A stretch of DNA of 64,000 nt from Oceanimonas aquatica. GTDB lineage: Bacteria; Pseudomonadota; Gammaproteobacteria; Enterobacterales; Aeromonadaceae. This document shows positions 1-64,000 of this stretch, in pieces; position 1 is the first letter of the stretch; each line of letters begins with the position of its first letter. The stretch spans positions 62,001-126,000 of the forward strand of contig NZ_JAVBHX010000008.1 in assembly GCF_030732065.1 (NCBI RefSeq). The letters run 5' to 3'. The notes below the pieces were generated by a model. The model searched no databases, was not told where the DNA came from, and was given only the letters and a program-made list of their open reading frames with translations. The position numbers and the translations under genes were made by a program.

Positions 1-398
1 AGTTCGGTAATGCGTTCGATGCCGCTGTCGAGGTAAATGGCGCCGATCAGCGCCTCTACCGCATCGGCCAGAATCGACTCCCGGCGGTAGCCGCCGCTTT
101 TCAGCTCGCCGGGCCCCAGGATCAGGTACTCACCCAGCTCAAAGGCCCGGGCCAGCTCGGCCAGGGTCTTTTCCCGCACCAGGGTCGCGCGCATGCGTGA
201 CATGTCGCCTTCGTTGACCTTGGGAAAACGGTGAAACAGGGCGTCGGCGATCACCATGCTGAGAATGGAGTCGCCGAGAAACTCCAGCCGCTCATTGTGG
301 CGGGAGCCGGCACTGCGGTGAGTCAGCGCCCGCACCAGCAGGGCCTCATCGTTAAAGGTATGACCCAGTTTTTTTTGCAGAGTATTCGGTTTTTTCAT
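1..398 (-). CDS. rnc: Ribonuclease III, N-terminal part (cut by window edge)
   Basis: Double-strand-specific endoribonuclease that processes rRNA precursors and structured mRNAs. About 132 codons are visible, starting [13 protein letters not shown], with the RNase III signature ERLEFLGDS near residues 37-45, which carries acidic metal-binding residues. The C-terminal dsRNA-binding domain lies outside the window. Its ATG overlaps the lepB stop codon by one base (TAATG), so translation is probably coupled. The order lepA-lepB-rnc is the same as in E. coli. Confidence 0.95.
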
Positions 399-1312
399 TA
401 ATGAATTGCGCCTATTCGGCTGAAACGCACATCGCTCGGCACCCACTCGGGCAGCCAGCTGTCGGCGTTGCGATCAAACTCAAAGCTTATCCAGATGGCG
501 ACCGCCTTGCCCACCAGATTGCCCTCAGGCACAAAGCCCCAGAAGCGGCTGTCGGTGCTGTTGTCGCGGTTGTCACCCATGGCGAAGTAGTGGCCTTCCG
601 GTACCACCCATTCGTTCAGGGCGGTGCCCGGCTGACGGTGATACATGGAGACCCGGTCCGGCAGCAGCGGATTTTGCAGAATATCATGGGGGCGCTCGGT
701 CAGGCTTTCCTGATAGCGGGCCAGCGGAATGCCCATCTGGGTAAACTCGCCGCTTTGCTCGAACTTCAGTGCCACCGGCGCATAACCGGGGCAGTCGTCG
801 CCGTCGCAGGCCGGCTTGATAAACAGCTGCTTGTCCCGGTACACGATGTGATCCCCGGGCAGACCGATCACCCGCTTGATGTAATCGATACGGGGATTTT
901 CCGGGTACTTGAACACCGCGATGTCGCCCCGCTCCGGCTTGCCGGTGGGAATGAGCGTGGTGTTGGTCACCGGCTCCTTCAGCCCGTAGGAGAATTTCTC
1001 CACCAGAATGAAGTCGCCTACCAGCAGGGTGGGCATCATGGAGCCGGACGGGATCTGAAACGGCTCATAGATAAAGGAACGCAGTACCAGCACCGCCGCG
1101 ATCACCGGAAAAATGGACCTGGCCTGCTCGATCCAGCCGGGGGTGGCCGCGGCTTTCGCCAGTGCCGCCGCATCCACCTTGTTGCCGTGGTTGGCTTGCG
1201 CCTCGGCCAGCCGGCGCCCGCGCTGGGGCGCCCAGATCCACTTGTCACAGGCCCAGATGATACCGGTGACCAGGGTCACCAGCACCAGGATCAGGGCAAA
1301 GGTACTTGCCAT
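398..1312 (-). CDS. lepB: Signal peptidase I
   Basis: Inner-membrane serine protease that removes signal peptides from exported proteins. The 304-residue protein begins with a hydrophobic segment (about residues 4-21), a cytoplasmic loop, and a second membrane segment (about 65-78). The nucleophile is Ser91 in [10 protein letters not shown] and the general base is Lys146 in [11 protein letters not shown], at the same positions as in E. coli LepB. The [12 protein letters not shown] box is also present. It lies 2 bp after lepA and overlaps the rnc start by 1 bp, in the sigma-E operon. Confidence 0.97.
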
Positions 1313-1314
1313 GG

Positions 1315-3111
1315 TTACTTGTCCTTACCGACGTGCAGAATGGCGAGGAAGGCATCCTGCGGAATATCCACCCGGCCCAGGGACTTCATGCGCTTCTTGC
1401 CTTCCTTCTGCTTGGCCAGCAGCTTTTTCTTACGGCTGACGTCACCGCCATAACACTTGGCGGTCACGTCCTTGCGCAGGGCCTTGACGGTGCTGCGGGC
1501 GATGATCTGGTTGCCGATGGCCGCCTGAATGGCGATATCGAACATCTGCCGCGGGATCAGCTCACGCATCTTCTCCACCAGCTGGCGGCCGCGGAACTGG
1601 GCGTTGTCCTTGTGGGTAATAATGGCTAGGGCATCCACCCGATCGCCGTTGATCATGATATCGAGGCGCACCATGTCGGCCGCTTCAAAGCGCTTGAAAC
1701 CGTAATCCAGCGAGGCATAGCCCCGGCTGGTGGACTTCAGGCGGTCAAAGAAGTCGAGCACCACTTCCGCCATGGGAATGTCGTAGGTCAGCGCCACCTG
1801 ATTGCCGTGATAAACCATGTTGGTCTGCACGCCCCGCTTTTCGATGCACAGGGTGATGACGTTGCCCAGGTATTCCTGAGGTACCAGAATATGGCACTCG
1901 GCGATGGGCTCGTGAATTTCCTCGATGTTGTTCACCGCCGGCAGCTGGGACGGACTGTCGATGTAGATCACCTCGCCGTCGGTCTTGACCACTTCGTACA
2001 CTACCGTGGGCGCCGTGGTGATCAGATCCAGATCGTATTCTCGCTCCAGGCGTTCCTGAATGATCTCCATGTGCAGCATGCCGAGGAAACCACAGCGGAA
2101 GCCAAAGCCCAGGGCGTTGGAGGTTTCCGGCTCGTAGAACAGGGACGCATCGTTCAGTGCCAGCTTGTCGAGGGCGTCACGAAACGCCTCGTAGTCGTCG
2201 CTGGAGATGGGGAACAGGCCCGCGTACACCTGGGGCTTGACCTTCTGGAAGCCGGGCAGGGCCTTTTCCGCACCGTGCTTGGCATGGGTCAGGGTATCAC
2301 CCACGGGCGCACCGTGAATGTCCTTGATGCCGCACACCACCCAGCCCACTTCGCCGCAGTTGAGACCGTCGGTGTCCTTTTGCTTGGGGGTAAAGATGCC
2401 GATGCGATCCACGCCCCAGACCTGGCCGGTGCTCATCACCTTGATCTTGTCGTTCTTCTTCAGGCTGCCGTGCTTGATGCGCACCAGTGACACCACCCCC
2501 AGATAGGGGTCGAACCAGGAGTCGATGATCAGCGCCTGCAGCGGGGCTTCGGGGTCCCCTTCCGGCGACGGAATCTTCTGGACGATGGTTTCCAGCACCT
2601 GATCCACACCCAGGCCGGTCTTGGCGGAGCAGCGCACCGCGTCGATAGCGTCGATGCCGACGATGTCTTCAATCTCTTCGGCCACCCGCTCCGGCTCGGC
2701 CTGGGGCAGGTCGATCTTGTTCAGTACCGGCACCACTTCCAGGTTCATGTCCAGGGCGGTGTAACAGTTGGCCAGAGTCTGTGCCTCAACCCCCTGACCG
2801 GCGTCCACCACCAGCAGCGCCCCTTCACAGGCGGCCAGCGAGCGGGATACCTCGTAGGAGAAGTCCACGTGCCCGGGCGTATCGATGAAGTTGAGCTGGT
2901 ACTGATTGCCGTCCTGCGCCTGGTAGTTCAGGGTCACACTCTGGGCCTTGATGGTAATGCCGCGCTCGCGCTCCAGATCCATGGAGTCGAGTACCTGCTG
3001 CTGCATTTCCCTATCGGTGAGGCCGCCACATACCTGGATCAGGCGATCGGACAGGGTCGATTTGCCGTGGTCGATGTGAGCGATGACGGAGAAATTACGA
3101 ATATGCTTCAT
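1315..3111 (-). CDS. lepA: Elongation factor 4 (LepA GTPase)
   Basis: Ribosome-associated translational GTPase related to EF-G; known roles are in back-translocation and in ribosome assembly or initiation. The 598-residue length matches E. coli LepA (599). The P-loop is AHIDHGKST (residues 11-19), the G3 motif is DTPGH (about 77-81), and the G4 motif is NKID (about 131-134). The LepA-specific C-terminal domain with the basic [12 protein letters not shown] tail is intact. It lies between rseC and lepB; 87 bp separate it from rseC. Confidence 0.98.
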
Positions 3112-3198
3112 GATGCGATAAGGCGTCCGTAGTCAATGGCGACAATAAAGGCGAGATTCTACCGGATTCGCGGCACAGTGACCAATCCTTAGTCGGGA

Positions 3199-3639
3199 CT
3201 AATCGGCACGGGCCACCGGGAGCAGCGATCCGAGGATCACCGGCTGATCATGGCCACGACGGCGGGACAGCCGGGATGCCAAGGCAAAGCCCAGCCCACC
3301 ACCGGCCAATGCTCCGACTATGCTGGCCCCCTCACCCAGCCCGGCCCAGCCGGCCACCAGGCCGCCCGTCAGCAGGCACAACAACGGCAGCAGATAAACC
3401 AGCAGGGCACCGGTGATCAGACTCTGTTCGGGAATGCCGATGCGCACTTGCTGCCCGGGCTGGAGTGTCAGCTCGGTGGCAATCACAAAGCGGTGATCCC
3501 GCCCCGGCAGGGCCTTTGACACCAGGCCGGTACCGCAGGTGCTGCTTTGCCGGCACTGACCGCAGGCCGACTTGCTGAAGCAACTGACTTCCACCCGGCC
3601 GTCATGCACGGCGGTGACGGTGGCGATCTCCTCAATCAT
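3199..3639 (-). CDS. rseC: SoxR-reducing / sigma-E modulator RseC
   Basis: Small inner-membrane protein of the RseC/MucC family. In E. coli it modulates sigma-E activity mildly, and RseC also belongs to the Rsx system that reduces SoxR. I chose the ATG at 3639 (MIEEIATV), which gives 146 residues; a longer reading runs into rseB. Four cysteines (20, 26, 29, 35) form a ferredoxin-like cluster, followed by two membrane segments (about residues 80-104 and 108-126). The start overlaps the rseB stop by 8 bp (ATGATTGA). Confidence 0.93.
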   Translation of the reverse strand: MIEEIATVTAVHDGRVEVSCFSKSACGQCRQSSTCGTGLVSKALPGRDHRFVIATELTLQPGQQVRIGIPEQSLITGALLVYLLPLLCLLTGGLVAGWAGLGEGASIVGALAGGGLGFALASRLSRRRGHDQPVILGSLLPVARAD

Positions 3640-4618
3640 TATTGGCTCCGTCTGCCTCGCTGGGAATGACCGATTCGGCAATGCGCCGGGCGATGTCGGC
3701 AGGCACGTCGCCCACCACGGTGACTTCCACCCGCCCCGGGCTGACCAGACTGACCAAGTGAGTGGCGCCCTGGCGCACCAGCTGCTGACGAGGCTCGCTG
3801 ATTTGGGTCTCGGCCACATAGACGGAGACATCCACCATACCGTTGGACGCCATCAGGTAGTCTACCGGCTGCTCGGTGAGCGGCAGCCGGTGGCGGTTCT
3901 GGGCACGCACCTCAAAGCCGGCCGGCAGCCAGTCCGCCCGCCAGGACGCCTGTGGCTCGGGAGCCGACTGTACCTCGGCCAGGGGCATGGCGGGGGGCAG
4001 ACGAATCTCCTGCAATTCCTGCAGCAACGGCGCCGGGGCTTCGCTGATGGTCAGCGCCACCCCCATGCTCTGAGCCACCAGGGTAGCTTCATGATCCAGG
4101 GTATCGAGACGCAGCAACAGACCGGTCTGCTGATCCAGCCAGAGCACATAGCCATAACAGTGCTCGGCTTTTGGCAACAGCCGCACCAGGTTGGCGGCAC
4201 GACCCAGCACCCGGCTGCGCCCGGCGATCACCGCTTCATAATGTTCAAGCACATGCTCAAGGGGCAGCAGCTGCACGCGGGTAAACAGTCCCGGCAGGCG
4301 GGAGTCCCGCAGGGTGTAACCTTCGGGGCCATAGTCAAAGAAGCTGGTTTCGTCGTCACGCTGCACAAATTCCCGGGGGCGACCGTTCAGGTGCAGCAGG
4401 TGGGTCAGGGCCTGGCCATCGAGGTGGCCCCGGGTCAGGCGCTTGGGCTCGGGCTCGCCGATGCCCGACTCCACCAGGGTCAGCTCAAAATTCATCTCCC
4501 CGTAGGCCTGCTGCATACGTTGCAACAGTTGCACCGGGTCGCCTTCCATAGTGGCCCTGGCGGGCCATGCCATCACCAGCAGCACAAGCAGTGCCGCTCG
4601 CAGTCCGTGATAGATCAA
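3632..4618 (-). CDS. rseB: Periplasmic sigma-E regulator RseB (TTG start)
   Basis: Periplasmic partner of RseA that shields it from DegS cleavage until off-pathway LPS accumulates. The 328 residues include a signal peptide (MIYHGLRAALLVLLVMAWPARA) and the MucB/RseB lipoprotein-like fold. The start is a TTG at 4618: GAGG overlaps the rseA stop about 10 bases upstream, and the next ATG would delete the signal peptide. rseA lies 12 bp upstream, and the 3' end overlaps rseC. Confidence 0.93.
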   Translation of the reverse strand: MIYHGLRAALLVLLVMAWPARATMEGDPVQLLQRMQQAYGEMNFELTLVESGIGEPEPKRLTRGHLDGQALTHLLHLNGRPREFVQRDDETSFFDYGPEGYTLRDSRLPGLFTRVQLLPLEHVLEHYEAVIAGRSRVLGRAANLVRLLPKAEHCYGYVLWLDQQTGLLLRLDTLDHEATLVAQSMGVALTISEAPAPLLQELQEIRLPPAMPLAEVQSAPEPQASWRADWLPAGFEVRAQNRHRLPLTEQPVDYLMASNGMVDVSVYVAETQISEPRQQLVRQGATHLVSLVSPGRVEVTVVGDVPADIARRIAESVIPSEADGANND

Positions 4619-4630
4619 GAAGCCGCTACC

Positions 4631-5188
4631 TCAGTTCTGGTTCTGACGCAGCCGTTGCTGCAGTTCATGGTCCATCAGCAGGGCGTTGATGCGCCGCTCC
4701 TGTTCCAACAATTTCTGTTCAGTGGCCCGCTGCTGAGCGTCATTCTGGTAGTTCAGGCTCACCGGGGCAGCCCCGCCGCTCAGGGGCACGGTATTCAGCA
4801 CCGGCGACTGCATGGCCGAAGGCTGACTGTAGTGCTGCACGCCAAAGATCACGGCCGCCGACACCGAAGCGGCAATGGCGAACTGTCCCGCATGGCGCAG
4901 GGCCGGCCCGACTCGCCCGAACAGCGGCCGCACCACTCTGGACGACGCCGGCTCGGCGGCGTTGTCGTTGGCGGCCGTCAGCGGCGCTTCCTGCTCCAGC
5001 GCGGCCATGACGCCGTCGCTCAGATCGAACGGCAAGCGTTCGGGCAGTTCGTTGCGTAGGGCGTCGCCGTAAAGGTGATAGCGGCCAAACGTATCGGCCA
5101 GCTCCTTGTTGTTGGCAACGTCCTCCAGCAACACCCTGTCCTGAATTTCTCCGTCTACCAGTGCCGATATTTGTTCTTTGTTAGCCAT
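4631..5188 (-). CDS. rseA: Anti-sigma-E factor RseA
   Basis: Single-pass inner-membrane protein whose cytoplasmic N-terminus binds and inhibits RpoE; DegS and RseP cleave it during envelope stress. The 185 residues (E. coli 216) begin MANKEQISALVDGE, typical of the anti-sigma domain. One membrane helix lies at about residues 103-121 (FAIAASVSAAVIFGVQHY). A periplasmic Gln-rich tail ends QQRLRQNQN. It starts 13 bp after the rpoE stop. Confidence 0.95.
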   Translation of the reverse strand: MANKEQISALVDGEIQDRVLLEDVANNKELADTFGRYHLYGDALRNELPERLPFDLSDGVMAALEQEAPLTAANDNAAEPASSRVVRPLFGRVGPALRHAGQFAIAASVSAAVIFGVQHYSQPSAMQSPVLNTVPLSGGAAPVSLNYQNDAQQRATEQKLLEQERRINALLMDHELQQRLRQNQN

Positions 5189-5201
5189 AACACTTCCCCG
5201 T

Positions 5202-5780
5202 TCAACTCCGAAGCAAGGGGGTCACCCGCTTGTCAATCGCTTCCCGAGCCCGAAAAATGCGTGAGCGTACGGTTCCCACCGGGCACTCCATGACACTCGC
5301 AATGTCTTCGTAGCTCATCCCTTCCAGTTCCCGCAGTGTGATTGCCGTTTTCAGATCGTCCGGCAGGCTGTCTATGGTGTCATACACGGCCCGACGGATT
5401 TCCTCGGTCAGCATCAGGCTTTCCGGCGAGGCCAGCTCCTTGAGGGCATCGCCGCCACCGTAATATTCGGCGTCATCCACTTCCACATCCGAACCCGGCG
5501 GGCGCCGCCGCTGCGACACCAGGTGGTTCTTGGCGGTATTGACCGCGATGCGATACAGCCAGGTGAAAAAGGCACTGTCACCACGAAAACCGGGCAATGC
5601 CCGATAGGCCTTGATAAAGGCCTCCTGGGTTACATCGGGTACGTCTCCTGGGTTGGACACGTAACGGGACACCAGGTTCGCCACTTTATACTGATATTTT
5701 TTCACCAGCAGGTTGTACGCATTCTTGTCGCCCCGCTGAACCCGCTCGATCAATTGCTGATCCGTCAAATTTTCGCTCAT
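5202..5780 (-). CDS. rpoE: Envelope-stress sigma factor sigma-E
   Basis: ECF sigma factor directing transcription of genes that repair the outer membrane. I chose the ATG at 5780 (MSENLTDQQLIERVQ), giving 192 residues, close to the E. coli protein; an in-frame upstream extension has no family support. Region 2 includes DVTQEAFIKAYRALPGFRGD and FFTWLYRIAVNTAKN; region 4 has the helix-turn-helix MSYEDIASVMECPVGTVRSR. It heads the rse-lepA-lepB-rnc operon and is divergent from nadB, as in E. coli. Confidence 0.98.
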   Translation of the reverse strand: MSENLTDQQLIERVQRGDKNAYNLLVKKYQYKVANLVSRYVSNPGDVPDVTQEAFIKAYRALPGFRGDSAFFTWLYRIAVNTAKNHLVSQRRRPPGSDVEVDDAEYYGGGDALKELASPESLMLTEEIRRAVYDTIDSLPDDLKTAITLRELEGMSYEDIASVMECPVGTVRSRIFRAREAIDKRVTPLLRS

Positions 5781-5843
5781 ACGAGCCGCGTACCCTCCGA
5801 TTCTTCCGGTGTCTGACCACCAGCCCGTCACAAGCGTACCTTA

Positions 5844-5870
5844 ATGGACTTCAAAGGCGGGAAAAAGTTC
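5844..5870 (-). promoter_or_regulatory. Possible sigma-E autoregulatory promoter of rpoE
   Basis: On the minus strand, AGAACTTTTT (box GAACTT at 5870-5865) matches the sigma-E -35 consensus. After 16 bases the sequence TCCAT fits only the first two bases of the TCAAA/TCTGA -10. rpoE is autoregulated by sigma-E in E. coli, which supports the reading; the weak -10 lowers confidence. Confidence 0.4.
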
Positions 5871-5961
5871 TGAACTCATTTGGAAAAGCCAATTACGGCT
5901 GCGCGAACGGGGCGCATGGGATAACATGCAAAGACTCTCCATTTCGAGCCAATGATACTTT

Positions 5962-7587
5962 ATGAAGGATCCCGTTGAATACCTCTGCGACGTGCTCATC
6001 ATTGGCAGCGGTGCCGCCGGCCTGTCTCTGGCGTTGAAACTGGCCAGTCACGCGCGCGTGCACGTGCTGTGCAAAGGACCGCTCGCCGAAGGAGCCACCC
6101 TCTATGCTCAGGGCGGCATTGCCGCCGTCTTTGATGAAACCGACAGCATCGAGTCCCACGTGGCCGATACCCTGATCGCCGGCGCCGGCCTGTGCGATGA
6201 AGACGTGGTGGAATTTACCGCCCGCAACGCCCCCGATGCCATTCAGTGGTTAATCGGCCAGGGCGTGCCCTTTGATACCGAAGAATCGGCACAGGGTGAG
6301 CCCAGTTACCACCTGACCCGGGAAGGCGGCCACAGCCACCGGCGTATTTTTCACGCCGCCGACGCCACCGGAAAGGCGGTGCAGACCACACTGATCGACC
6401 AAGTCAAACGCCACCCCAACATTCACGTGCTGGAGCGGGTCAACGCCCTGGATTTGATCACCAGCGCCAAGCTCGGCCTGCCCGGCAACCGAATACTGGG
6501 TGCCTATGTGTGGAACCGCAACAAGGAGCGGGTGGAAACCGTGCGCGCCCGCTTCGTGGCCATGGCCACCGGCGGCGCCTCCAAGGTCTACCAGTACACT
6601 TCCAACCCGGATGTCAGCTCCGGCGACGGCATAGCCATGGCCTGGCGGGCCGGCTGCCGGGTGGCCAACATGGAATTCAACCAGTTTCATCCCACCAGCC
6701 TGTATCACCCGGACGATAACAACTTTCTGCTCACCGAAGCCCTGCGCGGCGAAGGCGCCCGCCTGCTGCGCCCGGACGGCAGCCGCTTTATGCCCGACTT
6801 CGACGAGCGCGGCGAGCTGGCGCCCCGGGACATAGTAGCCCGGGCCATCGACCATGAAATGAAGCGCCTGGGCGCCGACTGCATGTACCTCGATATCAGC
6901 CACCAGCCCGCCGATTTCATCATCAAGCACTTTCCCACCATTTACGAGCGTTGCCTCAAGGTGGGCATCGATATCACCAAACAGGCCATGCCGGTGGTGC
7001 CCGCCGCCCACTATACCTGCGGCGGTGTCATGGTCGACCGCCAGGGCCGCACCGACATCGACGGCCTCTATGCCATTGGCGAGGTGTCCTACACCGGCCT
7101 GCACGGCGCCAACCGCATGGCGTCCAACTCGTTGCTGGAATGCATCGTGTTTGCCCGCGCCGCCGGCGAGCACATGCTGGCCAACCTCGCCACCACCCCG
7201 GAGCCGCCCATGCTGCCGCTGTGGGATGAAAGCAAGGTGACCAACTCGGACGAGGAAGTGGTGATCCACCACAACTGGCATGAGTTGCGGCTGTTTATGT
7301 GGGACTATGTGGGCATAGTGCGCTCCAACAAGCGGCTGGAGCGGGCCAAGCGCCGCATCGAGCTGTTGCAGCAGGAAATTCAGGAGTATTACGCCAACTT
7401 CCGCGTCAGCAACAACCTGCTGGAATTGCGTAACCTGGTGCAGGTGGCCGAGCTGATCGTGATGTCGGCCATGGAGCGCAAGGAGTCCCGCGGACTGCAT
7501 TACACCCTGGACTACCCGGAGCAGCAGGACCAGCCCCAGCCTACCGTGCTCACCCCCGCCAACTACCGTCGTCGTCAGCCGGCGTAA
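5962..7587 (+). CDS. nadB: L-aspartate oxidase
   Basis: FAD enzyme that oxidises L-aspartate to iminoaspartate, the first step of de novo NAD synthesis. The 541 residues match E. coli (540). The FAD-binding motif GSGAAGL lies at residues 15-21, followed by [14 protein letters not shown] and the substrate-site region [12 protein letters not shown]-like sequence (about 113-123). Late motifs [18 protein letters not shown] and NSLLECIVF are typical. No strong ribosome-binding site is visible. The 3' end overlaps the convergent ygfX by 13 bp. Confidence 0.97.
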
Positions 7588-7958
7588 AGCAGTTGCCGTG
7601 TCAGGCGCCGGTACACGGCGTCGGGCACCGCATCCTGAAACAGCCACAGCGGCGGCCAGGGGTCACCCTTCAGTACCAGCAGCAAAAAGCCGGGCCCGGC
7701 CCGGCTGTGATGGGAAAGCTCGCCGCTGCGGCCGTTGAGGGTAAGCACACCGGCATTGAATTCGCCGCGAGGCCGGTAATACCGGCAGCGTCGCCACATC
7801 AGCATCACCGCCGGCAACCAGCCCAGCGCAAACCAGGGCAGACGGTCAACACTCAGCAACAGCGAGGCCGGCAGCCACAGGCCAAGCGCCAGCCCCAGTG
7901 CATACAACCGGTGCAGCCGTGAGGGATCAGCGTTGATTGCGAATCTGGTTGCGCTCAA
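7575..7958 (-). CDS. ygfX: YgfX/CptA-like inner-membrane protein (TTG start)
   Basis: A 127-residue membrane protein with two adjacent hydrophobic segments (about residues 20-35 and 41-54), followed by a soluble domain of the YgfX family. In E. coli the homologue is encoded just after sdhE and has been described as a toxin acting on cytoskeletal proteins; that role is not evident from sequence. The only usable start is TTG at 7958, overlapping sdhE by 32 bp, which implies coupling. The stop overlaps the nadB end. Confidence 0.75.
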
Positions 7959-8190
7959 GAATGTAGTTCACCATGGCCTGCAGAGCGGCATCCTTGGAGC
8001 TGTCGTGGCCCATGAACCAGGCAAACAAATCCGGATCGTCACACTCCAGCAGGCGGCGGAAGGTGGCCTGTTGTGACTCATCAAGGGCGTCGTATTCGTG
8101 CTCCACAAAGGGCGCGAGAATGACATCCAGCTCCAGCATGCCCCGGCGGCATGCCCAGATCAGGCGGGGTTTGTCAGTGCTAGTGAGCAT
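7927..8190 (-). CDS. sdhE: FAD assembly factor SdhE
   Basis: Small cytoplasmic protein that promotes covalent FAD attachment to succinate dehydrogenase and fumarate reductase. The conserved RGxxE motif is RRGMLELD (about residues 16-23), followed by EHEYDALDESQQ and LLECDDPDLFAWFM. I chose the ATG at 8190 (MLTSTDK, 87 residues), which has GGAAG five bases upstream and matches E. coli length (88); earlier starts at 8202 and 8214 lack this spacing. It forms an operon with ygfX. Confidence 0.95.
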   Translation of the reverse strand: MLTSTDKPRLIWACRRGMLELDVILAPFVEHEYDALDESQQATFRRLLECDDPDLFAWFMGHDSSKDAALQAMVNYILERNQIRNQR

Positions 8191-8308
8191 GTCGGCTTCC
8201 ATGTAACAAAACAAAGCTCATGGTATAAGGTCGAATGAGTACTGACAAATAACTTGGCCGTCTTTACCATGAGGGTCACACTTTAAGAATGAAACAGAGG
8301 GTGTTCCC

Positions 8309-9211
8309 GTGTTTACCATCGCCTCTTCTCCAAAACTCTACCCGCTCACCGACCGGGCCGTTCTCAGCCTTACGGGTGACGAACGGGTCAAATATCTGCA
8401 GGGCCAGGTCACCTGTGACGTGGCCGCCCTCAGCCCCGGCGATGCCAGCCCCGGCGGCCATTGCGACAGCAAGGGCAAGCTGTGGGCCAGTTTCTGGCTG
8501 GCCAATCAGGGCGAACAGCTGCTGCTGGTACTGAATCAGTCGCTGATAGCGCGCCAGCTGCCGGAGCTGAAAAAGTTTGCCGTGTTCTCCAAAACCGATA
8601 TTGAAGAGGTGACCGGACAGTGGCAGGTATATGGCCTGGCCGGTGAAGGCCTGTCCCACTGGCTCAGCCATGAGGTGGGCGACGGCAATCTGTGGCAGGG
8701 TGGCGTGGTTATTCCGGTGGCCGCCGAGCATGCCCTGCTGGTATTGCCCAAAGACGCGACCCTGCCCGATCTGCCTCGTGGTGACGAGCAGGAATGGCAG
8801 GGGCTGATGATCCAGGCCGGCCTGCCGGACATGAGCGCCGAACACCAGGGCGAGTACATTCCGCAAATGCTTAACCTGCAGGCCATTGGCGGCATCAGCT
8901 TTAACAAGGGCTGCTACATGGGTCAGGAAACCGTGGCCCGGGCCAAGTATCGCGGCGCCAACAAAAAGGCCATGTTTATTCTCGAAGGCAAGGTTGAGAG
9001 TGAGGTGACCGTCAATCAGGATCTGGAGCTGCAGCTGGGCGACAACTGGCGCCGGGCCGGCACCGTGCTGAGCGTATGCCAGGATGGCAACCGCTGCCTG
9101 CTGACGTCGGTGCTCAACAAGGATCTGGACGCCGACACCGTGCTGCGCATCAAGGATCAACCCGACAGCCGGCTGCGGCTGCGGCCTCTGCCCTATCAGC
9201 TGGCCGACTGA
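8309..9211 (+). CDS. ygfZ: Folate-dependent Fe-S cluster repair protein YgfZ (GTG start)
   Basis: Tetrahydrofolate-binding protein that supports a subset of Fe-S enzymes such as MiaB. The GCV-T-like fold carries the diagnostic K-G-C-Y-x-G-Q-E motif at residues 200-207. The start is GTG at 8309 with GAGG about nine bases upstream; the protein is 300 residues. It is divergent from sdhE, as in E. coli, and its end overlaps the convergent LysR gene by 16 bp. Confidence 0.95.
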   Translation: MFTIASSPKLYPLTDRAVLSLTGDERVKYLQGQVTCDVAALSPGDASPGGHCDSKGKLWASFWLANQGEQLLLVLNQSLIARQLPELKKFAVFSKTDIEEVTGQWQVYGLAGEGLSHWLSHEVGDGNLWQGGVVIPVAAEHALLVLPKDATLPDLPRGDEQEWQGLMIQAGLPDMSAEHQGEYIPQMLNLQAIGGISFNKGCYMGQETVARAKYRGANKKAMFILEGKVESEVTVNQDLELQLGDNWRRAGTVLSVCQDGNRCLLTSVLNKDLDADTVLRIKDQPDSRLRLRPLPYQLAD

Positions 9212-10083
9212 GCAGCTCCGATCGCCGCCGCCTTCAACCAGGCGGCGGCCTTGCCCAGGGGCCGCTGCTTGTGCCACACCAACTCCAGTGCCACCGGCCA
9301 GTCCTGATCGTCAAACTCCAGCGCCGGCGTCACCAGGCCGCCACTGGCCAGGGCCTCGGCCACCACATGCCCGGGCACAAAGGCCCAGCCCAGGTTGCGC
9401 TGCACCAGCTCGACAATCACCCACTGGCTCTCTACCCACCAGACATCCGCCGCCACCCGCAAGCGGACCTTTTCTTCGCTGTCGTTACGGGTCGCCACCA
9501 TCAGCTGACGATAACGCTTGAGCTCTTCCCAGCCCACCCGCTGGCCGGCCAGAGCATGCTCGGGGGCGCACACCAGCTTTAACGGTACCCTGCCCAAAGC
9601 ATGAAAGTTCAGCGCCGAAGGCAGAATCTCCTGCCGCCACATGATGCCCAGATCCACACGCTCCTCCAGTACCATGCGACTGACATCTTCCATCAGCGGA
9701 AACAGCAGCTCCAGCTCAACGGATGGAAAGCGGCGGGCGAACTCGTCCATCAGGGCCCCCAGCTGTTCGGACGGATACAGCTCATCCACCGCCAGCACCA
9801 GCCGGCTTTCCACCCCTTCACCCAGGCTTTTGGCCACGCCGCGAAAGTGCTCGCACCGCTCCAGTATCACCCGGGCTTCCGCCAGCAAACGCTCTCCTTC
9901 CGGGGTCAGCCGGGGGTAGCGGCCGCTGCGCACAAACAGGGGGTTGTCGAGATCGATTTCCAGGTTGGCAACGGCAGTGCTGATCACCGATTGAGCCTTG
10001 CCCAGACGACGGGCCGCCGCCGAAAAGGAGCCGGTATCGACGGTCGCCACAAAGGCCTGTAACTGTTCCAGAGAAAAGCTCAT
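9196..10083 (-). CDS. LysR-type regulator, AceR-like by context
   Basis: A 295-residue LysR family protein. The N-terminal winged helix (about residues 3-62) contains FVATVDTGSFSAAARRLGKA and the recognition helix SVISTAVANLEIDL; the rest is a periplasmic-binding-like effector domain. It is divergently transcribed, with 90 bp between starts, from a PACE-family efflux gene. In Acinetobacter the efflux gene aceI is controlled by the divergent LysR gene aceR, so this is a likely local regulator. The ligand is unknown; polyamines or biocides are plausible. Confidence 0.85.
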   Translation of the reverse strand: MSFSLEQLQAFVATVDTGSFSAAARRLGKAQSVISTAVANLEIDLDNPLFVRSGRYPRLTPEGERLLAEARVILERCEHFRGVAKSLGEGVESRLVLAVDELYPSEQLGALMDEFARRFPSVELELLFPLMEDVSRMVLEERVDLGIMWRQEILPSALNFHALGRVPLKLVCAPEHALAGQRVGWEELKRYRQLMVATRNDSEEKVRLRVAADVWWVESQWVIVELVQRNLGWAFVPGHVVAEALASGGLVTPALEFDDQDWPVALELVWHKQRPLGKAAAWLKAAAIGAAQSAS

Positions 10084-10173
10084 CTATCCAGCAAACCGAT
10101 ACTTACCAACTTTATCGACAAACAATAGCAGATAGAATGACATGCTGAATATGCATTTGTTGAAGGAGTTTTT

Positions 10174-10605
10174 ATGCGTACCACCAGGGATCGTATTCGT
10201 CATACGCTGGGATTCGAGATCATTGGTCTGGTTATGTTCGCGCCGCTGGCCAGCCTGGCATTTGGCCATGATCTGTTTGAAATGGGCCTGATGGCACTGG
10301 TGGGATCGATCATCGCCACCCTCTGGAACTATGCGTACAACCTGCTGTTCGATCACGCCATGCTGAGACTGCGCGGCGATGTTCGCAAAACCACAGTGAT
10401 CCGGGTGTTTCATGCCCTGCTGTTTGAAGGCGGCCTGCTGCTGCTGTTTTTGCCGATGATCGCCTGGCACCTGGGCATCAGCCTGTGGGACGCCTTTGTC
10501 ATGGACATTGCCATGTCGGCCTTTTACCTGTGCTATGCGTTTCTCTACAACCTGGCCTACGACCGCATTTTTCCCATCCCCAACCCGACCGCTCAGCCCG
10601 AATAA
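10174..10605 (+). CDS. PACE-family efflux protein (AceI-like)
   Basis: A 143-residue inner-membrane protein with four hydrophobic helices arranged as two bacterial transmembrane-pair domains. It resembles AceI, the proton-driven chlorhexidine exporter that also moves short diamines. Residues typical of AceI are present: Glu15 in RIRHTLGFEIIGL (the residue essential for proton coupling), the WNYAYN motif near 52, RVFHALLFEGGLL and the final NLAYDRIFP. AAGGAG lies five bases before the ATG. It ends at a strong bidirectional terminator. Confidence 0.88.
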   Translation: MRTTRDRIRHTLGFEIIGLVMFAPLASLAFGHDLFEMGLMALVGSIIATLWNYAYNLLFDHAMLRLRGDVRKTTVIRVFHALLFEGGLLLLFLPMIAWHLGISLWDAFVMDIAMSAFYLCYAFLYNLAYDRIFPIPNPTAQPE

Positions 10606-10606
10606 T

Positions 10607-10633
10607 AAAAAACCGCCCGAAGGCGGTTTTTTA
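10607..10633. terminator. Bidirectional intrinsic terminator
   Basis: Stem AACCGCC/GGCGGTT with loop CGAA (10611-10628), preceded by an A-run and followed by a T-run, so it can stop transcription of the efflux gene (+) and of the convergent symporter gene (-). Confidence 0.9.
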
Positions 10634-10649
10634 TTACCTGACTTGAATA

Positions 10650-11921
10650 TTACTTGCTGCGAACCGGCTCCGGCTCGGCGTCGTCGATGGTATCGGGGTT
10701 GCCTTCCATCTTCGCCACTATGGTGTTGACGGCGGTATCGCCCACCACGTTGGAAGAGGTGCAGAACATGTCATTGATGCGATCCACCGCCATGATGATG
10801 GCCATGGCTTCTACCGGCAGACCCATCTGGTGCAACAGCACGCCGGCCATGACCACGGCGCCACCGGGCACACCACCCACGCCCACCGACATCAGCAGCA
10901 CGGTAATGCCAACGGTCAGCAGATCACCGGCAGGAATAGGGGTACCGGAGATATTGGCGGCAAAAATGGCGGCCAGGGTAATGTAAATGGCAGAGCCGGA
11001 CATGTTGATGGTGGCGCCCAGGGGCACGCCAAAACCGGCAATGGCGCGGGACACACCCAGTTTCTCGGTCAGGGTGCGCATGGTCACCGGAATGGTGGCA
11101 TTGGAGCTGGCAGTAGACAGAGAAAACAACAGCTGCTCACGCGTGGCCTTGCGGAACACACCCGGCTTGATACCGGTGATCAGCCACACCGCCAGGGGAT
11201 AAACCACCAGAATCCAGAACGCCAGCACCATCACTACCATGGCCACGTAACCGGCGACCGACATCAGGGTATCGGCTTCCAGGGTGGCGCCCAGGCTTAT
11301 CATCAGCGCAAACACACCGTAAGGGGCCAGGGTCATCACCAGGCCCACCAGCTTCATCATTACCTCGTTGGCCATGCGGAAGGCACGGGCCGCCGGCGCT
11401 GCAGTGGCACCCAGGCCCTGAATGGCCAGGCCGGTGAGAATGGCCATAAAGATGATCTGCAGCATATCGCCGGAGGCAAAGGCCTGTACCGGGTTGCTGG
11501 GCACAATATTCACCAGCATGGCGCCCAGATCCGGGGTTTCGGTGGTGGTCAGCTCCACCGCACCGGATGCGCCGTGCGGCAGGGTGGCGCCCAGGCCGGG
11601 CTGGAAGATCACGCCCACCAGAATGGCGGCGGCGATCGACAGCATGGTATTGACGATATACAGGCCAAAGGTTTTGCTGCCTAGGCGCCCGAAGCTGGCG
11701 ATATCGCGCAGCTCACAGATGCCGGTCACGATGGAGATGTACACCAGGGGGACCACCATCAGCTTAATCAGTGACACGAACATGCCGCCCAGGCCTTCGG
11801 CCAGGCCGACCAGGCCGTCGTTAAGCAGGGATACATCCTTGAACAGGTACTGGATTGCGCTGCCGATCAGCAGACCGACAAAAAGCCCGGTAAAAATCCG
11901 GGTGGAAAGAGAGCCTTTCAT
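10650..11921 (-). CDS. Dicarboxylate/amino acid:cation symporter (DAACS family)
   Basis: Sodium- or proton-coupled importer of the GltP/DctA fold, probably taking up glutamate, aspartate, serine/threonine or C4-dicarboxylates. I chose the ATG at 11921 (MKGSLSTRIF, 423 residues), which has GAGGA seven bases upstream. Helices cover most of the length. The HP1 motif is SLSTASSNATIPVT, the TM7 region is GATINMSGSAIY (NMDGT in other members), and the HP2/TM8 region is VDRINDMFCTSSNVVGD. It is divergent from doeA, so a link to ectoine breakdown products is possible but unproven. Confidence 0.88.
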   Translation of the reverse strand: MKGSLSTRIFTGLFVGLLIGSAIQYLFKDVSLLNDGLVGLAEGLGGMFVSLIKLMVVPLVYISIVTGICELRDIASFGRLGSKTFGLYIVNTMLSIAAAILVGVIFQPGLGATLPHGASGAVELTTTETPDLGAMLVNIVPSNPVQAFASGDMLQIIFMAILTGLAIQGLGATAAPAARAFRMANEVMMKLVGLVMTLAPYGVFALMISLGATLEADTLMSVAGYVAMVVMVLAFWILVVYPLAVWLITGIKPGVFRKATREQLLFSLSTASSNATIPVTMRTLTEKLGVSRAIAGFGVPLGATINMSGSAIYITLAAIFAANISGTPIPAGDLLTVGITVLLMSVGVGGVPGGAVVMAGVLLHQMGLPVEAMAIIMAVDRINDMFCTSSNVVGDTAVNTIVAKMEGNPDTIDDAEPEPVRSK

Positions 11922-12285
11922 TACTACGTCCTCAGAAAAAGCCAAACTATTTATCTGCTGTTTGTAATTTTTGTAGATAACTTAACCAATCACTTGCTAA
12001 GCGCACGGATTTTACATTCAAAAAACAGCACAGCAACCACAATGATCCACTGAAGGCAATTTCGCGTGATCAACCTCACAAAACCTGCAAAAGTTAAAAA
12101 ACTTTTAAAGTTTCACCCAGAAACACATGAGTCCCAGCGAAATCGAGGCGCGAAGATGAAGTCGCCGAAAAGGATTAAGAACGCTTTGCTGCCGGCGAGT
12201 TGACACCATCGGCGCGGCTGAACTGTACTGGAGTGAGTCCCGCTACCGGGCTTATGGTTTTCATGCTTCATACAAGGGGGCAGGC
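11922..12285. other. 364-bp divergent intergenic region, symporter/doeA
   Basis: No gene is evident. The symporter half is AT-rich (about 11945-12115) against GC-rich surroundings. It contains a perfect 6-bp inverted repeat around one base, AACTTT-T-AAAGTT (12100-12112), which could be an operator. The doeA half contains a TTGACA-like promoter (12200-12229). Confidence 0.5.
12200..12229 (+). promoter_or_regulatory. Possible sigma-70 promoter of doeA
   Basis: TTGACA (12200-12205, a perfect -35) is followed after 18 bases by TGTACT (12224-12229), a partial -10. It would give a leader of about 50 bases before doeA. Confidence 0.35.
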
Positions 12286-13473
12286 ATGCACACACAGATC
12301 CCCGGTTTTTCACGGGAGGAATATCACCAACGCCTGGCCAGAGTCAGGGCCGATATGCTGAAACAGGATATTCAGACCCTGATCGTGCACGACCCGGCCA
12401 ATATCGCCTGGCTCACCGGCTATGACGGCTGGTCCTTCTACACACCTCAGGCGGCAGTAGTCAGCATGACCGGCGAGCCCTGGTGGTTTGGCCGCCACAT
12501 GGATGCCAACGGCGCCCGTCGCACCGTCTGGATAGAGGAAGACAATATTCTCTGGTATCCCGACTATTACGTGATGAACCCGCCCATGAACGCCATGGAG
12601 TACCTGGCCAACCAGTACCTAAAGCCTCATGAGCGGGCCTATGGCCGCATCGGGGTAGAAATGGACAGCTACTATTTCACGCCGGCGGCCTGGCAGGCCC
12701 TGCACGAGAACCTGCCCGACGCCGAGCTGGTGGATGCCACCGCCCTGGTGAACTGGTGCCGGGCCATCAAGTCGGACACCGAGCTACGTTATATGCGTAT
12801 TGCCGCCCGTATCGTGGAACGCATGCATGCCGCCGCACTGGAAATGATCGAGCCGGGCCTGCCCAAGCATCTGCTGGTGGCGGAGATCTACCGGGTGGCC
12901 ATGGAGGGGCATGACGGCCATTTTGGTGATTACCCATCCATGGTGCCCATGCTGCCTTCGGGTATGGACGCCTCGGCACCGCACCTGACCTGGGATGACA
13001 GACCCTTTTGCCGGGATCAGGGCACCTTTTTCGAGCTGGCCGGCTGCCACCGCCGCTACCATTGCGTGCTGTCGCGCACCATTTATCTGGGCCGGCCCAC
13101 CGACAATTTTCTGCGTGCCGAAGAGGCCCTCAACGCCGGGCTGGAAGCCGGGCTGGCAGCAGCCCAGCCCGGTAACCGCTGTGCCGACATTGCCAACGCC
13201 CTTAACGCCGCCCTGGCAGAATACGGCTTTGACCGGGAAGGTGCCCGCTGTGGCTATCCCATTGGCATGAGCTATCCGCCGGACTGGGGCGAACGCAGCA
13301 TGAGCCTGCGCAACACCGATAACACCATACTGGAGCCAGGCATGACCTTTCACTTTATGCCCGGGTTATGGCTGGATGACTGGGGCATGGAAACCACCGA
13401 AAGCATAGTGATCACCAAAAACGGCGGCGAGCCCCTGTGCAACTATCCGCGCCAGCTGTTTGTGAAAAAATGA
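12286..13473 (+). CDS. doeA: Ectoine hydrolase DoeA (M24 peptidase fold)
   Basis: Opens the ring of the compatible solute ectoine to N-acetyl-diaminobutyrate, the first step of ectoine use as carbon and nitrogen source. The 395 residues have the creatinase-like N-domain and the C-terminal pita-bread domain. It shares long stretches with Halomonas DoeA as I recall it: WLTGYDGWSFY, VNWCRAIKS, EPGLPKHLLVAEIYRV, PHLTWDD, CGYPIGMSYPPDWGER, EPGMTFHFMPGLW and the C-terminal PRQLFVKK. The ATG has AGGGGG about six bases upstream. doeX follows 29 bp later; no deacetylase doeB is nearby. Other M24 enzymes are less likely. Confidence 0.87.
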   Translation: MHTQIPGFSREEYHQRLARVRADMLKQDIQTLIVHDPANIAWLTGYDGWSFYTPQAAVVSMTGEPWWFGRHMDANGARRTVWIEEDNILWYPDYYVMNPPMNAMEYLANQYLKPHERAYGRIGVEMDSYYFTPAAWQALHENLPDAELVDATALVNWCRAIKSDTELRYMRIAARIVERMHAAALEMIEPGLPKHLLVAEIYRVAMEGHDGHFGDYPSMVPMLPSGMDASAPHLTWDDRPFCRDQGTFFELAGCHRRYHCVLSRTIYLGRPTDNFLRAEEALNAGLEAGLAAAQPGNRCADIANALNAALAEYGFDREGARCGYPIGMSYPPDWGERSMSLRNTDNTILEPGMTFHFMPGLWLDDWGMETTESIVITKNGGEPLCNYPRQLFVKK

Positions 13474-13502
13474 CGATGTTTCTGACTTAAAAAGGCGAAA
13501 TC

Positions 13503-13976
13503 ATGCGGCTGGATCGCTACGACATTCAAATTCTGCAAATACTGCAGCGCCGGGGCCGCATTACCAAGTCGGCCCTGGCCGAGGCCATCAACCTGTCGGT
13601 CAGCCCCTGCTGGGAGCGGGTAAAGCGGCTGGAGCAGGCCGGCATCATTGAAGGCTATGGCGCACACATCAACACCGAACTGCTGCAGGGGCGAACCTCG
13701 GTGTTGGTGGAGATCAGTCTGGGCCGGCACAGCGCAGAAGCCATGCGCCGGTTTGAACGGGCCATGCAGGAGTGTGACAAGGTGACCGACTGCTACGCCA
13801 CCGGCGGCGGTGTGGACTATGTGCTGAAGGTGATGTGTGACGACATTGATCAATATCAGCGTCAGATTGACCGCTGGCTGGCCGCCAATCTCGGTATAGA
13901 GCGCTACTACACCTACATAGTCACCAAGACCATCAAGCATCAGCCGCCAGGGTTATCGATCAGCGAGCAGGAATAA
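13503..13976 (+). CDS. doeX: Lrp/AsnC-type regulator DoeX
   Basis: A 157-residue Lrp/AsnC family transcription factor. The N-terminal helix-turn-helix is KSALAEAINLSVSPCWERVKRLEQAG (positions about 21-46, given here in part as KSALAEAINLSVSPCWERV), followed by a RAM ligand-binding domain (about 65-145) with CYATGGGVDYVLKV. In Halomonas doeX accompanies doeA-doeB and senses ectoine degradation intermediates. Being in operon with doeA and closely similar to DoeX, it is probably the local regulator of ectoine catabolism. Confidence 0.8.
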   Translation: MRLDRYDIQILQILQRRGRITKSALAEAINLSVSPCWERVKRLEQAGIIEGYGAHINTELLQGRTSVLVEISLGRHSAEAMRRFERAMQECDKVTDCYATGGGVDYVLKVMCDDIDQYQRQIDRWLAANLGIERYYTYIVTKTIKHQPPGLSISEQE

Positions 13977-13977
13977 T

Positions 13978-14003
13978 AAAGGGGCCGGCTGGCCCCTTTA
14001 CTT
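13978..14003. terminator. Bidirectional intrinsic terminator
   Basis: Stem AAGGGGCC/GGCCCCTT with loop GGCT (13979-13998), flanked by A-rich and T-rich ends, between doeX (+) and the convergent aminotransferase (-). Confidence 0.88.
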
Positions 14004-15182
14004 TTACAGTACCTGGCGGATCACCCGACCAAAGCGGCCGATGCCCTCTTCAATGGTGGCGGCGTCGGAGCCGGAATAACTGAAACGGGCGGTGTTGAGA
14101 ATGTCCGGGCGCACGTAGAAGGGCTGGCCCGGCACAAAAGCCACGTTTTCCTTGATGGAGAGGTTGAACAGCTCCATGGCTCTGATGTGCTCGGGCAACC
14201 GCAGCCACAGGAACATGCCGCCTTCCGGACGGGTGAAGTCCAGCCCCGGACAATGACGCAGCAGCGCCTGCTCCATCACCTTTTTCTGTTCGCCATACAC
14301 GGTGCGAATGCGATCGATATGGGCATCCAGACTGTTGTCCTGCAGGTAACTGTACAGCACCTGCTGCACAAAGCCGTTGGTGTGCAGATCGGAGGCCTGC
14401 TTGGCAATGGTGATCTTCTGGCGCAACCAGTCAGGGACCACCATCCAGCCCAGACGGAAAGACGGCACCACCACCTTGGAGAAAGAGCCCAGCAGCACCA
14501 CGTTTTCCGGCGCCAGCTTGGCGATGGGCGGCAGGTGCTCGCCTTCAAAGCGCAGCTCGCCATAGGGGTTGTCTTCCACCATCAGCACATTGTGCTTAAC
14601 CAGTCGCTCGGCCACCGCCTTGCGTTTTTCCAGGCTATAGCTCAGACCTGACGGATTCTGAAAGTTGGTCACCCCGTACATCAGCCGGGCATGATTGGCC
14701 TCGCCCAGCAGGGCGTCGAGCGCGTTCAGATCGGGGCCATCGTCGTTCAGAGCCACCCCCTGAAACTGGGGCTGGTAAACCGACAGCGCCTGAATGGCCC
14801 CCAGGTAGCCCGGCTCCTCGATAATCAGCTTGGAGCCTTCATCCACCAGCACCTTGCCAATCAGATCCAGCGCCTGCTGGGAGCCGTTGGTGATCAGAAT
14901 ATTGTCCGGGTTCACGTCCATGCCGTGCTGGGTGCGGTAGCGGGCGGCAATGTAGTCGCGCAGTGGGCCAAAGCCCTCGGTGGCGGCATATTGCAGCGCG
15001 CCGTTGCCCTTGTTCTGCAGCACCTTGGCGGTGGCCACTTCCAGCTCTTCGTTCGGAAAGAACTCCGGGTTGGGCAGGCCGCCGGCAAAGGAGATCACTT
15101 CCGGGTTGACGGCGACTTTCAGTATTTCTCGAATAAAGGAAGGCTCTACCTTGGCAAAGCGCTGGGCAAAAAACGGCTGCAT
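14004..15182 (-). CDS. PLP-dependent aminotransferase (2-aminoadipate transaminase-like)
   Basis: A fold-type I aminotransferase of 392 residues, class I/II. The cofactor lysine is Lys236 in LGSFSKVVVPSFRLGW; substrate and PLP contacts include NPSG (176-179) and EDNPYGELR (203-211), and Arg in TARFSYSG near residue 373. Such proteins are annotated as LysN-like 2-aminoadipate transaminases or broad aromatic/branched-chain aminotransferases. It is convergent with doeX. It is not of the class III type expected for the ectoine-pathway transaminase DoeD, so a direct ectoine role is doubtful. Confidence 0.85.
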   Translation of the reverse strand: MQPFFAQRFAKVEPSFIREILKVAVNPEVISFAGGLPNPEFFPNEELEVATAKVLQNKGNGALQYAATEGFGPLRDYIAARYRTQHGMDVNPDNILITNGSQQALDLIGKVLVDEGSKLIIEEPGYLGAIQALSVYQPQFQGVALNDDGPDLNALDALLGEANHARLMYGVTNFQNPSGLSYSLEKRKAVAERLVKHNVLMVEDNPYGELRFEGEHLPPIAKLAPENVVLLGSFSKVVVPSFRLGWMVVPDWLRQKITIAKQASDLHTNGFVQQVLYSYLQDNSLDAHIDRIRTVYGEQKKVMEQALLRHCPGLDFTRPEGGMFLWLRLPEHIRAMELFNLSIKENVAFVPGQPFYVRPDILNTARFSYSGSDAATIEEGIGRFGRVIRQVL

Positions 15183-15316
15183 AGGGGTCTCTCTGAATTA
15201 CTACGCGTGGCGGGCGCCAACAAAACCTTTCTTTTGTATCAGAAAACATCGCAATAACAAACCATAAACAACATCCCGGGTTTGCACCCCGGCCCGGCTT
15301 GTGGTCGAATTCGCCC

Positions 15317-16396
15317 ATGCCAAACCACACAACCACTTCAGTGAAACGCCTTTCCTTTTCAAGCCGCATTCTGGCCTGGCACGATCTGCACGGCCGCAAA
15401 ACCCTGCCCTGGCAGCAAAATAAAAGTCCCTACCGGGTGTGGGTATCAGAAATCATGCTGCAGCAAACCCAGGTCAGCACGGTTATTCCCTATTACCAGC
15501 GTTTTATGGAGCGCTTTCCCGACGTGGTCAGCCTGGCCGACGCCGCTCAGGATGAGGTGCTGCACCTCTGGACCGGCCTGGGTTACTACGCCCGTGCCCG
15601 CAACCTGCACAAGGCCGCCCAGGTCATTCGCGATCACTATGACGGGCACTTTCCCGAACGCTTTGAGGAAGTACTGGGCCTGCCCGGTATCGGCCGCTCC
15701 ACCGCCGGCGCCGTACTGTCGCTGTCTCTTGGCCAGCACCACGGCATTCTCGACGGCAATGTTAAACGGGTGCTTACCCGCTGGCTGGGGCAGCCGGGCT
15801 GGCCGGGCAAAAAGGAAGTGGAAAACGCGCTCTGGGACAAGGTCGCCGAGCTCACTCCCGATGAGGGCGTCAGTCAGTACAATCAGGCCATGATGGACAT
15901 GGGTGCCACCATCTGCACCCGCAGCAAGCCCGCCTGCGAGCGTTGCCCGGTCAGTGAAGACTGCCAGGCCCGGTTGCTGGGCACCCCCACCGCCTTTCCC
16001 GAGTCCAAACCCAAAAAAACCGTGCAGCCGGAAAAAAAGGCCTGCTTTGTGCTGCTGCAAAGCGGCGACCAGCTGCTGCTGGTACAACGCCCGCCGCAGG
16101 GGCTGTGGGGCGGACTTTACTGTTTTCCCGAGTTTGCCGACGAGGCTGAAATGCAGCAATGGCTCAGGCGCTTTCCCGATGCCGGCAAGCCCGAGCCCCT
16201 GCCCGGCTTTCGCCACACCTTCAGTCACTTTCACCTGGATATCAGCCCCTGGCGCGTGCCATTGCCCCACATTCCCGCCGAGGTCATGGCGAGTGACGAG
16301 CGTCTTTGGTATAACTTGCGTCAACCGGCACCGGTAGGTCTGGCAGCCGCCACCAAAAAGCTGCTCGCCTACCCGCAACTGCACAAGAGGACATGA
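15317..16396 (+). CDS. mutY: Adenine DNA glycosylase
   Basis: Removes adenine mispaired with 8-oxoguanine. I chose the ATG at 15317 (MPNHTTTS, 359 residues); a TTG at 15299 is possible. Catalytic Glu45 lies in [11 protein letters not shown], the helix-hairpin-helix is [10 protein letters not shown] (122-131), catalytic Asp146 is in GILDGNVKR, and the 4Fe-4S cysteines are 200, 207, 210 and 216. The C-terminal NUDIX-like domain includes [16 protein letters not shown] and [11 protein letters not shown]. Its stop overlaps the yggX start. Confidence 0.96.
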
Positions 16397-16671
16397 TGAG
16401 CCGAACCATTTTTTGCCAGCGTTTGAAGAAGGAAGCCGAAGGTCTGGACTTTCAGATGTACCCGGGAGAGCTCGGCAAGCGCATTTACGACAATATTTCC
16501 AAGGAAGCCTGGTCCGAGTGGCAGAAGAAGCAGACCATGCTGATCAATGAGAAAAAACTGAACATGATGAATGCCGAGCATCGCCAGCTGCTCGAGCAGG
16601 AAATGGTCGCCTATCTGTTTGAAGGCGCCGACGTCGATATTGAGGGCTATACTCCCCCTTCCGGCAACTAA
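16396..16671 (+). CDS. yggX: Fe(2+)-trafficking protein YggX
   Basis: Small protein that protects Fe-S clusters and the labile iron pool from oxidation. Its 91 residues are nearly identical to E. coli YggX over [39 protein letters not shown] and IEGYTPP. Two ATGs are adjacent; the one at 16396 is five bases after GAGG and matches the family start. mutY-yggX is the usual operon, sharing the MutY role in oxidative damage. After the stop, GCCTTGAG/CTCAAGGC (16689-16712) forms a hairpin without a T-run. Confidence 0.96.
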
Positions 16672-16724
16672 ATCACCGCTTTGCTCAAGCCTTGAGCGAA
16701 CGCACTCAAGGCCGGAAAAAGCGG

Positions 16725-16753
16725 TTGACTTGCCAGGGGCGATCGATTTAAAT
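16725..16753 (+). promoter_or_regulatory. tRNA-Phe promoter
   Basis: TTGACT (16725-16730), a 17-base spacer and TTAAAT (16748-16753), followed by the GC-rich discriminator GACGCCCC typical of stringently controlled stable-RNA promoters, just upstream of the first tRNA-Phe. Confidence 0.7.
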
Positions 16754-16764
16754 GACGCCCCGTT

Positions 16765-16840
16765 GCCCAGATAGCTCAGTCGGTAGAGCAGGGGATTGAA
16801 AATCCCCGTGTCGGTGGTTCGATTCCGCCTCTGGGCACCA
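16765..16840 (+). tRNA. tRNA-Phe (GAA), copy 1
   Basis: A 76-base tRNA with encoded CCA. The anticodon loop TTGAAAA gives anticodon GAA; the T-loop is GGTTCGATTCC and the acceptor stem GCCCAGA/TCTGGGC closes fully. It is very similar to E. coli tRNA-Phe. Confidence 0.98.
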
Positions 16841-16869
16841 TTTTTCGGTGCTTTCTCAAAAACACCAAC

Positions 16870-16945
16870 GCCCAGATAGCTCAGTCGGTAGAGCAGGGGA
16901 TTGAAAATCCCCGTGTCGGTGGTTCGATTCCGCCTCTGGGCACCA
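16870..16945 (+). tRNA. tRNA-Phe (GAA), copy 2
   Basis: Identical to copy 1. The spacer before it (16841-16869) is nearly the same as the next one, so the unit is a 105-bp tandem duplication. Confidence 0.98.
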
Positions 16946-16974
16946 CTTTTCGGTGCTTTTTCAAAAACACCAAC

Positions 16975-17050
16975 GCCCAGATAGCTCAGTCGGTAGAGCA
17001 GGGGATTGAAAATCCCCGTGTCGGTGGTTCGATTCCGCCTCTGGGCACCA
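16975..17050 (+). tRNA. tRNA-Phe (GAA), copy 3
   Basis: Identical to copies 1 and 2; last of the array, followed within 6 bp by an intrinsic terminator. All three are probably cut from one transcript. Confidence 0.98.
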
Positions 17051-17055
17051 TCTTT

Positions 17056-17083
17056 AAAGCCTCGCGAAAGCGGGGCTTTTTTG
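17056..17083 (+). terminator. Terminator of the tRNA-Phe operon
   Basis: Ten-base-pair stem AAAGCCTCGC/GCGGGGCTTT (17056-17079) with a GAAA tetraloop and a T-run. Confidence 0.9.
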
Positions 17084-17182
17084 TATCCGCGATCTGCAAC
17101 CCGGCTGACGGCAGCCCGCTTTCATGGTATTCCCGTCCACTGTTTTCTAATCTTAGAAAAAGCCCAGGCAAAGGATACTGCC

Positions 17183-18160
17183 ATGAGACTCATGCTACTG
17201 CCCCTGTTGTTGCTGCCATTGGGTATCAGCCACGCAAGTCATGAAGACGACACCGACCTGCCCCACTGGGCGGTGGACAAAATCACCCCCATGCACGACA
17301 GAGTCACCAACTGGCTCGACAACAATGCCCGCAACATCGACAATTTCTTTGGAACAGACGACAGCCTGACCATGGAAAATGGCTCCTATATGCGTTTCAG
17401 CCAGGAGTTTTCATGGCATGAGCGTGATCGTTATGACTGGGATACCGCGCTGCGGGTTAAGCTGGACCTGCCCACCACCAAGGAGCGGCTGCGCATACTG
17501 ATTGAAAGTGATCCGGAAGAAACACAAGGCACCCTGGCCGAGCAGGGCGCCAACACCGCCCGCAGCAATAACAACTTCAGAACCGAAGACTTTCTGCTCG
17601 GTCTGCGCCGCCTCAGTGATCGGGACAAGCGCGAACACTGGCGCTTCGATGCCGGCGCCGGTATCAAGGTAAAGCTGCCGCTGGATCCTTACGTGCGTTT
17701 CACCGGCGAGCGCCAGTGGCAGCTGAACGACGGCCCCTGGGTGCTCGACTCCTGGAGCCGGGCCTCATGGTTTAATGAAGAAGGCTACTCGGTACGCAGC
17801 CGCTGGGATCTGGGCCGGCCCCTCAGTGACATTTATCACCTGCGCTTTATTACCAATGTGCAGTGGCAGGAAGAAGTCGACACCCTGGAGTATTCCGAAG
17901 GCATCGAGCTAAACCAGTTGCTCGGCACCCGCAGCGCCATTCGCTATGCCGCCGTGGCCGTGGGCCGCAGTGCTTCCGACCCGCGGCTGTATGACTACTA
18001 CCTGCTCAGCCAGTACCGGCGCAACCTGCACCGGGAGATATTATTCGTGGATTTCATTCCCGAGGTTCATTTTCCCAGAGAGCAGAATTACGATGCCGAG
18101 TTCGGTGTCACCCTGCGTTTTGAACTCTTGTTCCGGGCAGATCTGTCCTGGGGAAGATAA
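17183..18160 (+). CDS. Predicted exported outer-membrane protein, unknown function
   Basis: I do not recognise this family. The ATG at 17183 has AAGGAT six bases upstream; a longer reading would run back through tRNA-Phe copy 3. The 325 residues begin with a clear signal peptide ending near ISHAS. The mature part is rich in aromatic and alternating charged/hydrophobic stretches (YMRFSQEFSWHERDRYDWD, LRFITNVQWQEEVD, EFGVTLRFELLFRADLSW), as expected for a beta-barrel. No helices long enough to span the membrane are seen after the signal. It stands alone between the tRNA-Phe array and a cold-shock gene. Confidence 0.75.
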   Translation: MRLMLLPLLLLPLGISHASHEDDTDLPHWAVDKITPMHDRVTNWLDNNARNIDNFFGTDDSLTMENGSYMRFSQEFSWHERDRYDWDTALRVKLDLPTTKERLRILIESDPEETQGTLAEQGANTARSNNNFRTEDFLLGLRRLSDRDKREHWRFDAGAGIKVKLPLDPYVRFTGERQWQLNDGPWVLDSWSRASWFNEEGYSVRSRWDLGRPLSDIYHLRFITNVQWQEEVDTLEYSEGIELNQLLGTRSAIRYAAVAVGRSASDPRLYDYYLLSQYRRNLHREILFVDFIPEVHFPREQNYDAEFGVTLRFELLFRADLSWGR

Positions 18161-18252
18161 AGTGTCAGACAGCTCCGCCGTAGTCCAAAATTCCCGACTC
18201 GCAAGGGCTGATGAAAGTTTTGTGAACCCGCCACCGGTCACAAAAATACCTG

Positions 18253-18281
18253 TTGACCCCCATCAGGTAACCGGTTAGAGT
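18253..18281 (+). promoter_or_regulatory. Promoter of the cold-shock gene
   Basis: TTGACC (18253-18258), 17-base spacer, TAGAGT (18276-18281). Transcription from here would give a 5' leader of about 125 bases, the long leader typical of cspA-type mRNAs; no exact copy of the E. coli cold box is seen. Confidence 0.6.
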
Positions 18282-18415
18282 GAATCCGGCTCTGAGAATA
18301 CCGCTGAATTTATGTTCATTACGAAGTTCCTAGTAGTACCTCGTCCTGTATTTCATAAGTCAAGGCCGTGTTTTCAAGTCGATTTCTCAAGCAAGTTTGT
18401 TTACAGGATTTAGGT

Positions 18416-18625
18416 ATGTCTAACACTGTTAAAGGTAAAGTAAAGTTCTTCAATGAAGCCAAAGGTTTCGGTTTCATCGAGCAAGAGCAAGGCCCTGACG
18501 TATTCGTACACTTCAGCGCCATCCAGACTCCGGGCTTCAAGACCCTGGCTGAAGGTCAGTCCGTTGAGTTCACTGTAGCCCAAGGCCAGAAAGGTCCTCA
18601 GGCTGAAAACGTAGTACCTCTGTAA
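18416..18625 (+). CDS. Cold-shock protein, CspA family
   Basis: A 69-residue single-domain OB-fold RNA chaperone. RNP1 is KGFGFIEQ and RNP2 is VFVHFSAI; the start is [31 protein letters not shown] precedes the ATG at 18416, so the upstream in-frame ATG at 18368 is not needed. Codons are AT-rich and E. coli-like (GTA, CAA, AAA), suggesting high expression. It has its own promoter and terminator. It resembles CspA/CspC/CspE types and I cannot tell which. Confidence 0.95.
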
Positions 18626-18650
18626 GAGACTGCGTTAAAAAAGCATTTCA

Positions 18651-18680
18651 AAGCCGCGCTTTCGAGCGCGGCTTTTTTGT
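18651..18680 (+). terminator. Terminator of the cold-shock gene
   Basis: Perfect 10-bp stem AAGCCGCGCT/AGCGCGGCTT (18651-18674) with an extra-stable TTCG tetraloop and a six-base T-run. Confidence 0.95.
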
Positions 18681-18744
18681 GTCTGCATAAACCCCGCGCC
18701 CGTACCGTTATACTGTAAGCGAATCACCCGACAAGGCGGATTTC

Positions 18745-19929
18745 ATGGAAAGAGACTCCGTTATCAGGCTGGTTTTGTTGCTACTGCCCCTGATCCTGTT
18801 TGGCCCTCTGGGCATCGATATCTACCTGCCGGCCATTCCATCCATGGCCAGCCAGTTTGCGGCCAGCACCAAAGATATTCAGGTGAGCCTGTCGGTGTTT
18901 ATTCTGGCGCTGGGGCTGGGACAGCCTTTCTTTGGCCCCCTGGCCGATAACTACGGCCGCCGCCCGGTGGCGCTGACCGCCACCCTGTTGTTTTTGCTCG
19001 GCGCTCTGCTGGCAGTGCAGGCCCAGAGTGTTTCGGCCCTGCTGCTGGGCCGGTTAATCCAGGGGCTGGGAGCCTGTGCCGCCTCTGTGGTGGTATTTGC
19101 GGTGGTTCGCGACCGGCTAAGCGGCAATGACTGTGTTCGGGCTTATTGCTACCTCAACGGCACCCTCTGCCTGGCTCCTGCCCTGGCTCCCTTGCTGGGT
19201 GCCGGCCTCACCCTGAGCCTGGGCTGGCAGGCCAATTTCCTGTTTCTGGCCCTGTTCGCCCTGCTTACCCTGTTGCTGTGCCTGCGACAATTGCACGAAA
19301 GCCGCCCCGCACACACCCTGCGTCAGCCTCTGCTGTGTACCCGGCCCTATTGCGAGCTGTGGCGATATGGCGCCTTTCGTGCCTATGGCATTGCCTGCCT
19401 GGCGGCCATGGGCACCATGCTCACCTATGTCACCCTGGCGCCCATGGTACTGATGGAGCAAATGGGGCTGAACGAAACGGAGTTCGCCCTGGTGTTTGCC
19501 GGCAATGCCGGCCTGATTATGGCCACCAGCTTTACCGTGCCTCGCCTGAGCCGGCAACTGGAACGCCACCGAGTGGCGGAACTGGGTACAGGGTTACTGC
19601 TGGCAGGGGGCGCCGCCATGCTGTTTGGCGTACAGGCCGGCCTTGGCGTGGCCGGCTTTATGCTGCCCATGGCGCTGTGCTCGGTGGGTTTCTCCCTGAC
19701 GCTGGGGGCCGCTTCGGCCTCCGCCATGGCGCCTTTTGCCGACCGGGCCGGGCGCGCCGCGGCCCTGCTCGGTTGCCTGCAAATGGCGGGCGCCGCCGGC
19801 GTGTCTTTTGCCGCTTCACGGCTGCCCCTGCCGGCGGGCGAATCCTGCGCCCTGGCGATTGTATTGCTGTCGGGCTGCGCCCTGCTGGTATTGCAGCGCC
19901 TGCCCCACCGGCAGCAATGCCCGGTCTAA
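18745..19929 (+). CDS. MFS drug-efflux transporter, Bcr/CflA type
   Basis: A 394-residue major-facilitator protein with about 12 helices, probably a proton-coupled exporter of drugs or metabolites. The family start GIDIYLPAIPSMASQFAAS and the loop motif GPLADNYGRRPVAL (about 69-82) are characteristic of the DHA1 Bcr/CflA group, as is GRLIQGLGACAASVV. Its stop codon TAA overlaps the TAG of the convergent MFS gene in the four bases CTAA. The substrate cannot be told. Confidence 0.88.
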   Translation: MERDSVIRLVLLLLPLILFGPLGIDIYLPAIPSMASQFAASTKDIQVSLSVFILALGLGQPFFGPLADNYGRRPVALTATLLFLLGALLAVQAQSVSALLLGRLIQGLGACAASVVVFAVVRDRLSGNDCVRAYCYLNGTLCLAPALAPLLGAGLTLSLGWQANFLFLALFALLTLLLCLRQLHESRPAHTLRQPLLCTRPYCELWRYGAFRAYGIACLAAMGTMLTYVTLAPMVLMEQMGLNETEFALVFAGNAGLIMATSFTVPRLSRQLERHRVAELGTGLLLAGGAAMLFGVQAGLGVAGFMLPMALCSVGFSLTLGAASASAMAPFADRAGRAAALLGCLQMAGAAGVSFAASRLPLPAGESCALAIVLLSGCALLVLQRLPHRQQCPV

Positions 19930-21098
19930 AACCGGCCGGTGGCAAACACCGACAGTCCCTTCAGCACCAGGGCTCCCAGCATGACGCACAGTCCAAGAGT
20001 AAAGGCGGTATCCACACCAGCCTGGGCCAGTACCGCCGTCAGCAGGCTGGCACTGAGCATCTGCATGGCTCCCGACAGCGCCGCCGCCGAGCCGGCAGAA
20101 TCCCGGTAGGGCTCCAGCAGCCGGCTCATGGCATTGGGAAAGGCCATGCCGTTGCCCAGCGCCTGAATAAATACACCCGCCACCATCAGCCAGGGCTCAA
20201 GGGGCATCAGCATGATCCACAGCCCCGCCACCAGCTGAATAAAGGGACTGATGCGCAACACCTGCTCGGCCCGTACCCAGAACTGAATGCGATTGTTGAT
20301 AATGCCACCCAGCAGCAGCCCCAGCGCCGGCAGCAGGGCCCAGCGCCCATATTCCGCCGCACTCATGCCGATCTGATGCTGCATTACGTAAGGCAGCACC
20401 GATACCGAGGTCATCATCAAGGCAAACTGGCCCCAGAGCATGCCGCCATGGCCGAGAAAATGGCGCTGCCCCAGCAAAGCCCGGTAACTGCTGAGAATGC
20501 GTACCGGGTGCAGGCTGAGGCGCGGCCCACGGTGAGTCTCTTTGAAACGCGCCAGCAACACCAGCCACAACAGGGCCAGATACAGCAGCATGGCGGCGAA
20601 CACACTTTGCCAGCCGGCATAGTCACCCAGCATGCCACCCAGCGCCGGCGCCAGCACCGGCGTGATCGCCGCCGCCATGGCCATGTACGACAGCGCATTG
20701 CGCAGCGCCGGACCCTCAAAGCTGTCCCGCAGCATGGCCCGGGACACCACGGCACCACAGCCCGCCCCCAGCCCCTGCAGCAGCCGGCCGGCCAGCAGCC
20801 ATTCAAAGGTCACATTGGGCAGCAGGCACAGGCCCACTCCCGCCACGGCCAGCGCCAGCCCACCCAGCAGTACCGGGCGCCGGCCATGAGCATCGCACAG
20901 CGGCCCGTACAGCAACTGCACCGGGCCAAAGGCCAGCAGGTAGGCGGAGATCAGCCACTGTACCCGTTCCGGATCTTCAGCCAGGGCTTCACTGACAGCA
21001 GGTAACACGGGAAACACCAGTCCCAGACTGAACTGGCCAATACTGACGATAAGACAGGCCAGCACCATGATGGTGGTGCCGGAAACGGAAGAGGTCAC
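19926..21098 (-). CDS. MFS transporter (DHA1 drug efflux group, GTG start)
   Basis: A second 12-helix major-facilitator protein. The GTG at 21098 is preceded by AAGGAG at five-base spacing, giving 390 residues; a longer in-frame ORF adds a polar, unlikely N-terminus. The motif YGPLCDAHGRRPVLLGG (about 64-80) and GRLLQGLGAGCGAVVSRAMLRD mark the drug:proton antiporter-1 group. It is convergent with the Bcr/CflA-like gene, to which it is related but distant. It is divergent from the Hfq-like gene. Substrate unknown. Confidence 0.85.
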   Translation of the reverse strand: MTSSVSGTTIMVLACLIVSIGQFSLGLVFPVLPAVSEALAEDPERVQWLISAYLLAFGPVQLLYGPLCDAHGRRPVLLGGLALAVAGVGLCLLPNVTFEWLLAGRLLQGLGAGCGAVVSRAMLRDSFEGPALRNALSYMAMAAAITPVLAPALGGMLGDYAGWQSVFAAMLLYLALLWLVLLARFKETHRGPRLSLHPVRILSSYRALLGQRHFLGHGGMLWGQFALMMTSVSVLPYVMQHQIGMSAAEYGRWALLPALGLLLGGIINNRIQFWVRAEQVLRISPFIQLVAGLWIMLMPLEPWLMVAGVFIQALGNGMAFPNAMSRLLEPYRDSAGSAAALSGAMQMLSASLLTAVLAQAGVDTAFTLGLCVMLGALVLKGLSVFATGRF

Positions 21099-21272
21099 TT
21101 CGGCTCCTTTTTGCGAGATAAGAAAACAGGTGCGAGAAACCGCGACAGGATCGGGCTCACCCTTTGGCGGCCCGCTCCCTGAAATGAAGCATTTATTTAC
21201 GCTTTGCTTTGACAAGCCGGCCGTTCATTAAGCACAATCAAGATTGAAAAATAACAAAAAGGACTGACCGAC

Positions 21273-21644
21273 ATGACCGCCCCATCATCGAACCCCCAAT
21301 CGCTGCAGCAAGCCTTCTCATTGGGTAACGGGCAGGATGCGGCACTGAACTGGTTGCGCAAGAACCAGACCCACTGCGCCATTTTCCTGACCAATGGTAT
21401 CAAACTTGAAGGGATGATCAGTGCCTTTGACCAGTACAGCATTCTGCTGTCCGATCCTCGTGGCCAGCAGCAGCTGATCTACAAGGCCAAGATTTCCACC
21501 ATTTCTCCGGCCAGCCGTCGTCCGCCGCGCACCGGTGTGATCATCAACAAGCCCCGTCGTCCGCGCTACGACAATCATCATGATCACCACGGTCATCGGG
21601 AAGATCACCATCACGGTAACGACACCGGCAACGACGATCAGTAA
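21273..21644 (+). CDS. Divergent Hfq-like Sm protein with His-rich tail
   Basis: A 123-residue protein whose residues about 20-80 are an Hfq-type Sm fold: QDAALNWLRKN, AIFLTNGIKLEGMISAFDQYSILL (Sm1, in part) and YKAKISTISP (Sm2). Against E. coli Hfq it keeps Gln8, Asp9, Arg16 and Lys56 equivalents, but Tyr25 is Phe, Arg17 is Lys and the conserved YKHAIST has become YKAKIST, losing the His of the proximal U-binding pocket. The tail (about 95-123) is full of His and Asp. It is not in the usual miaA-hfq-hflX position, so it is probably a second Hfq. Confidence 0.8.
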   Translation: MTAPSSNPQSLQQAFSLGNGQDAALNWLRKNQTHCAIFLTNGIKLEGMISAFDQYSILLSDPRGQQQLIYKAKISTISPASRRPPRTGVIINKPRRPRYDNHHDHHGHREDHHHGNDTGNDDQ

Positions 21645-21667
21645 CCCGTCGTCCCGGTTGTTCAAGC

Positions 21668-21700
21668 CAAAAAAATGGCCGCTTGCGCGGCCATTTTTTA
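21668..21700. terminator. Bidirectional intrinsic terminator
   Basis: Long perfect stem AAAAATGGCCGC/GCGGCCATTTTT with loop TTGC (21671-21698), lying between the Hfq-like gene (+) and dapA (-), overlapping the dapA stop. Confidence 0.92.
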
Positions 21701-22570
21701 TATCAGTTCCAGCTCTTCCATTACCCGGCGAATGCGCGCCTTGGTGTCCTGCTGCAGCGGCACCACCGGAATGCGGCAGTGTTCGCTGGCCATGCCCAGC
21801 AACGACAGGGCGTACTTGGGGCAGGCCGGGTTGGGCTCGGCAAACAGTACCTGGTGCAGGGGCATCAGCTTGTCCTGCAGGGCACGGGCTTCTTCCCACT
21901 TGCCGGCCAGGGTCAGATCCTGCAGCTGGGCACACAGCCGCGGCGCCACGTTGGCGGTCACGGAAATACAGCCCTGACCGCCGCCCACGTTATAGGACAC
22001 GGCAGTGCCGTCTTCACCCGACAGCCAGGCAAAAGGCTTTTTAATCAGCTGACGCTCGGCCCAGGGACGATTCAGATCGCCGGTGGCATCCTTCACGCCC
22101 ACAATGCGCGGCAACTCGGCCATGCGCGCCAGGGTCTCGGGTTTGATGTCGACCACGGCACGGGGTGGAATGTTGTATACGATGATCGGCAGCTCGGTGG
22201 CGTCGTGCAGCATTTTAAAGTGAGCGTACAGACCGTCCTGGTTCGGGCGGTTGTAATAGCCGGCCACGTGCAGCGTGGCATTGGCTCCGGCTTCCTGAGC
22301 GCACACGCTGTATTCAATGGCTTCAACCGGATTATTGGAGCCGGCACCGGCAATCACCGGCACCCGGCCGGCGGCCTGCTCGGCCACGATTTCGATCACC
22401 CGGCAGTGTTCGTCGTGAGTCAGGGTCGGACTTTCCCCGGTGGTGCCCACCGGCACAAGGCCGTGCGTCCCTTCATCGATGTGCCAGTCAACCAGGCGGC
22501 GCAGGGACGCCTCGTCGAGCCGGTCACCGTCAAAGGGGGTAAGCAGGGCAACTAAAGAACCGCGAAACAT
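21698..22570 (-). CDS. dapA: 4-hydroxy-tetrahydrodipicolinate synthase
   Basis: Condenses pyruvate with aspartate semialdehyde, the first committed step to diaminopimelate and lysine. The 290 residues hold the Schiff-base Lys160 in VGVKDATGDL, Tyr132 in VYNIPPR and the GTTGES loop (42-47). Motifs such as SPTLTHDEH, GAGSNNPVEAIE, LSGEDGTA and GCISVTANVAPRLC resemble alphaproteobacterial DapA more than E. coli DapA (which has KEATGNL), and HVAGYYNRP replaces the usual VTPYYNRP. No bamC follows. AAGGAG precedes the ATG. A 200-base attenuator leader lies upstream. Confidence 0.95.
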   Translation of the reverse strand: MFRGSLVALLTPFDGDRLDEASLRRLVDWHIDEGTHGLVPVGTTGESPTLTHDEHCRVIEIVAEQAAGRVPVIAGAGSNNPVEAIEYSVCAQEAGANATLHVAGYYNRPNQDGLYAHFKMLHDATELPIIVYNIPPRAVVDIKPETLARMAELPRIVGVKDATGDLNRPWAERQLIKKPFAWLSGEDGTAVSYNVGGGQGCISVTANVAPRLCAQLQDLTLAGKWEEARALQDKLMPLHQVLFAEPNPACPKYALSLLGMASEHCRIPVVPLQQDTKARIRRVMEELELI

Positions 22571-22608
22571 GGAAACTCCTTCTCCTGATCAGAGGATTGA
22601 ATTTTGAA

Positions 22609-22646
22609 TTAAAAAACCCCGGGCGCGAAAGCGTAACCGGGGTTTT
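22609..22646 (-). terminator. Attenuator terminator in the dapA leader (3:4 hairpin)
   Basis: On the minus strand, arms AAAACCCCGG (22646-22637) and CCGGGGTTTT (22622-22613) pair fully, with a small inner CGC/GCG stem closed by a GAAA-complement loop, followed by T's to 22609. It lies 39 bp before the dapA ATG and after no other minus-strand gene, so it can only act on the dapA leader transcript. Confidence 0.88.
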
Positions 22647-22736
22647 GACAAGGGCTGGTCTGAACGAATCAGGCGTCGGTCACGCAAAAAAACAGGCCGC
22701 TTTACGTTTAAGCGGTTTGGTCGATTTGCGTTTGAC
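22631..22736 (-). promoter_or_regulatory. Competing leader RNA pairings (1:2 and antiterminator 2:3)
   Basis: Region 1 (22736-22725, GTCAAACGCAAA, Val-Lys-Arg-Lys codons) can pair with region 2 (22688-22679, TTTGCGTGAC) by ten pairs with a two-base bulge. Region 2 (22685-22677, GCGTGACCG, spanning the leader stop codon) can instead pair with region 3 (22639-22631, CGGTTACGC) by nine unbroken pairs including one G-U. Region 3 is also part of the terminator's first arm and loop. The three structures exclude one another in the classical attenuator order. Confidence 0.75.
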
Positions 22737-22748
22737 TGAAACTTGCAT
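22680..22748 (-). CDS. Lysine-rich leader peptide of dapA
   Basis: A 22-codon ORF beginning ATG CAA GTT TCA and ending TTT TTT GCG TGA. Residues run MQVSVKRKSTKPLKRK and then AACFFA. Lysine, always AAA, is at codons 6, 8, 11, 14 and 16, with Arg at 7 and 15, an extreme density in this GC-rich genome. AGG lies eight bases upstream of the ATG, about 24 bases from the predicted transcript start. The ORF contains attenuator region 1 and ends in region 2, so the ribosome's position would choose the downstream RNA fold. No homologue is known to me. Confidence 0.7.
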   Translation of the reverse strand: MQVSVKRKSTKPLKRKAACFFA

Positions 22749-22777
22749 GGATAACACCTGAAAAAACCTTGAAGAGC

Positions 22778-22806
22778 ATCTTTTGCCAACCACCGGCAAA
22801 TGTCAA
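22778..22806 (-). promoter_or_regulatory. dapA leader promoter
   Basis: Perfect -35 TTGACA (22806-22801), 17-base spacer, AAAGAT (22783-22778). The spacer contains the inverted repeat TTTGCC/GGCAAA (22782-22799), a possible operator. The predicted start near 22771 places a 24-base leader before the lysine-rich peptide. Its -35 overlaps the rsmC -35 on the other strand. Confidence 0.6.
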
Positions 22807-22828
22807 GGGGGGCCACGCCATGTATAAT
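22800..22828 (+). promoter_or_regulatory. rsmC promoter
   Basis: Perfect -10 TATAAT (22823-22828), 17 bases after ATGTCA (22800-22805; four of six -35 matches). It sits back to back with the dapA promoter, sharing the same -35 bases. Confidence 0.55.
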
Positions 22829-22860
22829 GCGGATTTTGCCAAATAAAGCAGGAACACTAC

Positions 22861-23880
22861 ATGTATGAGGCCCTGACCCCGGTCAGCGAGATGCTGAGCC
22901 GTAACCTGGACACCCTGTGCCATCAGCCACTGCTGGTGTGCGGCCTGCTGGAAGACGATCTGCCCGGGCTGCTGGCGGGGCACGGCCCGGCACCGCGGGT
23001 GTTTACCACCGACTTTCGCTACTTTCAGTGGCTGAACACGAGAAGCAACGTTAAACCCGAGTTTGGTGCCGTGCCCGCCACTGAGCCCGCCACCGGCCTG
23101 CTGCTGCTGATGCCCAAGGCCAAGGCCGAAGCCGAATACCTTCTGACCGCCTGCCTGCCATTACTGGCCCCTGGCGCCCCCGTGTTCATCGCCGGTGACA
23201 ACAAGGGCGGCGTCAAGGCCGCGCCCAAATTGCTGGCGCCTTACTGTGGCCATGTCAACAAACTCGACAGCGCCCGTCGCGCCAGCCTCTACCAGGCCGA
23301 GCTGAGCCGCCCCGCCTCCCCCCTGAAAAGCAGCGACTGGGTGATCCGCTACCCGCTGGCAGAAGAGCAACTCACCATCTGCACCCTGCCCGGCGTGTTC
23401 AGTGCCGATCACCTGGATGCAGGCACTCGGCTGTTGCTGAACAACACGGACAAGCTGCATGGCCGGGTGCTGGATTTTGGCTGCGGCGCCGGGGTCATTG
23501 GTGCCAGCCTGCTGAAGCGGCACCCCGGCATCGAACTGGAACAGATCGACATCAACGCCCTGGCACTGGAAGCCAGCCGTATAACCCTGGCCGAAAATGG
23601 CCTGCAGGCCAGTGTATATGCGTCCGACGGCCTGAACGAGGTACAGGGCCGCTTTGACTGCATCATCAGCAATCCGCCCTTTCATGCGGGCCTCAAGACC
23701 TTTTACAGCACCACCGAAACCCTGCTCAGCGAGGCCAAAGGCTATCTCAAGCCGGGTGGCAGCCTGTTGCTGGTGGCCAACGCCTTTTTGCCCTATCCGG
23801 AGCTGATTGAGCAAAGCTTTGGCCATTGCGACACCCTGGCCGCCAACGGCAGGTTCAAAATCTACCGGGCCCAGGCCTGA
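22861..23880 (+). CDS. rsmC: 16S rRNA m2G1207 methyltransferase
   Basis: Methylates G1207 of 16S rRNA using SAM. The 339 residues (E. coli 343) form a degenerate N-terminal and an active C-terminal methyltransferase domain. Matches include LPGVFSADHLDAGTRLLL, the SAM motif VLDFGCGAGVIGASLL (about 204-219), the catalytic IISNPPFHAG and the C-terminal VANAFLPYPELIEQSFG. AGGA lies about eight bases before the ATG. It is divergent from dapA. Confidence 0.96.
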   Translation: MYEALTPVSEMLSRNLDTLCHQPLLVCGLLEDDLPGLLAGHGPAPRVFTTDFRYFQWLNTRSNVKPEFGAVPATEPATGLLLLMPKAKAEAEYLLTACLPLLAPGAPVFIAGDNKGGVKAAPKLLAPYCGHVNKLDSARRASLYQAELSRPASPLKSSDWVIRYPLAEEQLTICTLPGVFSADHLDAGTRLLLNNTDKLHGRVLDFGCGAGVIGASLLKRHPGIELEQIDINALALEASRITLAENGLQASVYASDGLNEVQGRFDCIISNPPFHAGLKTFYSTTETLLSEAKGYLKPGGSLLLVANAFLPYPELIEQSFGHCDTLAANGRFKIYRAQA

Positions 23881-23908
23881 ACAGGACAAAACTGAGCCAT
23901 TTTTGAAC

Positions 23909-23935
23909 AAACGGCCGTAAAGGCCGTTTTTTTAT
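23909..23935 (+). terminator. Terminator of rsmC
   Basis: Stem AAACGGCC/GGCCGTTT (23909-23929) with loop GTAAA and a long T-run. Confidence 0.9.
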
Positions 23936-23956
23936 GTTTTTTCTAAAAAAAGCGTA

Positions 23957-23984
23957 TTGACGGCCGGTAAAAAATCTATAGAAT
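23957..23984 (+). promoter_or_regulatory. tRNA-Leu(CAG) array promoter
   Basis: TTGACG (23957-23962), 16-base spacer, TAGAAT (23979-23984), about 19 bases upstream of the first tRNA. Confidence 0.6.
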
Positions 23985-24002
23985 TCGCAGTCCTCAGCAC
24001 GG

Positions 24003-24088
24003 GCGAGGGTGGCGGAATTGGTAGACGCGCTAGCTTCAGGTGTTAGTGTCCTATGGACGTGGGGGTTCAAGTCCCCCCCTTCGCACCA
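24003..24088 (+). tRNA. tRNA-Leu (CAG), copy 1
   Basis: An 86-base class II tRNA with long variable arm and encoded CCA. The anticodon loop CTTCAGG gives CAG; the sequence is very close to the E. coli leuPQVT tRNA. Confidence 0.97.
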
Positions 24089-24139
24089 CACTGAGAAACA
24101 ATGACGGCCTCATTTAAAACAGCCGAACAATTTGAGCAT

Positions 24140-24225
24140 GCGAGGGTGGCGGAATTGGTAGACGCGCTAGCTTCAGGTGTTAGTGTCCTATGGACGTGGG
24201 GGTTCAAGTCCCCCCCTTCGCACCA
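24140..24225 (+). tRNA. tRNA-Leu (CAG), copy 2
   Basis: Identical to copy 1. The spacers before copies 2 and 3 share the motif AAAACAGCCGAACAAT. Confidence 0.97.
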
Positions 24226-24296
24226 AGCTTGACGGCTTGCGAACGGCTCAAATATCAACATGGTGGCCCATGTAAAACAGCCGAACAATCAGGTAT

Positions 24297-24382
24297 GCGA
24301 GGGTGGCGGAATTGGTAGACGCGCTAGCTTCAGGTGTTAGTGTCCTATGGACGTGGGGGTTCAAGTCCCCCCCTTCGCACCA
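24297..24382 (+). tRNA. tRNA-Leu (CAG), copy 3
   Basis: Identical to copies 1 and 2; end of the array. The following sequence to 24478 is AT-rich and shows no convincing hairpin terminator. Confidence 0.97.
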
Positions 24383-24478
24383 CGATTGTTGATTCAAGAC
24401 TCTCTTCTTTTGTACTTCCCTTGATCTTGCTTATCTGCTGAAACACCTTCTGTTTCTCAAATTTCTGCTGTTTGTCGT

Positions 24479-24685
24479 TCAGGCATAATCGCTCAGCATG
24501 ATTCCCAATGCCATGCCCAGTCCGGCCAGACCGCCCACCGGCAACCAGTACCAGTGCCGGCTCAGCGAGGGCGTGATCAGCGCCAGGGCAAACAACGCAA
24601 AGCCCGCACTCAGCCACAGGGTGAGCGACGATGCCGGCACCCACCACGCCAGGGTCAACCATCCCAATACCAGTAATACGACCAT
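24479..24685 (-). CDS. Small hydrophobic membrane protein, unknown
   Basis: A 68-residue protein I do not recognise. The ATG at 24685 follows a perfect AGGAGG at five-base spacing, strong evidence of translation; an upstream GTG at 24691 would overlap that site. Three hydrophobic stretches (about residues 1-18, 22-40 and 48-64) are consistent with two or three membrane helices. It stands alone between the tRNA-Leu array and the RlmCD-like gene. Confidence 0.7.
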   Translation of the reverse strand: MVVLLVLGWLTLAWWVPASSLTLWLSAGFALFALALITPSLSRHWYWLPVGGLAGLGMALGIMLSDYA

Positions 24686-24745
24686 TATCACCTCCTCACA
24701 CAGAGGGTGATAATAGTTATCAATTGCATTAATGGCAAGCGTTTA

Positions 24746-26083
24746 TTATTTCAGGACAAACAGCGCCACGGTTTCCACGTGCATGGTATGCGGGAACATG
24801 TCCACCGGCGTGGCCTGCACCAGTTCAAAACCGTGCTCATTCAGCCAGGCTGCATCCCGGGCCAGGCTTTTGGGATTGCACGACACATATACCAGCCGCG
24901 CCGGGCGCATGTGTGCCAGGGTGTTGAGCAGTTGTTCATCGCAGCCCTTGCGCGGCGGATCCACCACCACCACATCGGCAGCCAGCCCCTGCTCATACAG
25001 CGCCGGCACTACCTGCTCGGCGGCACCAGTATGAAAGGTAACGTTATCCGTGCCATTGCGCCCGGCGTTACGTTCGGCATCGGCCACCGCCTCGGGCACC
25101 AGTTCAATGCCGTGCACATGGGCGGCATGAGGCGCCAGAAACAGGCTGATGGTGCCGATGCCGCTGTAAAGATCAAACACGGTCTCATTGCCGGTCAGCG
25201 ACGCCAGACGCACCGCTTCCCGATACAGCACTTCGGTCTGGCGCGGATTGATCTGGTAAAACGACAGCGCCGAGATATCGAACTGCAGCTCGCCGAGGGT
25301 GTCGGAAATGGTGCTTTCCCCCCACAGGGTGCGTACCTGCTGGCCCAGCACCCGGTTGCCGCTGGCCTCGTTAAGACAAAGCTGCACGCTGGCCATGTTG
25401 GGCACTTGCGCAAGCAGCTCAACCAGAGCGGCAAGGGCCGGAGCTGCCGGCTCTTCGGCCACCACCAGCACCACCATGAGTTCACCGCTGTGCACACCAT
25501 CGCGCACCATCAGGTAACGCACACAGCCACTATGGTGCGCTTCGTTAAAGGCCGGTACCGCCCACTCACGCATCCACTGGCGCACCAGCGCGGTGATCTC
25601 GGCGGTTACCGGGGCCTGCACCCGGCACAGCTCAATTTCCACCAGCTGGTGGCTGTGTTTGGCATAAAAGCCGATGGTGGGGCCCGGCTGCACCGCGAAC
25701 TGGGTCTTGTTGCGGTAATGAAAGGGCTCGCTCATGCCCAGGATATCGCCCACCGGACAATCGAGGCCGCGCTCTTCCAGTGCGCTCAGCAGCAGGCCGC
25801 GCTTCAGCTCCAACTGGGTGGCATAGTCCATCACCCTGAGCTGGCAGCCGCCACAGGCGGTGTGGGGGCAGAAATCGGCACAGCGGCCCGGCGCCGGCGT
25901 CAGCACTCGCCGAAGCTCGGCCTGGGCATAGCGGGGTTTGGCCAGGGTTACCCTCGCCTCCACCTCGTCGCCGGGCAGGGCCCCGGCCACGTAAACGGGC
26001 TTGCCGTCATGGCTGGCGATGCCATCGCCCTTGTCGGTAAGGCTGTGAACGGAAAGGGTAAGCAACTGGCCGGTCTTGAACAT
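24746..26083 (-). CDS. 23S rRNA m5U methyltransferase, RlmD/RlmCD type
   Basis: SAM-dependent uracil-C5 methyltransferase of 23S rRNA. The ATG at 26083 (MFKTGQLLTL, 445 residues) was chosen over upstream TTG/GTG codons. Parts are a TRAM domain (about 1-60), a 4Fe-4S cysteine set in CADFCPHTACGGC (about 69-81) with a later Cys in LCRVQ, the SAM motif VFDLYSGIGTISLFLAP, VVVDPPRKGCDEQLL and the catalytic Cys in VYVSCNPKSLARD. The DPPRKGCD form and the DMFPHTMHVETV end recall the Gram-positive RlmCD (m5U747 and m5U1939) rather than E. coli RlmD, so the target site is uncertain. Confidence 0.88.
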   Translation of the reverse strand: MFKTGQLLTLSVHSLTDKGDGIASHDGKPVYVAGALPGDEVEARVTLAKPRYAQAELRRVLTPAPGRCADFCPHTACGGCQLRVMDYATQLELKRGLLLSALEERGLDCPVGDILGMSEPFHYRNKTQFAVQPGPTIGFYAKHSHQLVEIELCRVQAPVTAEITALVRQWMREWAVPAFNEAHHSGCVRYLMVRDGVHSGELMVVLVVAEEPAAPALAALVELLAQVPNMASVQLCLNEASGNRVLGQQVRTLWGESTISDTLGELQFDISALSFYQINPRQTEVLYREAVRLASLTGNETVFDLYSGIGTISLFLAPHAAHVHGIELVPEAVADAERNAGRNGTDNVTFHTGAAEQVVPALYEQGLAADVVVVDPPRKGCDEQLLNTLAHMRPARLVYVSCNPKSLARDAAWLNEHGFELVQATPVDMFPHTMHVETVALFVLK

Positions 26084-26183
26084 GATGTGCACTCTGAATC
26101 GCAAAACACCGGCCGAGCCGGCAAAGCGCGAAGTTTACCCGAGCCGGCCCCTTCGCAACAGTCTGCCGGCACTGTGCTCGATG

Positions 26184-26663
26184 TTAAAGTGACCCGGACT
26201 CCTGCACCCAGTGCGGAATTTCCCGGCGGGTCCAGCGGGCAAATTTCATTTTGTCCCCCAGGTAGAAGTTGCGGTAGGCCTGTACCGCATCATTGGGCAC
26301 CTTGTACTGATCGGGCATGGCCTGGGCAAATTCGGTGAGACCAATGGATGAATATTTGAATTGCTGTATCTGCGCCAGCACCGGCATCGACTTGTGATCG
26401 GCATCCTTGCGGTAGCGATAGCGATATTCGGCGTTCAGCGCCTGAGTGAGTTGCGTCAGCCACTGAAAGTTGTCGTACGACTCTTCTACCCAGAGCACGC
26501 TGGGGTGCTTGATATGAGTCGACTTGTAGGGCGTTTCAAAGCCTTTCTTGTTAAGGGCGGTGCACAGTATCTGCACGCTTTCCAGTATCATCTTGACCAC
26601 GTGCTGGTCGCAGTGATACTGAGCGCAACGTTCTATGTCCTTGTCCAGAATGAAAATATTCAC
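26184..26663 (-). CDS. Conserved hypothetical protein of phage-like family (GTG start)
   Basis: A 159-residue soluble protein of a family I associate with phage and marine genomes but cannot name a function for. The conserved N-terminus is NIFILDKDIERCAQYHCDQH followed by VVKMILESVQILCTAL; a second block is HPSVLWVEESYDNFQWL. Clustered Asp, His and Cys could bind metal or act in catalysis. The GTG at 26663 gives this start; the longer open frame extends back through a tRNA gene and is rejected. It lies just downstream of tRNA-Leu(CAA), a common integration site, which hints at acquisition. Confidence 0.7.
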   Translation of the reverse strand: MNIFILDKDIERCAQYHCDQHVVKMILESVQILCTALNKKGFETPYKSTHIKHPSVLWVEESYDNFQWLTQLTQALNAEYRYRYRKDADHKSMPVLAQIQQFKYSSIGLTEFAQAMPDQYKVPNDAVQAYRNFYLGDKMKFARWTRREIPHWVQESGSL

Positions 26664-26765
26664 GAATATCGTCCCGTTTAAACACGAAGTGATTGTGAAA
26701 GCGAATACAGTACGGTGCAAGGCGTCAAAGCGCGAGGTGGTCAGCAAAAGCCGAAAAACGGGCAC

Positions 26766-26793
26766 AAAAAAACCCGATAATATCGGGTTTTTG
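26766..26793 (-). terminator. Terminator of tRNA-Leu(CAA)
   Basis: On the minus strand a stem built on CCCGA/TCGGG extended by A/T pairs (26768-26790) ends in a T-run, immediately after the tRNA 3' end. Confidence 0.85.
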
Positions 26794-26794
26794 T

Positions 26795-26879
26795 TGGTAG
26801 CAGTGGCCGGACTCGAACCGGCACGCCCGAAGGCAAGTGATTTTGAATCACTCATGTCTACCAATTCCATCACACTGCC
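26795..26879 (-). tRNA. tRNA-Leu (CAA)
   Basis: An 85-base class II tRNA. The anticodon loop TTCAAAA gives CAA; the T-arm is GCCGGTTCGAGTCCGGC, and the 3' end carries encoded ACCA. The acceptor stem has a G-U first pair. It resembles E. coli leuX. Confidence 0.96.
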
Positions 26880-26910
26880 ACCGGTAGACTCACCATGAGT
26901 GAGGATTTGC

Positions 26911-26938
26911 ATTATACCCGACCCCCTCGACCCCGCAA
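26911..26938 (-). promoter_or_regulatory. tRNA-Leu(CAA) promoter
   Basis: On the minus strand TTGCGG (26938-26933), 16-base spacer, perfect TATAAT (26916-26911), about 30 bases upstream of the tRNA. Confidence 0.6.
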
Positions 26939-27054
26939 CCGGATTATCACCAAGGCGGTGCCGAGTGAGCATTATTTGCACGGCCAGCTTTGGCTTTTTC
27001 GCGCCGCCGCTTTTGCTAGAATGCCCTCCTAAATTAACCAAAGGAACATGACTG

Positions 27055-27546
27055 GTGGCTTCTTCTTATGCGGGTTTGCCCCGGGCCGGGGTGCTGCGTC
27101 GCCTCGGCGCCTGGCTGTATGATTTTCTGGTGGTGGTGGCGCTGCTGATGGTGGCGGGTTTTGTGTGCTTCGGGCTCACCGCCCTGGCGCTGCACCTGGG
27201 CTGGATTGGCCTGGGCGAGCACGAAGACACCGCCGCTCTGCTCAGTGCCAGCCGCGGGTATCAGCTGATTTTGCTGGGGGTGGTACTGGGCTTTTATTGC
27301 TGGTTCTGGCGCACCAGCGGCCAGACCCTGGGGATGCGCGCCTGGCGGCTCAGAGTACAGAATACCGATGGCTCCCGGCTACGCCTGGGCCAGTGCCTGG
27401 TGCGCGCCGTGGCGGCACTGCTGGGGCTGGGCAATTTCTGGATTTGGCTCAACCCGCGCAGCAAGCTGGCCTTGCAGGACAAGCTGGCCCATTGCGAAAT
27501 GGTGGTACTCACCAAGGAGCAGAACAAGGAACTGCTGAGCCGGTGA
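27055..27546 (+). CDS. RDD-family membrane protein (GTG start)
   Basis: A 163-residue inner-membrane protein with an RDD domain (about residues 8-145). The family Arg-Asp signature region is RAGVLRRLGAWLYDFLVVVA, followed by three further hydrophobic helices, TSGQTLGMRAWRLRVQ and the end segment LGNFWIWLNPRSKLALQDKL. Function is unknown; some RDD proteins are sodium/proton exchangers. The GTG at 27055 follows AAGGA by nine bases. It is convergent with lptG. Confidence 0.88.
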   Translation: MASSYAGLPRAGVLRRLGAWLYDFLVVVALLMVAGFVCFGLTALALHLGWIGLGEHEDTAALLSASRGYQLILLGVVLGFYCWFWRTSGQTLGMRAWRLRVQNTDGSRLRLGQCLVRAVAALLGLGNFWIWLNPRSKLALQDKLAHCEMVVLTKEQNKELLSR

Positions 27547-27609
27547 TGTTGTGAGGGGTGAAGAGTGAGGAGAAAAACACACCTCTCCCCAGCCTTCTCC
27601 CCCTCACTG

Positions 27610-28680
27610 TTAAGCCCGGCGGTTAAGCAGGAACAGCGCCACGCCAATAAACAGCAGGCTGGGCCCCAGAGCACCGAGGATGGGCGGCACCTGATACACC
27701 AGACTGATGGGGCCGAATACCTCGTTGGCCACGTAAAAGCCAAAACCGAACAAAATGCCCATCAGCAACCGGGCGCCCATGGTCACACTGCGCAGGGCGC
27801 CAAAGACAAAGGACGAGGCCAGCAGCATCATGGCAATCACCATCACCGGCTGCAGCGCCTTGCGCCAGAATTCCAGGGCATAGAGGCTGCCGTCCTGACC
27901 GTTGTCTCGCAAATAACCCTGGTATTCCCACAGTCCCCGCATCGACAGCTCCGCCGGCTCAATGGCCACCACCCCCAGCTTGTCGGGGGTCAGGCTGGTT
28001 TGCCAGCGGCGGCTGGCCTGCTGCTCGGTCACAATAGACTCGCCGTGGTTGAAATTGGTGTCGGTAAGATTCAATAAAATCCACTCACCGTTGCGATAGT
28101 CGGCGGTGGCCGCCTGAGTAATACGCTCAAGGCGCAGCTCGTCATCGAAATAATACAGGGTGATATTGCTCAGGGTACCGTCGCGCCGGGCCTGGCCGAT
28201 GTTGATATAGGCCTCACTGTCCCTGGCCCAGACGCCGTTCACCGACAGCACCACCTGGCCGCCGGAACGGGCTTGGGTGCGCAGATCGTCCGCCGCCAGC
28301 TTGGTGGCCGGGGCCACATATTCACCGATCAGCATGATCACCAGCATCAGCGGCACCGCGGTTTTGAGGGCGCTGGTCACAATGTTGAAGCGGGAGTTGC
28401 CCGCCGCCTGCATCACCACCAGCTCGCTGGAGCTGGCCAGCTGACCCAGGCCAATCAGCCCCCCCAGCAACGCCGCGATGGGAAAGAACAGCACGATTTC
28501 CTTGGGCATCGACAGCAGCACGTAATAAAAGGCCGACAGCAGGGTATAGCTGCCCTCACCCACACTGCGCAGCTGCTCTACATAGCGAATGATGGCCGAC
28601 AGTCCCACCAGTACAAATTCACACAACAACATGGCCATCAGCACGGTACGGCCAATGTAACGATCGAGAATATTGAACAT
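27610..28680 (-). CDS. lptG: LPS export permease LptG
   Basis: Inner-membrane subunit of the LptB2FG ABC transporter that extracts LPS for delivery to LptC and the Lpt bridge. The ATG at 28680 (MFNILDRYIGRTVLMAM, 356 residues) overlaps the lptF stop by one base (TGATG). YjgP/YjgQ features are six membrane helices with a periplasmic beta-jellyroll in the middle (about 130-260), and the coupling region SSSELVVMQAAGNS. Confidence 0.95.
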   Translation of the reverse strand: MFNILDRYIGRTVLMAMLLCEFVLVGLSAIIRYVEQLRSVGEGSYTLLSAFYYVLLSMPKEIVLFFPIAALLGGLIGLGQLASSSELVVMQAAGNSRFNIVTSALKTAVPLMLVIMLIGEYVAPATKLAADDLRTQARSGGQVVLSVNGVWARDSEAYINIGQARRDGTLSNITLYYFDDELRLERITQAATADYRNGEWILLNLTDTNFNHGESIVTEQQASRRWQTSLTPDKLGVVAIEPAELSMRGLWEYQGYLRDNGQDGSLYALEFWRKALQPVMVIAMMLLASSFVFGALRSVTMGARLLMGILFGFGFYVANEVFGPISLVYQVPPILGALGPSLLFIGVALFLLNRRA

Positions 28681-29789
28681 CAGGCAGCCTTGCTCCGTGT
28701 GAATTTTTCCCGGGTACGGTTCCACCAGGCGGTTTCCGCCAGGTTAAGGGGCAGCGCCACCAGCAGCAAAAAGGCCAGCGGCACCGCATAAAGGCCGGGG
28801 ACCGGCGGCAGGCTGCCCCCTTCCACCGCCGAGCGGGACGCGGTCTGCAGCAGAAAATACGCCAGATACAGCATGATGGCCGGCAACAGCTTGGCGTAGC
28901 GGCCCTGACGCGGGTTAACCACCGACAGCGGCACCACTACCAGGGTGAGCACCAGCATCGACAGCGGCAGCGCCAGCCGCCATTGCAGCTCGGTACGCTG
29001 TTGCAGATCCTCAGCGTTCAGCAGCTCCCGGCTGGGCATGGCCTCGATGCGACGCTGCACTGTCTCGATTTCCGACGGGCGAATATAGGCGCTGTATTCA
29101 TCGAACTCGGCCACGTCGAACTCCCGGTTGCCGGGGGTACCACTGTAGCGGCGGCCGTGCTCCAGGGTCAGCCACTGACCGTCGTCCTGCTCGTGCAGCC
29201 GGCCGCCATCGGCTACCGCTATGGCGGGCTCACGCTGAGCCCGGCCCTGCTGCACCACAAACAGCCGGTTGAGCCGGTTGCCGTCATCGTCTTCTTCCAG
29301 CTCTTCCACATAGCCCACGATGCGCCCCCCATCCAGGCTCATGAAGCGGGCCTCGCGCAGCACCGCAAAACCGGGGTCAGCCTTGACCTCTTCCCGCAGC
29401 TGATACACTTGCTCCTTGGCCCAGGGGTTGAGCCACAGGGAGTTGAACAGCGCCAGTGCGGTCCACCCCAGCGCCAGCACCAGGGTGGTGCGCATAATAC
29501 GCCCCGGGCCCATGCCCACCGCCTTCATCACCGTCATCTCGCTCTCGGCATAAAGCCGGCCATGGGCAAACAGAATGCCGATAAACAAACTGACCGGCAG
29601 CATCAGGGTGGCCATCTCCGGCAGGTTGAGCAGCAGCAGCTTGCCCACCAGGGTACCGGGGATCTCCCCGCTGGCGGCCTTGCCCAGCACGTCGATAAAA
29701 TTCTGGCTGATAAATATGAGCAAAAGCACAAACAGCACGGCCAGCTGAGTCTTCAGGGTTTCCCGAAACAAATAGCGGAATGCAATCAC
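28680..29789 (-). CDS. lptF: LPS export permease LptF (GTG start)
   Basis: Partner of LptG in LPS export. I chose the GTG at 29789 (VIAFRYLFRETLKTQL, 369 residues, E. coli 366), with GGGA six bases upstream; a longer in-frame start has no family support. Diagnostic motifs are LPEMATLMLPVSLFIG, YAESEMTVMKAVGMG and VVPLSVVNPRQGRYAKLLPA. It is divergent from pepA, as in E. coli, and leads a two-gene operon. Confidence 0.95.
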   Translation of the reverse strand: MIAFRYLFRETLKTQLAVLFVLLLIFISQNFIDVLGKAASGEIPGTLVGKLLLLNLPEMATLMLPVSLFIGILFAHGRLYAESEMTVMKAVGMGPGRIMRTTLVLALGWTALALFNSLWLNPWAKEQVYQLREEVKADPGFAVLREARFMSLDGGRIVGYVEELEEDDDGNRLNRLFVVQQGRAQREPAIAVADGGRLHEQDDGQWLTLEHGRRYSGTPGNREFDVAEFDEYSAYIRPSEIETVQRRIEAMPSRELLNAEDLQQRTELQWRLALPLSMLVLTLVVVPLSVVNPRQGRYAKLLPAIMLYLAYFLLQTASRSAVEGGSLPPVPGLYAVPLAFLLLVALPLNLAETAWWNRTREKFTRSKAA

Positions 29790-29948
29790 CGTTAATCCCA
29801 GTGTAAACTTGTCTTTTTTAATGGAAACGCTTAACAATAAGCGTAAAATCACGATTTTCGCATATTAACTCTGCGAAATCCGGCGCCTTGGCGATGCCCG
29901 TCATTATCGTTCATTCGGCGCCCATTGTCTTCAGGCTCAGGAGAATCC

Positions 29949-31460
29949 ATGGAGTTCAGTGTAAAAAGCGGTAGTCCCGAGAAACAGCGCAGCGCCTGCA
30001 TCGTGGTCGGCGTGTACGAACCGCGCCGGCTGTCACCGGTAGCCGAGCAGCTCGACAAGGTCAGCGACGGCTACCTCAGCTCGCTGCTCCGCCGCGGCGA
30101 TCTGGAAGGCAAACCCGGCCAGACCCTGCTGCTGCATCAGGTACCCGGCGTACTGGGCGAGCGGGTACTGCTGGTCGGCTGCGGCAAGGAACGCGAGCTG
30201 GATGAACGGCAATACAAGCAGATCATTCGCAACACCATCAGCACCCTGAACGAAACCGGCTCCATGGAAGCGGTCTGCTTCCTCACCGAGCTGCACGTCA
30301 AGGGCCGCGACACCTACTGGAAGGTACGCCAGGCGGTGGAAACCACCCTCGCCAGTCTGTACAGTTTTGACCAGTTCAAGACCAACAAGGCCGAACCACG
30401 CCGCCCGTTGCGCAAACTGGTATTCAATGTGCCCACCCGCCGCGAGCTGACCATTGGCGAGCGTGCCATCGCCCACGGCCAGGCCGTGGCCCGGGGCGTG
30501 CGCGTCTGTCGCGACGTGGCCAACATGCCGCCCAACGTGTGCAACCCGGCCTACCTGGCCTCTCAGGCGCGCCAGCTGGCCGACGCCTGGGACAACATCA
30601 GCACTCGGGTCATCGGCGAGGAAGAAATGGCCGAGCTGGGCATGAACGCCTATCTGGCGGTGGCCCGTGGCTCTCACAACGAAGCCATGATGTCGGTGAT
30701 TGAATACAAGGGTCACCCGGATCCCGATGCCCGCCCCATTGCCCTGGTGGGTAAAGGGCTTACCTTTGATGCTGGCGGCATCTCGCTCAAGCCCGCCGAG
30801 GCCATGGACGAGATGAAATACGACATGGGCGGCGCCGCTTCCGTGCTGGGCACCATGAACGCCCTGGCCGAACTGCAGCTGCCGGTGAACGTAGTGGCCA
30901 TTCTGGCCGGTTGCGAGAACATGCCCGACGGCAATGCCTACCGCCCCGGCGACATTCTCACCACCATGTCCGGTCAGACCGTGGAAGTGCTCAACACCGA
31001 CGCCGAAGGCCGGCTGGTGCTGTGCGATGCGCTGACTTTTGTGGAGCGCTATGAGCCGGAAGCGGTGATCGACGTGGCCACCCTCACCGGGGCCTGCATC
31101 ATCGCCCTGGGGCACCACACCTCGGGACTGCTGGCCAACCACAACCCGCTGGCTCACGAGTTGCTTAACGCCTCGGACCAGGCCGGCGACAAGGCCTGGC
31201 GCCTGCCCATGAGCGACGAATACAACGAGCAGCTGGAAAGCCCCTTTGCCGACATGGCCAACATCGGCGGCCGGCCGGCGGGCACCATTACCGCCGCCTG
31301 CTTCCTGAGCCGGTTCACCAAGAAGTACAACTGGGCCCACCTGGACGTGGCCGGCACCGCCTGGCTAAGCGGCAAGAACAAGGGGGCCACCGGCCGTCCG
31401 GTACCGCTGCTGACCCAGTTCCTGCTGAACCGCGCCGGCGCCCTGAACGTCGAAGAATAA
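29949..31460 (+). CDS. pepA: Leucyl aminopeptidase A
   Basis: Hexameric M17 zinc/manganese aminopeptidase that, in E. coli, also binds DNA in Xer recombination and carAB control. The 503-residue length from the ATG at 29949 ([15 protein letters not shown]) equals E. coli PepA. The signature [10 protein letters not shown] (about 350-359) and [15 protein letters not shown] (269-283) supply the metal ligands. AGGAG lies six bases before the start. holC follows after one base, valS after that. Confidence 0.98.
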
Positions 31461-31461
31461 A

Positions 31462-31905
31462 ATGAGCACCGGCTGTTTTCACCTGTTGCCCAACGACGAC
31501 GACATCCTGCTGGAACAGCAGGTGTGTCGCCTCGCCACCGACTGCTACCGCCAGGGCCTGGGTGTGTTTATTTACACCACCGACCAGGCCCGGGCCGAGG
31601 CCATTGATGAGCGGTTATGGCAGCAGGAGGCCGACAGCTTCGTGGCGCACAACCTGCAGGGCGAAGGCCCGCGTCAGGGCGCGCCCGTGGTCATCGGCTG
31701 GCAGCCGCCCCAGGGCGGCCGCGCCGTGCTGATCAACCTGGCCCCCGAGGCCCCTGCCTTTGCCCGCCGTTTTGGTCAGCTGCACGACTTCGTGCCGGCC
31801 TCAGACCCGGGCAAACAGCAGGCCCGGGAGCGCTTCAAGGCCTACCGCCAGGCCGGCTTCGAGCTGACCACAGAGCCGGTACCACTCCAAACTCAAGATG
31901 TATAA
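31462..31905 (+). CDS. holC: DNA polymerase III chi subunit
   Basis: Clamp-loader accessory subunit that links the replisome to SSB. The 147 residues show the chi fold start [23 protein letters not shown], then [20 protein letters not shown] and QGAPVVIGW. It lies between pepA and valS, the usual order, one base after pepA; its end overlaps an upstream in-frame valS ATG by 8 bp. Confidence 0.93.
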
Positions 31906-31909
31906 CACC

Positions 31910-34762
<2,853 letters not shown>

Positions 34763-34788
34763 CCCCGACAGTTAACCCGTTACGCAAC

Positions 34789-34816
34789 AGCCCCGGCAAC
34801 CGCCGGGGCTTTTTTA
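34789..34816 (+). terminator. Terminator of valS
   Basis: Nine-base-pair stem AGCCCCGGC/GCCGGGGCT (34789-34810) with a four-base loop and a T-run. Confidence 0.93.
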
Positions 34817-34911
34817 TGGCCGCTTGCTGGTGAGGGGGAAAAAGGGAAACATGGCGTTTTCAGGCCCGCGCCCTTAATCTGAAAACACTATGTCCATCAA
34901 GGAGGTGCCCC

Positions 34912-35385
34912 ATGAAACGGCATCATTTGCTCTGGCTGACAGGGCTGCTGGCCAGCTTCGTCTCTGCCACCGATATAAAACAGGCATTGCTGGAGGCCCA
35001 CAATGAGGTTCGTGCCGAGGTGGGCGCCGTCCCGCTGGTCTGGTCGGCCCGGGCCGAAACGCAGGCCGCTGGCTGGGCACACGAGCTGAGCAAGCGCTGC
35101 GATATTGAGCACAGCCGGGGCTCGGGCTTTGGCGAGAATCTGTTTATGGGAACCCTCGGCTATTACGACGAGCTGGACGGGGTAAAAAGCTGGGAAGAGG
35201 AAAAGCGGTATTATTCGGGCCAGCCCCTCACCCGGGCGCTGGTTCTCAAAGTGGGCCACTACACCCAGATGGTGTGGTCCGACACTCAAGAGCTGGGCTG
35301 CGCCACCAGCACCTGCAACGACATCATGATACTGGTGTGCAATTACCATCCGCCGGGCAACTACCTGGGCGAAGCCGCCTGGTAA
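34912..35385 (+). CDS. Secreted CAP/SCP-domain protein
   Basis: A 157-residue secreted protein of the CAP superfamily. A signal peptide (about residues 1-19) is followed by one CAP domain with HNEVRAEVGAVPLVWS (first helix), the CAP1 motif GHYTQMVWS and the CAP2 motif CNYHPPGNYLGE. Catalytic-site-like residues His (HNEVR), Glu (FGENLF) and His (GHYTQ) are kept, and Cys pairs (64, 131, 136, 146 region) suggest disulfides. It resembles eukaryotic PR-1/CRISP proteins more than short bacterial YkwD types. Function unknown. Good Shine-Dalgarno AAGGAGGTG. Confidence 0.85.
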   Translation: MKRHHLLWLTGLLASFVSATDIKQALLEAHNEVRAEVGAVPLVWSARAETQAAGWAHELSKRCDIEHSRGSGFGENLFMGTLGYYDELDGVKSWEEEKRYYSGQPLTRALVLKVGHYTQMVWSDTQELGCATSTCNDIMILVCNYHPPGNYLGEAAW

Positions 35386-35400
35386 TGCCCGGCGGGAGTA

Positions 35401-35616
35401 TCATTTGCCGGTCTGATTACCGATCACACCACCGACCACGGCGCCACCTATGGTGCCCACAGCGCTGCCATGGGTCAGCACCGAGCTGGCCACACCGCCC
35501 ACACCAGCGCCAATGGCGGTATTGCGGTCCCGATCAGACATGTTGGCACAGGCCGACAGCCCAAGTAGCAATACCACCGCCACTGCGCTCGCCTTCACGT
35601 TGCCATGCATAACCAT
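35401..35616 (-). CDS. osmB: Osmotically inducible lipoprotein OsmB-like
   Basis: A 71-residue lipoprotein. The lipobox LSAC places lipidated Cys at residue 23, followed by SDRDRNTAIGAGVGG and the glycine-zipper membrane segment GTIGGAVVGGVIGNQTGK. It aligns over its mature length with E. coli OsmB (72 residues), which is induced by osmotic and cell-wall stress. It is convergent with the CAP gene, 15 bp away. Confidence 0.88.
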   Translation of the reverse strand: MVMHGNVKASAVAVVLLLGLSACANMSDRDRNTAIGAGVGGVASSVLTHGSAVGTIGGAVVGGVIGNQTGK

Positions 35617-35739
35617 CTTTCATTACCTCTGTTCACTCTCCGGGCACACAACGCCCGGCCTCAGCATTAAGTGTATGCCGGGTCAGACCAGCCCGACAGA
35701 GGCAAGCGAACGCCCTGTGCAGAGCGCTGACGCAGTGAT

Positions 35740-36141
35740 TCAGGCCGCCAGCCACAACAACCGCACCACCGCCACATTGGCGATGCTGACCAGCAGCAGA
35801 AAATCGACGTAAATCATCACCAGGTAACGAAAATAATTGTGCCGGCTGTGCCGTATCAACCCCAGCTCCTCCTGATGAGCCCGGTGCGCCCGTGCAATTT
35901 TGCCAAACAGGGTCAGCTCAAAATGCATCAGCACCCGGCTGATCAGGCTCAGTACCGTGCCCAGCAGCGGCGCTATCAAAATCTAGCCCCGCAGCACCTG
36001 AGCGATCTCGGGCTTGAGGTAAGGCACCGAGCCCAGCAGCACCACAGCAATGGTGATCTGAAACAGCTTTTGCCAGATGTGGTCGTGGCGGTATTTGTAC
36101 TCGTCCCACAATTGCATGTGGGGATCCGGTGGCGGATACAT
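35740..36141 (-). pseudogene. Small membrane protein gene split by in-frame TAG
   Basis: One reading frame of 134 codons is interrupted at codon 53 by TAG (35985-35983) in CGG GGC TAG ATT TTG. The first half (MYPPPDPHMQLWDEYKYRHD, one membrane helix) starts at 36141, four bases after GGAAGG. The second half, in the same frame, has two further hydrophobic helices and would need the weak TTG at 35979. Joined they make a coherent three-helix protein of about 133 residues, so a Trp or Gln codon was probably mutated. I do not recognise the family. It lies downstream of the lipoprotein hydrolase. Confidence 0.65.
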
Positions 36142-36170
36142 CAGGCCTTCCCTAAACATGTTTTGCGCCA

Positions 36171-38438
36171 CTATAACACGCCAGTGAGTCCCATCTCTGC
36201 ATTGCTGGGACGTCCCATATCTCCCCGGCTGAAATCGCAGACACCATCGGGAAAGACCACGCGCAGCATGGCCAGGTGCGAGCGCATGTCGAGCTCACCG
36301 TAAACGCCTTGAGCCACGGCCTGTTCAACCGGGATCAGGGCACACTGGAACAGCTCTCCGGTCAGCGGGGCGCCGGCCACGTTACGGGGCGAGCGAAACG
36401 CCGGGTAACGCTGCAGGCAGGCACCGGTCTCGGCATTGCCCCGCCAGGGGCCGTTCCATACGCTGTTTCCTTCGGCAATCAGCTCACCGGTGTCGGTCCA
36501 GCAGGCGTCCACGGCCGTGGCGGGCCGCTGCCCCGTGGTGAGCCACTCGTCAAGCACCTCAAAGGCCCGGTCGCTGGGATTAAAGGGCTTTCCGCTTTGC
36601 CAGATCACCAGATTGTCGGTGTTGCCGCGGGCGGCCTGCATGCGCAGCCACACCGACTGGGTAGCATAGGAGTGGTGCATGTCGAGCTCGGGGTCGAGGT
36701 AGTGCCGCACATCGATAACCGGAATATCGATATCGCCCAGGAAGACGTGGCCGGAGCGGTAGGCGGCGGCAATGGCGTCGTGGTTCCCCCGACTGCGGGG
36801 GGCGGTTTTAACCATGTCGGCCCGGTTGCGCTCAAACACCCACAGCGGTACCGGACTGCCCGGGGTCTTGCGCATGTTGTGATCGCTCCAGATGGATACG
36901 CCGGCCAGGCTGTCGTCGCCGGTCAGCACCCAGAGCTTTTCCTGTACCATGTCGGCCGGCGGCTTCCAGCTGCCGATATTGGCGTTGAGATGGAAGAACT
37001 CGGCGGGGGTGATCTCCCGCTCGATAAGGGCCCCCAGCCCGTATTGCACGCCGGTATTATCGTGAGTGCGGTTGGCATAGCCGTTGTCATCCACGCCATA
37101 CACATACCCCAGATCGTGCCAGTGGCTGAAGCGTGCTTTTGCCACCACCGCCGGCGAGTAATAACGGGCCCGGTGGGAGTAATGGGGGTTGTTGGTCAGC
37201 GGGGCCAGACCGCGCCAGCTCTTGGAGCACTCGGTGGCCCCCGGGGGCAGCCCGGGCAGGCGCAACCCCAGTCCGGCCATGCGTGCCCAGCGGTAATACT
37301 TTTTGAACTCGTGCTCCACCTCGCTGCTGGCCGCCACCCCCATCACCAGGCCACGGTTTTCCTGCACGCGCCAGCGCTTGTTCTCCCGGGCAGTTACATC
37401 GAAGTAATATTCGAACAACTCGCAGTCCAGTGCCCAGATACTCTGGGTGATCATGTCCGGATAACTGTACTGGGGGATTAGGGCGTCAAGCAGGCCTGGC
37501 TTGTTCTGGGCGAACAGATACTGCTGCACGGCGCCACCGGAGCCGCCAATGCCCACCGTGTAGTCGGGCCGACCGTAGCGGGCTTCAAACTGAGCCTTGA
37601 CCATTTCGGCGGTATTGGCCGCCAGCCACATGTTGTAGTGGTTGCTGGTGACATTGCCGCTGGAGCCCGCCAGCGCATAGCCCTGAGCCAGCTGGGCCAC
37701 CAGCCGGCTGCCCACCCGCCCCAGGCTCATCTTGCCCTGGCGCTTGCCGATGCCGACCCCGCCCTTGAAGTGGAAAATCAGCTTGCGGTTCCAGTAGCGG
37801 CTGTGGGTGTCGGTGACCGGTGTCGTCGGATCGGCCAGCATGGCAAGCATGTACACAAAGCGGTTGATGGTGCCCTGCTCTACCCTGAGCACAAAGGGAA
37901 TGCGCTCGCCATCCCGCTCGATCCAGTCCATGTCCTCGGGGTAGTCGCCTTCGGGCAGCCGCCGAAAGTCGTTCTTGCCCTTCACCCGGTAGTAGTAATC
38001 GAGGCGGGTGTTGAGCAGGCAGTCCTTGCTGTGACCCAACAGGCGCTGCTTGTTTTTTATGCCGTTTTCCTCGGCATACACAGGTGTGCCGATGCCGTCC
38101 TGGTTATCCACCAGCGGCTGACCCAGTCCGGATTCTTCGGTATTGCAGGAAAACGGGTATTGCAGCGGCCCAAGGGAGGTGTCGATGGGGCCGGTTTCGC
38201 CGGGCTGCACCGGAAAGTCAAAGGCGCCGAGATCCAGCTTTACCAGGGAAGCATGAGGGCCGGTATAAGGCGGGCGCGGGCGGGCCGGGTCATAGCCCGG
38301 CGGCAGGGTCTCCACCACCACCTCGGGAGCATCCGGCAGCAAGTGCCGGCCCAGGCGGGCCTGAATTTCACTGCAACCGGACAGAACAACCAGGAATGGC
38401 AGCAATAACCACAAGCAAGCGACGCGGTGACGGCACAT
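36171..38438 (-). CDS. Large secreted lipoprotein, alpha/beta-hydrolase-like (DUF6351-type)
   Basis: A 755-residue predicted lipoprotein. The lipobox LSGC puts the lipidated Cys at residue 22. A nucleophile-elbow-like GIGGSGGAVQQYLFAQN (about 292-308) is followed by PGLLDALIPQYSYPDMI, and later Asp/His-bearing blocks DIPVIDVRHYLDPELDMHHS could complete a catalytic triad. The layout resembles DUF6351 proteins and, more loosely, secreted 3-hydroxybutyrate-oligomer hydrolases; this is from memory and uncertain. AAGGAG lies seven bases before the ATG. A degradative role outside the inner membrane is inferred. Confidence 0.65.
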   Translation of the reverse strand: MCRHRVACLWLLLPFLVVLSGCSEIQARLGRHLLPDAPEVVVETLPPGYDPARPRPPYTGPHASLVKLDLGAFDFPVQPGETGPIDTSLGPLQYPFSCNTEESGLGQPLVDNQDGIGTPVYAEENGIKNKQRLLGHSKDCLLNTRLDYYYRVKGKNDFRRLPEGDYPEDMDWIERDGERIPFVLRVEQGTINRFVYMLAMLADPTTPVTDTHSRYWNRKLIFHFKGGVGIGKRQGKMSLGRVGSRLVAQLAQGYALAGSSGNVTSNHYNMWLAANTAEMVKAQFEARYGRPDYTVGIGGSGGAVQQYLFAQNKPGLLDALIPQYSYPDMITQSIWALDCELFEYYFDVTARENKRWRVQENRGLVMGVAASSEVEHEFKKYYRWARMAGLGLRLPGLPPGATECSKSWRGLAPLTNNPHYSHRARYYSPAVVAKARFSHWHDLGYVYGVDDNGYANRTHDNTGVQYGLGALIEREITPAEFFHLNANIGSWKPPADMVQEKLWVLTGDDSLAGVSIWSDHNMRKTPGSPVPLWVFERNRADMVKTAPRSRGNHDAIAAAYRSGHVFLGDIDIPVIDVRHYLDPELDMHHSYATQSVWLRMQAARGNTDNLVIWQSGKPFNPSDRAFEVLDEWLTTGQRPATAVDACWTDTGELIAEGNSVWNGPWRGNAETGACLQRYPAFRSPRNVAGAPLTGELFQCALIPVEQAVAQGVYGELDMRSHLAMLRVVFPDGVCDFSRGDMGRPSNAEMGLTGVL

Positions 38439-38509
38439 GGTACTCTCCTTGATCCATGCATATATGGATCAAGCTTAGCCGAGCCGCTCCCGCCATGCCG
38501 CCCTTGCAC

Positions 38510-38869
38510 TTATTCCTCTTCGTCGTCTCCCTCGAAGTAGGTGCCCCAGCCATCGTAGTCGATACCGTATTTCTCGGCGATGGGCAGCAGCTCTGCGATT
38601 TGTTGCATGATTTGCTCTTCGTTGAGGGCGCTGTCGGCCACGGCGTCAAAGCACAGCAGGGTCTGCCCCCGCTCCAGGGTCAGCTCCTCGGCATCGGTAA
38701 CCTCGTAGCCGGCCTTGAAGCAGTCGACCGCGGCCTTTTCCAGGCGGGCGAAGTTCTGCCCGGAAAAGTGGTGTTCTATGGTGTATTCGGCATCGGGATG
38801 GCTGCCGTCGTTCAGCAGGGATTCAATGATGTCACGGGTTTCGGCCCGCCAGTCGGTGCTCTGGCTCAT
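38510..38869 (-). CDS. rraB: Ribonuclease E inhibitor RraB
   Basis: Acidic protein that binds RNase E and changes the set of mRNAs it degrades. From the ATG at 38869 ([19 protein letters not shown]) it has 119 residues (E. coli 138, with a longer acidic tail). Conserved blocks are [37 protein letters not shown] and the signature [15 protein letters not shown]. The start overlaps the plsC stop in ATGA, so it is translationally coupled to plsC. Confidence 0.93.
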
Positions 38870-39615
38870 GATTCGGCTCCGGATTGAGTAAGGGAATCGG
38901 GACGGCGGACTTCCCCGTCGAGGCGGGTAATGCCGTCGGCAATCTGCTTGCGACTCTGTTTCAGCAGGTCGCGCAGTTGCGCCGGCTGGCACTCGCTTAC
39001 GTCGATGGGTGGCATGATGTCGATCAGCACTTCGCCGTTGTCCCAGCGGTTCAGATCCACCTGACCAAAATAGCTGGAGCAGGCGACGGGCACTATGGGC
39101 ACTCCCGCCTGCAGGGCAATATGAAAGGCGCCGGTCTTGAACGGCAGCAGCCCCTTGCCCTTGCTGCGGGTGCCTTCGGGAAACATCCAGATGGACAGCT
39201 TGCGGCTGCGTATTTTTTCCACCACCTTGCCGATGGTGCTGGCGGCCTTGGCCTTGTTTTCCCGGTTGATCAGCAGGTTGCCACTGAGCCAGAACAGGGG
39301 GCCAAACAACGGAATCCAGAACAGGCTGTTTTTGCCAATGGCCACGGTGCGCGGCGACAGCACGCCCGGGTGAGTGATGATGTCCCAGTTGGTCTGGTGG
39401 TTGGCAATGTAAATGGCCGACTCCAGATCCTTCACGTTGTCACGCCCGCGAATTCTGACCTTGAGCCCGATCAACGGACAGGCCAGGTGAAACAGGCGGC
39501 CAAGCAGATAAACGTTGTTCGGGTGGCGGGGGCGTACCAGGCACAACAGGGTACCCAGTACGAAAACGACGACCATGGCCAGGCCCAGCAACAGTATCCG
39601 CAACAGCTTTAACAT
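38866..39615 (-). CDS. plsC: 1-acyl-sn-glycerol-3-phosphate acyltransferase
   Basis: Makes phosphatidic acid from lysophosphatidic acid at the inner membrane. From the ATG at 39615 ([10 protein letters not shown], 249 residues), with AGGA six bases upstream, it has an N-terminal membrane segment (about 3-26), the catalytic HX4D motif in NHQTNWD (His73, Asp78), [13 protein letters not shown], and [21 protein letters not shown], all close to E. coli PlsC. Confidence 0.96.
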
Positions 39616-39708
39616 GAACAATCCTCGCAATTTGAGACACGGCAGTATACTGACCGCCTTCCAAGGGAACAAGGCCGGCAGCCAGCTACCGAACTGCCAC
39701 AGCCCGGC

Positions 39709-41376
39709 TCAGCGGAGCTGGGCGTGCGTGTTCTCGAGCCTGAAGCCCTGAACCGCCGTCTGTAATTGCTCGGCAAGACTGGCCAGCTCACGGCTGGCAC
39801 TGGCAGTCTGATCGGCACCCGCGGCATTCTCCTCACCCATACCGTGAATGCTGGTGATATTACGGCTGATGTTCTCGGTCACCGAGGCCTGCTCTTCCAC
39901 CGCACTGGCGATCTGGGTGTTCATGTCGCGGATCAACTGCACCGCCGAACTGATCATTTCCAGCGCCTGCTCGGCATCCCGCGCCCGCTCTACCGTCACT
40001 TCCGCCCGCTGACGGCCACTGTCCATGGCGGACTTGGCTTTTGCGGCATCGGCCTGTAGCCGGGCGATGGTGTTCACGATTTCCTGAGAAGAATGCTGGG
40101 TCTGCTCGGCGAGGTTGCGAACCTCAGCCGCCACCACCGCAAAGCCACGCCCCTGCTCACCGGCCCGTGCAGCCTCGATGGCGGCATTCAGCGCCAGCAG
40201 GTTGGTGCGATCGGCAATTTCCTGAATCACCTCAACCACGGAGCTGATCTGGGTGCTGCTGTCGGCCAGTGATTGCACCACTTCGCTGGTGGTGCCCACT
40301 TCCTCAGCCAGACAGCTGATCTGCTCGACAGTCTGCAGGACGATCTGGCGGCCCTGCTCGGCCGCTTCTGACGCAGAGCGAGCCGATTCCGCCGCTTGCC
40401 CGGTATTGTGCGAAACTTCCTGCACCGTGGCCGACATCTGGTTAATGGCGGTAGCAACCTGCTCGGTGTCCTGCTGCTGACGCTCAAGGTTGGTGCTGGT
40501 CTGCAGCGACACGGCCGAGGTTTCTTCTGCCGCCGAAGCCAGACCTGAACTTGAACTGTTAATCTGGCCGACCAGGTCACGCAATTTACTGGTCATGTGC
40601 TGCATGCGGCCATAGACGCCCTGTGCATCCGGTAAAAATTGCAGGCCAAGCTGGCCGTCGGCAATAGAACTGGCAATTCGTGCCATCTCGGCCGGCTCCG
40701 CCCCCAGAGGCTGCAGCACCGCCCGTCTGAGCACCCATCCCAGCAACAGGCTGAGCGTCACTAGCAGGGCCGCCATCACCACCATGACGATCACCATGTT
40801 ATGCTTCTTGGCCCGGGCGATCTCGATATCCTGATCAAGGCGGGTCAGCAGCATCGAGATAAAGCGGTTAACCGACGCCTGAAGTACGGCCCTGTTGTCG
40901 TCATATTCCTTGTTAAATACCTTGCCCCAGGCTTCACGACTCTGGCCGACCTGCATCAGCTGCAACGCCTCGCTTTCCAGTTTCGCCATGTTCACGGTCG
41001 CCTGCCGGCCCTTTTCCAGCAACGCCAATTCCTGAGGAGTCAGCGTCATGGCCTGCAGCATCTGTTCGTTTGACTCGGTAAAACCGTTGATCCGCGGCTT
41101 GCGGCCTTCAGTCATCGCCAGTACGCTGCGGTAGTTGTCCAGATCTTTCTGGGCAGAGGTGGAGACATAATTACGGATACTGGCTGTCAGCTCCCCGGAC
41201 ATGATGCGCATCAGGTTGACGGAGTTAAAGTCTTCATGCCGCTTGTTCTGGGCCGCTTCAAGATCACTCTGCGCCTGTAATAAAAGAAACAGGGTGCCGC
41301 CCAATATCAGGGCAAAACCCAGTGCCACCAGGATAATCAACCGGATAATGGCCTTCAGGGTCATACCACTTCCCAT
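39709..41376 (-). CDS. Methyl-accepting chemotaxis protein
   Basis: Transmembrane chemoreceptor of 555 residues; start at 41376 has GGAGG five bases upstream. TM1 is at about residues 8-34, a periplasmic four-helix-bundle sensor spans about 35-185, TM2 is about 192-215, then a HAMP region, and the cytoplasmic signalling hairpin holds the conserved [20 protein letters not shown] and [20 protein letters not shown]. Gln/Glu methylation sites are plausible in the flanking helices; no C-terminal CheR pentapeptide is present. The sensor is paralogous to the next gene. Confidence 0.95.
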
Positions 41377-41497
41377 ACACTCCTCCCCGCAAACTGTATA
41401 CAACGTTTAATTCAAACGGCGCGGATTATGTTCTTATTTAACTAAAATTAAAACACAAAAGATCCATTCGAGGCTTTATAAGGGAATCAGGGGAAAC

Positions 41498-42196
41498 TCA
41501 GCCGGGAGTACCATGGCGCGCAGCCAGCACGACGCGGCCCTGATGGCGCTGGCCCTGGCGTAACTGCCAGCCCAGCACGAGACTGCATAACACCAACAGC
41601 AAGAACGTAATGAGCATGGCAATCATGGTATACCGGTTTTGCTGGCGTGCCTGCTCAATGTTCCGCTCCAGCCGTGCCACCAGCAGGTTTACAAACTGGT
41701 TGACCGATCCGGTCACTACTTCTCTGTAGCTGTCGTAGTCCGGGTTGAACACCTTTTGCCGGGCCTGAGCATAATGCCCCGCCTCCATCAGCCGAAGTGC
41801 CTCGTCTTCCAGCCTGGCCAGAGTCAGAGTCGCCTGGCGCGCCCGTTCCAGCAGGTTGAGCTCTTCCCGGGTCAGCGTCATTGACCGCAGCAGTTGCTCG
41901 TTGGAGATGACCCTGCCATTGTCCCTGGGATGGCGCCCTTCGGTCATGGCCAGCACATGGCGATACAGCGACAGGCTGCGCTCCGAGCCGGTATAGGCAT
42001 AGTTGCGAATACCGGCACTGAGCTGGCCCGACAACTGCCGGATCTGGTTAGCGGCTTCGAAATACTCAAACCGCGTCTGCTGGGCCAGTGTCAGCGCCCG
42101 TTGCGATTGCAGCAGCATGACCAGCGCTATCGCACCCGCCAGCAGCAGCACCGGTGCCAGGGTAAATGCCAGCCGCAAAAACACTCTGTGATGCAT
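41498..42196 (-). CDS. Chemoreceptor-like sensor lacking HAMP and signalling domains
   Basis: A 232-residue membrane protein paralogous to the sensor half of the neighbouring chemoreceptor: matched blocks are [17 protein letters not shown] versus [36 protein letters not shown], and VFNPDYDSYREVV. TM1 (about 7-30) and TM2 (about 190-212) are kept, but the frame stops 20 residues after TM2 with an unrelated basic tail (RQGQRHQGRVVLAARHGTPG). No signalling domain follows in any frame before the next gene. It is either a truncated remnant or a stand-alone sensor. AGAGG precedes the ATG. Confidence 0.75.
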   Translation of the reverse strand: MHHRVFLRLAFTLAPVLLLAGAIALVMLLQSQRALTLAQQTRFEYFEAANQIRQLSGQLSAGIRNYAYTGSERSLSLYRHVLAMTEGRHPRDNGRVISNEQLLRSMTLTREELNLLERARQATLTLARLEDEALRLMEAGHYAQARQKVFNPDYDSYREVVTGSVNQFVNLLVARLERNIEQARQQNRYTMIAMLITFLLLVLCSLVLGWQLRQGQRHQGRVVLAARHGTPG

Positions 42197-42383
42197 GAAT
42201 GCCTCTTGTTTTTATCCCGTAATTATTTTTATTTCCCCTTTGTGGGGGCGAAAATTATGGGTCAATCCGGCCCAAAGTGAAACCTGGCCGGACGCAGAAT
42301 CCATAATAAAAATAATCTCACTCCTGTACGGCCCGGGTCGGGACAATATTTCAGTATTTTCCCTTTTTGCCATTTATATAATT

Positions 42384-42408
42384 AAAAAGCCGCCCGAAGG
42401 CGGCTTTT
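42384..42408 (-). terminator. Terminator of secA
   Basis: On the minus strand stem AAAAGCCGCC/GGCGGCTTTT (42385-42408) with TTCG loop, then a T-run, 20 bp after the secA stop. Confidence 0.92.
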
Positions 42409-42427
42409 GCAGAAATACGATGCCGGC

Positions 42428-45163
42428 TCAGCTCAGCTTGCCGTGGCATTGCTTGTACTTTTTGCCCGAGCCGCAGGGGCAAGGGTCGTTGCGGCCCACT
42501 TTCTGGCCTTCCCGCACAAAGGGTGCACTTTCGGCTTCTGCTGCAGCAGTGGCAGGCTGACCATCGGTCAGCGGGCTGTCGGCCTCGGCATGGCTGTAGC
42601 TCTGAGGCAGGCGCTCGGCGGCTTCACGACGTTTGGCTTCGGCCGCATCCACTTCTTCCTGGGTCTGCACCCGCACCCGGCTGAGAATGCTCACCACCTC
42701 GCGCTTGAGGTTGTCCAGCATCTGGGTAAACAGCTCGTAGGACTCGCGCTTGTATTCCTGCTTGGGGTTCTTCTGGGCATAACCGCGCAGGTGAATGCCC
42801 TGACGCAGGTGATCCATGGCCGCCAAGTGCTCCTTCCACAGGTTGTCCAGGGTTTGCAGCATCACCGAGGTTTCAAACTGGCGCAGTACCTCGGCGCCCA
42901 CCACGGCTTCCTTCTCCTCATAGGTGCTGGCGGCTTCGGCCAGTACCCGCTCCAGGATCTGCTCATCGTGCAGCTTGTCATCCTGCTTGAGCCAGTCACC
43001 GATGGGCAGCTCCAGGGCGAAATCACTCTGCAGACGCTGCTCCAGGCCGGGCACGTCCCACATTTCTTCCAGCGACTGGGGCGGAATGTATTCGTTAACC
43101 ACATCGGTGAGCACGTCTTCGCGGATCACCGAGATGGTGTCGTGAATATCGCCGGAGTCGAGCAGCTCGTTGCGCTGCTCGTACACTACCTTGCGCTGAT
43201 CATTGGCCACGTCGTCGAATTCGAGCAGGTTTTTACGAATGTCGAAGTTACGGGTTTCCACCTTGCGCTGGGCGTTTTCAATGGCCCGGGTCACCCAGGG
43301 ATGTTCGATGGCCTCGCCTTCTTCCATGCCCAGTTTTTTCATCATGCCGGTGACCCGGTCTGACGCAAAGATGCGCATCAGGGCGTCTTCCATGGACAGG
43401 TAGAAACGGCTGGAGCCCGGGTCGCCCTGACGGCCGGCCCGGCCACGCAGCTGGTTATCGATACGGCGGGATTCGTGACGCTCGGTGCCGATAATATGCA
43501 GGCCGCCGGCGGCCAGCACGGCATCGTGGCGTGGCTGCCAGTCGGCCTTGATGGCGGCAATCTGCTCCGGCGTCGCGCCCTCACCCAGGGCCTCGATTTC
43601 CGACTGCCAGCTGCCGCCCAGCACGATATCGGTACCCCGGCCGGCCATGTTGGTGGCAATGGTCACGGTGCCGGCTCGGCCGGCCTGGGCGATGATCTCC
43701 GCTTCCTTCTGGTGGAACTTGGCGTTGAGCACCTGATGCCTGATGCCTTCCTTGTCGAGAATGCTGGAGAGCAGCTCGGAGTTCTCGATGGACACGGTAC
43801 CTACCAGCACCGGCTGGCCCCGCTCGACGCAGTCCTTGATGTCGGCAACGATGGCCTGGTATTTCTCCGGCGCGGTCAGGTACACCAGGTCGCCCATGTC
43901 CTTGCGGATCATCGGCTTGTTGGTGGGGATCACCACGGTGTCGAGGCCGTAGATATGCTGGAATTCAAAGGCTTCGGTGTCGGCGGTGCCGGTCATGCCC
44001 GCCAGCTTGTCATACAGACGGAAGTAGTTCTGAAAGGTGATCGAGGCCAGGGTCTGGTTCTCATTCTGGATTTTCACCCCTTCCTTGGCTTCCACCGCCT
44101 GGTGCAGGCCCTCGGACCAGCGCCGACCCGGCATGGTGCGGCCGGTGTGCTCGTCGACGATCACCACTTCGTCGTTCTGTACTATGTAGTCGACGTTGCG
44201 CTCAAACAGGGTGTGAGCGCGCAGGCCGGCGTTGACGTGAGACAGCAGGGTAATGTTGCCGGCGGAAAACAGGGAGTCGTCTTCCTGCAGCAGGCCCATG
44301 CGCTTGAGCTCTTCTTCCACGAAGATCTGGCCGTTTTCGGTAAGCAGCGCCTGCTTGTTTTTCTCGTCCACCGTGTAGTGGCCGTCACCCGTGTATTCCT
44401 CGGTGTCTTCCTGATCCTGCTTCACCAGTTTGGGGATCAGGGTATCGATGCGCTTGTACAGCTCGGAGCTGTCTTCCGCCGGGCCGGAGATGATCAGCGG
44501 GGTACGGGCCTCGTCGATCAGTACCGAGTCCACTTCATCCACCAGGGCGTAGTTCAGCGGACGCTGCACCCGCTGCTCGGGCGAAAACGCCATGTTGTCG
44601 CGCAGGTAGTCAAAGCCGAATTCGTTGTTGGTGCCGTAGGTGATGTCACAGGCATAGGCGGCCTGCTTTTCCTGATGACTCATGCCCGGCAGGTTGCAGC
44701 CCACGGTCAGGCCCAGGAATTCGAACAGCGGCCGGTTGCCTTCGGCATCCCGGCGGGCCAGGTAGTCGTTCACCGTGACCACGTGCACGCCCCGGCCGCT
44801 GAGGGCGTTCAGGTACACCGGCAGGGTACCGGTCAGGGTTTTACCTTCACCGGTTTTCATTTCGGCGATCTGGTTGTTGTTGAGCACCATGCCGCCGATC
44901 ATCTGCACGTCGAAGTGACGCATGGCAAACACCCGCTTGGACGCCTCACGCACCACCGCAAAGGCTTCGGGCAAAATCTGCTCCAGGGTTTCGCCCTGCT
45001 CCAGGCGGGTACGGAATTCCACCGTCTTGCCCTGCAGCTCGGCATCGGACAGGGCCTCGAACTTCGGCTCCATGGCATTGATTTCGTTTACTACCTTGCG
45101 CAGTCGCTTCAGGGTTCGGTCGTTGCGACTGCCAATGATTCGAGTGAAGAGTTTGGTGATCAT
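42428..45163 (-). CDS. secA: Preprotein translocase ATPase SecA
   Basis: Motor that drives unfolded proteins through SecYEG. I chose the ATG at 45163 ([20 protein letters not shown]), 911 residues (E. coli 901). Features: Walker [12 protein letters not shown] (about 102-112), DEAD-like [17 protein letters not shown], preprotein cross-linking and helical scaffold domains, [13 protein letters not shown], and the C-terminal zinc motif [14 protein letters not shown]. There is no Shine-Dalgarno before the ATG; a 40-codon ORF ends over the start (ATGA). No secM homologue is seen, and mutT does not follow. Confidence 0.98.
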
Positions 45164-45282
45164 GCTTGGCCAATTGTGATGTTGAAAAAGGTCACCCCGC
45201 GCGCCGCGGAGCCATAACGATACATTTTGCCGGAAAAGACGGTGCGCCCCATGCGGCCGGCCCTGCGCTTTCGGCATTTCAT
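45160..45282 (-). CDS. Possible 40-codon leader ORF overlapping the secA start
   Basis: An ORF from ATG at 45282 runs 40 codons ([16 protein letters not shown]..., ending NITIGQA) and stops at TGA that shares ATGA with the secA start. secA itself lacks a ribosome-binding site, so coupling through this ORF is possible. In E. coli the corresponding position holds secM. This ORF has no signal peptide and no recognisable SecM arrest motif, and its own ribosome site is weak, so it may be chance. Confidence 0.3.
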
Positions 45283-45344
45283 TTATGCAAATGTAACCCG
45301 TTGGGGCAGCAAGAAAAAGGGTCTGGTAAATGCGCGAATCGGGA

Positions 45345-45375
45345 ATTATATGGTGATGATGCGGGCAATAATCAA
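45345..45375 (-). promoter_or_regulatory. Possible secA promoter
   Basis: Perfect -10 TATAAT (45350-45345); the nearest -35-like TTGATT (45375-45370) is 19 bases away, longer than ideal. It follows the lpxC terminator, so secA needs a promoter here. Confidence 0.45.
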
Positions 45376-45470
45376 GGGCAATGGCCGGCAAAAGGGCCCG
45401 CAGCGCCGGAATGCGTGGTAAAAACTGACGCCATTCGCGCAAAAACAGCGCAATGAGTATTCAGAACAAA

Positions 45471-45508
45471 ACAAAAAACACGCCGGCGCGGAGAGATGCC
45501 GGCGTGTG
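45471..45508 (-). terminator. Terminator of the dcw-lpxC unit
   Basis: On the minus strand 10-bp stem ACACGCCGGC/GCCGGCGTGT (45507-45478) followed by a six-base T-run, 10 bp after the lpxC stop. Confidence 0.92.
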
Positions 45509-45517
45509 TATACGGGA

Positions 45518-46441
45518 TCAGGCGGGCTGGAAGGCGGTGTCGTAGTAACGGATCGGCGACTCGGCGCCCTCGTCACCAAAGGTGACCATTTCCCAGGCGT
45601 CGGCTTGTGCCAGCAGCGCCCGCAACAGGTTGTTGTTGAGGGCATGGCCGGTCTTGTAGGCACAAAACTCGCCCAGAATGCTGTGGTTGCACATATACAG
45701 ATCGCCGATGGCGTCCAGCATCTTGTGCTTCACAAACTCGTTGGGGTAGCGCAGACCGTCTTCGTTGAGCACCTTGTACTCGTCCAGCACCACGGCGTTT
45801 TCCAGGCTGCCGCCCAGTGCCAGATTCTGGGAGTGCAGGTATTCGATGTCGCGCATAAAGCCGAAGGTTCTGGCCCGGCTCAGTTCCTTCACAAAGGCGG
45901 CGCCGGAAAAATCCAGTACCAGATGCTGACTGCGGCCTTCAAACACAGGATGCTTGAAGTCGATGGTCAGATCCATGCGAAAGCCCTTGTTAAAGGGACG
46001 CAGTTCGGCCCACTTGTCGCCGTCTTCCACCCGGATCGGCTTTTTGATGCGAATGAAGCGCTTGAGCGCGTTCAGCTCGCGAATGCCGCCGGACTGTAGC
46101 AGGTAGATAAAGGGATGGGAACTGCCGTCCATCACCGGCACCTCGGGGGCATCCACCTCAATATAGAGGTTGTCGATACCCAGCCCCGCCAGTGCGGCGG
46201 ACAGGTGCTCGATGGTGGATACCCGCACGCCTTCATCATTGACCAGGGCGGTACACAGCATGGTGTCCTTCACCAGGTCGGCGTCGGCCCGAATCTCGAC
46301 CTGCGGCTCCAGATCGGTACGACGAAACACGATACCTGTGTTGGCCGGCGCAGGAACAAAGCGCATCTGCACCTTGTGGCCGGAATGCAGGCCGATTCCG
46401 GTGGCCTGCACGGTATTTTTCAGAGTTCGTTGTCTAATCAT
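45518..46441 (-). CDS. lpxC: UDP-3-O-acyl-N-acetylglucosamine deacetylase
   Basis: Zinc deacetylase, the committed step of lipid A synthesis, and target of FtsH control in E. coli. The 307 residues (E. coli 305) include zinc ligands His79 in [10 protein letters not shown] and the later [11 protein letters not shown] His and Asp (about 238 and 242), with the catalytic Glu next to His79 (TIEH). It follows ftsZ by 97 bp and closes the dcw cluster; a terminator follows. Confidence 0.97.
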
Positions 46442-46538
46442 AGGATTGTCCGTCAGTCAGATAGCCCGATTCGAACCATATAAAATGGCCACGTATGCTA
46501 ACACGTTTTTACCCACCCGCGCCAATCCGGCGCATTTT

Positions 46539-47675
46539 TCAGTCGGCCTGCTTGCGCAGGAAGGCCGGAATGTCCAGGTAATCCAGATCGGTTTTCGCCT
46601 GGGCGGTATCGCCACCCACGGCCACCTTGCCACCCTGCTCTTCCGGGGTTTCGGCGCGGCGCATGCCGTTGTCGTCGCGGCTGTTGCCGGACTTCACCAG
46701 GGTGATGTCGGGCTTGCGCTCGGCACCGATACCGGTGGCCACCACGGTGACCCGCAGCTCGTCGGTGATTTCCGGATCCAGTACGGTACCCACCACCACG
46801 GTGGCGTTCTCGGAGGCAAAGGCCTTGACCGCGTTGCCCACGGTTTCGAACTCTTCAATGCTCATGTCGAGGCCGGCGGTGATGTTCACCAGAATGCCCC
46901 GGGCACCGGCCAGATCCACGTCTTCCAGCAGCGGGCTGGAGATCGCCTTCTCGGCGGCTTCCTCGGCTCTGTCTTCACCGGTGGCATGGCCGGTACCCAT
47001 CATGGCGGTACCCATTTCCCGCATCACGGTGCGTACGTCGGCGAAGTCAACGTTGATCAGACCCGGACGGGTGATCAGCTCGGCAATGCCCTGCACCGCC
47101 CCCAGCAGCACGTTGTTGGCGGCCTTGAAGGCGTCCAGCAGGGAGATGCCGCGACCCAGCACCTTCAGCAGCTTGTCGTTGGGAATGGTGATCAGCGAGT
47201 CGACGTGCTTGGCCAGCTCGTTGATGCCCTGCTGGGCATAGTTCATGCGCTTCTTGCCTTCAAAGGCGAAGGGCTTGGTCACCACGGCCACGGTCAGAAT
47301 ACCCAGCTCCTTGGCCACTTCGGCTACTACCGGAGCAGCACCGGTACCGGTACCACCACCCATGCCGGCGGCGATAAACACCATGTCGGCGCCGTCGAGC
47401 AGATCGCGAATGGCGTCCTTGTCTTCCAGGGCGGCATCACGCCCCACTTCCGGATTGGCTCCCGCGCCCAGGCCTTTCGTAATGGCGCTGCCGACCTGCA
47501 GGGTGTGATGGGCACTGGCGTTGCGCAGCGCCTGGGCATCGGTGTTGATGGCCAGGAATTCAACCCCTTCGAGGTTTTCCCGTACCATGTGCTCAACGGC
47601 GTTACCGCCGCCGCCGCCCACACCGACCACTTTAATGACGGCTTCCTGCTCGTGATCATTCATCAGTTCAAACAT
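46539..47675 (-). CDS. ftsZ: Cell division GTPase FtsZ
   Basis: Tubulin homologue that forms the Z ring. In 378 residues, the tubulin signature GGGTGTG lies at 106-112, the T7 loop region is [13 protein letters not shown], and the C-terminal anchor peptide binding FtsA and ZipA is [15 protein letters not shown]. It starts 49 bp after ftsA; the start is [20 protein letters not shown]. Confidence 0.98.
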
Positions 47676-47724
47676 AGGATTAACCCTCTCTCTCCGCTTT
47701 GGTCCCGGCTAGCTCCCGCCGGGA

Positions 47725-48981
47725 TTAAAATTCACCACGCAGCCAGTTGCCGACTCGCTTGAACAGGCCGGTCACACTGGACTTGCTGCTGTATTCCTGT
47801 TGAGGCATGGACTGGTGCTCCTTGCCGTATTGCAACAGCCCCACGGCGGTGGAATACACCGGCGTCTCAACATAATCCGATAATCCCTTGATGCCGTCGG
47901 GCTGGCCGATACGTACCTGGCACTGAAAGATCTGCTCGGCACATTCCACCAACCCTTCGATCTGGGCGGCGCCTCCGGTGAGCACCAGACCGGCCGCCAG
48001 CTGATGCTTGACCCCGGACTTTTTCAGCTCGCCCTGTACCTTGGCCAGCTCCTGGTTGATCATGCCGAGCAGCTCGCTGTAACGGGGCTCGATCACTTCC
48101 GCCAGGGTCTGGCGCTGCAGACTGCGCGCCGGGCGTCCGCCCACGCTGGGCACTTCGATGCTGTCTTCCTTGCTCACCAGCCGGCTGAAGGCACAGCCGT
48201 GGCGTACCTTGATGGCTTCCGCATCCAGCGGCGGCGTGCCAAAGGCATAGGCGATGTCACTGGTGACGGTGCTACCGGCATAGGGAATCACCTTGGTGTG
48301 GCGCAGGGCGCCGCCGGTGAACACCGCCATATCCATGGTGCCGCCGCCGATGTCCACTACGCATACACCCAGCTCCTTTTCGTCTTCGGTCAGCACCGCA
48401 TAGCTGGACGCCAGGGCACTGAAAATAAGCTGGTCTACCCGCAGTCCCAGGCGCTCCACGCATTTCTCGATGTTGCGCGCCATGTCGTTGTGACAGGTGA
48501 TCAGGTGCACCTTGGCATGCATGCGCACACCCGACAGGCCGATGGGATTCTTGATCCCCTCCTGAAAGTCGATGGAGTACTCCTGAGGGATCACGTGCAG
48601 CACCCTGTGCTCGTCAGACAGGCGCACCGACTTGGCGGTGTGGATCACGTTGTCCATGTCTTCCTGGGTCACTTCCTCGTCCGACACCGGCACCATGCCG
48701 GTTTCGTTGCGGCACTCGATGTGCTTGCCCGACAGCCCCAGATAGACGGAGGTGATCTGGCAATCGGCCATCATTTCGGCCTCGTCCACCGCCCGCTTGA
48801 GGGATTTGACCACCGACTCAAGATCGTTTACACCGCCTTTGTCCATGCCCTTGGCAGCGTGGCTGCCGAGGCCGATGATGTTGAGATCACCGTCCGGCAG
48901 CACTTCGCCCACCAGGGCCGTGACCTTGGCCGTGCCGATATCAAGCCCGACGATCAGATTTCGTTCCGCGCTCTTGGTCAT
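47725..48981 (-). CDS. ftsA: Cell division protein FtsA
   Basis: Actin-like protein that tethers FtsZ to the membrane. From the ATG at 48981 (MTKSAERNLIVGLDIGTAKV) it has 418 residues (E. coli 420). Actin-type nucleotide motifs are GLDIGTAKV, VVDIGGGTMDMAV and LVLTGGAAQIEGL; the C-terminal amphipathic membrane helix is GLFKRVGNWLRGEF. Its start overlaps the ftsQ end by 41 bp. Confidence 0.97.
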   Translation of the reverse strand: MTKSAERNLIVGLDIGTAKVTALVGEVLPDGDLNIIGLGSHAAKGMDKGGVNDLESVVKSLKRAVDEAEMMADCQITSVYLGLSGKHIECRNETGMVPVSDEEVTQEDMDNVIHTAKSVRLSDEHRVLHVIPQEYSIDFQEGIKNPIGLSGVRMHAKVHLITCHNDMARNIEKCVERLGLRVDQLIFSALASSYAVLTEDEKELGVCVVDIGGGTMDMAVFTGGALRHTKVIPYAGSTVTSDIAYAFGTPPLDAEAIKVRHGCAFSRLVSKEDSIEVPSVGGRPARSLQRQTLAEVIEPRYSELLGMINQELAKVQGELKKSGVKHQLAAGLVLTGGAAQIEGLVECAEQIFQCQVRIGQPDGIKGLSDYVETPVYSTAVGLLQYGKEHQSMPQQEYSSKSSVTGLFKRVGNWLRGEF

Positions 48982-49711
48982 TATCTGTCTCTTCGTCCTG
49001 CTTCCATCCCACTGCCAGTCCGGTATCGTAACGCAGGTCGAGGTAAGCCACTCGCTCGCGCCCCACAATGCCCGGATAGACATTCACAAATCGTTTCAGA
49101 CGGGCTTCAATGTCGTCCCGCCCCAGTATCAGCGTGACCCCGTCGTTCAGGGTCAGTTCCCAGGAAAATCGCGGCGTCAGGTGCAGCCGGCGAATGTCGT
49201 ACCCCTTGCCCGCCAGCAGCGGCTGCAGCCGCCGGTATTCTTCCAGCACGCGGGGCGCTTCTTCGTCGGGCCCCGACAGTGCAATCAGCTCAAGGCTTTC
49301 TCTGTCGGCCTCAAACACCTCACCATGAGTGTTGACCAGATCCTTTTCATTCCAGAACGCCGCCACCGGCTGCTCGACAATGTACACCCGCAGGCTATCG
49401 GGCCACTGTTTGCGCACCGAGGCCTGGTATACCCAGGGCAGTTGCTGCAGCTGCTGCTGAACTCTGTCCACCTCCAGGGTGAAAAAGTTACCCACCTCGG
49501 GCAGTGACAGCACCGACTGGCGAATGTCGTCCCGGCCCACAAAGCGGTGTTCCCCCTGAATGATCAGGCTGTTCACCGGCACCTGATTGGACGCCGTGGC
49601 CCACATCACTGCCTGCCACAGCCCCCACAGCAGGGCACCCAGCACCAGCAGGAAAAACACCAGGCCGGACAAAAAGCCCAGCCGGGTACGGGTGACCGCG
49701 GCCTCGCTCAT
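48941..49711 (-). CDS. ftsQ: Cell division protein FtsQ
   Basis: Bitopic divisome protein that recruits FtsB/FtsL. The 256 residues have a short cytoplasmic tail, one membrane helix (about 14-36), a POTRA domain (about 46-115, PVNSLIIQGEHRFVGRDDIR) and the beta domain. The C-terminus continues 14 codons into ftsA in another frame, an unusually long overlap. It starts one base after ddl. Confidence 0.95.
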   Translation of the reverse strand: MSEAAVTRTRLGFLSGLVFFLLVLGALLWGLWQAVMWATASNQVPVNSLIIQGEHRFVGRDDIRQSVLSLPEVGNFFTLEVDRVQQQLQQLPWVYQASVRKQWPDSLRVYIVEQPVAAFWNEKDLVNTHGEVFEADRESLELIALSGPDEEAPRVLEEYRRLQPLLAGKGYDIRRLHLTPRFSWELTLNDGVTLILGRDDIEARLKRFVNVYPGIVGRERVAYLDLRYDTGLAVGWKQDEETDNDQERGTKSDRRA

Positions 49712-49712
49712 G

Positions 49713-52087
<2,375 letters not shown>

Positions 52088-52100
52088 GCCAGTCTCTCGT

Positions 52101-53168
52101 TTATTTCGCCAGGGTGCGCAGGCAGTTCGCCACCTGCGCCGCCGCATCGGTAATCGCCTGTTGCCGGGCTTTGCCGGCCATGTCCCGCAGCCGCTCACGG
52201 CTGCCGGCCAGTTGTTCCAGTTGTTCGGCCAGCGCCGCCGGGGTCAGGGTGGCCTGAGGCATCAGCAGGGCCGCGCCCTGATCCACCAGGGCCTGGGCAT
52301 TTTTGGTCTGGTGATCGTCCACGGCGTGAGGCAGCGGCACAAAAATGGCCCCCACGCCCGCCGCCGCCACTTCCGACACCGTCAGGGCCCCGGCCCGGCA
52401 CACCACCAGGTCGGCCTCGCCATAGGCGGCGGCCATGTCGGTAATAAAGTCACTCACTTCGGCGTCAACACCCTGACCCCCGTAGGCGGCGCGCACCGCC
52501 TCGCTGTTGTTCCTGCCGCACTGATGGCGAACCACCACCGGCGCCTTCACCTGCGCCAGTGCCTCGGGCAGGGTGTCGTTAAGAATTTTCGCGCCCAGGC
52601 TGCCCCCCACCACCAGCAGACGCAGCGGCTGTGGCTCAAGACCGATGCGTTCGGCCGGGGCCGGCAGTGCCACCACGTCCGGGCGCACCGGGTTGCCCAC
52701 CACTTCGCCCTGCTCAAAGGCGCCGGGAAAGGCCATCAGCACGCGGCTGGCAATGCGCGCCAGCAACCGGTTGGTCATGCCGGCGGCGGCGTTCTGCTCG
52801 TGCAGCACCAGCGGAATGCCCGCCAGTTTTGCCGCCACGCCGCCCGGGCCGGCAGCAAAGCCGCCCATGCCCAGCACCACGTCGGGTTTGGTTTCTTTCA
52901 GCACCCGGCGGGCCTGGCGCACGGCGTTGGCAATTTTGAACGGGGCCGCCAGCAGCCGCTTGAGGCCATTACCGCGTACACCGGCAATGCTGATGGTGTG
53001 CAGCGGGTAGCCGTGTTTCGGGACCAACTGGGCTTCCATGCGCTCGGCGGTACCCAGCCAGTGAATGGTCCAGCCTTCCTCCCGCAGCAGATCGGCCACC
53101 GCCAATCCGGGGAACACGTGGCCGCCGGTGCCGCCGGCCATCACCAGCAGGGTCTTGTTGTTGCTCAT
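52101..53168 (-). CDS. murG: UDP-GlcNAc:lipid I transferase MurG
   Basis: Peripheral GT-B enzyme that converts lipid I to lipid II. The 355-residue length equals E. coli MurG. The glycine-rich loops are [16 protein letters not shown] (residues 10-25) and [11 protein letters not shown], and the donor site includes [17 protein letters not shown] and [14 protein letters not shown]. Its ATG overlaps the ftsW stop (ATGA). Confidence 0.97.
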
Positions 53169-54340
53169 AGCGCCTCCCGCTGTCTGGCCTGCATATGGTC
53201 GCGGCGCCATTCAAAGTCGATACGTACCAGAATGGCCACGGCGGCGCTCATCACCAGCAGGCTGGAGCCGCCGTAACTAACCAATGGCAGGGTCAGGCCC
53301 TTGGTGGGCAGCATGCCCGAGGCCGCCCCCACGTTGACCACGGTCTGAAAACTGAACCAGATGCCAATGCCCACGGCCAGGTAACCTTCGTACTGGCGAC
53401 CGCCGTTGAGCACCTTCTGGCCAATGCGCAACGCCTTGAAGGCCAGCCAGCACTGCAGCAGCAGCACCAGCATGACGCCGGAAAAGCCCAGCTCCTCGCC
53501 GAGAATGGCGAATACAAAGTCGGTGTGGGCCTCGGGCAGGTATTCCAGCTTCTGAATGGAGTTGCCCAGCCCTTCGCCGAACCAGCCGCCCCGGCCAAAG
53601 GCCATCAGCGACTGGGTCAGCTGGTAGCCGCTGCCAAAGGGGTCATCCCAGGGATTCAGAAACGAGGTCACCCGCTTCACCCGGTAGGGCGCCATGGCGA
53701 TGAGGCCCGCCACCAGCGCCATGCCCAGGGTCACCAGGCTGATAAACTGGCCCATGCGGGCACCGGCGATAAACAGCATGCCTAGGGTAGTGACAAACAG
53801 CACCACCACGGACCCCAGATCCGGCTGCAGCAACAGCAGCACCGACAGCATGCCCATCACCGCCAATGGCTTGAGAAAGCCCTTCCAGTGGCCACGCACT
53901 TCATCCTGCTTGCGCACCAGAAACCCGGCAAGAAAGGTAAACAGCGCCAGCTTGGCGACTTCTGCCGGCTGCACGTTGAACAGCCCCAGCGCCAGCCAGC
54001 GCTTGCTGCCGTTGATCTCGCGGCCGGCCACCAGCACCAGCACCAGCATGATCAGCGCCAGGATCAGAAAGCCGGCGTTGTACTGCTGCCAGCGCGCCAT
54101 GGGCACCTGCAGCACCAGGGCACTGAGGAACAGGCAGATCAGCAAAAAACTGCCGTGGCGCTTGACGAAATAAAAGGGGTCATCGCCCACCGCAATACCT
54201 TCGGCAATAGAGGCGGACGACACCATCACCAGACCGATCACCATCAGCGCCAGCGATAAAATTACCAGCTGACGGTCATAGATGTGGCCCTGGGACGGGC
54301 GCAGCAGCCAGTCGGCACTGAATGCTGACAGCAGCTTCAT
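53165..54340 (-). CDS. ftsW: Septal peptidoglycan polymerase FtsW
   Basis: SEDS glycosyltransferase working with FtsI at the septum. From the ATG at 54340 ([15 protein letters not shown]) it has 391 residues and about ten helices; an open frame upstream overlaps murD and is not family-like. SEDS motifs include [31 protein letters not shown], the catalytic Asp region in [20 protein letters not shown], and [15 protein letters not shown]. Both ends overlap neighbours by 4 bp. Confidence 0.97.
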
Positions 54341-55635
54341 AGCGCCTCCACCAGGGCGGCAAAGTGGTCGCCCCGGGCCGGGTAATTGGGGTACATGTCG
54401 AGGCTGGCGCAGGCCGGGGCCAGCAGCACCCAGTCTCCGGGCTCGGCCTGGCCGGCGCACCAGGCCACCGCCTCGGCCATGTCGGCCACGGCATGGGTAT
54501 TGTCGGAAAGTCGAAGCAGCTGTTCCTTGTCCTGCCCCAGGCAGGCCATGCCGGCAATGGATGTGTGCAGCAGCGGCACCAGCGGAGCGAAGTCCTGGCC
54601 CTTGCCCTGGCCGCCGGCGATCAGCCAGAGCCGGCCGGACACCGCATCGGCCACGCCGTCGATGGCCGCCAGGGTGGCGCCCACATTGGTGGCCTTGGAG
54701 TCATTAATCCAGCGCACCCCATGTTTGTCGGCCACAAACTGGCAGCGGTGCGCCAGACCGGCAAAACGGCGCAGTACCGCCAACTGGGCTGCACGGGGAA
54801 TGCCGGCTTCGTCGGCCAGCGCCATGGCGGCCAGGGCATTGAGCTGGTTGTGGGCACCGACAATGCGCAGTTCGCGCGCCGCCAACACCGGCTCGCCGTG
54901 CACGCTCAGCCAGCACTCGCCGTCACGCTCGACGCGGCTATAGTCCTGTGTGTTCAGGCCAAAACTCACCGCCCGGCTGCCCGCCGGCGGCAATGTCTCA
55001 TCGTCTTCCCGGTTGTAGACGCACAGACCGGCATTCTCGTAGATGCCGAGCTTGGTGTCCCGGTAGTGAGACAGGGAGTCGTAGCGGTCCAGATGATCTT
55101 CACTGATATTGAGCACGGTGGCGGCCAGCGCCCTGAGTCCCGGGGTGGTTTCCAGCTGAAAGCTGGACAGCTCCAGCACCGCCAGATCCAGTGGCGCGTT
55201 CAGCAGTTCCAGCGCCGGCGTGCCGATATTGCCGCCCACGCCGACCGCCAGACCGGCCTCGGCGACCATCTCGCCCACCAGGGTGGTGACGGTGCTTTTG
55301 CCGTTGGAACCGGTAATGGCAATGACCGGCGCGGTGCATTCGCGCACAAACAGCTCGACGTCACCGATGATCTCCACCCCGGCGGCGGCCGCCTGCTGCA
55401 GCTCGGGCGTGGCCAGGGCCACGCCGGGGCTGGCGATGATCAGCTCGGCGGCACACAGCACCTCGGCGTTCAGGCCGCCAAAATAACATTCCAGCCCCTC
55501 GGGCAGCTGTTCGGCACCCGGCGGCTGAGCCCGGGTGTCCATCACCAGGGGGCGCACGCCCCGGCTCAGGCAATGGTGTACACAGGAAAGTCCCGTCTGC
55601 CCCAGTCCGATAATCACAGTGCGCGCAGGGATCAT
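54337..55635 (-). CDS. murD: UDP-MurNAc-L-Ala--D-glutamate ligase
   Basis: Adds D-Glu to the peptidoglycan precursor. The 432 residues (E. coli 438) start [17 protein letters not shown] (dinucleotide-like), have the ATP loop [18 protein letters not shown], and end with substrate-site blocks [26 protein letters not shown] and [20 protein letters not shown]. It overlaps ftsW by 4 bp and follows mraY by 4 bp. Confidence 0.97.
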
Positions 55636-55639
55636 GGCG

Positions 55640-56722
55640 TTATCTCAGCTTCAGGGTGGCCAGGCCGGTGAGCACCAGCATCAGGGTGATAATCCAGAAA
55701 CGGACAATCACCCGCGGCTCGGGCCAGCCTTTCAGTTCGTAATGATGGTGAATGGGCGCCATGCGGAAGATCCGCTGACCGCGCAGCTTGTAGGAGCCCA
55801 CCTGCAGGATCACCGACAGGGTCTCGATCACGAAAATGCCGCCCATGATCACCAGCAGGAATTCCTGACGCACCAGCACGGCAATCACCCCCAGGGTCGC
55901 GCCCAGGGCCAATGAGCCCACATCGCCCATAAACACCTGGGCGGGAAAGGTGTTGAACCACAGAAAGCCGAGGCCGGCGCCGACGATGGCGGTACAGACC
56001 ACGGTCAGCTCGCCGGCGTGAGCCACGTAGGGAATATGCAGATACTCGGCAAAGTTGACGTTACCGGTGGCCCAGGCCACCAGCGCAAAGCCCGCCGCCA
56101 CCATGACGGTAGGCATGATCGCCAGGCCGTCGAGGCCGTCGGTCAGGTTAACCGCGTTGCTGGAGCCCACGATCACGAAGTAGCTGAGTACGATAAAGAA
56201 CAGTCCGAGCTGGGGCATGACGTCCTTGAAAAAGGGCACCACCAGCTGGGTCTGGGCCGGATCCTTGGCAATCCAGTACACAAAGCCCGCCGCCGCCAGC
56301 GCCGCCGCCGATTGCCAGAAATACTTCCAGCGGGCGATCAAACCGTCTGTGTTCTTGCGCACCACCTTGCGGTAGTCATCCACAAACCCGATGGCGCCAA
56401 AGGCACCCAGCACAAACAGCACCACCCACACATAGGGGTTGGACAGCCGGGCCCACAGCAACACCGACACGAAAATGGCGATAAGTATCATCAGGCCGCC
56501 CATGGTGGGGGTGCCGGCCTTGCTGAAGTGGGACTCGGGGCCGTCGTTGCGCACCACCTGGCCGATTTGCAGTTGCTGCAACCGGCGAATAAGCCGGGGG
56601 CCAATCCACAGGGAGATCAGCAGGCCGGTCAGAATGGAGACGATGGCCCTGAAGGTGAGGTAGGAAAAAACGTTGAAAAAACCGAAATGGGGAGTCAGCC
56701 ATTCCGCCAGCCAGACTAGCAT
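55640..56722 (-). CDS. mraY: Phospho-MurNAc-pentapeptide translocase
   Basis: Makes lipid I from UDP-MurNAc-pentapeptide and undecaprenyl phosphate. From the ATG at 56722 ([19 protein letters not shown]) it has 360 residues, identical in length to E. coli MraY, with ten helices. The Asp pair is in [17 protein letters not shown] holds the Mg-binding Asp, and the HHH motif is in [10 protein letters not shown]. The start overlaps the murF stop by 7 bp. Confidence 0.98.
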
Positions 56723-58056
56723 AGCTCTCCCTCCTGAATGGCCCGGACCAGTTGTTCCATCCGGGCACTGCGTGCACCCTTGACCAAAACTACCACCTTG
56801 TTGTGCGCGGCCAGTGCTTGCTTCAGCGCCGGCCACAATTGTTGCTTGTTCTCAAAATGACGGCCGTGGGCCGCCGTGGCCGTGTGCCGGCTGTCGTGCC
56901 CCGTGGTCAGCACGGCGTCAATGCCGAGCCGACGGGCATGCTCGCCCACCTTCACATGCATGTCGCGGCTGTAGTCGCCGAGCTCGGCCATGTCGCCAAA
57001 CACGAAAATGCGATACCCCGGCAGGCTGGCCAGGGTGTCGAGTCCTGCCAGCACGGAGGCGACGCTGGCGTTATAGGTATCATCCAGTACCGTCAGCCCG
57101 GGTCGCGTCCATACCTGCAACCGGCCCTTGGCCTGACCGAAGGCGGCAAGACCGGTCGCAATCTCTTCCAGGGTGGCGCCCAGTTGCTCGGTGCCGGCGG
57201 CGGCGGCCAGGGCATTGGCCACATTGTGTTTACCGGGTACCGGCAGCTGCACGTCCACCTCACCCTGCGGCGTGAGCAGCCGAAAACGAGCACAACCGGC
57301 GGCGTCCAGGGTTACCTGACGGGCCTGGTAATCGCGCCGGTCGCCGAAATACGTCAGCTCCACCTGCTGTTTCCACAGGCTGCAAAAGGGGCTGTCGCCA
57401 TTGGCAATGGCCACGCCGCCGGGCTCCAGGCCACCGTAAATTTCACCCTTGGCCTGCGCAATGCCTTCCAGGGAGCCAAAGCCTTCCAGGTGCGAGGCTT
57501 CCACGTTGTTAATCAGTGCAACATGGGGCCGGGTCAGGGAGCAGGTCCAGGCGATTTCACCAATATGGTTGGCGCCGAGCTCAATCACCGCATAGTCGGT
57601 ATCGCTGGTCAGCTCGCACAGGGTCAGGGGCACGCCAATCTCGTTGTTGAGATTGCCTTTGGTGGCCAGCACCTTGCCCTTCTGGCACAGTATGCTGGCG
57701 GCCATTTCCTTCACCGTGGTCTTGCCACAGCTGCCGGTGATGGCCAGCACCTGGGCCTGGCTGGCGTCGCGCACCAGGCCGCCGAGCACGCCCAGCGCCA
57801 GCCGGCTGTCGGCCACGCGAATCTGCGGAAGCTCGAGGTCCAGCCAGCGTTCCACCAGCAGGGCCGATGCCCCCCGGGCCACCGCCTGCTCGGCAAAATC
57901 GTGCGCGTCGAAGCGTTCGCCGGACAAGGCCACAAACAGGCAGCCCTCGGCCATGGGCTGACGGCTGTCGGTGGACACCGCCAGAATATCGCGGTCGGTA
58001 CCGCGCAGCTCGCCACCGGAGGCCTCGGCCAGCCGGCTCAGGGAAACGGCGATCAC
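56716..58056 (-). CDS. murF: UDP-MurNAc-tripeptide--D-Ala-D-Ala ligase (GTG start)
   Basis: Adds D-Ala-D-Ala to complete the pentapeptide. The 446 residues start at GTG 58056, overlapping the murE stop as GTGA. The ATP loop is [18 protein letters not shown] (about 105-122); [32 protein letters not shown] and [10 protein letters not shown] are typical. It overlaps mraY by 7 bp. Confidence 0.97.
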
Positions 58057-59525
58057 CGGCCTTCACCCAGCACTGCGGCCACGGTTTCCCGATCGCTGTA
58101 ATGTAATATGTCAGTGCCCACTATCTGATAATCCTCGTGGCCCTTGCCTGCTACCAAAATGATATCCCGCTCGTCCGCCGCGCTTACGGCATGGTCAATG
58201 GCCTCGGCCCGGGCATGGATCACCCGGGCTGCACCGGGGCTGCTCAGCCCGGCCTGCATGTCGGCAATAATGGCCGCGGGCGACTCGGTGCGCGGGTTAT
58301 CGTCGGTGAGGATCACCTCGTCGGCACCGTTTTCTGCCGCCGCCGCCATCAGCGGACGCTTGCCCCTGTCGCGGTCGCCACCGCAGCCCACCAGACACCA
58401 GAGGCGGCCCCGGCAGTGCTGACGCAGCGCCTGCAGCACCTGCTCCAGGGCATCCGGGGTGTGGGCATAGTCCACCACCACCAGGGGTTTGCCGGGGGCG
58501 GTAAAGGGCTCCATGCGCCCGGCCACGCCCACCAGTTTGGGGGCGGTGGCCAGCAAGCGTTCGAAGGACTCACCCAAAACCAACAGTGTGCCCATGGCCG
58601 CCAGCAGGTTGGCCACGTTGAAACGGCCGATCAGGGGGGCGGATAATACACCATTCCCCCAGTCGGAGTTAATGGTCACTTTCACTCCGTCACCGTAAAA
58701 ATGCACCGTTTCCGCCACCAGCTGACGCCCGGCAAAGTCCGCCACCCGGCCATGCAGGCTGTAGGCCACGGCATCGGGATAATGGGCCAGCCAGCGCCGG
58801 CCGTGCACGTCATCGGCGTTGATGACTCTGCCCTGGCGGCACAGTTCAAACAGGCTCCGTTTGACCTCACCGTATTCGGCCATGGAGCCGTGATAATCCA
58901 GGTGATCCCGGCTCAGGTTGGTAAACACCGCCACGTCAAAATCGAGCGCGGCCACCCTGTGCTGGTGCAGGCCGTGGGAAGACACTTCCATCGCTACGCG
59001 TTCGGCGCCGGCATTCAGCATGCTGGCCAGCTCACCCTGTACTTCCAGCGCCGAGCCGGTGGTGTTGACCGCCGGTTTGAGCTGACCGCACATGCCGTTC
59101 CCAAGCGTGCCCATCACGCCGCTGCGGGTATCCAGCAGCAGGCTCCAGTGGGCGATGAGCTGAGACACGGTACTTTTGCCGTTGGTGCCGGTCACCCCCA
59201 CCAACTGCAGCTGGCGGGACGGGTCGCCGTAAAAGGCGCCGGCCAGCCGCGACAGCTGCTCCGGCAGCCGGTAGACGCCCAGCAGCCGATGGTCCTGGCT
59301 GTTCAGGCCGGCTTCTTCGGCCGTATCGACCTGATGAATAATGGCGGCCGCGCCCCGCTCCAGCGCGCTGTCAATGTATTGACGACCGTCGGCCTGATGA
59401 CCTTTAACGGCAATAAACAGGCAGCCGGGAGTCACGTTCCGGCTGTCGAGGGTCATGCGGTCAATGGCGATGGCCGGGGCCGCGTGCCCCAGGGGAATCG
59501 CCAGCTCTCTAAGTGTGAGGGACAA
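58053..59525 (-). CDS. murE: UDP-MurNAc-L-Ala-D-Glu--meso-DAP ligase (TTG start)
   Basis: Adds meso-diaminopimelate to the precursor. The best start is TTG at 59525 (read as Met-SLTLRELAIPLG), exactly six bases after AGGAGG, giving 490 residues (E. coli 495); it overlaps ftsI by 17 bp. The ATP loop is GVTGTNGKSTVSQL, and DDNPRTESP is the motif that selects meso-DAP over lysine, as expected for a Gram-negative. DYAHTPDALEQVL is also conserved. It needs the product line that DapA begins. Confidence 0.95.
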   Translation of the reverse strand: MSLTLRELAIPLGHAAPAIAIDRMTLDSRNVTPGCLFIAVKGHQADGRQYIDSALERGAAAIIHQVDTAEEAGLNSQDHRLLGVYRLPEQLSRLAGAFYGDPSRQLQLVGVTGTNGKSTVSQLIAHWSLLLDTRSGVMGTLGNGMCGQLKPAVNTTGSALEVQGELASMLNAGAERVAMEVSSHGLHQHRVAALDFDVAVFTNLSRDHLDYHGSMAEYGEVKRSLFELCRQGRVINADDVHGRRWLAHYPDAVAYSLHGRVADFAGRQLVAETVHFYGDGVKVTINSDWGNGVLSAPLIGRFNVANLLAAMGTLLVLGESFERLLATAPKLVGVAGRMEPFTAPGKPLVVVDYAHTPDALEQVLQALRQHCRGRLWCLVGCGGDRDRGKRPLMAAAAENGADEVILTDDNPRTESPAAIIADMQAGLSSPGAARVIHARAEAIDHAVSAADERDIILVAGKGHEDYQIVGTDILHYSDRETVAAVLGEGR

Positions 59526-61257
59526 CGGCTGCCTCCTGTCCTGCCAGCTGGAATTGTTCTTCGGTGGCCGCATCGGGGCGAATGTTGAGCAGTTGCAGGG
59601 CCCCGCTCATCACCTCGGCAAACACCGGGGCCGCCACCTGGCCGCCGTAATACTGATCGCCCTGGGGCTCGTTGATCACCACCACCATGGCCAGACGCGG
59701 ATCGCTGAGCGGCGCCACGCCGGCAAACAGCCCCACATAATCGCTGCCGTAACCACCGGCAATGGCCTTGCGCGAGGTGCCGGTCTTGCCGCCCACCCGG
59801 TAGCCGGCAATGGCGGCGTTGGTGGCGGTACCGCCCGGCTTTACCACGCTTTCCAGCATGTGCAGCACCGCCTCGGCATGACGCCGGGGAATCACCTGCT
59901 CAGCCGCGGGCGGCTGGCTGCGCTTGATAATGCTCAGCGGGTGGCGCTCGCCACCGTTGGCCAGAATGGCGTAGGCCTGCGCCAGCTGCAGCGGCGTTAC
60001 CGTCACGCCGTAGCCAAACGACAGCGTGGCCTGCTCAATGTCGGACCAGCGCCGGCGCTGGGGTACCATGCCGGTGCTTTCACCCACCAGCCCCATGCCC
60101 GAGTCGATGCCCAGACCAAAGCGATAAAGGGTATCGAGCATCTGCGCCGGGGTTTCCTCCATGGCCATGCGCACCATGCCCATGTTGGAGGAGCGCTGCA
60201 GCACGGTTTCCACGCTGATGTTGCCCAGGTTACGGTGATCCGCCACCCGCTTGCCCCCCAGGCGCATCCAGCCCGGACTGGTGTCAATCATGCTGTCGGC
60301 CTTGACCACGCCGTTTTCCAGGGCGCTAACCACGATCAGTGGCTTGAGGGTGGAGCCGGGCTCATAAGTGTCGGTCACCGCCCGGTTGCGGGCGCGAAAG
60401 CCCTGATACTGGCTGCGGTTGTTGGGATTGAACGAAGGCGCATTGACCATGGCCAGTACTTCGCCGCTCTTGACGTCCAGCATCACCAATGAGGCCGAGG
60501 TGGCCCTGTGATATTCAAAGGCGCGCTTGAGCGAGCGGTAGGCCAGGGCCTGAATGCGCTGATCGATGGTCAGCTCAATGTGGTTGGCTTCCCGGGCTTG
60601 TGCCACCACCCCCAGATCCTCGATTACCCGGCCAAGCCTGTCCTTGCGCACCTTGCGCTCACCGGGCAGGGCGGTGAGCCAGTCGTTAAAGGCCCGCTCT
60701 ATGCCCTCGATGCCGGCGCCGTCGATATTGGTCATGCCCACCAGGTGGGCGTTGATCTCGCCGGTGGGATAAAAGCGCCGCTCTTCCGGACGCAGGTGCA
60801 CGCCGGGCAGGCGCAGCTTGCGAATGTACTCGGCCACCGCCGGCGTGACCTGGCGTTGCAGATAGACAAAACGACGTTTGGGATCCTGCACGCGTCCCAG
60901 CAGGGTATCGTGGGGTACGCCCAGCACTTCGGCCAGGGCCAGCCAGGCCTGTTCCTTGTCGAGGCTGTGGGCATCGTGGATCTGCTTGGGATCCGCCCAT
61001 ACCGCCTGCACCGGTACCGACACCGCCAGCTCCTCGCCGTTGCGATCCATGATCATGCCGCGGGAGGTATTGCTGACCGCGGTGGAGCGCAGGGAGCGCA
61101 TGTCCCCTTCCAGCCGCAGCCGATCCGGCGAGATCACCTGGATCCAGGCGGCCCGGGCAAAGAGGGCGAAAAAGGCCAGCAGGATCACGCCGCAGGTGAA
61201 ATAAAACCGTCCGCGGGCCAGCATGGGCTCCTTTTTCCTTTGTCTGCGCCAGCTCAT
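59509..61257 (-). CDS. ftsI: Septal transpeptidase FtsI (PBP3)
   Basis: Class B penicillin-binding protein that cross-links septal peptidoglycan. In 582 residues: one membrane helix (about 18-38), a pedestal domain (RGMIMDRNGEELAVS), and the transpeptidase with STLK active Ser302 (EPGSTLKP), SSN (356-358) and KTGTS. These match E. coli PBP3 motif spacing (Ser307). The start overlaps the ftsL stop by 4 bp. Confidence 0.98.
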   Translation of the reverse strand: MSWRRQRKKEPMLARGRFYFTCGVILLAFFALFARAAWIQVISPDRLRLEGDMRSLRSTAVSNTSRGMIMDRNGEELAVSVPVQAVWADPKQIHDAHSLDKEQAWLALAEVLGVPHDTLLGRVQDPKRRFVYLQRQVTPAVAEYIRKLRLPGVHLRPEERRFYPTGEINAHLVGMTNIDGAGIEGIERAFNDWLTALPGERKVRKDRLGRVIEDLGVVAQAREANHIELTIDQRIQALAYRSLKRAFEYHRATSASLVMLDVKSGEVLAMVNAPSFNPNNRSQYQGFRARNRAVTDTYEPGSTLKPLIVVSALENGVVKADSMIDTSPGWMRLGGKRVADHRNLGNISVETVLQRSSNMGMVRMAMEETPAQMLDTLYRFGLGIDSGMGLVGESTGMVPQRRRWSDIEQATLSFGYGVTVTPLQLAQAYAILANGGERHPLSIIKRSQPPAAEQVIPRRHAEAVLHMLESVVKPGGTATNAAIAGYRVGGKTGTSRKAIAGGYGSDYVGLFAGVAPLSDPRLAMVVVINEPQGDQYYGGQVAAPVFAEVMSGALQLLNIRPDAATEEQFQLAGQEAAVVPHT

Positions 61258-61565
61258 GGTTGCATCACCAATTTTTCCTTGCCCGGCTCGGGCCGCTTCA
61301 TGCCCAGTTTTTCCCGGGCCAGGGCCTCGATTCGGCTGTGCTCCATCAGGGTATTTTGCTCAAGCAGCAGGTTGCGCCACTCGATGTCGAGCTTGTCCTG
61401 TTCGGCCATCAGCTCGTTGTATTCACTGGTCAGCTGCCGGGTACCGTGGGTGACCACGATCACCGTCATGGCCGACGCCACCGTGGTCACCGCCAGCAGC
61501 AGCAGCCATTTGTATCGCCACAGATCCCGCCCGATTTCCCGGGCCAGGTTGATGCGGCTGTCCAT
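61254..61565 (-). CDS. ftsL: Cell division protein FtsL
   Basis: Small bitopic divisome protein that pairs with FtsB and activates FtsWI. In 103 residues: cytoplasmic tail with basic residues, one membrane helix (about 18-40), and a periplasmic coiled coil with heptads (LTSEYNELMAEQDKLDIEW, NLLLEQNTLMEHSRIEALA). Position between rsmH and ftsI is diagnostic. It overlaps rsmH by one base (TAATG) and ftsI by 4. Confidence 0.95.
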   Translation of the reverse strand: MDSRINLAREIGRDLWRYKWLLLLAVTTVASAMTVIVVTHGTRQLTSEYNELMAEQDKLDIEWRNLLLEQNTLMEHSRIEALAREKLGMKRPEPGKEKLVMQP

Positions 61566-62509
61566 TACTCGGTGCGCTCCAGCCGCTCCGCCACCCGCAG
61601 CACCGAGCTGCGTGCACGGGGGTTGGCGGCCACTTCCTCGGCCGACGGCTTCTGTGCCTTGCCCACGCTTTTCAGCGAGCGGCCGCCGGCCAGCTGGGCC
61701 TCGGTCAGGGGCAGGCCGGGGGGCACTTCGGGGCCTTTTTCGTGCTTGCGGATAAAGTGTTTGACCAGGCGGTCTTCCAGGGAATGGAAACTGATCACCG
61801 ACAGCCGGCCGCCGGTGGTAAGCACGGTCAGGGCACCATTCAGGGCCTGCTCGATCTCGTCCAGCTCGCTGTTGATGTAGATGCGAATGGCCTGAAAGCT
61901 GCGGGTGGCGGCGTGCTTGTTCTTTTCCTTGCTGGGGTTAACCCGGGCGATCATCTCCGCCAGCTGACGGGTTCGGCTCCAGGGCGTGGTCTGCCGATCA
62001 TGCACAATGGCCCGGGCAATCTTGCGGGCGTGTCGCTCTTCACCAAAGGTTTTCAATACCCAGGCGATGTCGTCGACGTCGGCATGATTGAGCCAGTCGG
62101 CGGCGCTCTGGCCGCTGGTGGGATCCATGCGCATGTCGAGGGGGCCGTCCTTCTGAAAACTGAAGCCACGCTCGGCTTCGTCCAGCTGGGGCGACGACAC
62201 GCCCAGGTCGAGCAAGACGCCATCGACCCGGCCGGTAAGGCCCTCGGCGGCCATCATGTCGGCCAGACCGGAAAAGGGGCCGTGCAGAATTCGAAAGCGG
62301 GGGTCATTGATTTGTTCGGCCACGGCAATGGCCGCCGGATCCCGGTCAATGGCCAGCAGCCGGCCATTCGGGCCCAGTTTGGAAAGAATATGGCGCGAGT
62401 GTCCGCCCCGGCCAAAGGTGCCGTCCACATAAATGCCGTCGGGGCGAATATTCAGACCGGCCACTGCTTCTTCCAGCAGTACGGTAATGTGTGCCTGTTG
62501 TTCACTCAT
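61565..62509 (-). CDS. rsmH: 16S rRNA m4C1402 methyltransferase
   Basis: SAM-dependent N4-methyltransferase acting on C1402 of 16S rRNA (MraW). The 314 residues (E. coli 313) begin with [13 protein letters not shown], then the SAM motif [36 protein letters not shown], and [15 protein letters not shown] near the C-terminus. It starts 2 bp after mraZ. Confidence 0.97.
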
Positions 62510-62511
62510 TG

Positions 62512-62970
62512 TTATAGCGAAAAGTCCCGCAATCGTTCCGATGAATCCCAGCCTTCGTCGGGAAGGGCCTGCAAATCATCGTTTATTTGTTGTTGCCAGC
62601 GGGCTTCGCTCCAGATTTCAAAGCGATTAAGCTGCCCTACCAGCATGATTTTTTTATCCAGCCCGGCGTGTTGCCGCAGCGGCGCCGGTACCAGAAAGCG
62701 TCCGTTGCCATCCAGTTCGCATTCGGCGGCATGCCCCAGCAGCAACCGCTGCAGGCGCCGCTCCTGAGGGTGGGTGCTCGACAGGCTGCGCAGCGTTTTT
62801 TCTACCAGTTCCCACTCGTTCAGCGGGTAAAGCAGCAGACAGGGATGGCTGATGTCGATGGTACATACCAACGAGCCGTCGCATTCGTCACGCAACGGCT
62901 CACGATATCGGGTTGGTATGGCCAGCCGCCCCTTGCTGTCCAGGCTGATGGCATGGGCACCGCGCAACAT
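62512..62970 (-). CDS. mraZ: Transcriptional regulator MraZ
   Basis: AbrB-like oligomeric DNA-binding protein and, in E. coli, repressor of the dcw promoter. The 152 residues hold two tandem SpoVT/AbrB-like domains with the DxxGR motifs [13 protein letters not shown] (11-23) and [13 protein letters not shown] (about 87-99). It is the first gene of the dcw cluster, with its binding repeats just upstream, implying autoregulation. Confidence 0.97.
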
Positions 62971-62995
62971 TCAGAGTCCCTGAAATTCTACTTTG

Positions 62996-63020
62996 TTCCA
63001 CAAAGATCCACTTTTTCCCA
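62996..63020 (-). promoter_or_regulatory. Predicted MraZ-binding repeats
   Basis: On the minus strand TGGGA, TGGAT and TGGAA (63020, 63010, 63000 as first bases) are spaced exactly 10 bp apart with five-base spacers. MraZ is known to bind TGGGN repeats separated by five bases. They lie just downstream of the predicted dcw promoter. Confidence 0.75.
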
Positions 63021-63028
63021 CGACGCCA

Positions 63029-63057
63029 AGTGTAAGGAGCGAATACCGGCATTTCAA
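63029..63057 (-). promoter_or_regulatory. dcw cluster promoter (Pmra)
   Basis: TTGAAA (63057-63052), 17-base spacer, TACACT (63034-63029) on the minus strand, giving a start near 63022 that overlaps the MraZ repeats. Confidence 0.6.
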
Positions 63058-63180
63058 GCAAGGAAATAGTTGCTCACGACAAAGGACGCTGTTGACCGGC
63101 ATATTCAAAAACACCAACGGCGGTCTGGCGGAAAAAGATAAGCGAAAAGAAAAATAAGAGGATGCCGGCGACATAACGAA

Positions 63181-63206
63181 ACAGCGCAGCCATAAGGCTG
63201 CGCTGT
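63181..63206 (-). terminator. Hairpin after rnpB, terminator without a clear T-run
   Basis: Eleven-base-pair stem ACAGCGCAGCC/GGCTGCGCTGT with a four-base loop, 10 bp past the rnpB 3' end. On the minus strand only a short, interrupted T-run follows, so termination efficiency is uncertain. Confidence 0.55.
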
Positions 63207-63215
63207 GGGGTAAAT

Positions 63216-63597
<382 letters not shown>

Positions 63598-63784
63598 GGC
63601 GCGCAGTGTAACCCAGGCCATCGCCCGGCGCCAGTCCCATTCATTCAACGGCGCTCATGGCCAAAAAGTGCCCGGGATCTCATTTTGACGAATTGCTGAT
63701 ACAACTGCTGGGGAGCCGTGCCGGAGCGCTCTATTATTGGTAATTCTCTTTTGAAACCCAATTGAACAATCAAGGACGATGACC

Positions 63785-64000
63785 ATGAAAATTGCCCACA
63801 AGGTCGGCTGGGCCGCCGCCGGCGTGCTGTTTTTAACCACGGGGGTACTGTCGGTGCTGCAGGCCACCCAGATGCGCGCCGCCCTGATGGATCAGACCCG
63901 GGCCGGCATCATGGAAACCAGCGACACCCTGGCCCGCCAGATCACCGGCTGGCTCAACGGCAAGCTGCAGCTGATCGATCTCACCGCCCAGCAGCTGGAT
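63785..64000 (+). CDS. Methyl-accepting chemotaxis protein, N-terminus (cut by window edge)
   Basis: An open frame of 72 codons running off the window. AAGGA lies eight bases before the ATG at 63785 (MKIAHKVGWAAAGVLFLTTG). A membrane helix (about 7-26) is followed by an extracytoplasmic helix with TRAGIMETSDTLARQITGWL, as in dCache-type chemoreceptors whose first helix precedes the ligand domain. The signalling domain is not visible, so a sensor kinase or cyclase with the same sensor is possible. Confidence 0.65.
   Translation, partial: MKIAHKVGWAAAGVLFLTTGVLSVLQATQMRAALMDQTRAGIMETSDTLARQITGWLNGKLQLIDLTAQQLD

Follow-up and report, generated by a model that had tools for sequence, protein, structure and literature searches.

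The closest described counterparts of the locus examined here are the leader-peptide attenuators of enterobacteria, exemplified by his, trp, thr, leu, ilv, and phe. The dapA leader has the same layout, in which an open reading frame (ORF) carrying codons for the end product is followed by alternative 1:2, 2:3, and 3:4 hairpins and an intrinsic terminator before a biosynthetic gene. It differs in that the codons are for lysine, the gene is dapA, and no Rfam leader family matches. PMC1262725 names the histidine, threonine, and phenylalanine attenuators and places lysine genes under riboswitches, in other species.

The lysine riboswitch (L-box; RF00168) is, like the dapA leader, a means of RNA control of lysine genes. 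It occurs in 74 of 75 genomes of the Aeromonadaceae, and the Oceanimonas aquatica genome studied here has lysine riboswitches elsewhere than at dapA. One precedes lysC (NF006570, over the cut-off), as the first-pass annotation, made from the sequence alone, had supposed; a second precedes a gene for a Na+/H+-antiporter-like transporter, whose best models scored under their cut-offs. At dapA, however, neither RF00168, nor the T-box, nor any other Rfam family scored over its gathering threshold, and a leader with a Lys-codon ORF is found there instead.

Two other leaders invite comparison. As described in PMC6386406, ribosome pausing at consecutive Arg codons of Salmonella speF orf34 switches mRNA structure, acting via Rho, RNase G, and masking of a ribosome site, and the element senses arginine. 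Both orf34 and the dapA leader use codons for basic residues, but the latter has Lys codons together with an intrinsic terminator. According to PMC10117765, Sinorhizobium meliloti SEP5 is a possible leader peptide of the aspartate family pathway, in which six codons are for Thr and three for Lys; it differs in that the gene is named as aspartate dehydrogenase, conservation is confined to Sinorhizobium, and the codons are mainly Thr. The main text of PMC2965389 mentions neither dapA nor lysine. No leader-peptide attenuator for lysine was found in the literature searched, which did not cover Vitreschak 2004 or Lopatovskaya 2010. It is probable, albeit not proven, that the Lys specificity is new and the mechanism classical.

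Organization of the dapA Leader

The window, a stretch of 64,000 nucleotides from contig NZ_JAVBHX010000008.1, carries dapA on the minus strand at 21698-22570, and all leader features described below lie on that strand. The gene codes for 4-hydroxy-tetrahydrodipicolinate synthase (290 amino acids), as evidenced by a TIGR00674 equivalog match of 304 bits against a cut-off of 206. The enzyme makes a lysine precursor and was the sole match in a protein search of the window's own genome. This dapA type is not common in the class, since only 3 of 276 genomes in an even sample, the window's own included, hold a copy at least 60% identical to it. Upstream of lysA and dapB in the same genome, no ORF of 12 to 36 codons with three Lys codons was detected within 330 nt, and the dapD model used gave no hit in that genome.

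Reading base by base, a -35-like TTGACA (22801-22806) stands 17 nt from a weak -10-like AAAGAT (22778-22783) that agrees with the consensus at three of six positions. A TTGACWTTT is visible at a similar place in inspected loci from the Aeromonadaceae, the Moritella family, and f10, a second family of the same order. The first-pass annotation had described a TTGACA promoter with the leader ORF 24 bases beyond it. The TTGACA stands (22806-22801), but the promoter is weak by consensus, more so than had been stated, and a simple scan of the window listed neither it nor the dapA terminator. The ATG lies 52 nt after TTGACA, and the figure of 24 holds only when the count begins at an assumed start of transcription. 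Closer to the ORF, AGGTG (22755-22759) is the probable ribosome-binding site, at normal spacing from the ATG, and its last letters, GTG, are invariant or almost so in a sequence alignment (A2).

The leader ORF itself (22680-22748; MQVSVKRKSTKPLKRKAACFFA) has 22 codons, running from the ATG at 22748-22746 to the TGA at 22682-22680. Its five Lys codons, all AAA, are codons 6 (22733-22731), 8 (22727-22725), 11 (22718-22716), 14 (22709-22707), and 16 (22703-22701), confirming the earlier description letter for letter, and Arg codons 7 and 15 are interspersed among them.

Three pairings, mutually exclusive in the window, can form from this leader. Lys codons 6 and 8 lie within region 1 (GTCAAACGCAAA; 22725-22736), and the minimum-energy fold pairs this region with region 2 (22736-22725 with 22688-22679), leaving a bulge of 2 nt and enclosing a nested CCGCUU/AAGCGG hairpin. 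This 1:2 fold reaches -19.9 kcal/mol (z of -2.36; 2 of 200 shuffles equal or better); scored as a duplex against shuffles, 1:2 is not significant in the window (p = 0.065). The nested hairpin (CCGCTT-loop-AAGCGG; 22697-22715), with Lys codon 14 in its loop, was returned by both the fold and the simple scan; together with the following CCTGTTTTTT, it is itself terminator-like in that scan.

Region 2 (22677-22688) has a core, GCGTGACCG at 22685-22677, that spans the leader stop codon and pairs without a break over 9 bp with region 3 (CGGTTACGC; 22631-22639), which the terminator uses as its 5' arm and loop. As a hairpin, 2:3 reaches -16.2 kcal/mol (z of -2.50). Within a 59-nt stretch, 4 of 200 shuffles were as good, and within a longer 81-nt stretch (22700-22620), z was only -0.79, with 41 of 200 as good; as a duplex, 2:3 beat shuffles in two separate tests (p = 0.003 and 0.015). 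The terminator, formed by regions 3 and 4 and ending in a T-tract (22611-22646; 41 to 76 nt 5' of dapA), folds at -19.9 kcal/mol (z of -3.67; 1 of 200 shuffles as good). A fold of the whole leader contains 1:2 together with the terminator (z of -2.61). The pairings that the first-pass annotation had drawn by eye, namely, region 1 with region 2, region 2 unbroken with region 3 across the leader stop, and region 3 overlapping the first arm of a strong terminator just before dapA, were thus all recovered. An intrinsic terminator between leader and structural gene and an antiterminator that excludes it, both expected of a his/trp/thr-type attenuator, are present in the window, the former as judged from sequence only.

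Elsewhere in the window are two clusters of three tRNA genes each (24003-24379 and 16765-17047), with equal scores within each cluster, and a match to the cspA thermoregulator RNA (RF01766; 18274-18679) over a small cold-shock-like ORF.

Conservation of the Leader among Relatives

A family search with the DapA protein covered 75 genomes, and 74 of them, including Oceanisphaera (in the window's genus group), Aeromonas, and Tolumonas, have a close dapA; G038 has none and was not counted. All 74 loci have a terminator and, just ahead of it, an ORF containing three or more Lys codons (at least four in 65 and three in 9). The first-pass annotation had held that relatives keeping dapA without the Lys codons would refute its proposal, and no such locus exists among these 74.

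The same design, in different letters, recurs in two other families of the window's order, for which 197 genomes drawn from a larger group were searched. Terminator and Lys ORF (at least three Lys codons) are found at 12 of 12 loci in f10, which includes Celerinatantimonas, and at 11 of 11 in the Moritella family; the f10 count includes L102 as positive, though its leader seems accidental. In another order, the family f154 (with Granulosicoccaceae sp. 1_MG-2023) has them at 14 of 18 loci, taken from 48 genomes. Ten more gammaproteobacterial loci with this dapA type fall outside the named families, and only four of these are positive by the same measure (L158, L164, L168, and L207, as opposed to L150, L154, L155, L161, L163, and L165). 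The dapA genes with such leaders are 54 to 97% identical to the window's, with one case at 49%.

Two sets of loci served as controls. Upstream regions of E. coli-type dapA genes (43 to 50% identical), taken from other genomes of the order and class, have a terminator and ORF in 2 of 43 cases. Many leader-bearing genomes carry a second, E. coli-type dapA too, and the upstream regions of that type were examined only in other genomes. In the named set L166 to L206, mostly alphaproteobacterial by title, 2 of 39 are positive, one being L168 (titled Acidiferrobacterales), itself a gammaproteobacterial case. Omitted from these counts are L176 and L203, which have short upstream sequence, from the latter set and L217 and L234 from the E. 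coli-type set. Because the family counts (74/74, 12/12, 11/11, and 14/18) stand against 2/43 in the control, chance is very unlikely. A Rhodobacter metagenome-assembled genome (L198) has a 40-codon ORF with seven Lys codons before a terminator-like site 5' of dapA, perhaps by chance.

In f3, with Ruminobacter among its named kin, the leader is absent at 12 of 12 loci. There, dapA often follows an apparent end of what we take to be lysS, on the strength of its C-terminal motif. Such an apparent lysS end lies just 5' of dapA in L100, L105, L108, L109, L111, L114, L122 to L124, L140, L141, and L143, which would place dapA next to the gene for lysyl-tRNA synthetase in these genomes.

Leader peptides vary widely in their letters. 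In the window's genus they read VKRKPxKPLKRKA, in many Aeromonas LKRKHKKSLxFGPADVRA, and in most Tolumonas RKPxKxxSKPG; LKKYKRPELKRG and others are found in f10, LKRKQDKQGKLKP in the Moritella family, and a KKPVAxKR type, among others, in f154. In two genus members (L019 and L020), the stop has moved, in one by a frame change and in the other by an early stop; their Lys codons still lie upstream, and region 2 is retained, with one letter changed in L020.

The Marinomonas family departs from this pattern. All 30 of its loci (L256 to L285, from 48 genomes) have a Lys-rich leader with four to seven Lys codons, and 28 of the 30 leaders contain a GDKRK motif. No T-tract terminator was found before dapA at any of these 30 loci, and a consensus fold of 23 leaders gave no clear terminator or attenuator. 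Because this leader is Lys-rich but lacks a T-tract terminator, it must work differently, perhaps as an arrest peptide, through Rho, or at the level of translation.

Support for the Pairings in Relatives

Within the genus, the 9-pair core of 2:3 has no mismatch in 11 of 23 members and one in the other 12. Relatives that break 2:3 while keeping dapA, a second outcome that would have counted against the first-pass proposal, are therefore not seen within the genus, the core being retained in 23/23 with at most one mismatch. Across the same 23 genomes, 86.6% of the cells of a 14-pair 2:3 helix are paired, versus 23 to 47% when the helix is slid. In some members, the 5' side is lengthened to match the terminator loop, giving 14/14 pairs in L013 and L019. 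The covariation that the first-pass annotation had looked to did not materialize: among the 23 genus genomes, no both-sided change occurs in 2:3 and covariation measures do not exceed shuffles, so that the support within the genus is conservation only. For 1:2, ACGCAA:TTGCGT has all six pairs in 21 of 23 members and five in L003 and L006, and the nested hairpin has all of its six pairs in 13 of 23.

Over the wider set of leaders, the exclusive antiterminator is less uniformly detected. Against shuffles, the 2:3 duplex reaches p < 0.05 in 29 of 56 and falls short of significance in the other 27, among them four of nine Aeromonas representatives; for 1:2, just 12 of 56 are significant. In f154, none of 13 leaders has a significant 2:3; short complementary stretches are visible past the leader stop. 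Families do form 2:3 from unrelated letters, GGCTGGGT:ACCCGGCC in f10 versus GCGTGACC:GGTTACGC in f1, and this use of different letters for the same pairing may be read as further support for 2:3.

A partner-swap of regions 2 and 3 among 23 representatives was set aside as proof of pairing. Own partners ranked first both ways only in L090 (f10) and L207; the own region 2 was best for the own region 3 in L001, L009, and L013, the own region 3 was best for the own region 2 in L049 and L106, and the own partner was not first in the remaining representatives. The L048 representative was not located in the pairing analysis. Taken by family, attenuator logic is well supported in the Aeromonadaceae (except some Aeromonas) and f10 and fairly supported in the Moritella family (two of three representatives). 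It is not established for f154 and the Marinomonas family, where the matter is open.

Lysine Enrichment, Coding Evolution, and Geometry

Of the 167 upstream regions in all, 122 bear a terminator, and amino acid enrichment was measured in 63 representatives of these. For each amino acid, the highest count among short ORFs with their end close to the terminator was compared with dinucleotide shuffles. Lys ranks first of the 20 amino acids with a mean z of 1.87, followed by Val (0.71), Ala (0.51), Pro (0.49), and Arg (0.40). Over-representation of end-product codons, another mark of an attenuator, is thus found, with Lys in the leader and dapA downstream.

Selection on the leader is evident from 21 of 23 genus members, omitting L019 and L020 with their moved frame or stop. 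There, dN is 0.245 and dS 0.555, and for codons 5 to 16 the values are 0.131 and 0.553. The Lys residues at codons 6, 8, 11, 14, and 16 are retained in 21, 19, 19, 20, and 18 of these 21 members, and Arg 7 and Leu 13 are retained in all 21. Some of these bases are also under constraint from RNA structure, so this is not a pure coding test. Nevertheless, the leader meets the expectation that a his/trp/thr-type attenuator have a short ORF with a ribosome-binding site, under purifying selection.

The attenuator model also expects region 2 to stay free when a ribosome stalls at the end-product codons and to be covered when a ribosome reaches the stop codon. This placement was examined in 56 leaders with at least three Lys codons (7 of the 63 representatives were left out, six having fewer than three and one lacking an ORF of allowed length) by measuring how far beyond the last Lys codon region 2 begins. 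A gap of at least 13 nt separates the two in 47 of 56 leaders, compared with 15.9 expected when Lys codons are permuted leader by leader, and most gaps are 14 to 24 nt. The window also has the expected placement, with region 2 starting 18 nt downstream of the first base of the final Lys codon; f154 is less clear-cut in its spacing (8 of 13, versus 4.5 expected). L015, whose automatically chosen region 2 differs from the aligned one, was scored as a failure. The resulting z of 9.9 is an upper bound, since region 2 was picked by best pairing and the representatives are related. The pooled statistics are generous for a like reason, as both region 2 and the leader were picked after the sequences had been viewed.

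Proposed Mechanism and Alternatives

We consider it highly probable that the dapA leader is a ribosome-mediated transcription attenuator that reads lysyl-tRNA charging, although there are no expression, RNA, or translation data. RNA polymerase and a ribosome would travel the leader together. When Lys-tRNA is scarce, the ribosome would halt on one of the five AAA codons, disrupting the 1:2 hairpin, whereupon open region 2 could pair with region 3, no terminator would form, and dapA would be transcribed. When Lys-tRNA is ample, the ribosome would reach the stop codon inside region 2 and cover that region, allowing the 3:4 terminator to form; without translation, 1:2 would form and transcription would terminate. 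Translation, stalling, termination in the cell, and any response to lysine or lysyl-tRNA are inferences from the observed parts, their conservation, Lys enrichment, coding evolution, and codon-to-region-2 geometry. The first-pass suggestion of his/trp/thr-type logic that senses Lys gains support from this evidence, as Lys is enriched and its codons are placed to leave region 2 free.

The Lys residues might instead matter as part of a basic, KRK-type nascent peptide that arrests the ribosome, possibly with a bound lysine or polyamine in the exit tunnel, and not as a sensor of tRNA charging. Conservation of KRK and later K/R residues in the Aeromonadaceae, of Arg 7 and Leu 13 in 21/21 genus members, and of GDKRK in 28/30 Marinomonas-family leaders would suit such a peptide. 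We nevertheless think it quite unlikely because, between families, the peptides (VKRKPxKPLKRKA, LKKYKRPELKRG, LKRKQDKQGKLKP, and KKPVAxKR) have little but Lys in common, leader stops and C-termini are variable, and Arg averages only 1.0 to 2.7 per leader against 4.0 to 4.8 for Lys. A further possibility is a general sensor of translation rate, or of Lys and Arg jointly, in which any slowing of leader translation raises dapA. Arg codons are indeed interspersed with Lys codons in the window (codons 7 and 15) and in the majority of Aeromonadaceae leaders, but Arg is only fifth in the enrichment (z of 0.40 versus 1.87 for Lys), and leaders of the Moritella family combine a single Arg with three to six Lys, leaving this general sensor a slim chance, a shade slimmer than that of the arrest peptide.

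Alternatively, the terminator might be fixed and do no more than reduce dapA transcription, the small ORF before it being unrelated or there by chance. The hairpin seen is what a strong terminator alone would yield, and neither covariation within the genus nor expression data speak against it; yet the Lys-rich ORF at 74/74 family loci, codon selection, and the stalling geometry make it very improbable. Finally, the presence of lysine riboswitches elsewhere in the window's genome raises the idea that a lysine riboswitch or T-box drives the dapA switch, and the Rfam search leaves next to no room for it: no family reached its gathering score, the best being PyrR at 17.3 bits against a cut-off of 54.

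Implications for Lysine Sensing

Beyond the proposed attenuator at this one locus, we lean toward the view that Lys-codon leader attenuators are an unrecorded class found on one dapA type in several families and at least two gammaproteobacterial orders, in which the letters of peptide and RNA are rebuilt per family and only the Lys codons, the spacing, and the gene stay constant. Lysine has so far been treated, as in PMC1262725 for other species, as an amino acid with riboswitch-controlled genes in bacteria. If the attenuator reading is true, one genome reads free lysine by riboswitches, one of them at lysC, and charged Lys-tRNA by the dapA attenuator, and the question of why there are two lysine signals becomes directly testable.
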